Below, piece by piece: positions 1 to 64,000 of a stretch of DNA of 64,000 nt. Below the pieces are notes generated by a model. That model was not told the DNA's origin. It did no database searches and worked only from the letters and a program-made list of their open reading frames with translations. Source of the DNA: Thermomonas aquatica (GTDB taxonomy: Bacteria; Pseudomonadota; Gammaproteobacteria; Xanthomonadales; Xanthomonadaceae); the NCBI RefSeq assembly GCF_006337105.1, contig NZ_CP040871.1:1922001-1986000 (forward strand), read 5' to 3'. Each line of letters starts with the position of its first letter. Within the stretch, counting starts at the first letter, position 1. The position numbers and the translations under genes were made by a program.

Positions 1-412
1 AGCCGTCGTCGTTGCAGCGGAACGCGCCCTGCATGCCGGCCAGCCGCAGGCTGCCATCGGCATTGCGGCTGACCTGCAGCGGCGGCAACTTCTCCGCCAG
101 CACCGGCTTGCCCTTGCCGCCGGCGGCCAGGTTCATCGCGTCCGCCAGCGCCTTGGCGTTGAAGGCGGCGGTCGACTTGCCGGTGGCCGGGTCGAGGCGG
201 AGGACGCGCTCGACGCCATTGGCGCGCTCGCGATAGACCAGGCTGCCGTCGTCCAGCCAGGTCGCGCCGCTGACGGCATGGTCCAGCAACGGCGCGGTGC
301 GGTCGCCCAGCATCCGCGCCGCGCGTTCGTAGTCGGCCGCGGTCACCTGCGCCATCGCCTCGCCCGCGCCAGTCACCAGCAGGGTTCCCAACAGCCAGTA
401 TTTCGCATCCAT
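1..412 (-). CDS. S9 family peptidase (DPP-IV/prolyl oligopeptidase-like), 5' part only
   Basis: The gene runs off the left edge; only the first ~137 residues are present. The start is ATG at 412, followed by a hydrophobic signal-like segment (KYWLLGTLLVTGAGEAMA) and an ADYERAARML stretch typical of the N-terminal region of DPP-IV-like S9 peptidases. A beta-propeller-like passage follows (WLDDGSLVYRERANGVERV, LDPATGK). Such proteins are exported and release dipeptides or oligopeptides from proline-containing substrates. The catalytic Ser/Asp/His domain lies outside the window, so activity cannot be judged. It is divergent from the GT2 gene at 531. The family call rests on the N-terminal pattern only. 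Confidence 0.65.
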   Translation of the reverse strand, partial: MDAKYWLLGTLLVTGAGEAMAQVTAADYERAARMLGDRTAPLLDHAVSGATWLDDGSLVYRERANGVERVLRLDPATGKSTAAFNAKALADAMNLAAGGKGKPVLAEKLPPLQVSRNADGSLRLAGMQGAFRCNDDG

Positions 413-517
413 CCCGATCCTCGTCGTTCAGCGCCCGCTGGCAACCGGCCCCGCGGGCAATCGGGCGATGCTAGCGCGCGCCGCGCCGCGCTGGCGCGTG
501 ACGAACGGCATGGCTGG

Positions 518-523
518 CATACT
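518..523 (+). promoter_or_regulatory. -10-like hexamer 7 nt before the GT2 start
   Basis: CATACT followed by seven bases and then ATG at 531. It belongs to a series of similar boxes in this window that put the transcription start at or next to the start codon. It supports 531 rather than the in-frame ATG at 468 as the start. No clear -35 is visible. Confidence 0.4.
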
Positions 524-530
524 TGCGCGC

Positions 531-1364
531 ATGGAGAACACCGTCACATCCCCGGCGTTGGCGCCCGACCGCATCGCCGTGGTCATCCCGGCCCTGAACG
601 AGGCATTGCGCATCCGCGAGGTGGTCGAAGGCGCGTTGCGGCATTGCCCGAACGTGATCCTGGTCGACGACGGATCGGACGACGGCACCGCCGAAGCGGT
701 GGCCGACCTGCCGGTCACCGTGCTCCGCCACCCCAGCCGGATGGGCAAGGGCGCCGGCCTGCGCGACGGTTTCGCCGAAGCGCTGCGGCAGGGTTTCGAC
801 GCCGTGGTGGCGATGGACGGCGACGGCCAGCACAGCGGCGACGACATCCCGCGCCTGCTCGCCGCCGCCAACCGCTACCCCGGCTGGATCGTGATCGGCG
901 CACGCCTGCGCAAGCGCGCCAACCAGCCCACCTACCGCCGGCTGGCGAACCAGTTCGGCGACTGGGGCATCGCCTGGGGCACCGGCTACCAGGTCGCCGA
1001 CAGCCAGAGCGGGCAGCGCCTGTACCCGGCCGCGGTCTGCCGGCTGGGTTGCAGCGGCATCCCGGGCGAGGATTTCGTGTTCGAGGCGCAGATCGTGATG
1101 TCCGCCGCGCAGCAACTGGGCACGCGTTGCGTGTCGGTGCCGATCGAGGCGCGCTACAACCAGGTCCACGGCGCGCCCGATTTCCGCCCCAGCCATTTCC
1201 GCCCGCTGCGCGACCTGTGGCGGATCACCAGCCATATCGTCCTGCAGTGCGTGCGCCGCGGCGGTCTGTGGCAGGTGCACAGGCGCGCGCGCGCCAATCC
1301 GCCGGTGATCGACGACCCGTCCGGCGAATTCGCCGCCGCCTCGCCGCTGGCGCAGCCACGCTGA
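531..1364 (+). CDS. Family 2 glycosyltransferase (dolichyl-phosphate-mannose synthase-like)
   Basis: A 277-residue GT-A fold enzyme that should transfer a sugar from a nucleotide-sugar donor, probably to a lipid carrier or polyene. The N-terminal Rossmann-like part contains AVVIPALNEA, VDDGSDDGT and the metal-binding DGDGQH (DxD type). No C-terminal membrane helices are evident, so it is probably cytosolic or peripheral. Start 531 is preferred over the in-frame ATG at 468 because the family motif begins shortly after it and a -10-like box lies directly upstream. It precedes xanB2 by 40 bp on the same strand. GT2 enzymes occur in aryl-polyene and xanthomonadin loci, so a pigment role is possible but inferred only from this neighbour. 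Confidence 0.85.
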   Translation: MENTVTSPALAPDRIAVVIPALNEALRIREVVEGALRHCPNVILVDDGSDDGTAEAVADLPVTVLRHPSRMGKGAGLRDGFAEALRQGFDAVVAMDGDGQHSGDDIPRLLAAANRYPGWIVIGARLRKRANQPTYRRLANQFGDWGIAWGTGYQVADSQSGQRLYPAAVCRLGCSGIPGEDFVFEAQIVMSAAQQLGTRCVSVPIEARYNQVHGAPDFRPSHFRPLRDLWRITSHIVLQCVRRGGLWQVHRRARANPPVIDDPSGEFAAASPLAQPR

Positions 1365-1404
1365 GCCGGTCGCCCGCGGGCCGCGCGTTATCATCCGCGC
1401 CCCG

Positions 1405-2400
1405 ATGCCTGCCATGACCGACACCGCCCCACGCCCCGCCGCTTTGCGCGTCGAATACCGGTGCGATCCGCTGGACGCGCTGCTGGCCGATCCGAGGTTG
1501 CTCGCCGTGTTCGGCTTCGGCGATGCGGCAGCTGCCATCCATGCCGATCCGCGCTACCTGCATGTCGCCCTGCAAGCCCATGGCGATGCGCCGTTCGAGT
1601 GCTGGTTCGTGGCCGGTGACGTGCAATGCGGGCGCGATGCGGGCATTGCCTGGAGCGCGGATGGCCTGCTGCAGTTCGGCGCGCTGGAAATCGACGAGCA
1701 GGGAGACATCGAATCCGCCGCCGCCGCCGCGTATGCGCGCCTGCAAGCCTGGCTGGCGCGCGGCGACTATCCGCACCCGCTGCGGATCTGGAACTACATG
1801 GATGCGATCACCGAGGGCGAGGGCGATGACGAGCGCTATCGCCGTTTCTGCGTGGGTCGCGCGCGCGGCATCGGCCGCGAACTGGCGCCGGGCGAACTGC
1901 CGGCCGCCACCGCGATCGGTCATCCGCGGCGCAGCAGCCGCTTCCAGCTGTACTGGCTGGCGGCGCGCGATGCCGGCATCCCGCTGGAGAATCCGCGCCA
2001 GACCCAGGCCTGGCGCTACCCGCGCCAATACGGTCCACAGGCGCCGGGCTTCGCCCGCGCCATGCTGCCGGCGGATGCCGGCATGCCGCTGCTGCTGTCG
2101 GGTACCGCCGCGGTGGTCGGGCATGCCTCGCAGCACGGCGATTCGCCGGCGGCGCAACTGGACGAGACCCTGGCCAACCTCGACAGTCTGGTCGCCACCG
2201 CGCGCGCGCGCCGCCCCGCGCTGGCGACGCACTTCGGCGCCGACTCGCGCCTGAAGGTCTACGTGCGCGATGCCGCCGCATTGCCGCAGGTCGCCGCGTT
2301 GCTCGAGGCACGCCTGCCGGCGGCGGTGCCGCGGATCGTCCTGCACGGGCAGGTCTGCCGGCGCGAGCTCGCGGTGGAGATCGACGGCACCCACGCCTGA
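1405..2400 (+). CDS. xanB2: XanB2-type bifunctional chorismatase (3-/4-hydroxybenzoate synthase)
   Basis: The 331-residue protein matches the FkbO/Hyg5/XanB2 chorismatase family in length and in the C-terminal block PLLLSGTAAVVGHASQHGD, preceded by RFQLYWLAARDAGIP and the GPQAPGFARA segment. In Xanthomonas, XanB2 hydrolyses chorismate to 3-hydroxybenzoate (for xanthomonadin) and 4-hydroxybenzoate (for ubiquinone). The C-terminal half has the RidA-like fold of the family. Start: ATG 1405, or ATG 1414 three codons later. It lies 40 bp after the GT2 gene and may be co-transcribed, although TATCAT sits 10 nt before the start. The rest of a xanthomonadin cluster is not visible here. ubiJ/ubiB later in the window are plausible downstream users of its 4-hydroxybenzoate. 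Confidence 0.85.
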   Translation: MPAMTDTAPRPAALRVEYRCDPLDALLADPRLLAVFGFGDAAAAIHADPRYLHVALQAHGDAPFECWFVAGDVQCGRDAGIAWSADGLLQFGALEIDEQGDIESAAAAAYARLQAWLARGDYPHPLRIWNYMDAITEGEGDDERYRRFCVGRARGIGRELAPGELPAATAIGHPRRSSRFQLYWLAARDAGIPLENPRQTQAWRYPRQYGPQAPGFARAMLPADAGMPLLLSGTAAVVGHASQHGDSPAAQLDETLANLDSLVATARARRPALATHFGADSRLKVYVRDAAALPQVAALLEARLPAAVPRIVLHGQVCRRELAVEIDGTHA

Positions 2401-2857
2401 GCCACGGACTCGCCGCGACCGGGCGGCAGGCGCATGCCGCGCGTGGCGGGGAAGCGAACGAGGGCGATCGGCGTGGGTTTCGTCGCCTTGGCCTGATGGT
2501 GCCGGCGCCGCTCCCGGCCATTCCTGCATCGCCAAGCCAACGGCTGCTGGCCCCGCCGCTGCCGGAGCCTCGTCCTCGTCACGGCGGGCACATCATCTCG
2601 ACCGCGCCAGCCGGCCGCCTCCCAACGGCAACCTGATCGCGGCGGCGGCGCTGCGCTCTGCCTGGCATGCCTGGTTCAAACCGTTCACGATCCGCAACAG
2701 TGGATATGCCCATTCAGCCTTGTGGACATGTTGTGAAACCGCGACGGTCATTGCACACTCGCCCCGTCAGGGGGGAACTCTGGCAAAACGTGAAAACCAC
2801 GCTTGACGGGACATCCCCGCTCCAAGCCCGTTGCTACAAGCAGAGGACATTCCAGAA
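2401..2857. other. 457-bp intergenic region
   Basis: I see no convincing gene. Open frames here have no start context and a composition typical of GC-rich shadow frames. The 3' half is less GC-rich and should carry the promoter of the secreted-protein gene at 2858. TTGACG occurs near 2803, but no well-spaced -10 follows. A weak hairpin (GCGGCA...TGCCGC) near 2423-2440 could end xanB2 transcription. Confidence 0.4.
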
Positions 2858-3265
2858 ATGAAAGCCACGACCCTGATCGTGCTGGGCGGATTGTTGTTCG
2901 CCGGCACGTCGCTTGCCGCGGAACCGCAGCAGGTCCAGAACACCGACAACAACTTGACCGCCGACAGCGGCATGAAGGTTGGTATTGATCCCAAGACCGG
3001 CAAGCTGCGTCGCCTGACTGCGGCGGAAAGCGCCAATTTGGATGTCCTCACCGCCAAGAACCGGAAGGCAGCCGCCGCAATGGCGAAGGGCAAGGTCGCC
3101 GCCAAGGAAGGCGTAACCACCGAAATCGTCAACGGCCGTTACATCACCTATCTGCCCGAGTCTGAAATGATCGAAATCCACGCGACCATCGGCGCCGATG
3201 GCAAGGTTATCGTCAGCCACGATGGCCAGCCCCTGCAGGGTGCCGTGGAGGCCGCGAATGAATAA
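2858..3265 (+). CDS. Small secreted protein of unknown function
   Basis: 135 residues. It starts at ATG 2858, just before a clear signal peptide (MKATTLIVLGGLLFAGTSLA, cleavage near Ala-Glu). The mature part is charged and has no cysteine. It contains a GMKVGIDPKTGKLRRLTAAE block resembling the short DP-TG-LR-PT-E motif found in secreted Xanthomonadaceae proteins annotated 'post-PEP-CTERM-1'; that match is from memory and uncertain. The stop overlaps the start of the metalloprotease gene by 8 bp, so the two are translationally coupled. A partner, inhibitor or chaperone role for the protease is possible but is inference. Confidence 0.75.
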   Translation: MKATTLIVLGGLLFAGTSLAAEPQQVQNTDNNLTADSGMKVGIDPKTGKLRRLTAAESANLDVLTAKNRKAAAAMAKGKVAAKEGVTTEIVNGRYITYLPESEMIEIHATIGADGKVIVSHDGQPLQGAVEAANE

Positions 3266-4934
3266 GCGCCTTCTCGCGCCCGCGCTGGCCATTTCGCTCT
3301 CCTGTGGCATTGCCCAGGCCGCCGACCTGCAATTGTTCAATGCAGATCCCGCAAACGTCGGCCTCAACGATCCCACCCCCGCTGCACCGGTTGGTGGCAA
3401 CACCGGCACCACCATCGGGGCGCAGCGCCAGTTCGTTTATCGTCATGCGCTGAGCACATGGGGCAGCGTCCTGGGCAGCAATGCACCTGTGGTCGTGTCG
3501 GCAAAATTTGCGCCCTTGACCTGCACCGCGACGTCCGCAGTGCTTGGCTCCGCCGGTGCGAATTGGGTGTCGCCGCTCGACTACAACTTGCCTACCGGCA
3601 CCGCCGCCGATCCCTGGCGCCCCGGTGCGCTGGTCAACGCCCTTTACGGCAGCGAGCAGAACCCAGGCGCCCCTGCGATCAACTCGCAGTTCAATGGCGC
3701 CCTGGGCGCCGCGAACTGCCTCGCTGGCTCGGGCTGGTACTACGGTCTGGACGGCAATACCCCGGCGGGCAAGATCAATTTCCTCAATGTGGTGATGCAC
3801 GAAATTGCCCATGGACTTGGAGCCGCTGGATTCCTCAACAAGACGACTGGCGCCTTGTTCCTCGGCGGCCCGGACGTCTATTCGGCGAAGGCCCGCGACA
3901 ACATCACGGGCATGCTGTTCAGCGATCCGACCATGACCAACACCCAGCGCGCCATCGCGATGAGAACCAATGGCGCCACCGTGTGGACCGGTGCCAATGT
4001 CAATCAGCAGGCGGCGCTGTTGCTGGACTCGAACTACCAGAATGCCCTTGCGTTGCATGTGTCTGCGCCTGCGGCGATGGCGCGCGATTACGGCTTCTAC
4101 ACCGCCAGCTTCGGTCCCGCCCCGACTCCTGCCAATTTCAATGGGCAATGGGTGCTTGCCACCGATGTGGTCGAACCGGCCGTTCCGCCCGGATTGCCCG
4201 GGACAACAACGGATGGCTGCTCGCCGTTCACCAATGCCGCTGCCATCGCGGGCAAGATCGCAATGGTCGACCGCGGGTATTGCGGCTTCGCCGTCAAGGT
4301 GAAGAATGCGCAGCTCGCTGGCGCCACCGCTGTGGTCGTGCTGAACAGCGCAAGCACTTGGGGCGCCATGGGTGGCACCGATCCGACCATCACCATCCCC
4401 TCGGTGATCGTGCAGCAAGTCGACGGCATCGCATTCAAAGCCAACGCCCCGATCACCGGCGGCATGGTGTTGGGCCCGGTCACTCTGGCCGGCATGGATA
4501 CCAACGGCCGCACCCGCCTCTACTCGCCTTGGGTGGTCGCCCCGGGCTCGACCTTCTCGCACTTCGACACTGTGTTGCACCCGGATGCGCTGATGGAACC
4601 GTTCGATTCGCCGGAAGTCCAGGCCCAGCTTACGCTCGATCTGACCCCGGCGCTGCTGCGCGACATCGGCTGGCCGATGAACAATGGCAATACCAAGCTG
4701 TTCAACGGCATATGCGATACCGGCGTGCCGGCCGCCGCCGATGGCGGCATCGCTATCGGCGCCAACATCGCCGGCGCCGACGCCACCTGCAAGATCGGTG
4801 CGACCCGCACGACGTACTACAGCTGCATGAACGCCTATGCGAGCAAGCTGTACACGGATGGGCTGATCAACGGCACCCAGAAGAGCAAGATCCAGACCTG
4901 CGCCCGCCGCACGTCGGACAACTGGGGTCGCTGA
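3258..4934 (+). CDS. Secreted zinc metalloprotease-like protein with PA domain
   Basis: 558 residues with an N-terminal signal peptide (cleavage after ...GIAQA). The zinc motif HEIAHGLGAAGF is at residues 181-192. It gives two His ligands and the catalytic Glu, but has Phe where metzincins usually place the third ligand. A protease-associated (PA) domain interrupts the catalytic part at about residues 330-400 (GKIAMVDRGYCGFAVKVKNA). Further on, SHFDTVLHPDALMEP resembles the Met-turn region. Cysteine pairs in the C-terminal ~80 residues suggest disulfides in the periplasm or outside the cell. It overlaps the upstream small secreted protein by 8 bp and is followed by a strong terminator, so the two form a two-gene operon. 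Confidence 0.8.
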   Translation: MNKRLLAPALAISLSCGIAQAADLQLFNADPANVGLNDPTPAAPVGGNTGTTIGAQRQFVYRHALSTWGSVLGSNAPVVVSAKFAPLTCTATSAVLGSAGANWVSPLDYNLPTGTAADPWRPGALVNALYGSEQNPGAPAINSQFNGALGAANCLAGSGWYYGLDGNTPAGKINFLNVVMHEIAHGLGAAGFLNKTTGALFLGGPDVYSAKARDNITGMLFSDPTMTNTQRAIAMRTNGATVWTGANVNQQAALLLDSNYQNALALHVSAPAAMARDYGFYTASFGPAPTPANFNGQWVLATDVVEPAVPPGLPGTTTDGCSPFTNAAAIAGKIAMVDRGYCGFAVKVKNAQLAGATAVVVLNSASTWGAMGGTDPTITIPSVIVQQVDGIAFKANAPITGGMVLGPVTLAGMDTNGRTRLYSPWVVAPGSTFSHFDTVLHPDALMEPFDSPEVQAQLTLDLTPALLRDIGWPMNNGNTKLFNGICDTGVPAAADGGIAIGANIAGADATCKIGATRTTYYSCMNAYASKLYTDGLINGTQKSKIQTCARRTSDNWGR

Positions 4935-4956
4935 TCCCGGACGACCGCGCAACACC

Positions 4957-4986
4957 AACCGGCGCCGCAAGGCGCCGGTTTTTTTT
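4957..4986 (+). terminator. Rho-independent terminator after the metalloprotease gene
   Basis: A 10-bp perfect stem (AACCGGCGCC / GGCGCCGGTT) with a GCAA loop, followed by a run of six further T. It ends 22 bp before the hemB start codon, so hemB must have its own promoter in the remaining gap. Confidence 0.92.
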
Positions 4987-4995
4987 GCGCAGGGG

Positions 4996-6000
<1,005 letters not shown>

Positions 6001-6025
6001 CGCCACGCCACCAAGGGGAATCGCG

Positions 6026-6871
6026 ATGCGCAAGCACTACGCCGTGTTCGGAACGCCGATTTCCCATTCGCTGTCGCCGCGCATCCATGCCGCGTTCGCC
6101 GGGCAGTCCGGCATCGACCTCGATTACGTCGCGATCGAGGCCGGGGCGGACGATTTCCGCGCGAAACTCGAGGCGTTCGCCGCCGCCGGCGGCAGCGGCG
6201 CCAATATCACCCTGCCGCTGAAGGAAGCCGCATTCGCGCTGTGCCGCGACAGCAGCGAGCGCGCCGTCCGCGCCGGCGCGGTGAACACCGTGATCCGCAA
6301 TGAAGACGGCAGCTGGCGCGGCGACAACACCGACGGCGCCGGCCTGGTGCGCGACCTCACCGAACGCCACGGCCTGGACCTGCGGGCGCGGCGGACCCTG
6401 CTGCTCGGGGCCGGCGGCGCCGCGCGCGGGGTGGCGCCGGCGCTGCTGGATGCCGGCATCGGCGAGCTGACCGTGGTCAACCGCACCCCGCAACGCGCGG
6501 ACGCGCTGGCCGATGCGCTGGGCGAACCCGGCCGCGTGCATCCGCGCTATTTCGGCGACATCGCCGCGTTCGGCGAATTCGACCTGATCGTCAATGCCAC
6601 CTCGGCGGCGCGCGGCGGCGGCCTGCCTGGCCTGCCGCGCGCGCTGGTCGGCCGCCGCACCGCCGCGGTCGACCTGAGTTACGGCGAGGCGGCGATCCCG
6701 TTCCTGGCCTGGGCACGCGCCAACGGCTGCCACGACGCGGTGGACGGACTCGGCATGCTGGTCGAGCAGGCGGCGGAAAGTTTCGCGCTCTGGCACGGGG
6801 TGCGGCCGGACACGGATGCCGTGTTCGCTGCGCTCAGCGGCCGCGCGGCGGCCCTGGTGACCGCGGACTAG
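6026..6871 (+). CDS. aroE: Shikimate dehydrogenase (NADP+)
   Basis: 281 residues, normal family length. It reduces 3-dehydroshikimate to shikimate with NADPH in the shikimate pathway that supplies chorismate (the substrate of XanB2). The substrate pocket motif [11 protein letters not shown] is near the N-terminus; the catalytic Lys/Asp context is [11 protein letters not shown] and DNTDGAGL. The nucleotide-binding loop is [10 protein letters not shown], followed by NRTPQRA. Start 6026 has AAGGGG upstream, and longer in-frame extensions into hemB lack family sequence. Its TAG stop lies inside a CTAG shared with the convergent carbonic anhydrase gene. Confidence 0.96.
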
Positions 6872-7416
6872 GCGCCCAGGTACTGGTCCTTCAGCCGCAC
6901 GTAGTGCCCGGCGCTGTAATACAGCGCCTCGATCTCGGCATCCGACAGCATCCGCACCTTCTTCGCCGGATTGCCCAGCCACAGCTCGCCTTCGCCGACC
7001 ACCTTGCCCGGCGCGACCAGCGCACCCGCGCCGACGAAGCCGTGCTTCCTCACCACCGCGCCGTCCAGCACGATCGCGCCCATCCCGATCAGCACCGCGT
7101 CCTCGATCCGGCAGGCGTGGATGACCGCCTTGTGGCCGATGGTCACGTCCTCGCCGATCACGGTGGCGAAGCCGCCCAGCTTGGCGTGCGGGCCATCATG
7201 GCTGACGTGCACCACGGTGCCGTCCTGGATGTTGGTGCGCGCGCCGACGCGGATGAAGTTGACGTCGCCACGCACGATCGTGCCTGGCCAGATCGAGGCA
7301 TCGTCGCCCAGCACCACGTCGCCGATCACGGTCGCCGCGGGATCGACATAGGCGCGCACGCCGAGGGTGGGAAAGCGGTCGAGGTAGGGGCGCAGGGCGG
7401 ACGTTTTCGCGGTCAT
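6868..7416 (-). CDS. Gamma-class carbonic anhydrase family protein (YrdA-like hexapeptide repeat)
   Basis: 182 residues forming a left-handed beta-helix of hexapeptide repeats. The gamma-carbonic-anhydrase signature is present: [18 protein letters not shown], then the zinc-ligand histidines in VVHVSHDG and [11 protein letters not shown]. Members bind zinc or iron and hydrate CO2 or are inactive structural homologues; activity is not predictable here. Start ATG 7416 has TAGAAT five bases upstream and no Shine-Dalgarno sequence. It is divergent from the aldehyde dehydrogenase gene (39-bp gap) and convergent with aroE, sharing the four bases CTAG. Confidence 0.92.
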
Positions 7417-7455
7417 GGCCCATTCTAGCCGCGCGGCCCGACTACACTGCCGCGC
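7417..7455. promoter_or_regulatory. Compact divergent promoter region, carbonic anhydrase / aldehyde dehydrogenase
   Basis: Only 39 bp separate the two start codons. On the minus strand TAGAAT (7427-7422) is 5 nt from ATG 7416. On the plus strand TACACT (7443-7448) is 7 nt from ATG 7456. Both mRNAs are therefore likely to be leaderless or nearly so. Confidence 0.5.
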
Positions 7456-8856
7456 ATGGACACCGCCATCAGCGAACTCGCCCCGACCCTGGCCCGCCTG
7501 CGCACCGCCTGGCAGGCGCGCAAGCCCGATTACCAGCAGCGCCGCAACGACCTGCAACGCCTGCGCGACGCGCTCAAGCGGCGGCTGGACGAAATGGGCA
7601 AGGCGATTTCCGCCGACTTCGGCCATCGCTCGCCGCACGAATCGCGCATCGCCGACGGCATGACCGTGCTCAACGAGATCGACCACCTGCGCAAGCACCT
7701 GCGTGGCTGGATGAAGCCGCGCAGGGTCGGCGTGGGCTGGCGCTTCCTGCCGGCGCGCGCGGAGACGCGCGCGGAGCCGGTCGGCGTGGTCGGGGTGATC
7801 GCGCCGTGGAACTACCCGGTCAACCTGGCGCTGATCCCGCTGGCCACCGCGATCGCGGCCGGCAACCACGTCTACCTCAAGCCGTCCGAGCACACGCCGC
7901 ACACCAGCGCCTTCCTGCGCAGCCTGCTGGCCGAGGTCTTCCCGGCCGAGCGGGTGGCGGTGGCCGAAGGCGGCGCCGAGGTCGCCGCCGCCTTCGCCGC
8001 CTTGCCGCTCGACCACCTGGTGTTCACCGGCTCCACCGAGGTGGGGCGCAAGGTGATGGCCGCGGCCGCGCCGAACCTGACCCCGGTGACGCTGGAACTC
8101 GGCGGCAAGTCGCCGGCGATCGTCTGCGAGGACTATCCGGTCGAGCAGGCCGCCGCACGCATCGCCACCGGCAAGTGGTTCAACGGCGGGCAGACCTGCA
8201 TCGCCCCCGACTACGTGCTGCTGCCCAAGGGCAAGCGCGACGATTTCGTCAAGGCGCTGCGCAAGGAAGTGCAGGCCCGCTACGGCGAGAACCTGGAGAA
8301 CCTCGGCGACTACACCCGCATCATCAACGACGGCCAGTACGCGCGGCTGAAAGGCCACCTGGACGACGCCAAGGCGCGCGGCATCGAGAAAGTGACCCTG
8401 GCCGGGCATGCCGACCCGGCGCAGCGCCTGCTGCCGCCGACCCTGCTGCTGGAGCCGGGCGACGACGCCACGGTGATGCAGGACGAGATCTTCGGGCCGC
8501 TGCTGCCGATCCGCAGCTACAAGTCGCTGGACGAGGCGATCGCCTACGTCAACGGGCGCGACCGGCCGCTGGCCTTGTATCCCTTCAGCAACGACAGGGC
8601 GACGGTCGAGAAGATCCTGCGCAGCACGCTGGCGGGCGGGGTGTCGGTCAACGACACCCTGTTCCACTTCGCGGTCAGCGGCCTGCCGTTCGGCGGCATC
8701 GGCCCCAGCGGGATGGGCGCCTACCACGGCCGCGCCGGCTTCGACGCGACCAGCAAGCAGCTGCCGATCCTGTGGCAGGCGCGCCGCACCGGTGCGGACC
8801 TGCTGAAGCCGCCGTACAGGGAGGCGCAGTGGCTGATCGACCTGATCGTGCGCTGA
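7456..8856 (+). CDS. NAD(P)-dependent aldehyde dehydrogenase (coniferyl-aldehyde dehydrogenase type)
   Basis: 466 residues. It oxidises aldehydes to carboxylic acids. ALDH landmarks in order: PWNYPVNL, KPSEHTPHT, FTGSTEVG, the general-base region LELGGKSPAIV, the catalytic Cys in FNGGQTCIAPDY, and EIFGPLLPI. The C-terminal GPSGMGAYHG and hydrophobic tail are typical of the class 3/coniferyl-aldehyde subgroup. The substrate is inferred from the subgroup only and could be fatty or aromatic aldehydes. xthA follows after 8 bp and is probably co-transcribed. Confidence 0.92.
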   Translation: MDTAISELAPTLARLRTAWQARKPDYQQRRNDLQRLRDALKRRLDEMGKAISADFGHRSPHESRIADGMTVLNEIDHLRKHLRGWMKPRRVGVGWRFLPARAETRAEPVGVVGVIAPWNYPVNLALIPLATAIAAGNHVYLKPSEHTPHTSAFLRSLLAEVFPAERVAVAEGGAEVAAAFAALPLDHLVFTGSTEVGRKVMAAAAPNLTPVTLELGGKSPAIVCEDYPVEQAAARIATGKWFNGGQTCIAPDYVLLPKGKRDDFVKALRKEVQARYGENLENLGDYTRIINDGQYARLKGHLDDAKARGIEKVTLAGHADPAQRLLPPTLLLEPGDDATVMQDEIFGPLLPIRSYKSLDEAIAYVNGRDRPLALYPFSNDRATVEKILRSTLAGGVSVNDTLFHFAVSGLPFGGIGPSGMGAYHGRAGFDATSKQLPILWQARRTGADLLKPPYREAQWLIDLIVR

Positions 8857-8864
8857 GGTCGCCC

Positions 8865-9638
8865 ATGAAGATCGCCAGCTGGAACGTCAATTCGCTCAAT
8901 GTGCGCCTGCCGCACCTGCAACGCTGGCTGGACGAGGCGAAGCCGGACGTGGTCGCGCTGCAGGAAACCAAGCAGGAAGACCACAAGTTCCCCGAGGACG
9001 CGCTGCTCGAGCTCGGCTACCGCAGCATGTTCTGCGGGCAGAAGACCTACAACGGCGTCGCCATCGTCAGCCGCCTGCCGTTCGCCGGCGAATGCGTGAC
9101 CGCGATCCCGGGCTTCGAGGATCCGCAGAAGCGCGTGCTGGCGGCGACCGTGGGCGATCTGCGCATCGTCGACCTGTACGTCGTGAACGGCGAGGCGGTG
9201 GGCAGCGAGAAGTTCGACTACAAGCTGCGCTGGCTGGCGGCGGTGCGCGAATGGCTGCGCGAGGAAATCGCCGCGCACCCGAACCTGGTCGTGCTCGGCG
9301 ATTTCAACATCGCCCCCGACGACCGCGACGTGTTCGATCCCAAGCGCTGGCGCGAGAAGATCCTGTGCTCGACGCCGGAGCGCGAGGCCTATCGTTCCTT
9401 GCTGGACCTGGGCCTGCACGACAGCTTCCGCCTGTTCAACGACGAGGCCGGCCACCACAGCTGGTGGGACTACCGCCTGTCCGGCTTCGAGCGCGGCTGG
9501 GGCCTGCGCATCGACCTGGTGCTGGTCAGCGAGGCGCTGAAGGCGCGTTGCACCGGCGCCGGCATCGACCGCGAACCGCGCGGCTGGGAACGCCCGAGCG
9601 ACCACACCCCGGTGTTCGTCGAGATCGCCGACGCCTGA
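8865..9638 (+). CDS. xthA: Exodeoxyribonuclease III
   Basis: 257 residues. It is an AP endonuclease and 3'-5' exonuclease of base-excision repair. The exonuclease III metal and catalytic motifs are intact: N-terminal WNVNSLNVR, LQETK, GDFNIAPDDRDV, and SDHTPV near the C-terminus. The start is ATG 8865, eight bases after the aldehyde dehydrogenase stop, preceded by GAGGT. A GC-rich hairpin follows at 9673. Confidence 0.96.
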   Translation: MKIASWNVNSLNVRLPHLQRWLDEAKPDVVALQETKQEDHKFPEDALLELGYRSMFCGQKTYNGVAIVSRLPFAGECVTAIPGFEDPQKRVLAATVGDLRIVDLYVVNGEAVGSEKFDYKLRWLAAVREWLREEIAAHPNLVVLGDFNIAPDDRDVFDPKRWREKILCSTPEREAYRSLLDLGLHDSFRLFNDEAGHHSWWDYRLSGFERGWGLRIDLVLVSEALKARCTGAGIDREPRGWERPSDHTPVFVEIADA

Positions 9639-9672
9639 TCTCCCGGCGGAACCTCCCGGCGGACGTAAAACA

Positions 9673-9694
9673 GAGGCCCGGCGAACCGGGCCTC
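9673..9694 (-). terminator. Hairpin terminator for the GlsB-like gene, possibly bidirectional
   Basis: A 9-bp perfect stem (GAGGCCCGG / CCGGGCCTC) with a CGAA loop. Read on the minus strand it is followed by TGTTTTA, giving a U-tract for the 9737-9985 gene. On the plus strand there is no T-run, but it may still attenuate xthA. Confidence 0.7.
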
Positions 9695-9736
9695 GTCACT
9701 TCCCTGTGATCTGAACGCCGTTGCCCGGCGCGCGGC

Positions 9737-9985
9737 TCAGCGCACGCGGCCGCGCCGGAACAGGTTGACGATGGCGAGCAGGATGACCGCACCGATGAAC
9801 GCGGACACATAGCCCATGAAGCCCGCGCCGCCGATCATCGGGGCGATGAACTGGCCGCCGATCCAGGAGCCGATGATGCCGACCACCACGTTGAGGATGA
9901 TGCCCTGCTGGCCGTCGGTCTTCATGACCAGACTGGCCAGCCAGCCGATGATGCCGCCGATGATCAACCAAATGATCAAGCCCAT
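9737..9985 (-). CDS. GlsB/YeaQ/YmgE family stress-response membrane protein
   Basis: 82 residues, almost entirely three hydrophobic, glycine-rich segments (LIIWLIIGGIIGWLASLVM, then VVGIIGSWIGGQ, then AFIGAVILLAIVNLF). This is the 'transglycosylase-associated' family, small inner-membrane proteins linked to general stress, with no demonstrated enzymatic activity. The start is at 9985, where AAGGAG sits 6 bases upstream; an in-frame ATG 8 codons earlier lacks such a site. It is monocistronic, with a terminator hairpin at 9673. Confidence 0.9.
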   Translation of the reverse strand: MGLIIWLIIGGIIGWLASLVMKTDGQQGIILNVVVGIIGSWIGGQFIAPMIGGAGFMGYVSAFIGAVILLAIVNLFRRGRVR

Positions 9986-10157
9986 GTTGCACTCCTTGAG
10001 TCGAAACAAGACGCCGCTGCGCCGGGTGATGCCACGCCCGGAGCTTGCGATGGACGATGTGACGGCGGTGTCTGCGTCCGCACCAGGATCCTGCGCGTTC
10101 AGGCATGTGCGCCCGGAGTGAGGGCCGCGCCGGCGGCGATGCCTTGTCGCCGGATCC

Positions 10158-10433
10158 CTACCAGCTGTACAGCTTGTAGTAGGTCATCGGCGCTTCGCCC
10201 TTGCCCCAATCCAGCTTGCCGTCGCCGTCGCGGTCGTACACGTAGTAGGTCGGCCCGCGGAACGGCATCACCTTCACCATCTTCAACGCGCCCGCCACGC
10301 GGTATTCGGTGATCACGTCGCCGTTGGTTTCGGTACGGGTGACCGGCTCGGCGTTGGCCAGCATGTCCTCGGGCGGCACGGTGGCGCAGGCGGACAGCGC
10401 CAGCGCGAACAGCAGGGGAAGGATCGGGCGCAT
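10158..10433 (-). CDS. DUF2782 lipoprotein
   Basis: 91 residues. The lipobox LSAC near residue 17 predicts an outer-membrane or periplasmic lipoprotein. The rest (ITEYRVAGALKMVKVMPFRGPTYYVYD, then RDGDGKLD) matches the DUF2782 pattern, a small family found near polA in Pseudomonas and Xanthomonas. Function is unknown. The DxDGDGKLD stretch resembles a calcium-binding loop but is short. It lies downstream of the ABC exporter on the same strand with a 64-bp gap. An alternative start lies five codons upstream. Confidence 0.85.
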   Translation of the reverse strand: MRPILPLLFALALSACATVPPEDMLANAEPVTRTETNGDVITEYRVAGALKMVKVMPFRGPTYYVYDRDGDGKLDWGKGEAPMTYYKLYSW

Positions 10434-10497
10434 GGCCGGCTCCGGCATGGGGTGGACGAAAGTATGCGCGATGGCGGACGTGGCGTGCGGTGAAGCG

Positions 10498-12363
<1,866 letters not shown>

Positions 12364-12402
12364 CCGTACGATGTGCGGGCATTGTGCCAGCGCGCCGCCG
12401 CG

Positions 12403-12408
12403 TAGAAT
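12403..12408 (+). promoter_or_regulatory. -10-like hexamer directly before polA
   Basis: TAGAAT, six bases before the polA ATG at 12415. TTGTGC lies 15 bp upstream as a possible -35. The geometry predicts a leaderless or near-leaderless polA mRNA. Confidence 0.55.
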
Positions 12409-12414
12409 CCGTGC

Positions 12415-15201
12415 ATGGCCAAGCTCGTACTGATCGACGGATCGTCCTACCTGTATCGCGCCTTCCACGCGCTGCCGCCGCTGAGCAATGCCGCCGGCGA
12501 GCCGACCGGCGCGCTGTTCGGCGTGGTCAACATGCTGCGCGGGCACCTCAAGGAGAAGCCGGAGTACATCGCCTTCGTGGTCGATGCGCCCGGCAAGACC
12601 TTCCGCGACGACCTGTATCCCGAGTACAAGGCCAATCGCCCGCCGATGCCGGACGAGTTGCGCGCGCAGGTCGAACCGATGATGGCGATCGTGTCCGCGC
12701 TGGGCATCCCGATCATCCGCGAATCCGGCGTCGAAGCCGACGACGTGATCGGCACGCTGGCGGTGCAGGGCGCGGCGCAGGGCATCGACGTGGTGGTCTC
12801 CACCGGCGACAAGGACATGGCGCAGCTGGTGCGCCGCGCTCCAAATGGCGCAGGTGTGGCGCTGGTCAATACCATGAGCGGCGGCAAGCTGGATTCGGAT
12901 GCCGCGGTGCTCGACAAGTTCGGCGTGCGCGCCGACCAGATCGTCGATTACCTGGCGCTGATGGGCGACACGGTGGACAACATCCCCGGCGTACCCAAGT
13001 GCGGGCCGAAGACCGCGGCCAAATGGCTGGCGGAGTACGGCACGCTCGATGGCGTGATCGCCAACGCCGGCAAGATCGGCGGCAAGATCGGCGAGAGCTT
13101 GCGCGAAGCCTTGCCGCGGCTGCCGCTGAATCGCGAGCTGACCACCATCAAGACCGACCTCGCCCTGCACGAGGCGCCGGGCGAACTGCACCTGCGCGAA
13201 CGCGATGTCGAGGCCTTGCGCGTGCTGTACACGCGCTACGGTTTCAACCAGGCATTGAAGGAACTCGATGGCGGCGCGGCGAGCGCATCGGTCAAGGCCG
13301 ACGAGAAAGAGCCGGGCGTCGCGCGCGGTGGCGGCTTCGTCGCCCCCGCCGCCCCCGCCGCGCAAACCGGGATCGATCCTGCGTTGTCCGCGCCCGGCGA
13401 CTACGAATGCGTGCTGACGCCGGCGCAACTCGAGGCATGGGTGGCGCAGCTGCATGCCGCCGAAGAATTCGCCTTCGATACCGAAACCGACTCGCTGGAT
13501 CCGATGCGCGCGAACCTGGTCGGCATCAGCCTGAGCGTCAAACCCGGCAAGGCCTGTTACATCCCGTTGGCGCACAGCGCCCCCGGCGTCGCCGCGCAAC
13601 TGCCGCGCGATGTGGTGCTGGCCGCGCTGCGTCCGCTGCTGGCCGATCCGGCGAAGAAAAAGCTCGGCCAGCACGGCAAGTACGACATCCATGTGCTGCG
13701 CCGCCACGGCATCGACCTGCAGGGCTATGCCGACGACACCATGCTGGAAAGCTTCGTGCTGAATGCCGGCATCGCCCGCCACGACATGGATTCGCTGGCG
13801 TTGCGCCACCTCGGCTACCAGACCGTGAAGTACGAGGACGTGGTCGGCAAGGGTGCCAAGCAGATCGGCTTCGCCCAGGTCGCGCTGGACGACGCCACCC
13901 GCTATGCCGCGGAAGACGCCGACATCACCCTGCGGCTGCATCGCGTCATGCTGCCGAAGCTCGAGGCGGAACCGAAGCTGTTGTCGGTGTACCGCGACAT
14001 CGAGATGCCGCTGGTGCCGGTGCTGGCGCGGATCGAAGCCAACGGGGTGATGATCGATGCCGACGAACTGCGCCGGCAATCGGCCGAACTGTCGCGGCGC
14101 ATGCTGGCCGCGCAGCAGAAGGCGACCGAACTCGCCGGCCGCAGCTTCAACCTGGATTCGCCCAAGCAGCTCGGCGCGCTGCTGTTCGATGAATTGAAGC
14201 TGCCGGCGTTGGTGAAGACGCCCAGCGGTGCGCCCTCGACGAATGAAGAAGCGCTGGAAGCGATCGCCGACCAGCACGAACTGCCGCGGATCATCCTCGA
14301 GTACCGCGGCCTGGCGAAGCTGCGCAGCACCTACACCGACAAGCTGCCGGAGATGGTCAACCCGGACACCGGCCGCGTGCACACCAGCTATCACCAGGCC
14401 GGCGCGGCGACCGGGCGGTTGTCCTCGTCCGATCCCAACCTGCAGAACATCCCGATCCGCAGCGAGGAAGGCCGGCGTATCCGCACCGCCTTCGTCGCGC
14501 CGCCCGGGCGCAAGCTGGTGGCCTGCGACTATTCGCAGATCGAGCTGCGGATCATGGCCCACCTGTCGGAGGACGCGACCCTGGTGCGCGCCTTCGAGTC
14601 CGGCGCCGATATCCATCGCGCCACCGCTGCGGAAGTGTTCGGCAAGCCGCTGGAAGAGGTCACGTCGAACGAGCGCCGTGCCGCCAAGGCGATCAACTTC
14701 GGGCTGATGTACGGCATGGGCGCGTTCGGGCTGGCGCGCCAGCTGGGGATCGCGCGCGGCGAGGCGCAGGACTACATCGCGCTGTACTTCAGCCGCTATC
14801 CGGGCGTGCGCGACTTCATGGAGCGCACCCGCGAACAGGCGCGCGAGCAAGGCTATGTCGAAACCGTGTTCGGCCGCCGGCTGGCGCTGGACTACATCCA
14901 CTCGCGCAATGCCGCGCAGCGCGCCGGCGCCGAGCGTGCCGCGATCAACGCGCCGATGCAGGGCACCGCCGCCGACATCATCAAGCGCGCGATGGTCGAT
15001 ATCGACGGCTGGCTGGCCGGGCAGGGCGGCCGTGCGCTGATGCTGATGCAGGTCCACGACGAACTGGTGTTCGAGGCCGACGAGGCCTTCCTGCCGACCC
15101 TGTTGGCCGAGGTCCCGGCGCGGATGGCGGGCGCTGCGCGGCTGCGGGTGCCGCTGGTGGTCGATACCGGGGTCGGCGACAACTGGGACGAGGCCCACTG
15201 A
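12415..15201 (+). CDS. polA: DNA polymerase I
   Basis: 928 residues, full length. It removes RNA primers and fills gaps in replication and repair. Domains: 5'-nuclease (residues 1-~260, DDVIGTLA, STGDKDMAQL), an Ala/Pro-rich linker (~285-320), a 3'-5' exonuclease domain (FAFDTETDSLDP keeps the DxE motif), and the polymerase domain with motif A CDYSQIELRIMAHLS, motif B RRAAKAINFGLMYGMGAFG and motif C LMLMQVHDELVFE. All three activities therefore appear intact. An sX13-like sRNA gene lies in the following intergenic region, and the divergent neighbour is an ABC exporter. Confidence 0.98.
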   Translation: MAKLVLIDGSSYLYRAFHALPPLSNAAGEPTGALFGVVNMLRGHLKEKPEYIAFVVDAPGKTFRDDLYPEYKANRPPMPDELRAQVEPMMAIVSALGIPIIRESGVEADDVIGTLAVQGAAQGIDVVVSTGDKDMAQLVRRAPNGAGVALVNTMSGGKLDSDAAVLDKFGVRADQIVDYLALMGDTVDNIPGVPKCGPKTAAKWLAEYGTLDGVIANAGKIGGKIGESLREALPRLPLNRELTTIKTDLALHEAPGELHLRERDVEALRVLYTRYGFNQALKELDGGAASASVKADEKEPGVARGGGFVAPAAPAAQTGIDPALSAPGDYECVLTPAQLEAWVAQLHAAEEFAFDTETDSLDPMRANLVGISLSVKPGKACYIPLAHSAPGVAAQLPRDVVLAALRPLLADPAKKKLGQHGKYDIHVLRRHGIDLQGYADDTMLESFVLNAGIARHDMDSLALRHLGYQTVKYEDVVGKGAKQIGFAQVALDDATRYAAEDADITLRLHRVMLPKLEAEPKLLSVYRDIEMPLVPVLARIEANGVMIDADELRRQSAELSRRMLAAQQKATELAGRSFNLDSPKQLGALLFDELKLPALVKTPSGAPSTNEEALEAIADQHELPRIILEYRGLAKLRSTYTDKLPEMVNPDTGRVHTSYHQAGAATGRLSSSDPNLQNIPIRSEEGRRIRTAFVAPPGRKLVACDYSQIELRIMAHLSEDATLVRAFESGADIHRATAAEVFGKPLEEVTSNERRAAKAINFGLMYGMGAFGLARQLGIARGEAQDYIALYFSRYPGVRDFMERTREQAREQGYVETVFGRRLALDYIHSRNAAQRAGAERAAINAPMQGTAADIIKRAMVDIDGWLAGQGGRALMLMQVHDELVFEADEAFLPTLLAEVPARMAGAARLRVPLVVDTGVGDNWDEAH

Positions 15202-15340
15202 GTCGTCGCGAAACCCGTGAGATTGGCCTTGCAGAGCGGTTTTCCGGCGACCATCGGGGCTGGAATGAATCATTCCTGAACCCAACGGTTCTTTAACTGC
15301 AATCTTCACGAACCATCAAGGTGGGGAGTGGTCATATCAC

Positions 15341-15472
15341 TCGCGACAGATGCAACGTCTGTCGCCGATCACTACCCCTCCCCTGGTGTGATCCCGGAAC
15401 TGTCAGGTACTCCCCGACCTGCGTTCCACCCCCCGGCCCCGCAGCCCTCCCCCTGGCTTGCGGGGCTTTTTT
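15341..15472 (+). ncRNA. sX13-like small regulatory RNA with C-rich loops
   Basis: Between polA and the YetF-like gene are four consecutive hairpins: 15343-15365 (8-bp stem), 15367-15393 (stem GATCAC/GTGATC, loop with CCCCTCCCC), 15404-15421 (stem CAGGT/ACCTG, loop ACTCCCCG), and a terminator at 15436-15466 (stem GCCCCGC.., loop CTCCCCCT) followed by six T. Three unpaired C-rich loops plus a terminal U-tract, downstream of polA, match my recollection of Xanthomonas sX13, an abundant sRNA that pairs through C-rich loops with G-rich mRNA sites. The 5' end is uncertain. A CTTTAACT stretch near 15291 may be its -10 region, in which case the RNA begins about 15300. Confidence 0.7.
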
Positions 15473-15583
15473 ATGTGCCGCCTTTGGCGGCGCATAAAAA
15501 CCCAAAGGTTTGCTGCGCAAACTTTGGGCCCCGGCTAGTGCCTCCGATCCCCGCGCCTTCGGCGCGCCCCCTTACCAAGGGGG
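15468..15583. repeat. Four adjacent palindromes downstream of the sRNA
   Basis: Four hairpins abut with little sequence between them: 15468-15500 (15-bp stem, TTT loop, one wobble pair), 15501-15528 (12-bp stem with one bulged G, TGC loop), 15552-15566 (6-bp GC stem, TTC loop) and 15567-15583 (CCCCCTT/AAGGGGG, ACC loop). The first overlaps the T-run of the sRNA terminator and could end minus-strand transcription. They look like REP-type or other small palindromic repeats; whether they recur in the genome cannot be tested here. Confidence 0.65.
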
Positions 15584-15636
15584 CTTTGCTCCATGTGGGA
15601 ATATCGTGGTCGTAAGGTCACAGATAAGGACTTCCG

Positions 15637-16200
15637 ATGTCCGCATTATTCGAATTGTCCGCGCCGTGGTGGGTGTTCGTGTTGCGCGCGGTCGCGGTCT
15701 ACGTGCTGGTGATGGTGCTGGTGCGGGTGTCCGGCAAGCGCGCGGTGGGACAGTTCACGCCGTTCGACCTGGTGCTGCTGATCCTGATCGGCAATGCGGT
15801 GCAGAACGGGATCAATGGCGGCGACAACTCGCTGACCGGCGCGGTGATCATGGCCACCACCCTGATCGCGTTGAATTACGCCGTGGCGTTCAGTACCTCG
15901 CGCAGCCGTCGCGTCGAGCGCCTGATCGAGGGCGTGCCGGTGGTGCTGGCGCGCGATGGCAAGGTGTTCGAGCGCGTGTTGCGCGAGCAGCTGGTCAGCG
16001 ACGCGGATTTCCACAAGGCGCTGCGCCAGCACGACGTGTCGGAAGTGTCGGACGTCGCCCTCGCGCTGCTCGAGACCAACGGCAGCATCAGCGTGGTGCC
16101 GCGGCACGGCGGCGGCGGCGATCGCGCCGCGCAGTACCTCGCCTATTTCGACGGTAGCTCGCCGCCCGCTTCCGACAGCCAGTCGCGCGGCCGCAGGTAG
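15637..16200 (+). CDS. YetF/DUF421 family membrane protein
   Basis: 187 residues. N-terminal membrane segments (about residues 12-80) are followed by a cytosolic YetF-type domain. The family signature [26 protein letters not shown] is present, then an ALNYAVAF helix and the [18 protein letters not shown] segment. Function is unknown; it is linked to envelope or spore physiology in Bacillus. Its last 58 bp overlap the 3' end of hemF on the opposite strand. Confidence 0.9.
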
Positions 16201-17081
16201 TCCGCCAGCCGCGCCTCGTCGCTGCCGGGCTGCGGCGCGTAGCCGTATTCCCAGCGCACCAGCGGCGGCAGGCTCATCAGGATCGATTCGGCGCGGCCGC
16301 CGCTCTGCAGGCCGAACAGGGTGCCGCGGTCGAACACCAGGTTGAACTCGACGTAGCGGCCGCGCCGGTACAACTGGAATTGGCGCTCGCGCTCGCCGTA
16401 GGGCGCATCCTTGCGGCGTTCGACGATCGGCAGGTACGCATCGAGGAAGCCGTCGCCGACCGCGCGCATGTAGGCGAAGTCGCCGTCGAAATCGCCGTGC
16501 AGGTCGTCGAAGAACAGGCCGCCGACGCCGCGGGTCTCGTCGCGGTGCCTGAGGAAGAAATACTCGTCGCACCAGCGCTTGTGCGCGGCATAGCGCTCGC
16601 CGCCGCCGAAGGGCTCGCACAGGCCGCGCGCGGTGCGGTGCCAATGCCGCACGTCCTCGTCGAACGGATAGAACGGGGTGAGGTCGAAGCCGCCGCCGAA
16701 CCACCATGCGACGGTTTCGCCGTCGCGCATCGCGCGGAAATGGCGCACGTTGGCATGCGTGGTCGGCAGGTAGGGATTGCGCGGGTGGAATACCAGCGAG
16801 ACGCCGACCGCACGCCACGAGGCCCCGGCCAGTTCCGGCCGCGCGGCGCTGGCCGATGGCGGCAGCCTGGTCCCCGAGACATCGGAAAAGCCGATCCCGG
16901 CCTGCTCGAACACCGCGCCCTCGCGCAGGACGCGGGTGCGGCCGCCGCCGCCTTCGGCGCGGGTCCATGCGTCTTCGGCGAAGCGCGCGCCGCCGTCCGC
17001 GGCCTCGATCGCCGCGCAGATACGGTCCTGCAGGCCGGTCAGGTAATCGCGGACGGTGTCGATGTCGGGGATCTGCGTCAT
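16143..17081 (-). CDS. hemF: Oxygen-dependent coproporphyrinogen III oxidase
   Basis: 312 residues. It converts coproporphyrinogen III to protoporphyrinogen IX using O2 (heme synthesis, aerobic branch). Conserved blocks include [72 protein letters not shown] and [11 protein letters not shown]. The start is ATG 17081; TACAAT lies six bases upstream, with no Shine-Dalgarno sequence. The 3' end overlaps the convergent YetF-like gene by 58 bp, which is unusual for a conserved enzyme. Confidence 0.97.
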
Positions 17082-17087
17082 CCGCGC

Positions 17088-17093
17088 ATTGTA
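17088..17093 (-). promoter_or_regulatory. -10-like hexamer directly before hemF
   Basis: TACAAT on the minus strand, separated from the hemF ATG by six bases. It suggests a leaderless hemF transcript starting independently of the upstream hemDXY genes. Confidence 0.55.
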
Positions 17094-17136
17094 GGGGGCG
17101 TGGCGAACCGGCCACCCGTCCATCCGCCTGGCGCAT

Positions 17137-17254
17137 GCCGGCAGGCGTTCGCAGATTCGCGGCTAACGCTGCCCGGAATCCCCGCGTTTCCGGCCTGCCG
17201 GCTTGCAAGCCGGCAGGCGTTCGCAGGCTCGCAGCTAACGCTGCTCGAAATCCC
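17137..17254. repeat. 46-bp direct repeat copying the 3' end of hemY, with a 24-bp perfect palindrome between
   Basis: Two ~46-bp copies, 17137-17182 and 17209-17254, start 72 bp apart and differ at a few positions. The second covers the last codons and stop of hemY; the first is therefore a duplicated gene tail lying between hemY and hemF. A perfect 24-bp palindrome at 17194-17217 (CCTGCCGGCTTG and its complement) joins the second copy. It could fold as a transcript-end hairpin for hemY, but no T-run follows. Confidence 0.8.
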
Positions 17255-18509
17255 TGCTCACCCCCCGCAGCCGCGGCATCCCGTGTTCGTCGCGTTCCTC
17301 GATCGCCGCGGTGTCGGCGATCTGCTGGCGCAGGTCGCGGCCCGGGAGTTCGTGCAGGGCATCGCCGCGCTGGCTGCGCAGGGCGTTGGCATAGGCCAGG
17401 CGCGCGCGCGATTCGTCGCCGGCTTGCAGCGCGCCATCGCCCAACGCTTCCCACGCCGGCGCGCCCGCGCCGTGGCCGATCGCGCGATGCAGCCAGCTGT
17501 CCGCCTGCGGCCATTGCCCCTGCGTCTGCGCGATGCGCGCGGCGGACAGCAGCAGCGCCGGGCTGGACGGATGGGCGGGCAGCCAGCGCTCGACCTGCGT
17601 GCGGCGATGCTCGAGGCGCGATACCGGCAAGCGTCCGTACAGCTCCGCGAGCTCCTCGCTCCATTGCGCATCCAATGCCTGTTCCAGGCTGCGCGTCGCC
17701 GCCTCGTCCCAGCGCAGCGCCGCCGCGCGCCGCGCATACGCCGCGACCACCGCAGGCGTGGTGCGCAACGCTTGCGGCAGCGCATCCCAGCGATCCGCCA
17801 GCGCGTTCGCGTCGCCGGCCTCTTGCAGCGATCGGGCGGCCAGGTCGGCCTGCAGCGCATCCAGCTGCGTCGCCGGCAGCGCCTGTTGCTGGCGCAGCGC
17901 GCCGAGCAGGCCGTAGGCCTCGTGGCTGCGGCCGGCCGCGGCCAATGCATCGGCGCGCAGGCGCAGGCCGCGTGGCGGCAGTGGCTGCGCATTGGGCGCA
18001 TCGAGCGCGGCCAGTGCGGCGCTGGCATCGCCGCGCGCCAGCGCCTGCTGGGCGAGCAGCACCGCCTGCGCGGCTGGGTGGCGTTCGCCCAGGGCATGTG
18101 CATGTGCGGCGGCGGCGGCATCGTCGCCGCGCGCCTGCGCCGCGCGTGCGGCATGCGCGCGCGCCACGGCCTCGGCATCGCCGTTGTCCGCGGCCTGCTT
18201 CAGCAGCTGTTCGGCACGCGCGTAATCGCCGCGCTGGTAGGCGGCCAGGCCTTCGGTGAGTTTCGCGCGGGCCTGGCGTTCGCGATGCCGCTTCCACGCG
18301 CGGAACGGCAGCCGCAGCAGGTTCCACGCCAGCACCAGGACGAACAGCGCCGCCAGCAGGATGCCGAGGCCGGCGGCGACGGTGGTGGTGTAGTCGCTGC
18401 CGCGGTAACGCACCAGCACATAGCCCGGATCCTGCAGCAACACCTGCGCCAGCAGCGCGCCGAGCACCGCCAGCACCAGCCAGAACAGCACGCTGCGGAA
18501 CAGGTTCAT
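17235..18509 (-). CDS. hemY: HemY-like membrane protein with TPR repeats
   Basis: 424 residues. Two N-terminal membrane helices (FRSVLFWLVLAVLGALLAQVLL and an AAGLGILLAALFVLVLAWNLL segment) are followed by an Ala-rich, TPR-like helical domain. This is the HemY_N family encoded after hemD-hemX in many gammaproteobacteria. It is not the protoporphyrinogen oxidase also called HemY in Bacillus, and its exact role in heme metabolism is unknown. Start 18509 is supported by GGAGG six bases upstream; an in-frame ATG at 18536 lies within a hairpin and is less likely. Its 3' end is duplicated downstream. Confidence 0.9.
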   Translation of the reverse strand: MNLFRSVLFWLVLAVLGALLAQVLLQDPGYVLVRYRGSDYTTTVAAGLGILLAALFVLVLAWNLLRLPFRAWKRHRERQARAKLTEGLAAYQRGDYARAEQLLKQAADNGDAEAVARAHAARAAQARGDDAAAAAHAHALGERHPAAQAVLLAQQALARGDASAALAALDAPNAQPLPPRGLRLRADALAAAGRSHEAYGLLGALRQQQALPATQLDALQADLAARSLQEAGDANALADRWDALPQALRTTPAVVAAYARRAAALRWDEAATRSLEQALDAQWSEELAELYGRLPVSRLEHRRTQVERWLPAHPSSPALLLSAARIAQTQGQWPQADSWLHRAIGHGAGAPAWEALGDGALQAGDESRARLAYANALRSQRGDALHELPGRDLRQQIADTAAIEERDEHGMPRLRGVSRDFEQR

Positions 18510-18532
18510 GTGGCCTCCGGTGCTTCGGTTGT

Positions 18533-18566
18533 CCATGCAAGCATCGCAAGCGCGATGCTTGCATGG
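18533..18566. repeat. Perfect 15-bp-stem hairpin between hemX and hemY
   Basis: The arm CCATGCAAGCATCGC and its exact complement are separated by AAGC. It lies in the short gap between two co-directional genes. It has no T-run, so it may act as an mRNA-stabilising or processing hairpin, or be a REP-like repeat. Confidence 0.75.
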
Positions 18567-18576
18567 CGTGAGCGCG

Positions 18577-19545
18577 TCATTGCCCGCGCAGGGCGCGCAA
18601 TTGTTGCAGCGTGGTGCCGGACAGGGGCGAGTCCGCGCGCAGCGGCGAGGCCCTGAGTTCGGCGACGACGCGGCGCTTCTGCGGCAAGGCCGGCGAACCG
18701 GCCAGCAGGCGCTGCAGCCCGGCGTCGATGCGCGCCAGCGCGATGCCGAGCGCGGCGCCGTCGCGGCGTTCGATCGCCGCGCGCGCCAGGCTGGCTTCGA
18801 CCTGCAATGCGGCCAGTGCGGCCTCGCGGTCCGGGCGCTGTTGCAGGCCGCTGCCGGCGGTGGGCTGCACGCGGATCACCCGCGCCAGCAGGCGTTCGTA
18901 CCAGGGCGCGCGCGCGTCGCTGGCCGTGCCTGCGCTCGGCGCGGCCTGCACGCCGGTCGTCAGTTTCTCCAGCAAGGCATTCGCATGGACGCGCGGATCC
19001 GCGCCCAGCGCTTCCATCGCCGCCTGCTCCTGGGCCAGCGTCTGCCGCAGGTTGAGATAGGCCGGATCGTCGATCCCGGCCAGCAGCGGCGCGGCCAGCG
19101 CCAGCGCGCGGCGCGCGCCGTCGACGTCATCCGCCAATTGCAGGCGTTGCTGGCCGATGCCGAGCAGCAATTCGATCTCGTCCAGCCGCAACGATTGCGC
19201 GCCATGGCGGTCGGGATCGGCCAGTTTCGATACGCTGTCCTCGAGCAGGGCGGCGCGCTGGCCGATGCCGAGCAGTTCGTCGCGCAGTACCCGGTTGGTC
19301 GCCTCCGCCTGTTGCAGGCGCTGCGCCTGCGCCTGCTGCGCGTTGCGCAGGGCATCGATCCGCGCCTGCTCCGCTTCGCGCAGCTGCAAGGCCTGTTCGG
19401 CGATCCGCGCCTGCTGCGAACGCCACTGTTGCAGGCCGTACCAGGCCGCGGCGGCCAGCGCGATGGCGAACAGCAGCAGCAACAACAGGCCGCCGGCGCG
19501 CGAGCGCCCGGGCGGTGCGGCGGCGGGGGAAGGCGATGCGTCCAC
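18577..19545 (-). CDS. hemX: HemX-like protein (uroporphyrinogen-III C-methyltransferase family by name only)
   Basis: 322 residues. One membrane helix (GGLLLLLLFAIALAAAAWYG, ~18-37) is followed by a coiled coil (LQLREAEQARIDALRNAQQA onward) and a helical domain with the family block LDEIELLLGIGQQRLQLADD. Databases often label it a C-methyltransferase, but it lacks the SAM-binding domain of CobA/CysG. It probably acts as a membrane-anchored scaffold for heme enzymes. It lies between hemD (23-bp gap) and hemY in one operon. Confidence 0.9.
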   Translation of the reverse strand: MDASPSPAAAPPGRSRAGGLLLLLLFAIALAAAAWYGLQQWRSQQARIAEQALQLREAEQARIDALRNAQQAQAQRLQQAEATNRVLRDELLGIGQRAALLEDSVSKLADPDRHGAQSLRLDEIELLLGIGQQRLQLADDVDGARRALALAAPLLAGIDDPAYLNLRQTLAQEQAAMEALGADPRVHANALLEKLTTGVQAAPSAGTASDARAPWYERLLARVIRVQPTAGSGLQQRPDREAALAALQVEASLARAAIERRDGAALGIALARIDAGLQRLLAGSPALPQKRRVVAELRASPLRADSPLSGTTLQQLRALRGQ

Positions 19546-19568
19546 CCGGCGATCCTAAACGAATCCCG

Positions 19569-20348
19569 CTAGCCGAAGGTCCCGGCCGCGGCGCGCAGCA
19601 GCGAGCCGGGGCGCGCGTCGGCGGCGATCGCGATGCGGCGGAAACCGGCGTCGCGCGCGACCGCGGCCAGCCGCGCGCCGGCGGCAACGACCGCGACCCG
19701 GGCGAACGGTTTGCGCAGCGGCGCCGGCAGCGCGGCCATCGCCTGCTGCAAGGCCTCGCCGCTGCCCAGCGGCAGCAGCAGGCGCCGCGGATCGGCCAGT
19801 GCGATGCGCAGCCTTTCCAGCGCCTGCGGCGCGGGCGGCAACGCGACCCGCGCATACACGTCCGCCCGCAACACCTCGGCGCCGCGCCCGCGCAGGGCCG
19901 GCGCCAGCAGGTTGCGTCCGCCGCTGCCGGTGACCAGGCCGATGCGGCGCTGCGCGACCGCGCCGAGTTCCGCCATCGCCAGCAGGCCTTCGCTGTCCAT
20001 CCGTCGCGGTGCCCGCGCATCGACGCCGTGCCGCCGCAGCGCGCGCGCGGTGCCGCTGCCGACCGCCAGCACGACCTGTCCGCGGCGCGGCCGCAGCGCT
20101 TGCATCGCCGCCGCCATCGCGACCGCATTCGGACTGGTGTAGAGCACGATGTCGCCACCCGATGCTTGCCGCAATGCGGCGCGCGTCGCCGCATCGGAAC
20201 GGGCTTCGATCGCGAACGGCGACAACGCCAGGGTGCGTGCGCCCAGGCGCGCCGCCGCGGCGCGCAGGCTGGCGTGCTGTCCGCGCGGACGCAGCGACAG
20301 TACGCACCAGTCTTGAAGCGGAAGTGCTTGATCGGCAATGCGCGGCAT
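19569..20348 (-). CDS. hemD: Uroporphyrinogen-III synthase
   Basis: 259 residues. It cyclises hydroxymethylbilane with D-ring inversion to uroporphyrinogen III. The two-lobed HemD fold is suggested by VLSLRPRGQHASL at the N-terminus, DIVLYTSPNAV (the TSxNA motif), AVGSGTARAL and LVTGSGGRNLLAPAL. HemD is poorly conserved, but position before hemX and hemY supports the call. hemC, which usually precedes hemD, is not here; the divergent neighbour is a thioesterase, so hemC must be elsewhere. Confidence 0.9.
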   Translation of the reverse strand: MPRIADQALPLQDWCVLSLRPRGQHASLRAAAARLGARTLALSPFAIEARSDAATRAALRQASGGDIVLYTSPNAVAMAAAMQALRPRRGQVVLAVGSGTARALRRHGVDARAPRRMDSEGLLAMAELGAVAQRRIGLVTGSGGRNLLAPALRGRGAEVLRADVYARVALPPAPQALERLRIALADPRRLLLPLGSGEALQQAMAALPAPLRKPFARVAVVAAGARLAAVARDAGFRRIAIAADARPGSLLRAAAGTFG

Positions 20349-20393
20349 GCCGCCAGCTTGGCATGGCCTTGGCGTTTGCGTCAGGCTGCGCGC

Positions 20394-20855
20394 ATGAAGC
20401 ACAACGATTCCCCGCTGGTCGCGCTCGCCGCGCATTTCGCCGGCATGCCGCCGGTCGCGGCGCTCGATCCCGCCATCGCCGCCTGGGGCGATGGCCACCT
20501 GCGCCTGTCCGCGCCGCTTTCCGCCAACGTCAACGACAAGGGCTGCGCCTTCGGCGGCAGCCTGGTCTCGCTGATGACCATCGGCGCCTGGGGGCTGGTG
20601 TTCCTGGAGCTGGCGCAGGCCGGCATCGAGGCCGACATCTTCGTCGCCGACAGCCGGGTGCGTTACCTGAAGCCGGTGTTCGAGGACATCGTGGTCGAGG
20701 CGGGCTTCGACGATGCCGGCGAGCGCGCGAGCCTGGTCGACGTCCTGCGCAAGCAGGGCCGCGCCAGCATTCGCCTGAAATCGGAATCGCTGCTCGCCGA
20801 TGGCGGGGTGGCGGCCAGCTTCGTCGGCCGTTACGTGGCGATCTTGCGCGATTGA
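20394..20855 (+). CDS. YiiD C-terminal-domain (hotdog-fold) putative thioesterase
   Basis: 153 residues. The hotdog-fold region contains NVNDKGCAFGGSLVSLMTIGAWGLVFL, which matches the thioesterase domain found at the C-terminus of E. coli YiiD/FabY-type proteins but here is free-standing. It could hydrolyse acyl-CoA or acyl-ACP; the substrate is unknown. It starts 45 bp from the divergent hemD start. Confidence 0.82.
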   Translation: MKHNDSPLVALAAHFAGMPPVAALDPAIAAWGDGHLRLSAPLSANVNDKGCAFGGSLVSLMTIGAWGLVFLELAQAGIEADIFVADSRVRYLKPVFEDIVVEAGFDDAGERASLVDVLRKQGRASIRLKSESLLADGGVAASFVGRYVAILRD

Positions 20856-20908
20856 GCGCTGCTCGCCTGCGCTCGCGTAGGATGGGCCATCCCCCGCGGA
20901 GCTTCCCG

Positions 20909-21325
20909 ATGAGCAAGTTGTTGCTGCGCTGCCTGCTGGCCTGCTGCCTGGCCCTGCTGGCCGGTTGCCCGAAGTCGGCGAGCAAGGGCACCGCCCTGGA
21001 CGAAGTCCAGTACGCCTATTCGGCGGCGATCCGCTGGGGCGATTTCGAGGGCGCATGGAACCTGGTCGACCCGGAGGTGCGCAAGCAGCACCCGCTCAGC
21101 GACATCGACTTCTCCCGCTACAAGCAGGTGCAGATCTCCGGCTACCGCGACCAGGGCGGCACCGTGCTCGGCAGCGGCGAGGTGGTGCGCGACATCGAGA
21201 TCGGGGTGATCAACCGCAATACCCTGGCCGAGCGCAGCGTGCGCTACCGCGAGCGCTGGCGTTACGACGAGGCGGCCAAGACCTGGTGGCTGGTCAGCGG
21301 CCTGCCGGATCTGTGGGGCGACTGA
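20909..21325 (+). CDS. Hypothetical lipoprotein
   Basis: 138 residues. The signal peptide ends in the lipobox LLAGC, predicting lipid modification and envelope localisation. The mature part (EVQYAYSAAIRWGDFEGAWNLVDPE ... RYRERWRYDEAAKTWWLVSGLPDLW) resembles an NTF2/SnoaL-like alpha+beta fold. I do not recognise a characterised homologue. It has a weak GGAG site and lies between the thioesterase and rhodanese genes on the same strand. Confidence 0.8.
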   Translation: MSKLLLRCLLACCLALLAGCPKSASKGTALDEVQYAYSAAIRWGDFEGAWNLVDPEVRKQHPLSDIDFSRYKQVQISGYRDQGGTVLGSGEVVRDIEIGVINRNTLAERSVRYRERWRYDEAAKTWWLVSGLPDLWGD

Positions 21326-21389
21326 ACCCCGCATCTGCGCCGCCGGCAATCGCCTACAATCGCGGCCCCCGCATCCACCGGCCGAGCCC

Positions 21390-21827
21390 GTGACCCTTGC
21401 CGAACTGATGGCCTTCGCCGGCCGCCACCCGCTGCTGTCGCTGGCCCTGGCCGGCATCACCCTGGCCCTGATCTACAACGAGATCGCCGGCCGCCTGTCC
21501 GGATACCGCCGCCTGGGCCCGGCCCAGCTGACCGCGTTGATCAACCGCGACAACGCGCTGGTGGTCGACCTGCGCCCGATCGCCGACTTCGACAAGGGCC
21601 ATATCGCCGGCAGCAAGAACGTGCAGATGAGCCAGTTCGATCCCGAGAACAAGCAGCTGGCGCCGGCCAAGGCGCTGCCGGTGGTGTTGGTCTGCAAGGC
21701 CGGCGAAAGCGCCGATGGCGCCGCCAAGCGCCTGCGCAAGGCCGGGTTCACCAACGTCAACGTACTCGAAGGCGGCATCCAGGCCTGGCAGTCGGCCGAC
21801 CTGCCGCTGGTGAAAGGACGCGGCTGA
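21390..21827 (+). CDS. Membrane-anchored rhodanese-like protein
   Basis: 145 residues. One N-terminal membrane helix ([20 protein letters not shown]) is followed by a single rhodanese domain, with the active-site Cys in [11 protein letters not shown]. It should transfer sulfane sulfur, with the domain exposed on one side of the inner membrane. The start is GTG 21390. TACAAT at 21355-21360 is a good -10 for a short-leader transcript. The arrangement rhodanese-secB-gpsA is common in gammaproteobacteria. Confidence 0.9.
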
Positions 21828-21958
21828 GGCGCTTGCCGCGGGCCCTTGCAAGCAGGGCCGAGGCACCCCAAGTCAGATTCGCCGTGCCGTTCGGTGCGAT
21901 AATGCCCGTTTGGTTCCGCGCCCTCTTTCCGCACGCCACGCATTCCCTGGAGTCACCC

Positions 21959-22492
21959 ATGTCCGATGAAATCCTGAACGGCGCCGCCGCCGAGTCCCAA
22001 GCGCAGCCGCAAGGCGCTTCCTTCACCGTCGAGAAGCTGTACGTGAAGGACCTGTCCTTCGAGGCGCCGAACGCGCCGCAGGTGTTCAACGAACAGGGCC
22101 AGCCGGACCTGCAGATGAAGCTCAGCCAGAAGGTGCAGCGCCTGGCCGAGGCCGCGTTCGAGGTCAGCCTGGGCATCACCATCACCTGCACCCTGAACGG
22201 CAAGACCGCCTACCTGGCGGAAGTCGAGCAGGCCGGCGTGTTCGGTCTGGCCGGCTTCGACGAGCAGATCCTCGACGCCATGCTCGGCACCCAGTGCCCG
22301 AACATCCTGTACCCGTACGCGACCGCCGCGATCGGCCAGCTGATCGTCAACGGCGGCTTCCCGCCGTTCCCGATGCAGCCGATCAACTTCGATGCGCTGT
22401 ATGGCGAAAGCCTGCGCCAGCGCGCCGAGCAGATCGCGCAGCAGGGCGGCGCTGCCGGCCTTGCCAACGCGGAAGCCGCCGGCAACGCGTAA
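21959..22492 (+). CDS. secB: Protein-export chaperone SecB
   Basis: 177 residues. It is a cytosolic tetrameric chaperone that keeps precursors unfolded and delivers them to SecA. The conserved core is clear: [42 protein letters not shown], and the SecA-binding [24 protein letters not shown]. The start is ATG 21959 after GGAG. GATAAT at 21898-21903 is a plausible -10. gpsA begins 12 bp downstream, a common pairing. Confidence 0.97.
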
Positions 22493-22504
22493 GCTGCCGG
22501 CTGC

Positions 22505-23533
22505 ATGACGCAGTCAGCCAAACCGGCGGTCGCGGTACTGGGCGCGGGCTCCTGGGGCACCGCGCTCGCCGCGTTGATCGCCCGCCACGGGCACCGCACG
22601 GTGCTGTGGGGCCGCGATGCGGCCACCATCGCGGCGATCGAAGCGACCGGCGAGAACCCGCGCTACCTGCCCGGCATTCCCCTGCCGGGCAACCTGCGCG
22701 CGACCACCGCCCTGCCCGAAGCGATGGCCGATGCCGACCTCGTGCTGGTGGTGGTGCCCTCGCATGCCTTCGCCGAAACCCTGCGCGCGCTGGCGCCGTG
22801 GCGCGAGCCGGGCGCGGGCGTGGCCTGGGCGACCAAGGGCTTCGAGCCCGGCAGCGGCCGCTTCCTGCACGAAGTCGCCGGCGAGGTGCTGGGCGACGAG
22901 GTGCCGCTGGCGGTGGTCACCGGTCCGTCCTTCGCCAAGGAAGTGGCGCAGGGCCTGCCGACCGCGCTGACCGTGCATTCGGACGATGCCGGCTTCGCCC
23001 AGCAGGTGGCCGCGGTGCTGCACGGCCCGGCGTTCCGCGCCTACACCGGCGACGACATGCGCGGCGCCGAACTCGGCGGCGCGATGAAGAACGTGCTGGC
23101 GGTGGCCACCGGCGTCGCCGACGGCATGAACCTCGGGCTCAACGCGCGCGCCGGCCTGATCACCCGCGGCCTCAACGAGATGCTGCGGCTCAACAAGGCC
23201 ATCGGCGGCCGCCCGGAAACCCTGATGGGCCTGGCCGGCCTCGGCGACCTGGTGCTGACCTGCACCGGCGACCTCTCGCGCAACCGCCGCCTCGGCCTGG
23301 CGCTGGGCCGAGGCCAGTCGATCGAGGATGCGGTGCGCGAGATCGGCCAGGTGGTGGAATCGATCCAGACCGCCGACGAAGTGATGCGCCAGGCCGATGC
23401 GCATGGCGTCGAGTTGCCCATCGCCGGCAACGTGCGCGACGTCCTGCACGGCGACATCAGCCCGGGCGAAGGCCTGAAGCGGCTGATGGCGCGCGAACAG
23501 AAGGCGGAATACCCGCAGTCGCTGTTCGATTGA
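22505..23533 (+). CDS. gpsA: Glycerol-3-phosphate dehydrogenase [NAD(P)+]
   Basis: 342 residues. It reduces dihydroxyacetone phosphate to sn-glycerol-3-phosphate for phospholipid synthesis. The NAD(P)-binding motif is [12 protein letters not shown]. Further landmarks are [13 protein letters not shown], the catalytic-lysine region [23 protein letters not shown] and [14 protein letters not shown]. It follows secB by 12 bp and is probably co-transcribed with it. Confidence 0.97.
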
Positions 23534-23540
23534 ACGCGCG

Positions 23541-24338
23541 GTGACGCCGCGGGTCGCCATCCAAGACCGCCACGTCGCGATTCCCGCTGGCGACGTCTTC
23601 GTCCGCCGCTGGATGCCGGTCGCGGGCGGGTCGCGGGCGCCGTTGATCCTGCTGCACGACTCGCTGGGCTGCGTCGAACTCTGGCGCGATTTCCCCGGCT
23701 TGCTCGCGCAGCGCCTGCAACGCCCGGTGCTGGCCTACGACCGGCTCGGCTTCGGCAAGTCCGCGCCGCGCGCCGCGATCCCCGGTCCGGAATTCATCGA
23801 CGAGGAAGCGCGGCGCGACTTCCCCGCGTTGCGCGCCGCGCTCGGCATCGAACGCCACCTGCTGTTCGGCCACAGCGTCGGTGGCGGCATGGCGCTGTGC
23901 ATCGCCGCGGATGCGGGCGACGACTGCCTGGCCGTGGTCAGCGAATCCGCGCAGGCGTTCGTCGAGCCGCGCACGCTGGAAGGCATACGCGCGGCGCAAG
24001 CGGCGTTCGCGGATCCGCTGCGTTTCGAACGGCTCGAACGCGTGCACGGCGACAAGGCGCGCTGGGTGCTGGCGGCATGGACCGGGGTCTGGCTGTCGCC
24101 CGCATTCGCCGATTGGAACCTGGACGCAGCGCTGGCGCGGGTGGGTTGCCCGCTGCTGGCGATCCACGGCGAGCGCGACGAATACGGGTCGCTGGCGTTC
24201 CCGCAGCGGATCGTCGCGCATGCCGGCGGCCCGGCCGAGGCGATGATCCTGCCCGGTTGCGGCCACGTGCCGCACCGCGAGCAGGCCGACGCCGTGCTGG
24301 AGCGCGTGGCCGCGTTCGCGGGCGCGATCGACGCCTGA
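23541..24338 (+). CDS. Alpha/beta hydrolase
   Basis: 265 residues, with a GTG start at 23541, seven bases after the gpsA stop. Alpha/beta-hydrolase features: oxyanion region LLHDSLG, nucleophile elbow FGHSVGGG (Ser), acid in HGERDEYG, and His in GCGHVPHRE. The substrate is unknown. The tight spacing suggests a secB-gpsA-hydrolase operon ending at the 24353 hairpin. Confidence 0.87.
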   Translation: MTPRVAIQDRHVAIPAGDVFVRRWMPVAGGSRAPLILLHDSLGCVELWRDFPGLLAQRLQRPVLAYDRLGFGKSAPRAAIPGPEFIDEEARRDFPALRAALGIERHLLFGHSVGGGMALCIAADAGDDCLAVVSESAQAFVEPRTLEGIRAAQAAFADPLRFERLERVHGDKARWVLAAWTGVWLSPAFADWNLDAALARVGCPLLAIHGERDEYGSLAFPQRIVAHAGGPAEAMILPGCGHVPHREQADAVLERVAAFAGAIDA

Positions 24339-24352
24339 GCCACGCAAAGAAA

Positions 24353-24375
24353 AACGCCCGGCAGTGCCGGGCGTT
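24353..24375 (-). terminator. Bidirectional terminator between the hydrolase and ax21
   Basis: A 10-bp perfect stem (AACGCCCGGC / GCCGGGCGTT) with an AGT loop. On the minus strand the stem is followed by TTTTCTTT, a strong U-tract for ax21. The plus strand has only TTCTT. Confidence 0.85.
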
Positions 24376-24471
24376 CTTGCATGGACATCGCGGAGGGGGA
24401 GGGCCGCGACGACCGGCGATGCCCGCCGAGGGGAGCGGCGGGCATCGTCCCTTTCTTCGGACGGGCGCCGC

Positions 24472-25035
24472 TTACCAGGTGATGCGCGGGCCGACCGTCC
24501 ACTGGGTGTCGCCGCCATTGGCGACCTTGACGTCGGCGCCGATGCCCCAGTTCTGGTTGAACTTCACCTGCGCGCCAAGGCGGCCGTAGACGTCGCCGTC
24601 GTAGTTGTCGCCGTCCTCGTAGCCGAGCATCGCGTAGCCCTCGAACTTCGGCGCGAGCACGCTGCGCACGCCGGCTTCGGCGCTATAGCCGTCGACCTTG
24701 ATGCCGGCGCCGGCATCGAACTTCTCGTAGGCCACGTTGCCGACGAAGTCGGTGCTGGCGCCGATCGCGCGGTTGTAGCCCACGCCGGCGCGCCACTGGT
24801 CGAAATCGACGCTGGTGTGGTCGATCTTCTGGTTGGAGTAGTCGGCGAACAGGTGCACGTTCGGGTGCACCGCGACCGAGCCGCCCAGGCCCCAGCCGTC
24901 GGCGTTGCCGGCGTCGGTATTGGTGGAGACGTAGCTGCCCTGCACGAAGTTGTAATTCGGGCGGGCCGCGTCCTGCGCGGAGGCGGCGAACGGAAGGGCG
25001 GCGACCAGGGCAAGGGCAATCAGGGAACGCTTCAT
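24472..25035 (-). CDS. ax21: Ax21 family outer-membrane beta-barrel protein
   Basis: 187 residues. The signal peptide (MKRSLIALALVAALPFAASA) is followed by alternating aromatic/polar strands ending in Trp, typical of an eight-stranded outer-membrane barrel. The start YNFVQGSYVSTNTDAG and the tail TVGPRITW match the Xanthomonas/Stenotrophomonas Ax21 family. Claims that Ax21 is a quorum-sensing or XA21-activating peptide have been withdrawn, so only an outer-membrane or secreted role should be inferred. It is monocistronic with a 160-bp upstream region, and its leader contains an 8-bp-stem hairpin at 25062-25082. Confidence 0.88.
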   Translation of the reverse strand: MKRSLIALALVAALPFAASAQDAARPNYNFVQGSYVSTNTDAGNADGWGLGGSVAVHPNVHLFADYSNQKIDHTSVDFDQWRAGVGYNRAIGASTDFVGNVAYEKFDAGAGIKVDGYSAEAGVRSVLAPKFEGYAMLGYEDGDNYDGDVYGRLGAQVKFNQNWGIGADVKVANGGDTQWTVGPRITW

Positions 25036-25195
25036 GGGGGAACCTCGTTGTTGTTATTGGTCACGCCATGGGGGATGGCGTGGGGCGCATTCTGTCGAGG
25101 CGGTCACAACGCAGGCTGAATATAGAACTGATCGGTACAGGAACTATTCGGGGCAGATTCAGGTCAGGGGCCGGCCGCCGGCCGGGCGTCCCTGC

Positions 25196-25639
25196 TCAAT
25201 GTCCGCGCGAGGCACCGACCGAGAGCACGACCGCGCCGGCACCGATCAGCAGCACGCCCAGCCACGACAGCCAGGACAGGCGTTCGCCGAGGAAGGCCAG
25301 CGCGAACAGCGCGACCAGGACCACGCTGGCCTTGTCGATGGCGGCCACCTGCGCGGTATCGCCGACCTGCAGGGCGCGGTAATAGCAGAGCCACGAGGCC
25401 GCGGTGGCGGCGGCGGACAAGGCCAGGAACAGCAGGACGCGTGGCGGCAGGGCGAAGGGGTCGCTCCATTTGCCGCTGGCCCAGACCAGCGGCGCCAGCA
25501 GCAACAGGACGATGGCGGTGCGGATCAGGGTGGCCAGGTCGGAATCCACGCCGCTCACGCCGAGCTTGGCGAACACCGCGGTCAGGGCCGCGAACACCGC
25601 CGACAGCACCGCCCAGAACATCCATCCGCTGGCGCTCAT
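25196..25639 (-). CDS. EamA-type transporter, single-domain
   Basis: 147 residues with five predicted membrane segments and one EamA domain, half the size of a typical drug/metabolite transporter. The C-terminal part DKASVVLVALFALAFLGERLSWLSWLGV is diagnostic. Single-domain members act as dimers. It starts only 4 bp after the histidine-kinase stop, so it is probably the third gene of the response regulator-kinase operon and may export a compound related to that signal. Confidence 0.87.
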   Translation of the reverse strand: MSASGWMFWAVLSAVFAALTAVFAKLGVSGVDSDLATLIRTAIVLLLLAPLVWASGKWSDPFALPPRVLLFLALSAAATAASWLCYYRALQVGDTAQVAAIDKASVVLVALFALAFLGERLSWLSWLGVLLIGAGAVVLSVGASRGH

Positions 25640-25643
25640 GGCC

Positions 25644-26854
25644 TCATCCCGATGTTCGCGCGCCGTCCCCAGCCGCGGGCGGCAGCACGTACACGATGCG
25701 TCCGGCCGCCTGTTCGCAACGCCAGCCGAGCCGCTCCGTCAGCCGTTGCGCAAGCGCGCCCAGGCCGCCGCCATCGCTGCGTTGCGCGGGTGCGGCGGCG
25801 CCGTCGCCCGGATCGGTCGCGATCTCCAGCCTGTCGCCATCCAGCCGCAACGACAGTGCCCGGCCCGAGGACGGCCAGCCGAGCTTGCCGATCGCATGGC
25901 GCAGCAACAGCAAGGCTTCGCGGCGGGGAATCCGCAAGGCGCCGGATGCGGCGATCCCCGCCGCTCGCGCTGGATCGGCCTGCAGCGCGTCGACCGCCTC
26001 GTGCAGCAAGGCGGATGCGTCGATCCGCTCGTACTGCAACGAACGCCGCCGCGCCACCGCCAGCAGCATCTCGACCAGGTCGGTCATCTCGCGCACGCCG
26101 CGATCCAGCCGCTGCAGGCGTTCGATGCGGCGCGGGTCGGTGCCGGCATCGACATCGTCGAGCATCACTTCGGTCGCGCCCTGCACGACCGCGATCGGCG
26201 TGCGCAGTTCGTGGCTGGCGTCGGCGAAGAACGCCTGTTCGTGCGCATCCGCCTCGACCAGCCGGCGCTGGTAGTCGTCGATGGCGCCGGCCAGGCGGCC
26301 CAGTTCGTCGCCGCTGGTGCGCGCGCGCAGGGCGGTGGCCTGCGGCTGCACCGGCAGCGCGTCCAGTGCCTGCGCCAGCCTGCCGAGCGGTTTCAGCGCG
26401 GCGCCGGCGAACAGCCAGGCGAGCAGGCCGGCCAGCAGGGTGCCGGCGATCACGGTGGCGGCCGCAACCCAGCCCAGGTGCTGTTCCAGCGCCTCGATGT
26501 CGCTGAGGTCGATCATGAAATACAGCCGCCCCGCGCTGGTGTCGAACACGCCCACGTGCACGCTGTCGTCGGAATCGTCCTCGTGCACGCCCAGCGGGAA
26601 ATGCGCGTAGCGGGCAGGGACATCCGCACCCGTGTAGCCGCTGAGGCGATGCGTCCTCGGCAATCGCGCGGGCAGGCCGGTGGACAGCCGCAGGCCGTAG
26701 TCCTCGGCCTGGCCGCGCAGGATTTCGTTGGCCAGCACGTATTCGTAGTCCTCGGTGACGGCGAGGGTGGTCAGCGCGAACAAGGCGCTGAGCAGGAAGC
26801 CCAGCACGGTCATGGCCAGCGCCACGCGGCGTCGCAGCGGCAGCGGCGTCGCGC

Positions 26855-26858
<4 letters not shown>
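25644..26858 (-). CDS. Sensor histidine kinase with degenerate ATP-binding domain
   Basis: 404 residues, with a GTG start at 26858 overlapping the regulator's TGA (GTGA). Two membrane helices (about 15-35 and 130-152) flank a ~90-residue periplasmic sensor; a HAMP-like region and the phospho-acceptor H-box FFADASHELRTPIAVVQG follow. The catalytic ATPase domain is short. The usual N-box asparagines are absent (LLRHAIGKLGWPSSGR), and only weak G-box traces remain (ATDPGDG, GGGLGALAQ). It may be a weak kinase or work mainly as a phosphatase. Partners are the upstream response regulator and the downstream EamA transporter. Confidence 0.87.
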
Positions 26859-27556
<698 letters not shown>

Positions 27557-27558
27557 CG

Positions 27559-27570
27559 GGATCACCTCCT
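27559..27570 (-). promoter_or_regulatory. Exceptionally strong Shine-Dalgarno of the response-regulator gene
   Basis: On the minus strand AGGAGGTGATCC precedes the ATG by two bases. Its complement GGATCACCTCCT is the 3' tail of bacterial 16S rRNA, so pairing can extend over 12 bases. Most genes here have far weaker sites. Confidence 0.85.
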
Positions 27571-27701
27571 GCGCGCAGCCTGCCACGTCGCGCGGCGCCG
27601 GTGTTAACGGGCCGCTGAGAAATGGTTGAGCTTCGTTTACGCCGGATCGCGCACCGTGCGCGGGCGCCGCGCCGGCGCGCAGAGGCCGTGCGGGAGCTCC
27701 A

Positions 27702-29678
27702 TTGGATCACCATCCCCTGTATTCGCGGTTCCGACCGCTGCTGTGGCTCGGCATCGTGTTCCTCGCCGTTTCCGCGTTGAGCCGGCTCGCCCTGCTGCTG
27801 GCGACCGGCGGCGGCGTGCCGGCCACCTTCGGCAATTGGGCCTACGCCTTCGGCGTGGGCCTGGGCTACGACCTGCTGACCTTCGTCTATTTCGCCTGGC
27901 CATTGCTGCTGCTGCTGTGGCTGTTGCCGCGGCGCTGGCTGGCGCGGCGCTGGGGCAGCTTCCTGGTGGGTGCGCTGTGCCTGCTGCTGCTGTTCGTGAT
28001 GCTGTTCGTCGCGGTCTCGGAATGGACGTTCTGGGAGGAATTCCAGGCGCGCTTCAACTTCATCGCGGTCGATTACCTGGTCTACACCACCGAGGTGATC
28101 GGCAACATCCGCGAGTCCTATCCGGTGGGCTGGATCCTGAGCGCGCTGGCGCTGGTCGGCACCGGCCTGTTCGTCGCCACCCGCCGCTGGCGGCTGGTGC
28201 GCAACGACAGCGCGCACTTCGGCGCGCGTTCGCTGGTGGCGGCCGCATGGCTGGCGTTGAGCGTGCTCGGCACCTGGCTGGTCACCGGCGACATGAAGGA
28301 CCGTACCGGCAACACCTACGTCAACGAACTCGCCGGCAACGGCATCTACCAGTTCTTCGCCGCCTATCGCAGCGCCTCGCTGGACTACCCGCGCTACTAC
28401 CGCACCATCCCCGCCGATGAAGCCTGGGCGCAGGTGCGCGCGCAGGTGGCCACGCCGGATGCGCAATTCGTCGGCCCCGCCGGCATCGCCCGCTGGATCC
28501 GCAACCAGGCGCCGGAGCGGCGGCTCAACGTGGTGCTGGTCAGCATCGAGAGCCTCTCGGCCGAATATTCCGGCACCTACGGGCGCAAGGGAACCTCGCT
28601 GACGCCGAACCTGGATGCGCTGTCGAAGGACAGCCTGGTGTTCGGCGACCTGTGGGCCACCGGCACGCGCACCGTGCGCGGGCTGGAGGCGCTCTCGCTG
28701 TCGGTGCCGCCCACGCCGGGCGAATCCATCGTCAAGCGCGAACACAACGAAGGCCTGTTCACCCTCGGCGAGGTGTTCCGCGGCAAGGGTTACGACGCGC
28801 AATTCCTGTACGGCGGCTACGGCGCGTTCGACAACATGAACTATTTCTTCGGCCACAACGGCTACGAGGTGCACGACCGCACCGAGATCCCGGACAAGGA
28901 GATCCACCACGCCAACATCTGGGGCGTGGCCGACGAAGACCTGTACACGATGGCGATGAAGCGCTTCGACGCCGATGCCGCGCGTGGCAAGCCGTTCTTC
29001 GCCCACCTGATGACGACCTCCAACCACCGCCCCTACACGTTCCCGGCGGGCCGCGGGCCATGGCCGCAGGGCGAGCGCGAAAGCGCGGTGGCGTACACCG
29101 ACTGGGCGGTCGGCGATTTCCTGCGCCGCGCCAGCACGCACGCGTGGTTCAAGGACACCCTGTTCGTGATCACCGCCGACCATTGCGCGTCCAGCGGCGG
29201 GATCGCCTCGCTGCCGGCGTTCCGCTACCGCATCCCGCTGTGGATCTACGCGCCGGGCGGGCAAGTGGCCGCGGGGCGGCATGACCGGATGACCAGCCAG
29301 ATCGACATCGCGCCGACGATTCTCGGCCTGCTCGGCATGGACTACTACAGCCAGTTCTATGGCGTGGACGTGTTCCAGCAGGCGCCGGGCCAAGAGCGCG
29401 CCTTCCTCGGCACCTACCAGCTGCTTGGATACCTGCGCAATGGGAAGCTGGTGCAGCTGGCGCCGCATCGCGAGGTGGAGACATTGCGCCCGGCTTACGG
29501 CTGGGATGAGCCACAACCGCCGTTGCCGGAAGATCCTGCGTTGACCCTGCAGGCGATCAGCTACTACCAGACCGCTGCGGAGGAATTCGCGAACGGCAAG
29601 ATGCGGATGCCGGAACGACTGCCGGAACCTCCGGCCGCGCGCAGCACGACCGTACCGATGCAGGCTGCCGGCAAGTGA
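27702..29678 (+). CDS. LTA synthase-like sulfatase-domain membrane protein
   Basis: 658 residues with a TTG start at 27702 and GGGAG upstream. About four to five N-terminal membrane helices (to ~residue 205) anchor a periplasmic alkaline-phosphatase/sulfatase domain. Metal and nucleophile motifs: NVVLVSIESLSAEYSGTYG, the Thr region TGTRTVRGLEALSL, and TADHCAS. Relatives transfer phosphoglycerol or phosphoethanolamine to envelope glycans or lipids; the acceptor is unknown. The COG4705-like gene overlaps its stop by 4 bp. It is divergent from the response-regulator operon with a 145-bp gap, so it may belong to that regulon. Confidence 0.88.
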   Translation: MDHHPLYSRFRPLLWLGIVFLAVSALSRLALLLATGGGVPATFGNWAYAFGVGLGYDLLTFVYFAWPLLLLLWLLPRRWLARRWGSFLVGALCLLLLFVMLFVAVSEWTFWEEFQARFNFIAVDYLVYTTEVIGNIRESYPVGWILSALALVGTGLFVATRRWRLVRNDSAHFGARSLVAAAWLALSVLGTWLVTGDMKDRTGNTYVNELAGNGIYQFFAAYRSASLDYPRYYRTIPADEAWAQVRAQVATPDAQFVGPAGIARWIRNQAPERRLNVVLVSIESLSAEYSGTYGRKGTSLTPNLDALSKDSLVFGDLWATGTRTVRGLEALSLSVPPTPGESIVKREHNEGLFTLGEVFRGKGYDAQFLYGGYGAFDNMNYFFGHNGYEVHDRTEIPDKEIHHANIWGVADEDLYTMAMKRFDADAARGKPFFAHLMTTSNHRPYTFPAGRGPWPQGERESAVAYTDWAVGDFLRRASTHAWFKDTLFVITADHCASSGGIASLPAFRYRIPLWIYAPGGQVAAGRHDRMTSQIDIAPTILGLLGMDYYSQFYGVDVFQQAPGQERAFLGTYQLLGYLRNGKLVQLAPHREVETLRPAYGWDEPQPPLPEDPALTLQAISYYQTAAEEFANGKMRMPERLPEPPAARSTTVPMQAAGK

Positions 29679-30460
29679 GCGAAGTCCGGCGCGAATGGGC
29701 AAGCAAGGTGCCGCAGGTCACCTTGCTGTTCTGGATCACCAAGATCGCCGCGACCACCCTGGGCGAAACCGGTGGCGACGCGGTCAGCATGTCCTGGCTG
29801 GGCGAAACCACGCCGGGCGCGACCGGCCTGGGCTATCTGATCGGCACGGCGATCTTCGCCGTGGTGTTCGCCCTTGCCGTGTGGGCGCAGATCCGGGCGA
29901 AGCGCTTCCACCCGTTCCTGTACTGGTTCGCGATCATCGCCAGCACCACGGTCGGCACCACCCTGGCCGATTACGTCACCCGCTCGCTCGGGATCGGCTA
30001 CACCGGCGGTTCCGGCCTGCTGCTGGCGATGGTGCTGGCTTCGCTGTGGCTGTGGCATCGCACGCTGGGCACGGTGTCGGTGGACAGCGTGGGCGATCCG
30101 AAATCCGAGGCCTTCTACTGGCTGACCATCATGTGTTCGCAGACGCTGGGCACCGCGCTGGGCGATTGGGTGGCCGATACCGCCGGGCTTGGCTATACCG
30201 GCGGCATGCTGATCTTCGGCGGATTGCTGGCCGTCGTCGCGGCGCTGTATTTCTGGACGAAGACCTCGCGCACGCCGTTGTTCTGGGCGGCATTCATCCT
30301 CACCCGCCCGCTGGGTGCGGTGCTCGGGGATTTCCTCGACAAGCCGGTGGCAAGGGGCGGGCTGGAACTGAGCCGCTACAGCGCATCGTTGGCGCTGCTT
30401 GCGTTCATCGCCGCCGGCATCCTGCTGTTCCCGCAACGCGCGGCGGCGCGGGCGCATTGA
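29675..30460 (+). CDS. COG4705-type multi-pass membrane protein with internal repeats
   Basis: 261 residues with a GTG start overlapping the upstream TGA (GTGA). It has about eight hydrophobic segments. A four-fold repeat of the pattern (S/T)-x-x-x-G-x-x-x-x-D is visible: ATTLGETGGD, TTVGTTLADY, SQTLGTALGDW and TRPLGAVLGDF, the middle two followed by GxGYTGG. Database entries for this family give only 'membrane-anchored protein' and function is unknown. The evenly placed acidic residues inside membrane repeats suggest a channel or transporter. It is coupled to the LtaS-like gene. Confidence 0.85.
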   Translation: MSEVRREWASKVPQVTLLFWITKIAATTLGETGGDAVSMSWLGETTPGATGLGYLIGTAIFAVVFALAVWAQIRAKRFHPFLYWFAIIASTTVGTTLADYVTRSLGIGYTGGSGLLLAMVLASLWLWHRTLGTVSVDSVGDPKSEAFYWLTIMCSQTLGTALGDWVADTAGLGYTGGMLIFGGLLAVVAALYFWTKTSRTPLFWAAFILTRPLGAVLGDFLDKPVARGGLELSRYSASLALLAFIAAGILLFPQRAAARAH

Positions 30461-30474
30461 GCCCGCCGGCGCGC

Positions 30475-30954
30475 TCAGGCGCCGCCGGCGAAGCCCCGTT
30501 GCCGCCAGGCCTCGAACACCATCACGGCGACGGTATTGGAGAGGTTGAGGCTGCGGTTGTTCGGCTGCATCGGCAGGCGCAGGCGTTGCGCTTGCGGGAT
30601 CGCATCCAGCAGATCCTGCGGCAGGCCGGCGGTTTCGCTGCCGAACAGGAAGGCGTCGCCGGCGCGATAGTCGACCTGGTCGAAGCGGGTGGTGCCGCGC
30701 GTGGACAACGCGAACACGCGCGGCGATGAGCCATTGACCGCGGCGATCGCGGCAAGCGCGGCAGCGAGCTCGTCGTGCACCTGCATCGCCGCGTACTCGT
30801 GGTAGTCGAGGCCGGCGCGGCGCAGCTGCTTGTCGTCGAGGTCGAAGCCGAGCGGCTTCACCAGGTGGAGTTGCGCGCCGGTGTTGGCGCACAGGCGGAT
30901 CACGTTGCCGGTGTTGGGCGGGATCTCGGGGCGGTGCAGGATGACGTGGAACAT
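30475..30954 (-). CDS. trmL: tRNA (cytidine(34)-2'-O)-methyltransferase
   Basis: 159 residues. A SPOUT methyltransferase that 2'-O-methylates the wobble base of tRNA-Leu. The family N-terminus MFHVILHRPEIPPNTGNVIRLCANTG and the SAM-knot motifs LFGSETAGLP and LPMQPNNRSLNLSNTVAVMVFE are intact. It lacks the extra RNA-binding domains of TrmH, as expected for TrmL. It lies 10 bp after the SDR gene. Confidence 0.95.
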   Translation of the reverse strand: MFHVILHRPEIPPNTGNVIRLCANTGAQLHLVKPLGFDLDDKQLRRAGLDYHEYAAMQVHDELAAALAAIAAVNGSSPRVFALSTRGTTRFDQVDYRAGDAFLFGSETAGLPQDLLDAIPQAQRLRLPMQPNNRSLNLSNTVAVMVFEAWRQRGFAGGA

Positions 30955-30964
30955 CAGCGTGCGC

Positions 30965-31669
30965 TCACCACGGCAACGACTCGCCGCGCCAGTCGAGGAA
31001 GCGGCCCGACTGTCCGGGCGTGGCCGCGTCGATCACGCGCAGCAGGCCGGCGACGGCATCGGCCGGGGCAACCTGCGCGTTCGCGCCGCCCATCTCGGTC
31101 TGCACCCAGCCCGGATGCAGGGCCAGCACCACGATGCCGCGTTCCTCCAGCGCGCGCGCCAGCAACACGCTGGCCATGTTCTGCGCGGCCTTGCTGATGT
31201 CGTAGCTGGGCGTGCCGAAGCGGGCGGTGTTGCCGATCGAACCCAGTTGCGAGCTGATGTTGGCGATGCGGCCGCCATCGGCCAGCAGCGGCGCCAGCGC
31301 CTGCGCCAGCAGGAACGGGCCGACCGCATTGGTGCGCAGGCTGTCCTCGAGGGTCGCCTGTTCGACATGGCCGAAGCGCTCGCCGGAATGCAGCACGCCG
31401 GCGTTGTTGACCAGCAGGTCGATGCGGCCCGCGTCGCCCAGCACCAGCGGCAGGTCGTGCACCAGGCTGGCGCGCGATTTCGCCTCGGCCACGTCCAGCG
31501 GCAGCACATGCAGGCGGCCCGGGTATTCGCCGGCCAACGCATTCAGCGAGGTCGCCTTGCCCGGGTGCCGGCAGGCGCCGACCACATGCTCGCCGCGGGC
31601 CAGCAACTGGCGGACGAATTCCAGGCCGATCCCGCGGTTGGCGCCTGAAATCAAGACGTTACGAGGCAT
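30965..31669 (-). CDS. Short-chain dehydrogenase/reductase
   Basis: 234 residues. Classical SDR features: cofactor loop SGANRGIG, NNAG, catalytic Ser in ISSQLGS and YxxxK as YDISK. It uses NAD(P)H to oxidise or reduce an unknown alcohol or ketone. Relatives resemble the CsgA/sniffer-type subgroup (AGVLHSGERFG). The start is ATG 31669, divergent from the first M16 peptidase gene. Confidence 0.9.
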   Translation of the reverse strand: MPRNVLISGANRGIGLEFVRQLLARGEHVVGACRHPGKATSLNALAGEYPGRLHVLPLDVAEAKSRASLVHDLPLVLGDAGRIDLLVNNAGVLHSGERFGHVEQATLEDSLRTNAVGPFLLAQALAPLLADGGRIANISSQLGSIGNTARFGTPSYDISKAAQNMASVLLARALEERGIVVLALHPGWVQTEMGGANAQVAPADAVAGLLRVIDAATPGQSGRFLDWRGESLPW

Positions 31670-31757
31670 TGCCGGCTCCCGGATGGCTTCCGGCACAGTG
31701 TATCGGCCCCGACGGACGGCTAACATCGGAAGTCTTTGCCGTCCGCTGGAGTCCTGC

Positions 31758-34595
31758 ATGTCCGTGTTCCGTCCCGCCGCGCTCGCCCTTGCCCTCGCCA
31801 CCGCGCTGTCCGCCGGCGCCTATGCGCCCGTCGTGCAGGCGGCGAACGCGCCTGCGGTCGACATCGCCTACGACAGCTTCGTCCTGCCGAACGGGCTGCG
31901 GGTGATCGTGCACACCGACCGCAAGGCGCCGATCGTCGCGGTCAACCTCTGGTACCACGTCGGCAGCAAGGACGAGCCCAGCGGCCGCAGCGGCTTCGCC
32001 CACCTGTTCGAGCACCTGATGTTCAACGGTTCGGAGAACTATCCGGGCGAGTTCTTCACCCCGTTCAAGGCGGTCGGCGTCACCGACCAGAACGGCACCA
32101 CCAACACCGACCGCACCAACTACTTCGAGAACGTGCCGACCACCGCGCTCGACACCGCGCTGTGGATGGAATCCGACCGCATGGGCCACCTGCTCGGCGC
32201 GATCGACCAGGCCACGCTGGACGAGCAGCGCGGCGTGGTGCAGAACGAGAAGCGCCAGGGCATGAACCAGCCCTACGGCCAGCTGCGCGAGATCATCTCG
32301 CACACCATGTATCCGCAAGGCCATCCCTACCACCACACCACGATCGGTTCGTTGAACGACCTCAACGCGGCCAAGCTCGAGGACGTGAAGACCTGGTTCA
32401 AGACCTGGTACGGCCCGAACAACGCGGTGCTGGTGCTGGCCGGCGACATCGACGTCGCCACCGCCAGGGAAAAGGTGGCGAAGTACTTCGGCGACATCCC
32501 GGCCAGCCCGACCATGGCCCAGCCGAAGGTCGACGTGGCGGTGCTGAAGGCGAACGGCCGCACCGAGCTGGAGGACAAGGTCCCGCAGGTGATGGTGCGC
32601 CGCATGTGGAACGTGCCGCAGGTCGGCAGCCGCGACACCGACATGCTCGACCTGTTCTCCGACGTGCTCGGCGGCAGCGCCAGCTCGCGCCTGGACAAGC
32701 GCCTGGTGCACCAGGACAAGCTGGTCGACAGCGTCGGCACCGGCAACTGGGCCTCGCAGCTGGGCGGCAACTTCTTCGTCACCGCGATGGTCAAGCAGGG
32801 CGTGGACCCGGCCAGGGTCGAGGCGATCATCGACGAGGAGCTGAACAAGCTGATCGCCGAAGGCCCGACCGCCGAGGAGCTGGCGCGCGCCAAGACCAGC
32901 TACGAATCCAATTTCATCCGCGGCATCGAGCGCATTGGCGGTTTCGGCGGCAAGGCCGACGTGCTGGCCTCCTGCGCGATCTACGAGAACAACCCGGGTT
33001 GCTTCCGCGATTCGCTGAAGGCGGTCGCCAGCGCCACCCCGGCGCAGGTGCGCGCGGCGGCGTCGAAGTGGTTGAACAAGCCCAGCCATGTGTTCACCGT
33101 GAAGCCGGGTGCGCGCAAGGACCTGCCGGAAGACCCGGCGGGCACCCCGGCGCCGTTCGCGCTGCCCAAGCCGGATGCGAAGTACAAGACCACGGCCAGC
33201 GCGGTCGACCGCAAGGCCGGCGTGCCGATGCCGGCCAGCTTCCCCGACCTGAAGTTCCCCACCCAGCAGCGCGCCACCCTGTCCAACGGCACCACGGTGA
33301 TCCTGGCCGAGCGCCACGACATCCCGGTGGTGCAGATGGACTACCAGTTCGCCGGCGGCTATTCGGCGGATCCGGCCGGCAAGCCCGGCATCGCCAACTT
33401 CACCGCCGGCCTGCTCGATGAAGGCGCGGGCGACCTCGACGCGCTCGGCTTCGCCTCGCGCAAGGAAGAGCTCGGCGCGCAGATCGGCGCCGGCGCCAGC
33501 CTGGACAGCAACGGCGCCACCCTGTCGGCGCTGAAGAAGAACCTGGAGCCGTCGGTGGCGCTGCTGGCCGACATGCTGCGCAAGCCGCGCTTCGACCAAG
33601 CCGAGATCGACCGCGTGAAGGGCCAGTGGATCGCCGGCATCAGGCAGGAGAAGGCGCAGCCCAGCGGCGCGGCCATGCGCGTGCTGCCGTCGCTGATGTT
33701 CGGCGCCGGCCATCCGTACGGCAACCCGCTCAGCGGCACCGGCACCGAGGCGGCGATTTCCGCGCTGACCCGCGCCGACCTGGTCGCCTTCCACCAGCGG
33801 ATGATGCAGCCGAAGGGCGCGACCGTGATCGTGGTCGGCGACACCACCCTGAAGGAAATCGTGCCGGTGCTGGAGAAGCACTTCGGCGACTGGAAGGTCG
33901 ATGGCGCCGGCGGCGCCCCGGCCATCCCGGCGGTGGCCAACGTCAAGCAGCCGCGCGTGTTCCTGATCGACCAGCCGGGTGCGGTGCAGGCCAACATCTT
34001 CGCCGCCGAGCTGGTGCCGTCGAGCAAGGACCCCGGCGCGATCGCCTTCGACATGGCCAACATGGTGTTCGGCGGCGATTTCACCGCCCGCCTCAACATG
34101 AACCTGCGCGAGGACAAGCACTGGTCGTACGGCGCCAGCAGCCGCGCCGGCGGCGCGGTGGGCCAGCGCATGTGGCGTGCCTCGGCGCCGGTGCAGATCG
34201 ACAAGACCGCCGAATCGGTGGCCGAGATCAAGCGCGAGATGGCCGAGTTCTTCGGCGGTGCGCGCGGCACCACGGCCGAGGAACTGGCGCGCCAGCAGAA
34301 GGGCATGACCCTGAGCCTGCCGGGTGCGTACGAGACCGCCGGCGCGGTGATGAACACCATCGGCAGCAACGTGCTGTACGGCCGCCCGGACGACTACGTG
34401 TTCCAGCGCAAGGCCGCGATCGAGGCGATCACCCCGGCGCAGGTCGACGCCGCGGCGAAGACCCTCGATCCGAACGGCATCACCTGGGTCGTGGTCGGCG
34501 ACCTGAAGAAGACCGAGGCGCCGATCCGTGCGCTGAACCTCGGCGAGGTCACCATCCTCGACGCCGACGGCAAGCCGGTGCCCGCCGCGAAGTAA
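31758..34595 (+). CDS. Secreted M16 (pitrilysin-family) zinc peptidase, first of a tandem pair
   Basis: 945 residues with a signal peptide (MSVFRPAALALALATALSAG). Two M16 repeats are present, each with N- and C-terminal halves. The inverted zinc motif HLFEH is at residues 82-86 (HxxEH), with the distal Glu region GVVQNEKRQG. The C-terminal half begins near LSNGTTVILAERHDIPVV and lacks the motif, as is normal. It acts in the periplasm, probably on small peptides or unfolded proteins. It is highly similar to the following gene, pointing to tandem duplication; the two are separated by 71 bp containing a hairpin. Confidence 0.93.
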   Translation: MSVFRPAALALALATALSAGAYAPVVQAANAPAVDIAYDSFVLPNGLRVIVHTDRKAPIVAVNLWYHVGSKDEPSGRSGFAHLFEHLMFNGSENYPGEFFTPFKAVGVTDQNGTTNTDRTNYFENVPTTALDTALWMESDRMGHLLGAIDQATLDEQRGVVQNEKRQGMNQPYGQLREIISHTMYPQGHPYHHTTIGSLNDLNAAKLEDVKTWFKTWYGPNNAVLVLAGDIDVATAREKVAKYFGDIPASPTMAQPKVDVAVLKANGRTELEDKVPQVMVRRMWNVPQVGSRDTDMLDLFSDVLGGSASSRLDKRLVHQDKLVDSVGTGNWASQLGGNFFVTAMVKQGVDPARVEAIIDEELNKLIAEGPTAEELARAKTSYESNFIRGIERIGGFGGKADVLASCAIYENNPGCFRDSLKAVASATPAQVRAAASKWLNKPSHVFTVKPGARKDLPEDPAGTPAPFALPKPDAKYKTTASAVDRKAGVPMPASFPDLKFPTQQRATLSNGTTVILAERHDIPVVQMDYQFAGGYSADPAGKPGIANFTAGLLDEGAGDLDALGFASRKEELGAQIGAGASLDSNGATLSALKKNLEPSVALLADMLRKPRFDQAEIDRVKGQWIAGIRQEKAQPSGAAMRVLPSLMFGAGHPYGNPLSGTGTEAAISALTRADLVAFHQRMMQPKGATVIVVGDTTLKEIVPVLEKHFGDWKVDGAGGAPAIPAVANVKQPRVFLIDQPGAVQANIFAAELVPSSKDPGAIAFDMANMVFGGDFTARLNMNLREDKHWSYGASSRAGGAVGQRMWRASAPVQIDKTAESVAEIKREMAEFFGGARGTTAEELARQQKGMTLSLPGAYETAGAVMNTIGSNVLYGRPDDYVFQRKAAIEAITPAQVDAAAKTLDPNGITWVVVGDLKKTEAPIRALNLGEVTILDADGKPVPAAK

Positions 34596-34607
34596 TCGCC
34601 AGCAAGC

Positions 34608-34641
34608 CGCGCAGCCCGCCGCCACGGCGGGCTGCGCGTTT
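34608..34641 (+). terminator. Intercistronic hairpin between the M16 paralogues
   Basis: A 13-bp perfect GC-rich stem (CGCGCAGCCCGCC and complement) with a GCCAC loop and only three T after it. It is more likely an attenuator or mRNA-stability element than a complete terminator, since the next gene follows after 25 bp. Confidence 0.55.
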
Positions 34642-34666
34642 CCATCGCAACCCATCCGAGAACGCC

Positions 34667-37501
34667 ATGCCCAAGACCGCCATCCTCAGCCTTGCCCTCG
34701 CCGCCGCGCTGTCCGGCGCCCTCTACGCGCCGCAGGTGCAGGCCGCGCAGCCCGCCGCCATCGACATCCCCTACGAGCAGTTCACCCTGCCGAACGGCCT
34801 GCGCGTGGTGGTGCACACCGACCGCAAGGCGCCGGTGGTCTCGGTGCATGTCTGGTACCACGTGGGCAGCAAGGACGAGCCGAAGGGCAAGACCGGCTTC
34901 GCCCACCTGTTCGAGCACCTGATGTTCAACGGCTCGGAGAACCACCCGGGCGAGTACTTCGACCCGTTCGAGAAGGCCGGCGTCTCCGACATCAACGGCA
35001 CCACCTGGTTCGACCGCACCAACTACTACGAGACCGTGCCGACCACCGCGCTGGACATGGCGCTGTGGATGGAATCCGACCGCATGGGCCACCTGCTCGG
35101 CGCGATCGACCAGAAGACCCTGGACGAGCAGCGCGGCGTGGTCCAGAACGAGAAGCGCCAGGGCGACAACGAGCCCTACGGCCGCAGCGAGTACTACATG
35201 CTGGCGGGCACGGTGCCGGCCAACCACCCGTACCACCACAGCACCATCGGTTCGATGGAAGACCTCAACGCGGCGTCGCTTGCGGACGTGAAGAGCTGGT
35301 TCCGCGATTACTACGGCGCGGCCAATACCGTGATCGTGCTGGCCGGCGACATCGACGTCGCCACCGCGAAGGAAAAGGTGGCGAAGTATTTCGGCGACAT
35401 CCCGGCCGGCAAACCGGTGCCGCAGCAGGCCAAGTGGACCGCGCCGCGCGAGGCCTCGACCCGCGCGCAGATCGAGGACCGCGTGGCCCAGGTACGCATC
35501 ACCCGCACCTGGAACATCCCTGGCCGCGGCGATCGCGACCTGGCCCTGCTCGACCTTGCTTCCGACGTGCTCGGCGGCGGCAAGAGCAGCCGCCTGTACC
35601 AGCGCCTGGTCTACCAGGACAAGCTGGTCGACAACGTGTCCGTCTCCGTCCAGCCGTTCGAGCTGGTCAGCAGCTTCAACTGGGAGGCCGACGTGAAGCA
35701 GGGCGTCGATCCCGCCAAGGTCGAGGCCGCGGTCAACGAGGAATTGGCGAAGTTCATCGCCACGGGCCCGACCGAGGAAGAACTGGCGCGTTACAAGGCG
35801 ACCAGCTACGCGGCCAACGTGCGCAGCCTGGAGCGCGTCGGCGGCAAGGCCAGCCGCTTGGCCGAATCGCTGATCTACCTCGGCAGCGCGGATGGCTGGA
35901 AGCGCGACTTCGACTGGTACCAGTCCGCCACCGCCGCCGACGTGCAGGCCGCGGCGAAGCGCTGGCTGAGCAAGGGCGACTTCACCCTGACCGTGGTGCC
36001 GGCCGCCGGCGAGCCGAAGGACGCGCCGATCGTCAGCCTGCCGGCAGGCAAGCGCCCGGCCGACATCCCCGGCGCGCCGACCGACAAGTTCACCACCACC
36101 GCCTCCGCCGTGGATCGCAGCAAGGGCGTGCCGGAGGTCTCCAGCTTCCCCGACCTGAGCTTCCCGGCCGTGCAGCGCGGCAAGCTGAAGAACGGCATCG
36201 AAGTGGTGCTGGCCGAACGCCACAGCGTGCCGGTGGTCAATGTGGCCCTGCAGTTCGATGCCGGCTACGCCAGCGATGCCGCCGGCAAGCTCGGCACCGC
36301 CAGTTTCGCCGCCAGCATGCTGGACGAAGGCACCGCGACGCTGGACTCGGTGCAGATCGCGCAGACCCGCGAGCGCCTGGGCCTGAACCTGTCCACCGGC
36401 TGCGGGCTGGACGCCTGCACCGCCAACGCCAACCTGCTCAAGGCCAACATGGCGCCGTCGCTGGCCCTGCTCGCCGACGTGGTGCGCAACCCGGCGTTCC
36501 GCGATGCCGACATCGAGCGCCAGCGCGCGCAATGGCTGGCCGGCATCGCCCAGGAGAAGACTCAGCCGGTCGGCCTGGCCCTGCGCGTGCTGCCGCCGCT
36601 GGTCTACGGCGCCGGCCATCCGTACGCGATCCCGTTCTCCGGCACCGGCAACGAGGCCTCGATCAAGGCGCTGGGCGCCGCCGACCTGCGCGCCTGGCAG
36701 TCGGCGTGGCTGCGTCCCGACAACGTGCGGATCATCGTCGCCGGCGATACCACCCTGCCGGAAATCACCAGGCAGCTGGATGTCGTGTTCGGCGATTGGC
36801 AGGCGCCCGCGGCGAGCAAGGGCGCGAAGTCGATCCCGCAGGTCGCCGCGCAGGCCAAGCCGCGCGTGTTCCTGATCGACAAGCCCGGCGCGCAGCAGTC
36901 GCTGATCCTGGCCGGCCTGCTGGCGCCGTCGACCACCGCGCCGAACAACCTCAACATCGAGACCATGAACGATGCGTTCGGCGGCCTGTTCTCCGCGCGC
37001 CTCAACATGAACCTGCGCGAGGACAAGCACTGGGCCTACGGCTCCTACAGCTTCATGAGCAATGCCAAGGGCCAGCGTCCGTACATGCTGTACGCGCCGG
37101 TGCAGACCGACAAGACCGCCGAATCCGCCGCCGAGCTGCTGAAGGAAGCGCGCGAGGTGATTTCGTCGCGTCCGCTGACCGCGGCCGAGATCGCCAAGGT
37201 CAAGGACAGCAGCGTGCGCAGCCTGCCCGGCGGTTACGAGACCATCGGTGCGGTCGCCGGCGCGCTGGCCGACAACGCCCTGTACGGCCGCCCGGACGAC
37301 TACGTGGCGACCCTCAAGCAGCGCATGGAAGCGCAGCGCGATGCCGACGTGCAGGCCGCGGCGAAGGACATCGTCAAGCCGGATGCGCTGACCTGGGTGA
37401 TCGTCGGCGACCTGTCCAAGATCGAGGCCGGCGTGCGCGCGCTGAACCTGGGCGAGGTGCAGGTGGTCGATGCCGACGGCAAGCCGGTGGCGAAGAAGTA
37501 A
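34667..37501 (+). CDS. Secreted M16 (pitrilysin-family) zinc peptidase, second of a tandem pair
   Basis: 944 residues with a signal peptide (MPKTAILSLALAAALSGALY). The zinc motif HLFEH is at residues 80-84. Much of the N-terminal half is identical or nearly so to the upstream paralogue (e.g. the stretch around WMESDRMGHLLGAIDQ). Divergence is greater in the substrate-facing parts: NGTTWFDRTNYYETVPT versus NGTTNTDRTNYFENVPT. The second domain starts near LKNGIEVVLAERHSVPVV and has no motif. Both genes may be made from one promoter upstream of 31758. A terminator follows at 37523. Confidence 0.93.
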   Translation: MPKTAILSLALAAALSGALYAPQVQAAQPAAIDIPYEQFTLPNGLRVVVHTDRKAPVVSVHVWYHVGSKDEPKGKTGFAHLFEHLMFNGSENHPGEYFDPFEKAGVSDINGTTWFDRTNYYETVPTTALDMALWMESDRMGHLLGAIDQKTLDEQRGVVQNEKRQGDNEPYGRSEYYMLAGTVPANHPYHHSTIGSMEDLNAASLADVKSWFRDYYGAANTVIVLAGDIDVATAKEKVAKYFGDIPAGKPVPQQAKWTAPREASTRAQIEDRVAQVRITRTWNIPGRGDRDLALLDLASDVLGGGKSSRLYQRLVYQDKLVDNVSVSVQPFELVSSFNWEADVKQGVDPAKVEAAVNEELAKFIATGPTEEELARYKATSYAANVRSLERVGGKASRLAESLIYLGSADGWKRDFDWYQSATAADVQAAAKRWLSKGDFTLTVVPAAGEPKDAPIVSLPAGKRPADIPGAPTDKFTTTASAVDRSKGVPEVSSFPDLSFPAVQRGKLKNGIEVVLAERHSVPVVNVALQFDAGYASDAAGKLGTASFAASMLDEGTATLDSVQIAQTRERLGLNLSTGCGLDACTANANLLKANMAPSLALLADVVRNPAFRDADIERQRAQWLAGIAQEKTQPVGLALRVLPPLVYGAGHPYAIPFSGTGNEASIKALGAADLRAWQSAWLRPDNVRIIVAGDTTLPEITRQLDVVFGDWQAPAASKGAKSIPQVAAQAKPRVFLIDKPGAQQSLILAGLLAPSTTAPNNLNIETMNDAFGGLFSARLNMNLREDKHWAYGSYSFMSNAKGQRPYMLYAPVQTDKTAESAAELLKEAREVISSRPLTAAEIAKVKDSSVRSLPGGYETIGAVAGALADNALYGRPDDYVATLKQRMEAQRDADVQAAAKDIVKPDALTWVIVGDLSKIEAGVRALNLGEVQVVDADGKPVAKK

Positions 37502-37522
37502 GCGAACCGTTCAGCCATGAGC

Positions 37523-37559
37523 GCACGATGCCGGCGACACTGCCGGCATCGTGCTTTCT
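37523..37559 (+). terminator. Terminator after the M16 pair
   Basis: A 13-bp perfect stem (GCACGATGCCGGC and complement) with a six-base loop, followed by TTTCT. It ends 12 bp before the next start codon, so the lipoprotein gene relies on readthrough or a very short promoter. Confidence 0.78.
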
Positions 37560-37570
37560 GGAGAAGCGGA

Positions 37571-37876
37571 ATGCGTTCGATCCTGCTGCTGGCCGCGCTG
37601 CTGGCGACCTCGGGCTGTACCTTCGTGCACATGGCCCCCGGCGCGGCCGAGGTGAAGGTGCTGGCCGCCGCGCCGAGCTGCGAGAAGCGCGGCGAAGTCG
37701 AGGTCTCGGTCAAGGACCGGCTTGGGCCCTACGAGCGCAGCGAATCGCAGGTCCGCGACGAACTGGAGACCCTGGCCCGCAACGAGGCGCCCGGCGTCGG
37801 CGCCGACAGCATCAGCCCGATCACCCCGCCCAGGGACGGCGAGCAGCGCTGGGCGATGTGGCGCTGCGCCGGCTGA
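37571..37876 (+). CDS. DUF4156/RcsF-like small lipoprotein
   Basis: 101 residues. The lipobox ATSGC is at about residue 16. The mature part has three cysteines and the pattern CEKRGEVEVSVKD ... VRDELETLARNEAPGVGADSI, resembling DUF4156/RcsF-type envelope lipoproteins, in which a short 'C-x-x-x-GEV' strand precedes a helix of 'ARNxL/AA' type. The role is unknown; envelope-stress sensing is only a family-level analogy. Start ATG 37571 has GGAG upstream. Confidence 0.75.
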   Translation: MRSILLLAALLATSGCTFVHMAPGAAEVKVLAAAPSCEKRGEVEVSVKDRLGPYERSESQVRDELETLARNEAPGVGADSISPITPPRDGEQRWAMWRCAG

Positions 37877-37987
37877 ACCGGGCTTCGACCCCGGTCACGG
37901 TTTGCTCGATACGCCAGCGTACTGGGATGAAAACCGCTATCCTGCGCGGTTCCGGTGCGAGCCTCGCGCCTGCGTGAGTGTTCGCCC

Positions 37988-39004
37988 ATGCTGTTCCAAC
38001 ATGTTGCCATCGCCGGCCTGGCCCATATCGACGCGCCGCGCCGGCTGTCCTCGGAAGAGATCAATGCGCGGCTGAAGCCGACCATGGACCGCCTCGGCAT
38101 CAAGACCGACGTGCTGGGCGAGATCGCCGGCATCCATGCGCGCTACCTGTGGGAAGACAATGTGCAGGCCTCGGACGTGGCCACGCTTGCTGGCGTGAAG
38201 GCGCTGGGCGATGCCGGCATCGACCCGGACAAGGTCGGCCTGCTGGTCAATACCTCGGTCAGCCGCGACTACCTGGAGCCGTCCACCGCCTCCATCGTCA
38301 GCGGCAACCTGGGCCTGCCGGACACCTGCCAGAACTTCGACGTGGCCAATGCCTGCCTGGCCTTCATCAACGGCATGGACATCGCCAGCCGGATGATCGA
38401 GCGCGGCGAGATCGACTACGCGCTGATCGTTGATGGCGAAACCGCCAACCTCGCCTACGAGAAGACCCTCGAACGCCTGGGCCGCGAGGACGCGACCGAG
38501 GAGCAGTTCCGCAACGAGCTGGCCACCCTGACCCTGGGCTCGGGCGCCGCCGCGATGGTGCTGGCCCGCGCCGAACTGGCCCCGGGCGCGCCGCGCTACA
38601 AGGGCGGGGTGACCCGCGCCGCGACCGAGTGGAACAAGCTGTGCCGCGGCAACCTGGACGGCATGGTCACCGATACCCGCATGCTGCTGATCGAGGGCAT
38701 CAAGCTGGCGCAGAAGACCTTCGGCGCGGCCAAGCAGGCGCTGGGCTGGGTCTCCGACGAACTGGACCAGTTCGTGATCCACCAGGTCAGCAAGGTGCAC
38801 ACCGCCGCCTTCACCAAGGCGATCGGCATCGACCCGAAGAAGGTCATGACCATCTTCGGCGAGCACGGCAACATCGGCCCGGCCAGCGTGCCGATCGTGC
38901 TGTCCAAGCTGCGCGAACTCGGCCGCCTGAAGAAGGGCGACCGCGTGGCCCTGCTCGGCATCGGTTCGGGCCTGAACTGCTCGATGGCCGAAGTGGTCTG
39001 GTAA
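37988..39004 (+). CDS. oleA: OleA, acyl-CoA head-to-head condensing enzyme (3-oxoacyl synthase III family)
   Basis: 338 residues, collinear with Xanthomonas campestris OleA from MLFQHVAIAGLAHIDAP to GLNCSMAEVVW. It joins two long-chain acyl-CoAs by a non-decarboxylative Claisen reaction, giving a beta-keto acid for olefin synthesis. The catalytic residues Cys123 (NACLAF), His265 (IHQVS), Asn295 (GEHGNIGP) and Glu97 (YLEPST) are present; they are 143, 285, 315 and 117 in the structural numbering, a constant offset of 20. A terminator-like hairpin separates it from oleB. Confidence 0.97.
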   Translation: MLFQHVAIAGLAHIDAPRRLSSEEINARLKPTMDRLGIKTDVLGEIAGIHARYLWEDNVQASDVATLAGVKALGDAGIDPDKVGLLVNTSVSRDYLEPSTASIVSGNLGLPDTCQNFDVANACLAFINGMDIASRMIERGEIDYALIVDGETANLAYEKTLERLGREDATEEQFRNELATLTLGSGAAAMVLARAELAPGAPRYKGGVTRAATEWNKLCRGNLDGMVTDTRMLLIEGIKLAQKTFGAAKQALGWVSDELDQFVIHQVSKVHTAAFTKAIGIDPKKVMTIFGEHGNIGPASVPIVLSKLRELGRLKKGDRVALLGIGSGLNCSMAEVVW

Positions 39005-39024
39005 GGCCGCGGTTTCGATTCCAG

Positions 39025-39046
39025 GGGCCGGTTCGCCGGCCCTTTT
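39025..39046 (+). terminator. Terminator-like hairpin between oleA and oleB
   Basis: A 7-bp stem GGGCCGG/CCGGCCC capped by a TTCG tetraloop and followed by four T. It lies in the 56-bp gap between oleA and oleB and probably reduces readthrough, setting OleA above the downstream enzymes. Confidence 0.7.
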
Positions 39047-39060
39047 CATTGCAGGATCCG

Positions 39061-39978
39061 ATGCGCGATTTCCCCGACTATCCGTTCCAGCCGCAGCGCT
39101 TCGACGTGCGTCCCGGCATCGCCATGTCCTTCCTCGACGAAGGCCCGCGCGACGGCGAAGTGATCGTGATGCTGCACGGCAATCCGTCGTGGAGCTTCTA
39201 CTGGCGGCACCTGGTCGCGGGTTTGCGCGACAAGTACCGCTGCATCGTGCCGGACCATGTCGGCATGGGCCTGTCGGATCGTCCCGATGACGCGGCTTCG
39301 GCGCAGCCGCGCTACGACTACACATTGCAGTCGCGCATCGACGACGTTGATGCCCTGCTCAAGCACCTCGGCATCGACGGCCCGGTGACGCTGGCGGTCC
39401 ACGACTGGGGCGGGATGATCGGTTTCGGCTGGGCGCTGCGCGATCCGGCGCGGATCAAGCGACTGGTCATCACCAATACCGCCAGCTTCCCGCTGCCGCA
39501 GGCCAAGCGCTTCCCGAAACGGTTGGCGATGGGGCGCGATTCGCGCCTGGGCGGCTGGCTGATCCGCAGGTTCAACCTGTTCGCACGCGGCGCGGCCTGG
39601 TTCGGCACCGAGCGTGCGCTGTCGAAACCGGTGCGCGAGGCCTACGCCGGCGTGTACGACGGCTGGGACAACGCGATCGGCACGCAGCGCTTCATGCAGG
39701 ACATTCCGTTGCATGCAGGCGACCGCGCATGGCCGCTGGTGCAGGCCGCCGCCGCCGCGCTGCCCGGCTATTCGGATCGGCCGGTGTTCATCGGCTGGGG
39801 CCTGCGCGACTTCGTGTTCGACGTGCACTTCCTCGACGGCTTCCGCAAGGCGCTGCCGCGGGCGATCGTGCGCGACTTCGACGATGCCGGCCATTACGTG
39901 CTGGAGGACAAGCACGAGGTGCTGGTGCCGGCGATCCGCCGCTTTCTCGACGCGAATCCGCTGGCTGCGGGCGCTTGA
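39061..39978 (+). CDS. oleB: OleB, beta-lactone decarboxylase (haloalkane-dehalogenase-like alpha/beta hydrolase)
   Basis: 305 residues. It converts the cis-beta-lactone made by OleC into a cis-olefin and CO2. The hydrolase landmarks are LHGNPSWSFYWR (oxyanion), the nucleophile Asp115 in HDWGG, GLRDFVFD (acid) and the His in DDAGHYVLED. Asp rather than Ser as nucleophile is the hallmark of OleB and dehalogenases; genomic context with oleA, oleC and oleD favours OleB. Its stop overlaps the next start by one base. Confidence 0.95.
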   Translation: MRDFPDYPFQPQRFDVRPGIAMSFLDEGPRDGEVIVMLHGNPSWSFYWRHLVAGLRDKYRCIVPDHVGMGLSDRPDDAASAQPRYDYTLQSRIDDVDALLKHLGIDGPVTLAVHDWGGMIGFGWALRDPARIKRLVITNTASFPLPQAKRFPKRLAMGRDSRLGGWLIRRFNLFARGAAWFGTERALSKPVREAYAGVYDGWDNAIGTQRFMQDIPLHAGDRAWPLVQAAAAALPGYSDRPVFIGWGLRDFVFDVHFLDGFRKALPRAIVRDFDDAGHYVLEDKHEVLVPAIRRFLDANPLAAGA

Positions 39979-40661
39979 TGGATTTCGCCGCGCTCGACCG
40001 CAGCTTGCGCGAGACCGCGCTGGACTTCGCGCTCGACGCCGGCGAGAAACAGCAGCTGCGCGAGCTCGGCCAGCAGCTCGATGCCGGGCGCATCCGTTTC
40101 CTGCGCAACCGCGCCTTCGACATCGCCCGCGAGGCGATGCTGGCCAAGCCCGGCGAAACCCTGGACGCGCTGCGCTGGCTGGAGCAGGTGGTGAAGACCC
40201 TGGACGTGGCGAACGAGACCGCGACGGTGGTGTCGAGCGCCTATTTCTCGCCCGGCGACACCTGCCTGCGCCGGCTGTCCGACCTGATGCGCGGCTGCCG
40301 CGGCACGCTCGACATCTGCGTGTTCACCATCGCCGACGACCGCCTGACCGACGCCATCCTCGACTGCCACGCGCGCGGCATCCGGGTGCGCGTGCTCAGC
40401 GACAACGACAAGCAGTACGACAGCGGCAGCGACATCGAACGCCTGCGCACGCATGGCATCGAGGTGCGGCTGGACGACAGCCCGGCGCACATGCACCACA
40501 AGTTCGCCGTGTTCGACGGCCGGGTGCTGGCCAACGGCAGCTTCAACTGGACCCGCAGCGCCACCCGCGACAACGACGAGAACCTGGTGGTCAGCGACGA
40601 CGCCAACCTGGTGCGGGTGTTCGGCCTGCAGTTCGAGAAGCTCTGGCAGCAGTTCGGCTGA
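39978..40661 (+). CDS. PLD-like single-HKD phosphodiesterase-family protein
   Basis: 227 residues. One HKD motif, [19 protein letters not shown], lies near residue 170 and is preceded by the strand [14 protein letters not shown] region ([13 protein letters not shown]). Single-HKD members (PLD6/Nuc-like) work as dimers on phospholipids or nucleic acids. The N-terminal ~80 residues are helical and have no assigned domain. The start ATG overlaps the oleB TGA (TGATG), implying coupled translation with oleB. Whether it takes part in olefin formation or lipid turnover is unknown. Confidence 0.85.
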
Positions 40662-40665
40662 GGCC

Positions 40666-41055
40666 TCAGGCCTCGGGCAGCGGGTTCTTCTCGGCCTCGT
40701 CCACGCCGATCCAGTCGTCGGGCGTCAGCGCCTGCAATCCGTGCGCGATCCGCGCCTTGTCGCATTGCGCGCTCGCGGCGCCGAATTCCCACGAGGCCGG
40801 CACCAGCGCGCACACCGATGGCCGCCGGTCGTGGATGGTGCAGCGCGAGTAACGGCCGATGTCCGCATCCAGCGCGATGCAGCGCGGCTGCGCCTGCGAG
40901 GTGCCGCGCATGACGCGTTCGTGGGTGCGCAGCGGTTCGGTGAGTTCGAACGGCACCACGCCGCCCAGTGCGGGGTCGGCCTCCGACCAGTGGAAGCTGA
41001 CCCGGAAGAAGGCGCAGCAGGCGCCGCAGGTGAGGCAGGGGTGTTCGACGGGCAT
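40666..41055 (-). CDS. YkgJ-family zinc/iron-chelating cysteine-cluster protein
   Basis: 129 residues. The N-terminal CLTCGACC cluster and later cysteines ([23 protein letters not shown]) fit the YkgJ/CxxCxxCC family thought to bind Zn or Fe-S. Function is unknown. It is read against the ole genes and ends 4 bp from the PLD-like gene. The start is ATG 41055, seven bases from a GACAAT box that mirrors the one before oleC. Confidence 0.87.
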
Positions 41056-41083
41056 GGCGCGCATTGTCGGCGACAATGGCGGC
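41056..41083. promoter_or_regulatory. Symmetric divergent promoter for oleC and the YkgJ-type gene
   Basis: Only 28 bp lie between the two ATGs. A perfect 15-bp dyad (ATTGTCG, G, CGACAAT; 41063-41077) places GACAAT on each strand: 6 nt before oleC and 7 nt before the YkgJ-type start. The two -10-like boxes are parts of one palindrome, so transcription should start at or beside the AUG in both directions. There is no room for ribosome-binding leaders. Confidence 0.6.
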
Positions 41084-42739
41084 ATGAGCGAACCCTGCAA
41101 CATCGCGGCCGCATTGCCCCGTCTTGCCCGCGAGCGTCCCGACCAGGTGGCGATGCGCTGCCCCGGCCGCAATGGCGCGTACGAGGTCGAATTGACGTAT
41201 GCGCAACTGGACGCGCGCAGCGACGCCATCGCCGCCGGCCTGGCCAGGCGCGGCATCGTCCGCGGCACCCGCGCGGTGGTGATGGTGCGGCCGACGCCCG
41301 AGTTTTTCCTGCTGATGTTTGCCCTGTTCAAGGCCGGCGCGGTGCCGGTGCTGGTCGATCCCGGCATCGACCGGCGCGCGCTGAAGCAATGCCTGGACGA
41401 AGCGCAACCGGAGGCGTTCATCGGCATCCCGTTGGCGCTGCTGGCGAAGGCGCTGCTGGGTTGGGCGAAGTCGGCGCGCGTGCGCATCACCACCGGCAGG
41501 CGTGCATGGCTGGCCGACGCGACGCTGGGCGATGTCGAGCGCGACGGCGCGGGCACGCTTTTCGAAGCGGGCGGCCCGCAGCTGGCCGACACCCGACCGG
41601 ACGATGTTGCGGCATTGCTGTTCACCAGCGGCAGCACCGGCGTGCCGAAGGGCGTGGTGTACCGGCATCGGCATTTCATCGCGCAGATCGCGATGCTGGG
41701 CGACGCGTTCGGGATCGAGGCCGGCGGCATCGACCTGCCGACCTTCCCGCCGTTCGCGCTGTTCGATCCCGCACTCGGCCTGACCTCGATCATCCCGGAC
41801 ATGGATCCCACGCGACCGGCCAAGGCGGATCCGCGCAAGCTGCATGCGGCGATCAAGCGTTTCGGCATCACCCAATTGTTCGGTTCGCCGGCATTGATGC
41901 GCGTGCTCGCGGAACATGGCGAACCGCTGCCCACGGTGAAGCGGGTGACCAGTGCCGGCGCGCCGGTGCCGCCCGAAGTCGTGTCGAAGATGCTCGAACT
42001 GCTGCCGCCCGATGCGCAGTTGTGGACGCCCTACGGCGCCACCGAATGCCTGCCGGTCGCCGTCATCGAAGGCCGCGAGCTGCTGACCCTGCGCGAACGC
42101 ACCGAAAGCGGCAGCGGCACCTGCATCGGCCGGCCGGTGCCGCCGAACGACGTGCGCATCATCGCCATCGACGACGAGCCGATCGCCGATTGGTGGCAGG
42201 CGACCCTGGTGCCCGATGGCGTGGTCGGGGAAATCACGGTGGCCGGGCCCAGCGCCACCGATGCCTACTTCAACCGCGATGCGCAGACGCGGCTGGCGAA
42301 GATCCGCGAAGGCGACCGCATCGTGCATCGCATGGGCGATCTCGGCTGGTTCGATGGCGAGGGCCGGTTGTGGTTCTGCGGGCGCAAGTCGCAGCGGGTG
42401 GTGGTCGACGCCGTCACCACGCTGTGCACGGAACAGGTCGAGCCGGTGTTCAACGCCCATCCCGACGTGGCGCGCAGCGCGCTGGTCGGGGTTGGGCCGA
42501 AGGGCGCGCAGCGGCCGGTGCTGTGCGTGGAACTGCGTCCCGGTGCGGGCAGGCGGGAATGGCCGCGCATCCAGCGGGAATTGCGGCGCATGGCCGATGG
42601 CCTGGTGCATACCGCCAAGGTCGACGCCTTCCTGCACTATCCGAAGCCATTTCCGGTCGATATCCGCCACAACGCCAAGATCGGCCGCGAGAAGCTCGCG
42701 GCATGGGCGGCCACCCAAGCCCTCGAGGACAGCGCATGA
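41084..42739 (+). CDS. oleC: OleC, beta-lactone synthetase (AMP-dependent synthetase family)
   Basis: 551 residues. It activates the 2-alkyl-3-hydroxy acid with ATP and closes it to a beta-lactone. The adenylate-forming motifs are [18 protein letters not shown] (P-loop), PYGATE and [17 protein letters not shown], and the conserved C-terminal lysine is in [11 protein letters not shown]. It overlaps oleD by 4 bp (ATGA). It is separated from oleAB by the PLD-like and YkgJ-type genes and has its own promoter. Confidence 0.96.
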
Positions 42740-43731
42740 AGATTCTGGTGACCGGCGGCGGCGGTTTCCTCGGGCAGGCCTTGTGCCGCGGGCTGGTCGC
42801 GCGCGGGCATGACGTCGCCAGTTTCAATCGCGGCCATTACCCGGCGCTCGATGCCATCAGCGTGAAGCAGATCGCGGGCGATCTTGCCGACCGCGACGCG
42901 GTGATGGCGGCATTCGCGGGCGGTTTCGACGCGGTGTTCCACAACGCCGCGAAAGCCGGCGCCTGGGGCAGCTACGACAGTTATCACCAGGCCAACGTGG
43001 TCGGCACGCAGAACGTGCTGGAGGCCTGCCGCGCACACGGCATCGGCAGGCTGGTCTACACCTCCACGCCCAGCGTCACCCATCGCGCGACCCATCCGGT
43101 CGAAGGCGGCACCGCCGAGACCGTGCCCTACGGCGAACACTTCCAGGCACCGTACGCGACCACCAAGGCCATCGCCGAGAAAGCGGTGCTGGCGGCCAAC
43201 GATGCCAGCCTCGCGACCGTCGCCTTGCGCCCGCGCCTGATCTGGGGCCCGGGCGACAACCAAATCCTGCCGCGTTTGGTCGAACGCGCGAAGGCCGGGC
43301 GCCTGCGCATCGTCGGCAGCGGCGGCAACAAGGTCGACACCACCTTCATCGACAATGCCGCGCAGGCGCATTTCGATGCCTTCGATCATCTCGCCCCGGG
43401 CGCGGCCTGCGCGGGCAAGGCCTACTTCATCAGCAACGGCGAGCCGTGGCCGATGCGCGACGTGCTCAACGGCCTGTTGCGCGCAGCGGGCGCCCCGGAA
43501 GTGCACAAGCACCTGCCGTTCCGCGTGGCCTACGCCGTCGGCGTGGTGTGCGAAGGCCTGTGGTCGGTGCTGCCGCTGCAGGGCGAGCCGCCGATGACGC
43601 GCTTCCTGGCCGAACAGCTCAGCACCAGCCATTGGTATTCGATGGCGCCGGCCACGCGCGATTTCGGGTACGTGCCGAAGGTGACGATGGCGGAAGGGTT
43701 GGAGCGCTTGCGGGCGTCGTTTCATCGCTGA
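42736..43731 (+). CDS. oleD: OleD, NADPH-dependent 2-alkyl-3-ketoacid reductase
   Basis: 331 residues of the extended SDR/3-beta-HSD type. It reduces the beta-keto acid from OleA to the beta-hydroxy acid used by OleC. The cofactor motif is [11 protein letters not shown]; catalytic Tyr and Lys are in [15 protein letters not shown] is characteristic of the group. The start ATG overlaps the oleC stop. It is the last gene of the locus and is followed at once by a 109-bp palindromic element. Confidence 0.96.
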
Positions 43732-43735
43732 CGCA

Positions 43736-43844
43736 CCGTCTCGGTTGGCGGGCATGCGCAGCCGCTCCATCCAGTCATCCACGACTGAGTCGCGGGCGCG
43801 GGCCATCCATGGCCCGCTCTGCGCACGCCCGCCAACCGAGACGG
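43736..43844. repeat. 109-bp palindromic element (possible MITE-like repeat)
   Basis: Terminal inverted repeats of 26 bp (18 bp perfect, CCGTCTCGGTTGGCGGGC, then 8 bp with one mismatch) bound 43736-43761 and 43819-43844. A second small palindrome (GGGCCATCCATGGCCC) lies inside. It begins 5 bp after oleD and carries no gene. It could form a long hairpin that ends ole transcription. Its size and arms are suggestive of a small non-autonomous repeat, but a genome search is needed. Confidence 0.7.
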
Positions 43845-43876
43845 CGCTCCCGATCACTGTCGCGAGACGAAGCCCA

Positions 43877-43882
43877 TACAAT
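43877..43882 (+). promoter_or_regulatory. -10-like hexamer directly before ubiJ
   Basis: TACAAT followed by six bases and the ubiJ ATG. It predicts a leaderless mRNA and separates ubiJB from the ole operon. No clear -35. Confidence 0.55.
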
Positions 43883-43888
43883 GCCCGC

Positions 43889-44527
43889 ATGACCGAAGCG
43901 CCCTTCAACTGGAAGCAACCCGCCGGCAAGGCGCTGGAAATCGCGCTCAACCGCGCGCTGGCGCTGGACGAGGAAACGCGCGCGGCATTGAAGGCGCTGG
44001 ATGGCCAATGCGTCGCGGTCACGCTCACCTCGCCGCCGCTGGCCGTGCAGGTGCGCGTCGAGGGCGATGCCCTGCGCGTCGGTCCGCTGGATGCCGAGCG
44101 CGAGCCCGACCTCGGCGTGCGCAGCACGCTGATGGGATTGCTGGGGCAGTTGCCGATGTTCCGCCGCGACGACGCGCCGCCGATCGGCAAGCTGCGCATC
44201 GAAGGCGATGCCGAACTCGCGCGCCGCCTGCAGCAATTGGCGAAGAATTTCGATCCCGACTGGCAACTGCCGTTCGTGCGCGTGTTCGGCGACATCGCCG
44301 GCGTGCAGATCGCCAAGGCGCTGGCCGCGGGGTTGAAGCAGGCGCAGGTCGCCGGCAGGAACCTCGCCGAAACCGCCGCCGAATACGTGACCGAGGAAAG
44401 CCGCGACGTGGTGCCGCGCGCCGAGCTCGATGCCTTCCACGACGACGTGGACGCATTGCGCGACGACGTCGAGCGCATCGCCGCGAAGATCGCGCGCCTG
44501 CAGCGTGCGCGCGGAGCGTCCGCATGA
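43889..44527 (+). CDS. ubiJ: UbiJ, SCP2-domain ubiquinone biosynthesis accessory factor
   Basis: 212 residues. The N-terminal SCP2-type lipid-binding domain (about 20-120; [24 protein letters not shown]) is followed by a C-terminal coiled-coil helix ([22 protein letters not shown]). In E. coli, UbiJ binds ubiquinone intermediates and holds the cytosolic Ubi metabolon together with UbiK. Its gene overlaps ubiB by 4 bp, a conserved pairing that supports the call. Confidence 0.92.
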
Positions 44528-46176
44528 AGTCCGCCTTGCGCGCGATGCGGATCGGCCGGGTGCTGCTGCGCTATCGGCTCGACGACCTGCTCGACGGCAC
44601 GCCGGCCGAGCGCTGGCTGAAGCTGATGCGCCCGTTCGTGCCGAAGGCACCGGCGCAGATCGCGGCGCTGCCGCGTGGCGCGCGCCTGCGTTTGGCGTTG
44701 CAGGACCTCGGGCCGATCTTCGTCAAGTTCGGGCAGATCCTCTCCACCCGCCGCGACCTGGTACCGCCGGACATCGCCGAAGAGCTGACCCACCTGCAGG
44801 ATCGGGTCGCGCCGTTCGACGGCGAACAGGCGCGCGCGCTGGTGGAGCAGGCGCTGGGCCGCAGCGTGGGCGACGCCTACGAGAGCTTCGACACCACGCC
44901 ACTGGCCTCGGCCTCGATCGCGCAGGTGCATGCGGCCACCTTGCCGGGCGGACGCGAGGTGGTGGTCAAGGTGCTGCGTCCCGGCATCGACCAGCAGATC
45001 GCCGCCGACATCGCCCTGCTGAAGAGCGTGGCCGGCATCGTCGAGCGCACCCATCCCAGCGCCGACAAGATCCGCCCGCGCGAGATCGTGGCCGAGATCG
45101 AGAACACCCTGGCCGCCGAACTCGACCTGCAGCGCGAGGCCGGCAACGCCTCGCTGCTGCGCCGCAACTGGATCGATTCGCCGGACCTGTACGTGCCGGA
45201 AGTGATCTGGTCGCACACCGCCGAGCGCGCGATGACGCTGGAGCGCGTGCGCGGCATCCCGTCCGACGACATCGCCAAGCTGGACGAGGCCGGCATCGAC
45301 CGCAAGCGGCTGGCGGCCAAGGGCGTGCGCCTGTTCTACCAGCAGGTGTTCCGCGACAATTTCTTCCATGCCGATGCGCACGCCGGCAACATCTGGGTGG
45401 ACGCCACGCGCAAGGAAAACCCGCGCTTCATCGCGCTGGATTTCGGGATCATGGGCCAGCTGTCGAGCGAGGATCAGTACTACCTCGCCGAGAATTTCAT
45501 GGCGATCTTCAACCGCGATTACCGTCGCATCGCCGAACTGCACGTGCAGGCCGGCTGGATGCCGGCGCATATCCGCATCGACGAACTGGAAGCGGCGGCG
45601 CGCGCGGTCTGCGAGCCGTACTTCACCCGCCCGCTGAGCGAGATCTCGCTGGCCGAGGTGCTGGTCAAGCTGTTCCGCACCGCGCAGCGCTACGAGCTCA
45701 CGTTGCAACCGCAGCTGATCCTGCTGCAGAAGACCCTGCTCAACATCGAGGGCGTGGGCCGCCAGCTGGATCCGAAAATCGATATCTGGGCGGTGGCGAA
45801 ACCCGTCCTCGAAACGATCCTCATCGAGCGCTACAGCCCGCAACGACTGGCCGGCGAATTCCGCAAGCGGCTGCCGGAAATGGTGACGCGCGCGCCGGAA
45901 ATGCCGCGCCTGCTGCATGCCTGGCTGCAGCAGCAGGTCGAGGGCAAGCACGAGTTGCGCATGCGCTCGCAGGACATCCGCGAGTTGAACCAGACCCTGC
46001 ACGCGCTGCAGCGGCGCACGGTGTCGGCGATCCTCGGCACCGGCCTGCTGATCGTGGCGGCGCTGATGTATGCGCTGGATGCGGGTGGGCCGAAATTGCT
46101 GCAACTGCCGGTCTCGACCTGGATCGCCGGCCTCGGCGGCTTGTGGGCCTTGCTGGCGGCGTGGCCGCGGCGCTAG
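44524..46176 (+). CDS. ubiB: UbiB, atypical kinase-like ubiquinone biosynthesis protein
   Basis: 550 residues. ADCK/ABC1-type atypical kinase fold: KFGQ (68-71, the KxGQ motif), nucleotide-binding [10 protein letters not shown], ExD region [12 protein letters not shown], and the metal motif ALDFGIMG. Two C-terminal membrane segments ([18 protein letters not shown] and [15 protein letters not shown]) anchor it. It has ATPase activity linked to ubiquinone precursor extraction from the membrane. The start overlaps ubiJ (ATGA). Confidence 0.96.
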
Positions 46177-46235
46177 CGAGTTCTGCCGCGCTGCGGGCAG
46201 GCGTATCCTCCGGGCTCCCTTCGCGAGGATCCTCC

Positions 46236-47282
46236 ATGACCACCAAGGCCTACGGCGCGCACGCCGCCGACCAACCCGTCGTCGCCCTCGACATCGAGCG
46301 CCGCGCGCCCGGGCCGCGCGACGTGCAGATCGACATCGCCTATTGCGGCATCTGCCATTCCGACCTGCACACGGTGCGCTCGGAATGGCCGGGCACGCTG
46401 TACCCCTGCGTGCCCGGCCACGAGATCGTCGGCCACGTGAGCGCGGTCGGCGGCGAGGTGCACGGCTTCAAGGTCGGCGACACCGTCGGCGTCGGCTGCC
46501 TGGTCGGCAGTTGCAAGCACTGCGCGTCCTGCGACGAGGGCCTGGAGCAGTACTGCACGAATGGTTTCGTCGGCACCTACAACGGGCCGACCGCGGACGC
46601 GCCCGGGCACACGCTGGGCGGCTATTCGCAACAGATCGTGGTCGACCAGGACTTCGTCCTGCACATCCGCCATCCGCAGGAACAACTGGCGGCGGTCGCG
46701 CCGCTGCTGTGCGCCGGCATCACCACCTATTCGCCGCTGCGGCACTGGAACGCCGGGCCGGGCAAGAAGGTCGGCATCGTCGGCATCGGCGGGCTGGGCC
46801 ACATGGGCATCAAGATCGCGCATGCGATGGGTGCGCACGTGGTGGCGTTCACCACCAGCGAATCCAAGCGCGCCGAAGCGCACAAGCTCGGTGCCGACGA
46901 GGTGGTGATCTCGAAGGATCCTGCGCAGATGCAGGCGCATGCCGGCAGCTTCGACTTCATCCTCAACACGGTGGCCGCGCCGCACGTGCTGGATGCGTTC
47001 ACCGCGTTGCTCAAGCGCGACGGCACCCTGTGCCTGGTCGGCGCGCCGGCATCGCCGCACCCGAGCCCGAGCGTGATGGGGCTGATCTTCGGCCGCAAGG
47101 CGATCGCGGGCTCCTTGATCGGCGGCATCGCCGAGACCCAGGAGATGCTGGATTTCTGCGCCGAGCACGGCATCGTGTCCGACATCGAGATGATCGATGC
47201 GCAAGAGATCGAAACCGCCTACGAACGCATGCTCAGGAGCGACGTGAAGTACCGCTTCGTGATCGATACCGCGTCGATGTGA
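46236..47282 (+). CDS. Zinc-dependent NAD(P) alcohol dehydrogenase (YahK/CAD type)
   Basis: 348 residues. Catalytic zinc ligands are in CGICHSDLH, GHEIVG and the later Cys in PLLCAGIT. The structural zinc site is CKHCASCDEGLEQYC. The cofactor motif GIGGLGHMGIKIA suggests NADP(H). The cinnamyl-alcohol-dehydrogenase-like subgroup reduces broad aldehydes. Start ATG 46236 has a GAGGAT site. A possible functional partner is the aldehyde dehydrogenase at 7456, though they are not linked. Confidence 0.92.
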   Translation: MTTKAYGAHAADQPVVALDIERRAPGPRDVQIDIAYCGICHSDLHTVRSEWPGTLYPCVPGHEIVGHVSAVGGEVHGFKVGDTVGVGCLVGSCKHCASCDEGLEQYCTNGFVGTYNGPTADAPGHTLGGYSQQIVVDQDFVLHIRHPQEQLAAVAPLLCAGITTYSPLRHWNAGPGKKVGIVGIGGLGHMGIKIAHAMGAHVVAFTTSESKRAEAHKLGADEVVISKDPAQMQAHAGSFDFILNTVAAPHVLDAFTALLKRDGTLCLVGAPASPHPSPSVMGLIFGRKAIAGSLIGGIAETQEMLDFCAEHGIVSDIEMIDAQEIETAYERMLRSDVKYRFVIDTASM

Positions 47283-47292
47283 GCAGCAGCAA

Positions 47293-47316
47293 GAAGCCCG
47301 GGAATTCCCGGGCTTC
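47293..47316. terminator. Perfect 24-bp palindrome between convergent genes
   Basis: The half GAAGCCCGGGAA is followed directly by its complement, so a hairpin can form on both transcripts. There is no T-run on the plus strand and only CTTCTTGC on the minus strand, so it is at most a weak bidirectional terminator. Confidence 0.6.
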
Positions 47317-47341
47317 CTGATGGCAGCAGACGGATCCGGGG

Positions 47342-50122
<2,781 letters not shown>

Positions 50123-50181
50123 GGATTCCGTTCCGGTGCGGGACAATGGCGCGAATTCTAGCGAAGCGCCCCGATCCGCCG

Positions 50182-50883
50182 ATGTCCGATTCGTCATCCC
50201 TGCCGGTGCTGTACCACGACGACGCGCTTGCGGTGGTCGACAAGCCCGCCGGCCTGATGGTCCACGACAGCGCGCTGGCGCGTGGCGAAACCGATTTCGC
50301 CGCGGACCGGCTGCGCGAGCAGTTCGGCAAGCCGATCTTCCTCGTGCATCGACTCGATCGCGCCACCAGCGGCTGCCTGCTGCTGGCCTTCGACCGCGAG
50401 ACCGCGTCCGCGCTGGGCAAGGTGCTGATGTCGCGCGAAGTCGAGAAAGACTATTGGGCGGTCTGTCGCGGCTGGCCGGCGGAGCGCGAGTTCCTGGTCG
50501 ACCATCCGCTCGACGGCGGCCCCGGCAAGCCGGCGAAGAAGCCGGCGCAGACCGCGTTCGAAGTGCTGGCCACCTGCGAATTGCCGCTGCCGTCGTCCAG
50601 TTTCGAGACGTCGCGCTATGCGCTGCTGCGCGCATCGCCGCTGACCGGCCGGTTCCGCCAGATCCGCCGCCACCTCAAGCACGGCTTCCATCACCTGGTC
50701 GGCGACAGCAGCCATGGCGACGGCCGCCACAACCGCAATTTCCGCATGCTCGGCATCCATCGCATGCTGCTGCACGCGCGCCGGCTGGCGTTCGTGCACC
50801 CGCATTCGGGCGAGCGGGTCGAAGCCATGGCGTCGCCGGATGCGGAGTTCGCCAAGGCGCTGGCCCTGTTCGAGTCGAAGTAA
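50182..50883 (+). CDS. truC: tRNA pseudouridine(65) synthase TruC
   Basis: 233 residues of the RluA family. The catalytic Asp is in HRLDRATSG. DKPAGLMVHDS at the N-terminus and GRFRQIRRHLKH fit TruC, which modifies U65 of tRNA. No S4 domain is present, as in TruC. Start ATG 50182 is divergent from the third M16 gene and precedes arfB by 9 bp. Confidence 0.9.
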   Translation: MSDSSSLPVLYHDDALAVVDKPAGLMVHDSALARGETDFAADRLREQFGKPIFLVHRLDRATSGCLLLAFDRETASALGKVLMSREVEKDYWAVCRGWPAEREFLVDHPLDGGPGKPAKKPAQTAFEVLATCELPLPSSSFETSRYALLRASPLTGRFRQIRRHLKHGFHHLVGDSSHGDGRHNRNFRMLGIHRMLLHARRLAFVHPHSGERVEAMASPDAEFAKALALFESK

Positions 50884-50892
50884 CATCGCCGC

Positions 50893-51309
50893 ATGCTGCA
50901 GGTCGGAACCATCGCCATCGACGACGACGAACTGGTCGAGCGCTTCGTGCGCGCGTCCGGGCCGGGCGGGCAGAACGTCAACAAGGTCGCCACCGCGGTC
51001 GAGTTGCGCTTCGACGTGGCCGGCTCGCCCTCGCTGCCGGAGCCGGTGCGTGCGCGGTTGCTGGCCAGGCGCGACCGGCGCATGACCGCCGATGGCGTGC
51101 TGGTGCTCAATGCGCAGCGCTTCCGCACCCAGGAGCGCAACCGCCAGGACGCGCGCGAGCGGCTGGCGCACTTCATCGAGACCGGCCTGCATGCGCCGAA
51201 GCCGCGGATCGCCACCAAGCCCTCGCGCGGGGCCAGGGAGCGCCGCTTGGGCGAGAAACGCGGACGTGCGACGATCAAGCAGGGGCGCTCGGGGAAGGGC
51301 TGGGATTGA
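50893..51309 (+). CDS. arfB: Alternative ribosome-rescue factor ArfB
   Basis: 138 residues. The release-factor catalytic loop is SGPGGQNVNKV (GGQ). The C-terminal tail is highly basic (KPSRGARERRLGEKRGR), which in ArfB (YaeJ) enters the empty mRNA channel of stalled ribosomes. It hydrolyses peptidyl-tRNA on non-stop complexes. The stop overlaps the TTG start of the acyltransferase gene. Confidence 0.95.
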   Translation: MLQVGTIAIDDDELVERFVRASGPGGQNVNKVATAVELRFDVAGSPSLPEPVRARLLARRDRRMTADGVLVLNAQRFRTQERNRQDARERLAHFIETGLHAPKPRIATKPSRGARERRLGEKRGRATIKQGRSGKGWD

Positions 51310-51929
51310 ACGACGCAGGTCACGACGACGTGGTGCTGGCGCTGCCGCCGAACGCGCCGCGGATGCCGCGCAACCGCTTCATCGAATGGCTGGGCCGTTC
51401 GATCCTGCGCATGTTCGGCTGGCGCATGGTCGGCGCGTTCCCGGACATCCCCAAGGCGGTCGTCATCGCCGCGCCGCATTCGTCGAACTGGGACGGCTTG
51501 CTCGGCTTCGGCGCCAAGTTCGGCATGGGCGTGAAGTTGTCGATCCTCGGCAAGGATGCGTTGATCAGGATCCCGTTGCTCGGCCGGATCCTGCGCTGGC
51601 AGGGGGTGATCCCGGTCGATCGCAGCGCGCCGCATGGCGTGGTCGGGCAGGCCGCGCAGGCGATCCGCGACGCCGACCGCATGTGGTACGCGATCGCCCC
51701 GGAAGGCACCCGCAAGTGGGTGGAACGCTGGAAGCCGGGCTTCTGGCACATCGCCCGCAATGCCGCGGTGCCGGTGATCCCGGCGTACTTCGACTACGCC
51801 AACAAGGTGATCGGGATCGGCCCGCCGTTCGCGCTGAGCGACGACATGCACGCCGACATCGCCCGCATCCAGCGCTGGTACAAGCCGTTCAAGGGCCGCA
51901 ACCACGACGTGATCCAGCCGAAGGATTGA
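51306..51929 (+). CDS. PlsC-like 1-acyl-glycerol-3-phosphate acyltransferase family protein
   Basis: 207 residues with a TTG start at 51306 overlapping the arfB stop (TTGA). The acyltransferase block I HSSNWD (HxxxxD) and block III APEGTRKWVERWKPGFWHIA are intact; GVIPVDR is block II. It acylates a glycerophospholipid precursor or another hydroxyl acceptor. It is shorter than PlsC and belongs to the bacterial subgroup that lacks obvious membrane helices except near the N-terminus. Confidence 0.87.
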   Translation: MNDAGHDDVVLALPPNAPRMPRNRFIEWLGRSILRMFGWRMVGAFPDIPKAVVIAAPHSSNWDGLLGFGAKFGMGVKLSILGKDALIRIPLLGRILRWQGVIPVDRSAPHGVVGQAAQAIRDADRMWYAIAPEGTRKWVERWKPGFWHIARNAAVPVIPAYFDYANKVIGIGPPFALSDDMHADIARIQRWYKPFKGRNHDVIQPKD

Positions 51930-51965
51930 CCCGGCGAGCGGCGGCAGGCGCTGTCCGGCGATGCA

Positions 51966-51992
51966 AGAAAAAGCCCCGGCATGCCGGGGCTT
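51966..51992 (-). terminator. Terminator between the acyltransferase and TonB-receptor genes
   Basis: A perfect 22-bp palindrome (AAGCCCCGGCA and complement, 51971-51992). Read on the minus strand it is followed by TTTTTCTT, making a strong terminator for the TonB receptor gene; it may act on the plus strand too. Confidence 0.85.
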
Positions 51993-52019
51993 CGCGCTTC
52001 CGTGTGCGGGGTGCTGCGT

Positions 52020-55000
52020 TTACAGCGGCTTGCCGCCGAACTTGTAGGTGAGCTGCACGTAATAGCTGCGGCCCATGCTGTCGAACCAGGCGGTGTCGTA
52101 GTACGGGTAGCTTTCCCAGGTCGCGTCCTTCGGCGGCATCTTGTCGAGCAGGTTGTTGACGGTCAGCGACACCCGGAAGTGGTCGTTGATGTCGTAGCGC
52201 GCGCTGCCGTTGAAGCGCCAGCTGGCCGGCGTCCACGCATCGTTGGCCCAGTTGGGCACGCGGCCGACGTAGTTGCCGAACAGGCTGGCGGCCCATGCCT
52301 CCTTCTCCCAGCTCGCGCCCAGGTTGCCCTTGACGCGCGGGATGGTGGCATCGGCGAAGCCGACGTCCAGCATGTCTTCGCTCGGGTCGCCCTGGCGCAG
52401 TTGCCGGTCGTGCCTGCGCACCCAGGTGTAGCTGCCGCTGAAGCGGAAATCGCCGGCGGCGGCGGTTTGCAGGCGGTAGTTGGCGGTGACGTCGACGCCC
52501 GAGGTCTTTTCGCTGGCGATGTTCATCGGCCCGAACAGCACGCTGGTGATGTCGCCATCGGCATCGCGGATCACCCGCGCCTTCATTTCGACGCACGTGG
52601 GCGAATTGCCATCGACCGTTTTTCCGTCGTCGGTCACGCCCAGGCGGCAATCGGCTTCGGTGGCGCGGATCCATTCGCGGTCCAGCACCTGCACCTGGTT
52701 CTTCACCTCGATCGCGTAGTAGTCCACCGCCAGGTCGAAGTTCGCGCTGGGCGACCACACGAAGCCGCCGGTGAACGACTTGCTGGTCTCCACGTCCAGC
52801 GCCATGTTGCCGGTGTAGACGTCGCGGGTGTTGATGTCCCAGGTGCCGTCGTTGTAGCAATCGTCGTCGCTGAAGCCCGCCGCGTCGGGGTCGGTGCGGC
52901 ACTGGTAGTAGTCGGTGGAGATCTTGCGGTAGTAGTCGGTGCCGGCGAACAGGTAGTGCATGTCCGGCGCGCGGAAGCCGGTGCCGTAGGAGCTGCGCAC
53001 CAGCAGGGTGTCAAGCGGACGCCATTCCAGGCCCAGGCTGTAGGTGAACTTGCCCGGGTTGCTGCTGCCGTAGCTGTAGCGGTCGTAACGGCCGGCCAGG
53101 CTCGCCTGCAGGCTGGACAGCAGCGGCATGCGCAACTCGCCGGCCGCGCTCCAGTGGTCGCGGTCGCCGCGGCCGTCGCCGTAGCGCGGGCCGAAGTAGG
53201 CGCTGTCGGTCAGCGCCAGCGGATCGGGATTGATGCGGTAGGACTGCCGGCCGTATTCGATCGCGCCGGCGAAGCCGACATCGCCCGCCGGCAGGGTGAA
53301 CAGCGAGGTGGTGTCGGCGGTGAAGCTGAGGTTGTCGTTCTCGGCCTTGGGATGCCAGACCGACATCGTCGAGATCGACGCGAACTGCTCGGGCGTCAGC
53401 GGGGTGAACAGGCGCGCGTAATTCGGGTTGTAGATCGCGTAGCCGTCCTCGTCGTAGCCCAGGCGCGGGCCGAGGAAGAACGCGTTGGCGGCCGCGGCCA
53501 GGATGCGCGGCATCTTCACCTCGGCCTTGTACTGCGAATGGTTGTAGGCCGCTTCCCAGTTCCAGTCCTCGCCGAAGCCGCCCTTGAAGCCGGTGGTCAG
53601 CGCGAAGGTCTTCTCGGTGGTGGTGTTCATGCGGTTCTTCAGGCCGCCCACTTCCTCCGGGGTGAACTGCCGCTGCCACAGTTCGTAACGGCCGATGCCC
53701 TCGTTGTAGAAGATGCTGTCATCGACGTCGGTCGAGTTCGGGTCGTAGAACGCCCAGCCCATGTGGTCGCTGGCGATGTTGCCCCAGCTCGAGGTCAGGA
53801 TGTTGCCGTTGGTGCCGGTCAGCAGCTCCACTTTCTGGTGGCCGATCTGGGTATCGGCGAACCACGACAGGTCGTCGTTGATGCGGAACTCGAACGAGCC
53901 GTAGGCGGTGGCGCCCTTGCGGCCGTTGGTGATGGTGCGATAGGCGATCGCGCGGTCGCTGCCGCAATAGGCGCGGCCGCGGGTGTCCGTGGCCAGCACC
54001 GTGGTGCCTTCGTTGAGGCCGGCCATCGCCGCGCAGCCGTCGGTCGGCGCGGTGCGGTTGCTCTGCGCGATCATGCGCGGCAACCGGCGGCGCGCGGTGG
54101 GTGCGTCGAGGGTCGAATCCTGGATCTCGCGGTCGGTGCCCCACAGCGGATCCTTGTCGATCAGCTCCAGGCCGACGATGCCGCTGAAATCGCCGCGTTC
54201 GAAGCCGCCGGTCAGGTTCAGGTTGTGGGAGGCGCCGCCGCCGCGCTCGGTATCGCCGTAGCGATAGTCGATGGTGATGCCGTCCGTGGATTTCTTCAGG
54301 ATGAAGTTGATCACGCCGGCCATCGCGTCCGATCCGTACACCGCCGAGGCGCTGCCGGTGAGGATTTCCACGCGGTCGATCATCCCCAGCGGGATGTTGC
54401 CGATGTCGGTGAAGTTGCTGCGGCTGTTGAGCGGCAGCGGGAAGTCGGCGACGCGGCGGCCGTTGACCAGCACCAGGGTGTGGTTGGGCCCGAGGCCGCG
54501 CAGGTCGACCGCCTGCGCGCCCGGGGTGGACTGCGCGTTGGTGGTGTTCTGCTGGCCGTAGGTGTAGCCGTTGTTCTGGCTGAGCGACTTCAGCACGTCG
54601 GGCACGCTGGTGAGGCCGGCGGCCTTGATGTTCTCGGCGGTGACGATGGTGATCGGCGCCGGGCCTTCCACCTGCGCGCGCGGGATGCGCGAGCCGGTGA
54701 CCTGCACGGTTTCGATGTCGGTGATTGGTGCGTCGGTCGCGGCCTGCGGCGTGGACTGCTGCGCGGCGCGCGGCCGGGCCGGCGCGGGCCTGGCCGGGGC
54801 CTGGGCCGCCTGCGGCACCACCAGCACCGCGCCGGAGTCGTCCCGCTGCGCATGGAAACCGCTGCCCTTGAGCAGCGCGTCGAGCGCCTGCGGCGATGCG
54901 GTCTGCCCCTGCACGCCGGCGCTGCGCGCGCCCTTCAACTGGTCGGCGCGATACACCAGCTGGGTGCCGGACTGGCGGGCATAGGTCTCCAGCGCGGTGG

Positions 55001-55109
55001 CGAGGTCGCCGGCGGGAACGTCGACGCGGCCGCCCTGCGCCTGCGCGGCGAGTGCGGCGGAACAGGCCAGGGACAGCAACAGGACGCGCAGCGGACGGGA
55101 CGGCTTCAT
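52020..55109 (-). CDS. TonB-dependent receptor with N-terminal STN signalling domain
   Basis: 1029 residues. The signal peptide (cleaved near ALAAQAQ) is followed by an STN domain (~28-80, VPAGDLATALETYARQSGTQLVY), an Ala/Pro-rich linker, a TonB-box-like segment and the plug (VTGSRIPRAQVEGPAPITIVTAENI to AVYGSDAMAGVINFILKK, ~135-265). The 22-strand barrel ends in a C-terminal Leu rather than the usual aromatic (TYKFGGKPL). The STN domain and the upstream FecR and sigma genes indicate a FecA-type receptor that takes up a ligand and signals its presence. The substrate is unknown; the neighbouring cyanophycinase fusion suggests peptides. Confidence 0.93.
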   Translation of the reverse strand: MKPSRPLRVLLLSLACSAALAAQAQGGRVDVPAGDLATALETYARQSGTQLVYRADQLKGARSAGVQGQTASPQALDALLKGSGFHAQRDDSGAVLVVPQAAQAPARPAPARPRAAQQSTPQAATDAPITDIETVQVTGSRIPRAQVEGPAPITIVTAENIKAAGLTSVPDVLKSLSQNNGYTYGQQNTTNAQSTPGAQAVDLRGLGPNHTLVLVNGRRVADFPLPLNSRSNFTDIGNIPLGMIDRVEILTGSASAVYGSDAMAGVINFILKKSTDGITIDYRYGDTERGGGASHNLNLTGGFERGDFSGIVGLELIDKDPLWGTDREIQDSTLDAPTARRRLPRMIAQSNRTAPTDGCAAMAGLNEGTTVLATDTRGRAYCGSDRAIAYRTITNGRKGATAYGSFEFRINDDLSWFADTQIGHQKVELLTGTNGNILTSSWGNIASDHMGWAFYDPNSTDVDDSIFYNEGIGRYELWQRQFTPEEVGGLKNRMNTTTEKTFALTTGFKGGFGEDWNWEAAYNHSQYKAEVKMPRILAAAANAFFLGPRLGYDEDGYAIYNPNYARLFTPLTPEQFASISTMSVWHPKAENDNLSFTADTTSLFTLPAGDVGFAGAIEYGRQSYRINPDPLALTDSAYFGPRYGDGRGDRDHWSAAGELRMPLLSSLQASLAGRYDRYSYGSSNPGKFTYSLGLEWRPLDTLLVRSSYGTGFRAPDMHYLFAGTDYYRKISTDYYQCRTDPDAAGFSDDDCYNDGTWDINTRDVYTGNMALDVETSKSFTGGFVWSPSANFDLAVDYYAIEVKNQVQVLDREWIRATEADCRLGVTDDGKTVDGNSPTCVEMKARVIRDADGDITSVLFGPMNIASEKTSGVDVTANYRLQTAAAGDFRFSGSYTWVRRHDRQLRQGDPSEDMLDVGFADATIPRVKGNLGASWEKEAWAASLFGNYVGRVPNWANDAWTPASWRFNGSARYDINDHFRVSLTVNNLLDKMPPKDATWESYPYYDTAWFDSMGRSYYVQLTYKFGGKPL

Positions 55110-55194
55110 GCAAATTCCCCCAAGGCGCTCGATGCGGCGCCGTTACAGCTTCATGACGAACGAACCCGGCAAATCCCCCGCTGCCGCGGACGCC

Positions 55195-56259
55195 CTACCG
55201 CGAATGCAGGACGATGCGCGAGGCGTCGTACTCGGCGCGCAGCGGGAAGCCGCGCTCGAGCAGGCGGGCGAAGCCCTCGGCATTGTCCCAGCGGAAGCTG
55301 CCGCCGACCCGCAGCGCGCCGGCCGCGGGGTCGGCGACCACCAGCTTGCGCGCGTTGAAGCGGTTGAACTCGACCACCGCCTCGGCCAGCGTGGTATCGC
55401 GGAACGCCAGCGTGCCGTCGCGCCAATCCAGCATGCCCTCGGCATCGGCGATCGGCAGGCTGCGCACCAGCACGTCGCCGCCGCGCGCCAGCGCGATGCT
55501 GCCGGCGGGCAGCAGCGCCATCGGTTGCGGGCCTCGCCCGGTGCGCGTCGTCTCCAGCCGCACCGTGCCTTCGGTCACCACCACGCGCAGGTCGTTGCCG
55601 TCGCGGCGCACCGAGAAACGCGTGCCGACCGCGATCACCTGGCGATTGCCGGTGTCGACCACGAACGGACGCGTCGCGTCCTTCGCCACCTCGAAGATCG
55701 CCTCGCCGCGGCGCAGTTCGACCAGCCGCCGGTGGCGCGACAGTTGCACGTCGATGCGGCTGTCGCTGGACAGCACCGCGCGCGAGCCGTCCGCCAGCGG
55801 TGCGGCCTGCACCTGGCCCAGCGCGGCCTGGTAGCTGGCGGTGTCGACATGGGTATAGGTGCGCCAGCCCCAGCCGGCGAACAAGGCGCAGGCGGCGATC
55901 GACAGCACCGCGAACGCGGTCGCCGCCAGCGAACGCCCCACCGGGGGGCGCGGTGCGAGCTTCAGGTCGCGCAGGTCCGGTGCCAGCGCGATCGATGCGG
56001 CGCCCTGGGCTTGCGCGGGTTGCGCCCAATGCCCGCGCGGCGGCGGCCCCGGCTGTTTCCAGCCCGCGCCCAAGGCCTGCAAGCGTCCGCTTTCGTCCCA
56101 GGCCGCCTGCAGGCGCAGGAATGCGATGCGATGCGCGGTGTCCGCGTCCAGCCAGTCCGCGAGCGCGGCGTGATCGGCCTGCGACCACGCGCTGCCGTCG
56201 CGGCGTGCCAGCCAGTCGGCCGCGGTGTGCTCGATTTCAGTCCGCGTGCTGGCGTTCAT
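55195..56259 (-). CDS. FecR-family anti-sigma regulator
   Basis: 354 residues. The N-terminal cytosolic FecR_N domain (EHTAADWLARRDG, DWLDADTAHRIAFLRLQAAW) is followed by one membrane helix (~110-132) and a periplasmic FecR domain (VELRRGEAIFEVAKDATRPFVVDTGNRQVIAVGTRFSV). A second domain follows (TLAEAVVEFNRFNARKLVVAD). It should transmit the receptor signal to the sigma factor. It overlaps the sigma gene by 23 bp and ends 85 bp before the receptor start. Confidence 0.93.
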   Translation of the reverse strand: MNASTRTEIEHTAADWLARRDGSAWSQADHAALADWLDADTAHRIAFLRLQAAWDESGRLQALGAGWKQPGPPPRGHWAQPAQAQGAASIALAPDLRDLKLAPRPPVGRSLAATAFAVLSIAACALFAGWGWRTYTHVDTASYQAALGQVQAAPLADGSRAVLSSDSRIDVQLSRHRRLVELRRGEAIFEVAKDATRPFVVDTGNRQVIAVGTRFSVRRDGNDLRVVVTEGTVRLETTRTGRGPQPMALLPAGSIALARGGDVLVRSLPIADAEGMLDWRDGTLAFRDTTLAEAVVEFNRFNARKLVVADPAAGALRVGGSFRWDNAEGFARLLERGFPLRAEYDASRIVLHSR

Positions 56260-56812
56260 CGTCGTCTTTCGCGGGCACGGAGTGGGCATCGCGGGCCATG
56301 CCATCGCCGCCATAGAGGCGGTCGGCGAGCAGGCGCATGCCCTTGGCGAGGTGCTTTTCCACGGTTTTTTCGCTGATGCCCATGCGCATGGCCACGTCCT
56401 TTTGCGACAGTTCCTCGACGCGGCGCAGCCATACCGCCTCGCGGCAGCGATCCGGCAGGCCATCGAAGGCGTCGGCCAGCCGGTGCAGCAATTGCCGCCC
56501 GCCGCACCAGCGTTCCGGCGACACGTCATCCACCAAGACGTGCGAAGGCTCGAAATCACCCATCGGCTCGATCGAGACCACCCGTGCGCGGCGCGCGCGA
56601 TCGGCCATCAGGTTGCGCGCGGCGGCGAACAGGAACGCCTTCGGCTGCGCGGGGAATCCCTTCGCCGCGGCTTCGTAGACCCGCGCATAGATGTCCTGGC
56701 GCAGGTCCTGCGCTTCCTCGCGGTGCGGCCAGCTGCGCAGCAGGTAGCGCAGCAGGGCTTCCTCGTGGACGAGGATTTCCTCGGCGAACCACCTGTCCAG
56801 CGGCGAATGCAT
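56237..56812 (-). CDS. ECF sigma factor (FecI-like)
   Basis: 191 residues. Sigma region 2 (EEAQDLRQDIYARVYEAAA, FLFAAARNLMADRARR) and region 4 (LPDRCREAVWLRRVEELSQKDVAMRMGISEKTVEKHL) are present, with no region 3. It directs RNA polymerase to the receptor operon in response to FecR. The start is ATG 56812; an upstream in-frame ATG at 56875 would add a proline-rich stretch not seen in the family. It lies 110 bp from the divergent cyanophycinase fusion gene. Confidence 0.92.
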   Translation of the reverse strand: MHSPLDRWFAEEILVHEEALLRYLLRSWPHREEAQDLRQDIYARVYEAAAKGFPAQPKAFLFAAARNLMADRARRARVVSIEPMGDFEPSHVLVDDVSPERWCGGRQLLHRLADAFDGLPDRCREAVWLRRVEELSQKDVAMRMGISEKTVEKHLAKGMRLLADRLYGGDGMARDAHSVPAKDDDERQHAD

Positions 56813-56922
56813 CGGGCGAAGATAGCCGAAAGCGGAGGCGATCCGGCAACCCGGCGGGGGAAATGCCTTCGCCATTCGTCATATCGAGTGGAATGCCGAT
56901 GGCCGATCGAACGAGGATGACG

Positions 56923-58860
56923 ATGAAGCGACGCGCGTACTGGTCGATGCTGCTGGTGGCCGCGATGGGGATTGCATCCACGGCTGCGATGGCGGCCGAT
57001 ACCGGCCATTACCTGCTGGGCGACACCGCGGCGAAGACCCCGGGCAAGCCCGCGCCGGGCCTGCTGCTGATGGGCGGCGGCGACCGCAACTTCGATGCGC
57101 TGCGCTGGTTCATGAAGAAGGCCGGCAACGGCCACATCGTGGTGCTGCGCGCCTCGCAGGCGGGCGAGATCGGCGAGGAGTTCTTCAACGAAGTCGGCGG
57201 CATCCAGTCGGTCGAGACCTTCGTGTTCAACGACCGCGAAGCCGCCAGCGACCCGAAGGTCCTGGCCGCGCTCAAGCGCGCCGACGGCATCTTCATCGCC
57301 GGCGGCGACCAGTCGCGCTACGTGCGCTACTGGCGCGGCACGCCGGTGGCCGCGGCGCTGGACGCGCACGTGCGCGCCGGCAAGCCGCTCGGCGGTACCA
57401 GCGCCGGCCTGGCCATGCTCGGCGACTACCTGTACGGGGCGATGGACGGCGGCAGCCAGATCAGCCCGCGCGCGCTGGCCGATCCGCTGGGCGCGGAGAA
57501 CACCATCGAAACCGATTTCCTGCACCTCGCCCTGCTCAAGGGCGTGGTCACCGATACCCATTTCAGCGAGCGCAACCGGTTGGGCCGGTTGATCGCCTTC
57601 GTCGCCAAGGCCGAATCGATGGCGGGCAAGCCGCTGATCGGTTTGGGCGTCGACGAAGACGCCGCGGTCGCGGTGGAAGGCGACGGCACGGCGCGCGTGT
57701 ACGCGACCTCGCCGATGGCGGGCGCGACGGTGGTGCGCGGCGGTTTCGCAAAGCAGGTCGAAGACGAGGCCATGCAACTCGACCGAGTGGACACCGTTGG
57801 TGCCGGCCCGGATTCCGTCCTGCATCTGCCGGATGGACGCGTCGAGCGGCCGGTGTTCCAGCGCCACTATGCGGTGCGCGATGGCGTGCTGACCGCGCTG
57901 GACGCGCCACTGCTGGTGATCCATGGCGGTGCCGGCGTGGAGCCGGGCGACTTGAGCAAGGACGAGGAAGCCGCGGCGCGCGCTGCGCTGGAAGCCGCCT
58001 TGCGCGCCGGCCATGCGAAGCTGCAATCGGGCGGCTCGTCGGTGGATGCGGTGGCAGCCACGATCACCGTGCTGGAGGACGCGCCGCAGTTCAACGCCGG
58101 CCGTGGCGCGGTGTTCACCCACGACGGCCGCAACGAGCTCGACACCTCGCTCATGGACGGCGCCACCGGCAAGGCCGGCGCGGCGGCGGGCCTGTATCGG
58201 GTCAAGAACCCGATCACCCTGGCGCGGGCGATCATGGACAAGTCCAAGCACGTGATGATGGTCGGCGACGGCGCGGAGATGTTCGCCAAAGAACAGGGCA
58301 TCGCGCTGGTCGATCCCGCGTACTTCCGCACCGAGAAGCGCTGGCGGCAGTTGCAGAAGGCGCTGGCGGAAGAGAAGAACGCGCAGGCAGCGAACACGCC
58401 GCTGGTGCTGCCGGGCAAGGCCTACTTCGGCACCGTCGGCGCGTTGGCGCTGGATGCGCAGGGACGCCTGGCCGCGGGCACCTCCACCGGCGGCATGACC
58501 AACAAGCGCTACGGCCGCGTCGGCGATTCGCCGATCATCGGCGCCGGCACCTGGGCCGATCAGCGTTGCGCGGTGTCCGGCACCGGCTGGGGCGAGTTCT
58601 ACATCCGCGATGCCGCCGCGCACGAGATCTGCGCGCGGGTACGTCTGGCCGGGCAGAGCATCGACCGCGCCTCCGATGGCGTGATCAACCGCGACATCCC
58701 CAAGGCCGGCGGCGACGGCGGCGCGATCGCGCTGGATGCGCAGGGCGTGGCCGCGTTCCCGTTCAACACCGGCGGCATGTATCGCGGCTGGATCGGCGCC
58801 GACGGCGTGCCGCACGTGGCGATCTACAAGACCGATACGTTGCCGCTGCCGGCGTACTGA
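56923..58860 (+). CDS. Secreted cyanophycinase / isoaspartyl peptidase (L-asparaginase) fusion
   Basis: 645 residues. The signal peptide is MKRRAYWSMLLVAAMGIAST (cleavage near AMA-AD). Residues ~30-325 form an S51 cyanophycinase-like domain: LLMGGGDRN, FIAGGDQSRYV, and the nucleophile Ser160 in GGTSAGLA. Residues ~329-645 form an Ntn-hydrolase isoaspartyl peptidase: IHGGAGV, SVDAVAATITVLEDAPQFNAGRGAVF, autocleavage at GTVGALAL with Thr504 as nucleophile, and TSTGGMTNKRYGRVGDSPIIGAG. Together they could cut cyanophycin to beta-Asp-Arg and then to Asp and Arg. Start 56923 has GAGG six bases upstream; upstream in-frame ATGs lack it. Confidence 0.9.
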   Translation: MKRRAYWSMLLVAAMGIASTAAMAADTGHYLLGDTAAKTPGKPAPGLLLMGGGDRNFDALRWFMKKAGNGHIVVLRASQAGEIGEEFFNEVGGIQSVETFVFNDREAASDPKVLAALKRADGIFIAGGDQSRYVRYWRGTPVAAALDAHVRAGKPLGGTSAGLAMLGDYLYGAMDGGSQISPRALADPLGAENTIETDFLHLALLKGVVTDTHFSERNRLGRLIAFVAKAESMAGKPLIGLGVDEDAAVAVEGDGTARVYATSPMAGATVVRGGFAKQVEDEAMQLDRVDTVGAGPDSVLHLPDGRVERPVFQRHYAVRDGVLTALDAPLLVIHGGAGVEPGDLSKDEEAAARAALEAALRAGHAKLQSGGSSVDAVAATITVLEDAPQFNAGRGAVFTHDGRNELDTSLMDGATGKAGAAAGLYRVKNPITLARAIMDKSKHVMMVGDGAEMFAKEQGIALVDPAYFRTEKRWRQLQKALAEEKNAQAANTPLVLPGKAYFGTVGALALDAQGRLAAGTSTGGMTNKRYGRVGDSPIIGAGTWADQRCAVSGTGWGEFYIRDAAAHEICARVRLAGQSIDRASDGVINRDIPKAGGDGGAIALDAQGVAAFPFNTGGMYRGWIGADGVPHVAIYKTDTLPLPAY

Positions 58861-58876
58861 GCACGTACTCGGCGGG

Positions 58877-58947
58877 AAAGGCGGGTCAGAGTCGAGTTTC
58901 GTTTACGAAACTCGACTCTGACCCGCCTTTTTCTGACCCGCCTTTTT
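58877..58947. repeat. 26-bp perfect inverted repeat with duplicated tail (REP-like) between convergent genes
   Basis: Arms 58877-58902 and 58905-58930 are exact complements around a TT loop; the left arm reads AAAGGCGGGTCAGAGTCGAG and continues TTTCGT. The right end TCTGACCCGCCTTTTT is repeated once more at 58932-58947. The GGGTCAGAGTC core resembles palindromes common in Xanthomonadaceae genomes. With its T-rich ends it can also work as a bidirectional terminator between the fusion gene and the LysR gene, whose stop lies 3 bp away. Confidence 0.85.
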
Positions 58948-58949
58948 CT

Positions 58950-59918
58950 TCAGCGCTCGGAATGCCCGCTCTGGTCGTACTCGCGCGCGGCCAGCACTTC
59001 CGGCTTGATCAGCTCGACGAAGGCGCGTGCCTGCGCCGACAGGAACTTGCCCTTGCGCATCACGATCCCGTAGCTGCGCGATGGGAACCAGCGCGCCAAT
59101 GAGCGCGCGGCGAGCCGCTGGCGGTCGGCCTCGGTCAGGCAGATCGCGGTGACGATGCTGATCCCCAGGCCCATCGCCACGTACTGCTTGATCACTTCCC
59201 AGCCGCCGACCTCCAGCGCCACCGTGTACGGCACCCGGTTCTGCTGGAACACCAGGTCGACCAGCCGGTAGGTGGTCAGGCGCTTCGGCGGCAGGATCAG
59301 GCCGTACGGCGACAGGTCCTCCAGCTTGAGCTCGCGCTTGTCCGCCAGCGGGTGGTCGGGCGGCATGATCAGCATCGGCTCGAAACGGTAGACCGGCGCG
59401 TAGCTGAGGTCGGCCGGGACATCCAGCATCGAGCCCACCGCCAGGTCGACCGCATCGTTGCGCAGCAGGTCCAGGCCGCTGGCGCCGGTCACGTTGTGCA
59501 GGCTCAGGCGCACGTCGGCATGGCGCTGGCGGAAGGCATCCACGATCCCGGGCAGCAGGTACAGGATGGTCGAGCTGCCGGCCGCCACGTTCAGTTCGCC
59601 CGCATCCAGCCCGCGCACCTGCTCGCGGAAGCTGGCCGCCAGTCCGTCCAGGCCTTCCACCAGCGGCCGCGCCATCTCGTACAGCAGCTCGCCTTCGCGG
59701 GTGGGGGTCAGGCGGCGACCGCTGCGTTCCAGCAGGCGCACGCCCAGTTCGCGTTCCAGCGCCTGCAGCTGCAGGGTCACCGCCGGCTGGCTGAGGTACA
59801 GCGCTTCCGCCGCCCGCGAGACGGAGCCCAGTCGTGCGACCTGGCAAAACGCCCGTAGGGGCTTCAGTCGCGAGCCCTTGTAGGCGAAGCGCAGGGCGCT
59901 GGGACCGCTTTCGGCCAT
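58950..59918 (-). CDS. LysR-family transcriptional regulator (CysB-like)
   Basis: 322 residues. The winged helix-turn-helix (about 18-78; FCQVARLGSVSRAAEALYLSQPAVTLQLQALERELG) is followed by the LysR effector domain (~105-300; VAAGSSTILYLLPGIVDAF, IVTAICLTEADRQRLAARSL). It is divergent from aceBA and has a dyad in the shared promoter, so it most likely controls the glyoxylate shunt genes and itself. The effector is unknown. An alternative is a sulfur regulator like CysB, but the neighbours argue against it. Confidence 0.9.
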   Translation of the reverse strand: MAESGPSALRFAYKGSRLKPLRAFCQVARLGSVSRAAEALYLSQPAVTLQLQALERELGVRLLERSGRRLTPTREGELLYEMARPLVEGLDGLAASFREQVRGLDAGELNVAAGSSTILYLLPGIVDAFRQRHADVRLSLHNVTGASGLDLLRNDAVDLAVGSMLDVPADLSYAPVYRFEPMLIMPPDHPLADKRELKLEDLSPYGLILPPKRLTTYRLVDLVFQQNRVPYTVALEVGGWEVIKQYVAMGLGISIVTAICLTEADRQRLAARSLARWFPSRSYGIVMRKGKFLSAQARAFVELIKPEVLAAREYDQSGHSER

Positions 59919-59931
59919 TGATCCGATTACA

Positions 59932-59985
59932 GTATTTGGTAATCAAATAATACGCATTGATAAAACTGCTTTGTCAAATACCAGA
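59932..59985. promoter_or_regulatory. Divergent LysR/aceB promoter with operator dyad
   Basis: This AT-rich patch contains the dyad TATTTG-GTAAT-CAAATA (59933-59949), which fits a LysR T-N11-A type site, and a further half-site CAAATACC at 59975-59982. On the minus strand TTGACA (59977-59972) and TATTAT (59952-59947), spaced 19 bp, can serve the LysR gene; its -10 lies inside the dyad, consistent with autorepression. For aceB, TTGGTA (59937-59942) and GATAAA (59959-59964) are weaker candidates overlapping the dyad. Confidence 0.65.
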
Positions 59986-60032
59986 CGCTGGCGGATGGTT
60001 CGTTTCCCCACGGTGTTGTTCTGGAGTTGGCG

Positions 60033-61667
<1,635 letters not shown>

Positions 61668-61729
61668 GCGCGGCATCGAGCCGATTGCTTCCCGTTTCCA
61701 CCGCACCGCCAACCCCACGAGAGAGCCCC

Positions 61730-63046
61730 ATGAAGAACCACCTGCCGAGCGCCGAACAACTGAAGCTGGACTGGGCCAACAATCCGCGTTGGGCCGGAAT
61801 CACCCGCCCGTATTCCGCGGAAGACGTGGTGCGCCTGCGCGGCACCGTGCACATCGAGCACTCCATCGCCCGCCTCGGCGCGGAGAAGCTGTGGAAGTCG
61901 CTGCACAGCGAGCCGTTCGTCAACGCGCTGGGCGCGATGACCGGCAACCAGGCCATGCAGCAGGTCAAGGCCGGCCTGAAGGCCATCTACCTGTCCGGCT
62001 GGCAGGTCGCCGCCGACGCCAACCTGGCCGGCGAGATGTATCCCGACCAGTCGCTGTACCCGGCCAACTCGGTGCCGCAGGTGGTCAAGCGCATCAACAA
62101 CACCCTGCTGCGCGCCGACCAGGTGCAGCAAGCAGAGCGCAACGAACACAACCTGCACGAGAACACCATCGATTTCCTGCAGCCGATCGTGGCCGATGCC
62201 GAAGCCGGTTTCGGCGGCGTGCTCAACGCCTATGAACTGATGAAGGCGATGATCGAGGCCGGCGCCGCCGGCGTGCACTTCGAGGATCAGCTGGCCTCGG
62301 TGAAGAAGTGCGGCCACATGGGCGGCAAGGTGCTGGTGCCCACCCGCGAGGCGATCGAGAAGCTGACCGCCGCGCGCCTGGCCGCCGACGTGATGGGCGT
62401 GCCCACGCTGATCGTCGCCCGCACCGACGCCGAAGCCGCCGACCTGCTGACCTCCGACGTCGATGCCAACGACCGGCCGTTCGCCACCGGCGAGCGCACC
62501 GTCGAGGGCTTCTACAAGACCCGCAACGGCCTGGACCAGGCGATCAGCCGCGGCCTGGCCTATGCGCCCTACGCCGACCTGGTGTGGTGCGAGACCGGCA
62601 AGCCGGACCTGGAGTTCGCCCGCAAGTTCGCCGAGGCGATCCACGCCAAGTTCCCGGGCAAGCTGCTGGCCTACAACTGCTCGCCGAGCTTCAACTGGAA
62701 GAAGAACCTGGACGACGCCACCATCGCCAAGTTCCAGAAGGAGATCGCCAGCTACGGCTACAAGTTCCAGTTCATCACCCTGGCCGGTTTCCATGCGCTG
62801 AACTACGGCATGTTCGACCTGGCCCACGGCTATGCGCGCCGGCAGATGAGCGCCTTCGTCGAGCTGCAGGAGAAGGAGTTCGCCGCCGCCGAACGCGGCT
62901 TCACCGCGGTCAAGCACCAGCGCGAGGTCGGCACCGGCTACTTCGATGCGATCACCCAGACCATCCAGGGCGGGCAGAGCTCGACGGTGGCGCTGAAGGG
63001 TTCCACCGAGGAAGAGCAGTTCCACGGCGAACGCGCCGCAGCGTAA
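61730..63046 (+). CDS. aceA: Isocitrate lyase
   Basis: 438 residues. It cleaves isocitrate to succinate and glyoxylate, the first reaction of the shunt. The catalytic Cys is in [10 protein letters not shown]. The metal site is in DAEAGFGG and HFEDQLAS, and TDAEAADL is also typical. The start ATG 61730 has GAGAG upstream. With aceB it allows growth on acetate or fatty acids. A hairpin at 63061 ends the operon. Confidence 0.98.
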
Positions 63047-63060
63047 GGTTTTCACACCCG

Positions 63061-63090
63061 ACGCAGGCCGGTTCCAGCGCCGGCCTGCGT
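63061..63090 (+). terminator. Hairpin at the end of the aceBA operon
   Basis: An 11-bp perfect stem (ACGCAGGCCGG and complement) with an 8-base loop, followed by TGACC rather than a T-run. It is probably a transcript-end or stability hairpin that would need another factor to terminate. Confidence 0.6.
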
Positions 63091-63163
63091 TGACCTCCGT
63101 GGATCGGAGCCGATGCTATCCTGCGGATCTAATCGTCTCGGGGGGCGCGGGGTGGGAGAGGGC

Positions 63164-64000
63164 GTGGCCGCAATCGCACAGGACGTCGCCGGCACCCGCG
63201 ATCCGGGCGATCCGCATTCGCCCGCCCTGACCGACGCCGAATACGCGCTGTTCGCGCAGGTCGCGCGGACCCGGCGGGTCGAAGCCGGCCAGTACCTGTT
63301 CCGTCGCGGCGACCTCGGCACCGCGATGTTCGTGATCGCCAGCGGCGCGGTCGACCTCGACTTCGGCGACGACCTGGTCGGCAAGCGCCTTGCCGCGCGC
63401 GAATTCCTGGGCGAACTCGGCCTGCTGATCGGCGACCATGCCCGCAGCGCCGATGCCACCGTGGCCGAATCCGGCGTGTTGCTGGAACTGGGCCGCGTGG
63501 AATTCGATGCGTTGGCTGCGCGCGACCCGCAACTGCTCACCCAGTTCCTGCGTCGCGCGATCATGCGCGTGGTGTTCAACGAACAGGCGCTGATCGCCCG
63601 CCTGCGCCGCCGCAACCAGGAATTGCAGTCCACCCTGGACACCTTGCGCGCCACCGCGCACCGGCTCAACCAGACCGAGGCGCTGACCCGCACCGACGAG
63701 CTCACCGGCCTGGCCAACCGCCGCGGCTTCGGCACCCACATCGAACAGCGCCGCCGCAACAGCACGCTGGCCGGGCTGAGCCTGATCCTGATCGACTGCG
63801 ACCGCTTCAAGCACGTCAACGACACCCATGGCCACCTGGCCGGGGATCGCGTGCTGCAGAGCGTGGCCAACCTGCTGCGCGCCGTCGCCGGTCCGGAAGA
63901 CATCGCCTGCCGGCTCGGCGGCGACGAATTCTGCCTGCTGGTGCATGGCGATCGCCGCGAAGACCTGGAACGCATGGCCGATTACATCCTGGCCAGCGCG
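63164..64000 (+). CDS. Cyclic-nucleotide-binding/GGDEF diguanylate cyclase, 5' part only
   Basis: The gene runs off the right edge; 279 residues are present. An N-terminal CRP-like effector domain (about 22-130; YLFRRGDLGTAMFVIASGAV, LGELGLLIGDHARSADATV) is followed by a coiled-coil linker (~140-172) and a GGDEF domain with the intact active site LGGDEF (252-256) and DELTGLANRRGF. The inhibitory I-site is not conserved: GPED takes the place of RxxD. It should make c-di-GMP under control of a small ligand, which need not be cAMP. GTG 63164 is preferred because GGGAGAG precedes it; GTG 63152 is an alternative. Confidence 0.88.
   Translation, partial: MAAIAQDVAGTRDPGDPHSPALTDAEYALFAQVARTRRVEAGQYLFRRGDLGTAMFVIASGAVDLDFGDDLVGKRLAAREFLGELGLLIGDHARSADATVAESGVLLELGRVEFDALAARDPQLLTQFLRRAIMRVVFNEQALIARLRRRNQELQSTLDTLRATAHRLNQTEALTRTDELTGLANRRGFGTHIEQRRRNSTLAGLSLILIDCDRFKHVNDTHGHLAGDRVLQSVANLLRAVAGPEDIACRLGGDEFCLLVHGDRREDLERMADYILASA

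Follow-up and report, generated by a model that had tools for sequence, protein, structure and literature searches.

A putative inducible locus for the use of beta-aspartyl-linked peptides, with an exported S51-isoaspartyl peptidase fusion, in Thermomonas aquatica

Organization of the locus

The window analyzed here, a stretch of 64,000 nucleotides, belongs to the Thermomonas aquatica genome, which consists of one contig of 3.0 Mb. It harbors a gene encoding a hydrophobic leader and an S51 domain that a short linker joins to a complete Ntn isoaspartyl peptidase domain (Table 1). The single exported polypeptide with both enzymes announced in a preliminary description of this DNA is thus borne out. 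Hydrophobic leaders were also recognized by eye at the N-termini of the other listed fusions, with about 27 residues when start codons are picked by our own scripted rule. The fusion gene has as neighbors the genes of a Fec-type set, comprising an STN receptor, a FecR regulator and an ECF sigma factor. Profile matches include STN (40.1 bits), FecR (66.0 bits) and both region 2 and region 4 of the sigma factor, whose start is probably at 56812, as most homologues align from about residue 20 on. The 17-bp core of the terminator repeat has one other inverted pair in the genome (G000:C1:1504107-1504177).

Table 1. Features of the fusion locus and of the genome's own cyanophycin cluster.
Feature	Position	Strand	Remark
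TonB-dependent receptor	52020..55109	-	N-terminal STN signaling domain, plug and barrel; 1029 aa
Second promoter-like site	55155..55179	-	GGGGGATTTGCCGGGTTCGTTCGTC; before receptor gene
FecR regulator (PF04773)	55195..56259	-	sole FecR match of the genome
ECF sigma-70 family factor	56237..56875	-	divergent from fusion gene
ECF-type promoter-like site	56856..56880	+	GGGGGAAATGCCTTCGCCATTCGTC; before fusion gene
Fusion gene	56923..58860	+	signal peptide, S51 (cyanophycinase-like) and Ntn isoaspartyl peptidase; 645 aa
Sec-type signal peptide	56923..56994	+	residues 1-24; cleavage after AMA, placed by eye
S51 domain	57049..57852	+	residues 43-310
Asparaginase_2 / isoaspartyl peptidase domain	57904..58827	+	residues 328-635; nucleophile Thr504 after Gly503
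Likely terminator	58877..58945		perfect inverted repeat of 26 bp with runs of T, between fusion gene and convergent LysR gene
Own cyanophycin cluster IadA, CphB, CphA1	L023 (G000:C1:1315000-1327000), about 868-7513	-	

The gene order was compared in 80 named loci, the best 80 of 520 relatives. The receptor is found in 74 of them (as fragments in L049 and L092), and the sigma factor and FecR in 66 each. Three loci without receptor (L072, L075, L096) have at most 1.1 kb of sequence upstream; three others (L093, L097, L099) carry the fusion with upstream room, yet no receptor match. The sphingomonad loci keep a receptor that is 45-47% identical, and no sigma or FecR match was found in them. When the ORFs of 13 named loci were searched in the same best 80 of 520, the fusion was recovered in 80 loci, the receptor in 72-74 and FecR and sigma in 64-66; the next most recurrent gene after these four reaches 27. 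The LysR and glyoxylate genes were considered as parts of the system and rejected, LysR and malate synthase being present in 14 of these best 80 of 520 loci. An ORF of 200-255 aa lies beyond the receptor in 27 of the 80 (best 80 of 520), for example L027 2285-2908.

An STN receptor, FecR and an ECF sigma factor are the parts of a Fec-type iron system, and Fec-type signaling often serves iron. The receptor might then import a peptidic siderophore that the fusion hydrolyzes, a reading that we consider very improbable. Both enzymes come from aspartyl-bond families, receptor-sigma sets of this kind are also used for substrates other than iron, and no iron-handling partner is kept, because the non-core ORFs of the 13 sampled loci match at most 27 of the 80 loci (best 80 of 520).

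The S51 domain and its relation to cyanophycinase

The S51 domain matches Pfam PF03575 (peptidase family S51) with 44.1 bits, above the gathering score of 23.9, and its nearest solved folds are cyanophycinases, with 24-28% identity to three cyanophycinase chains. In an alignment of 43 fusions, Gln130, Ser160, His213, Arg217, Arg219, Arg222 and Glu245 are identical in every row. By alignment with 3en0, these correspond to CphB Gln101, Ser132, His174, Arg178, Arg180, Arg183 and Glu201, which we take to be the residues that CphB uses for catalysis and in its substrate site. Ser160, pointed out beforehand in the S51-type domain, has its catalytic His and Glu partners: they are present as His213 and Glu245 in 43 of 43 fusions. 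The CphB substrate site was reportedly assigned (Law, in 2009) to Gln101, Gln173, Arg178, Arg180 and Arg183. Four of these five positions are kept in the alignment, and that of Gln173 is occupied by Thr in 42 of 43 fusions and by Ser in one.

The fusion shares the S51 family with CphB and the extracellular CphE and differs from CphB in several respects. The S51 part scores 109.8 and the whole protein 107.8 against the TIGR02069 cyanophycinase equivalog, below its cut-off of 126.6, whereas the CphB of the same genome, used as a control, reaches 263.8. The fusion thus falls outside the curated cyanophycinase family. Besides the replacement of Gln173, the N-terminal GGAEDK of CphB reads GGGDRN. 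The S51 domain is further distinguished by being joined to a second enzyme, by its export signal and by the adjoining TonB receptor. It forms a separate group, which may work in a cyanophycinase-like manner.

The Ser/His/Glu/Arg pattern is shared by PDB 7uqv, titled pseudo-CphB, and is therefore no proof of S51 activity. Together with the 24-28% identity, this speaks for a reading in which the Ntn domain alone is active and S51 is a remnant with a binding or structural role. We consider it unlikely, given that Gln130 and the three catalytic residues are invariant and that four sphingomonad loci (L098, L100, L101, L105) pair the receptor with an S51 gene while the second enzyme is missing, which argues that S51 has a role of its own.

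The Ntn isoaspartyl peptidase domain

The second domain matches PF01112 (Asparaginase_2) over its full length (profile positions 1-309 of 309, 357.9 bits, above the gathering score). The predicted nucleophile Thr504 is invariant in the 43 aligned fusions, as are Gly503, Thr522, Arg532, Asp535, Thr554 and Gly555. In the structure model, residues 498-500, in a low-confidence stretch shortly before Thr504, have a pLDDT below 50, which is compatible with the predicted autocleavage into two chains. The domain scores 285.7 against the NCBIfam equivalog for plant-type isoaspartyl peptidase, whose cut-off is 567. It thus differs from plant-type IaaA and EcAIII, with which it shares PF01112, both in falling below this cut-off and in forming the C-terminal half of an exported fusion.

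Orthologues of this domain without an S51 gene occur in 12 of 21 loci that were picked because the second half alone matched. An M3 oligopeptidase gene adjoins such an orthologue in three loci (L119, L018, L121), perhaps as a separate peptide-digestion pair.

Distribution of fused and split forms

We searched for relatives of the fusion by scoring the 8000 candidates with the most shared words. Both domains are present in all listed relatives (120 of 1496 listed), and Thermomonas and Pseudoxanthomonas are among the names; for S51, 120 of 1278 relatives were listed. The search across the Lysobacter family that had been proposed earlier gave, among the matches listed, one that spans the fusion in 32 of 149 genomes, a set that includes the window genome; five of these 32 rows have one stop inside the matched stretch. 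Across the phylum, close S51 relatives (E <= 1e-30) were found in 6 of 299 genomes including that of the window, all in the same order, in a sample that did not include the known sphingomonad copies.

Among the named genomes (best 80 of 520 relatives, partly overlapping with the 149-genome family set), 75 carry both domains within a single reading frame of 636-665 aa. The other five are sphingomonads with S51 and no second enzyme nearby. Two Novosphingobium plasmids give a full-length match with 60% identity, and in 13 further loci the two enzymes are encoded by neighboring, unfused genes. The receptor is present in 12 of these; the 13th, L109, ends at a contig edge.

The fused, split and S51-only states require at least six changes on a tree of 98 distinct S51 rows, of which 80 are fused, 13 are split and 5 lack the second enzyme. 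The divergent fused copy L015, which has a longer linker, clusters with the split L022 and L113 (support 100) within the split group. On this tree, a quick one in which L015 is a long branch, the nesting of L015 among split loci makes two or more origins of the fusion most likely, or else a single loss with a later regain.

Literature searches, with most subscription papers outside their scope, returned no published description of the fusion, and the words "fusion" and "fused" are absent from the main text of a survey of cyanophycin genes (PMC10206079). The fusion is real, conserved and made of two ordinary parts. The novelty would lie in the placing of a one-chain enzyme pair inside an inducible receptor locus.

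Paired promoter-like sites

The alignment of the divergent promoter regions brought out a conserved pair, GGGGGAA ... TTCGTC, and a second copy of it subsequently turned up ahead of the receptor gene. The pattern GGGGGA-N13-TTCGTC has two sites in the 3.0 Mb genome, one before the receptor and one before the fusion. A search of the whole genome with spacers of 13 and 14 gave no third GGGGGA/TTCGTC site and none for the reversed pattern. Since the motif was built from these loci, the match on the fusion side is there by construction, which is not so for the second match or for the absence elsewhere in the genome.

Promoter sites were counted in the window together with the named loci (best 80 of 520). 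Of 67 loci with a sigma gene, 55 have the relaxed pattern GGGA-N13-15-[TC]TCGTC before the enzyme gene, versus 2 of 14 without a sigma gene; it precedes the receptor gene in 52 of 65. With the tighter GGGGA-N13-15-TTCGTC the respective counts are 41 of 67, 1 of 14 and 32 of 65. Shuffling that preserves base content and not dinucleotides gave mean matches of 0.01 to 0.16. Twelve loci with a sigma gene have no site before the enzyme gene; in several of them a similar motif is seen whose spacer is shorter.

Within the genome the paired sites are found here only, in relatives they are kept with the sigma gene, and the genome has a single FecR match for 17 plug domains over cut-off. The simplest reading is thus a switch dedicated to this receptor and this enzyme, in which the sigma factor is predicted to act on the two sites. 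The preliminary description had proposed a self-contained extracellular or periplasmic scavenging enzyme. The two enzymes in one chain, the export signal and the catalytic residues remain from that description, and the lone enzyme gives way to a locus with TonB receptor, FecR and ECF sigma factor. As these share the locus and matching promoters, a periplasmic enzyme fed by the receptor appears likelier than a freely secreted one.

Exchange of the receptor and modular recombination

Clustering at 60% linkage divides the receptors found in this position into three groups, with 40, 28 and 9 of 77 members. On a tree of 70 fusion proteins, 39 are associated with receptor type A, 26 with type B, including that of the window, and five with the sphingomonad type C; types A and B are about 50% identical. 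The receptor types need nine changes on this tree, compared with a mean of 25.4 after shuffling, and the well supported branches force at least seven changes for A and at least seven for B.

The exchange is clearest between Pseudoxanthomonas sp. PXM03 (L045, type B) and 3HH-4 (L029, type A). DNA identity in 150-base windows is 92-98% before the receptor's end, 51-85% across plug and barrel (L045 2851-5550) and 83-100% from the signaling part of the receptor through the end of the fusion gene. Positions 2551-2850 of L045, just beyond the receptor gene, can hardly be aligned with L029, and the last window has 69%. The first 150 receptor residues, which form the STN part, are identical. The outer part of the receptor was thus swapped and the part predicted to contact FecR retained. 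The reverse is seen in L034 and L037, where the enzyme gene (7966-9791) has 95% DNA identity, sigma-FecR 72% and the receptor 67%: here only the enzyme gene was transferred. The locus recombines module by module.

The genome's own cyanophycin genes

Feeding on cyanobacteria, plausible in the view of the preliminary description, would be a conjecture, and the genome itself encodes a full intracellular cyanophycin pathway (CphA1, CphB, IadA) about 660 kb away. As a control, the 12 kb around its CphB were searched for receptor, FecR and sigma matches, and none was present. Next to the genome's own CphA1 lies a second CphA-like gene of which the Mur-ligase half alone was matched (324 bits). Such half-length CphA matches next to CphA1 recur in about 30 rows of CphA matches. 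Two same-genus genomes differ from this in having paired long CphA-type genes of 1004 and 678-690 bits (G107:C39:14314-19043 and G051:C6:56620-61349).

CphA1 is commoner in genomes with the fusion (15 of 32 versus 18 of 117; Fisher p 0.0005, kinship not corrected). Despite this co-occurrence, a role of the fusion in the host's own cyanophycin is not favored, because CphA1 over cut-off is missing in 17 of 32 fusion carriers among the matches listed (some genomes, G114, G135 and G142, being fragmented with CphA pieces below cut-off), because the own CphB and IadA are distant, and because CphA and IadA matches are absent from the 80 named loci (best 80 of 520), up to 8 kb on each side.

Proposed mechanism and substrate

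The locus most likely encodes an inducible system for uptake and digestion in the periplasm. In the mechanism that we infer, the receptor would bind its substrate outside the cell and signal through its STN domain to FecR and on to the ECF sigma factor, which would switch on receptor and fusion enzyme via the matching promoters. The receptor would carry the substrate into the periplasm, where the S51 domain (Ser160-His213-Glu245) would cut backbone bonds to release beta-Asp-Arg dipeptides. The Ntn domain, after cleaving itself before Thr504, would split these into Asp and Arg for uptake.

The breakdown of cyanophycin had been proposed at the outset. What holds best is a two-step cleavage of a beta-aspartyl-linked substrate; cyanophycin itself is the leading candidate, at an S51 score below the TIGR02069 cut-off. 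It is favored by the fold, by the residues and by the joining of two activities that are both required for its breakdown, and on balance we lean towards cyanophycin. With similar, guarded confidence we regard the whole as an inducible and self-contained utilization locus whose substrate is a peptide polymer with beta-aspartyl linkages, cyanophycin or soluble oligomers of it being the likeliest. The nearest MAG, isolate Viby, presumably comes from an activated-sludge plant. For activated sludge, genes for cyanophycin are described as ubiquitous (PMC10687191). Cyanophycin is described as an insoluble reserve (PMC7564069), which makes import of the whole polymer doubtful. Also counting against cyanophycin are the lack of CphA and IadA matches in the 80 named loci (best 80 of 520) and the 17 of 32 fusion carriers with no CphA1 over cut-off.

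The same locus and mechanism might instead serve other beta-aspartyl (isoaspartyl) peptides, such as pieces of aged proteins or a natural product with beta-Asp linkages. This is a less likely substrate assignment that still deserves weight: the S51 part scores below the cyanophycinase cut-off with Gln173 replaced, second-domain orthologues exist without S51, three of them adjoining an M3 oligopeptidase, and isoaspartyl peptidases are described as promiscuous (PMC10206079). Against it stand the cyanophycinases as nearest solved S51 folds, the invariant Arg217, Arg219 and Arg222 at the positions of CphB Arg178, Arg180 and Arg183, and the fact that cyanophycin needs exactly such a pairing with an isoaspartyl dipeptidase.

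Relation to known systems and implications

Lasso-peptide isopeptidase loci also combine a TonB receptor with FecI/FecR, so that an inducible receptor is found with a dedicated isopeptidase as in the window; they differ in their peptidase family and in belonging to a biosynthetic cluster. In Citromicrobium sp. JLT1363, a TonB receptor lies near a cyanophycinase gene, a neighborhood shared with the present locus, and from this context cyanophycin was proposed in 2012 as a receptor substrate (PMC3400609). The link between receptor and cyanophycinase is thus not new; the words "asparaginase" and "isoaspartyl" are absent from the main text of that paper. Tentatively, the locus described here could be the first recognized TonB-dependent locus for the utilization of a storage polypeptide, with a substrate-sensing receptor, a private FecR/ECF switch, a one-chain two-step hydrolase that would take cyanophycin down to amino acids in the periplasm, and an exchangeable plug-barrel cassette on a fixed signaling domain.

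If this is true, cyanophycin or similar peptides would be taken up like complex sugars, by a sensed receptor and periplasmic digestion, and a one-enzyme route would lead from cyanophycin to free arginine and aspartate. The locus would also provide a genomic marker for finding cyanophycin scavengers. Finally, with plug and barrel changing while the enzyme stays constant, the locus would serve as a clean natural experiment on the forces behind changes of the receptor.
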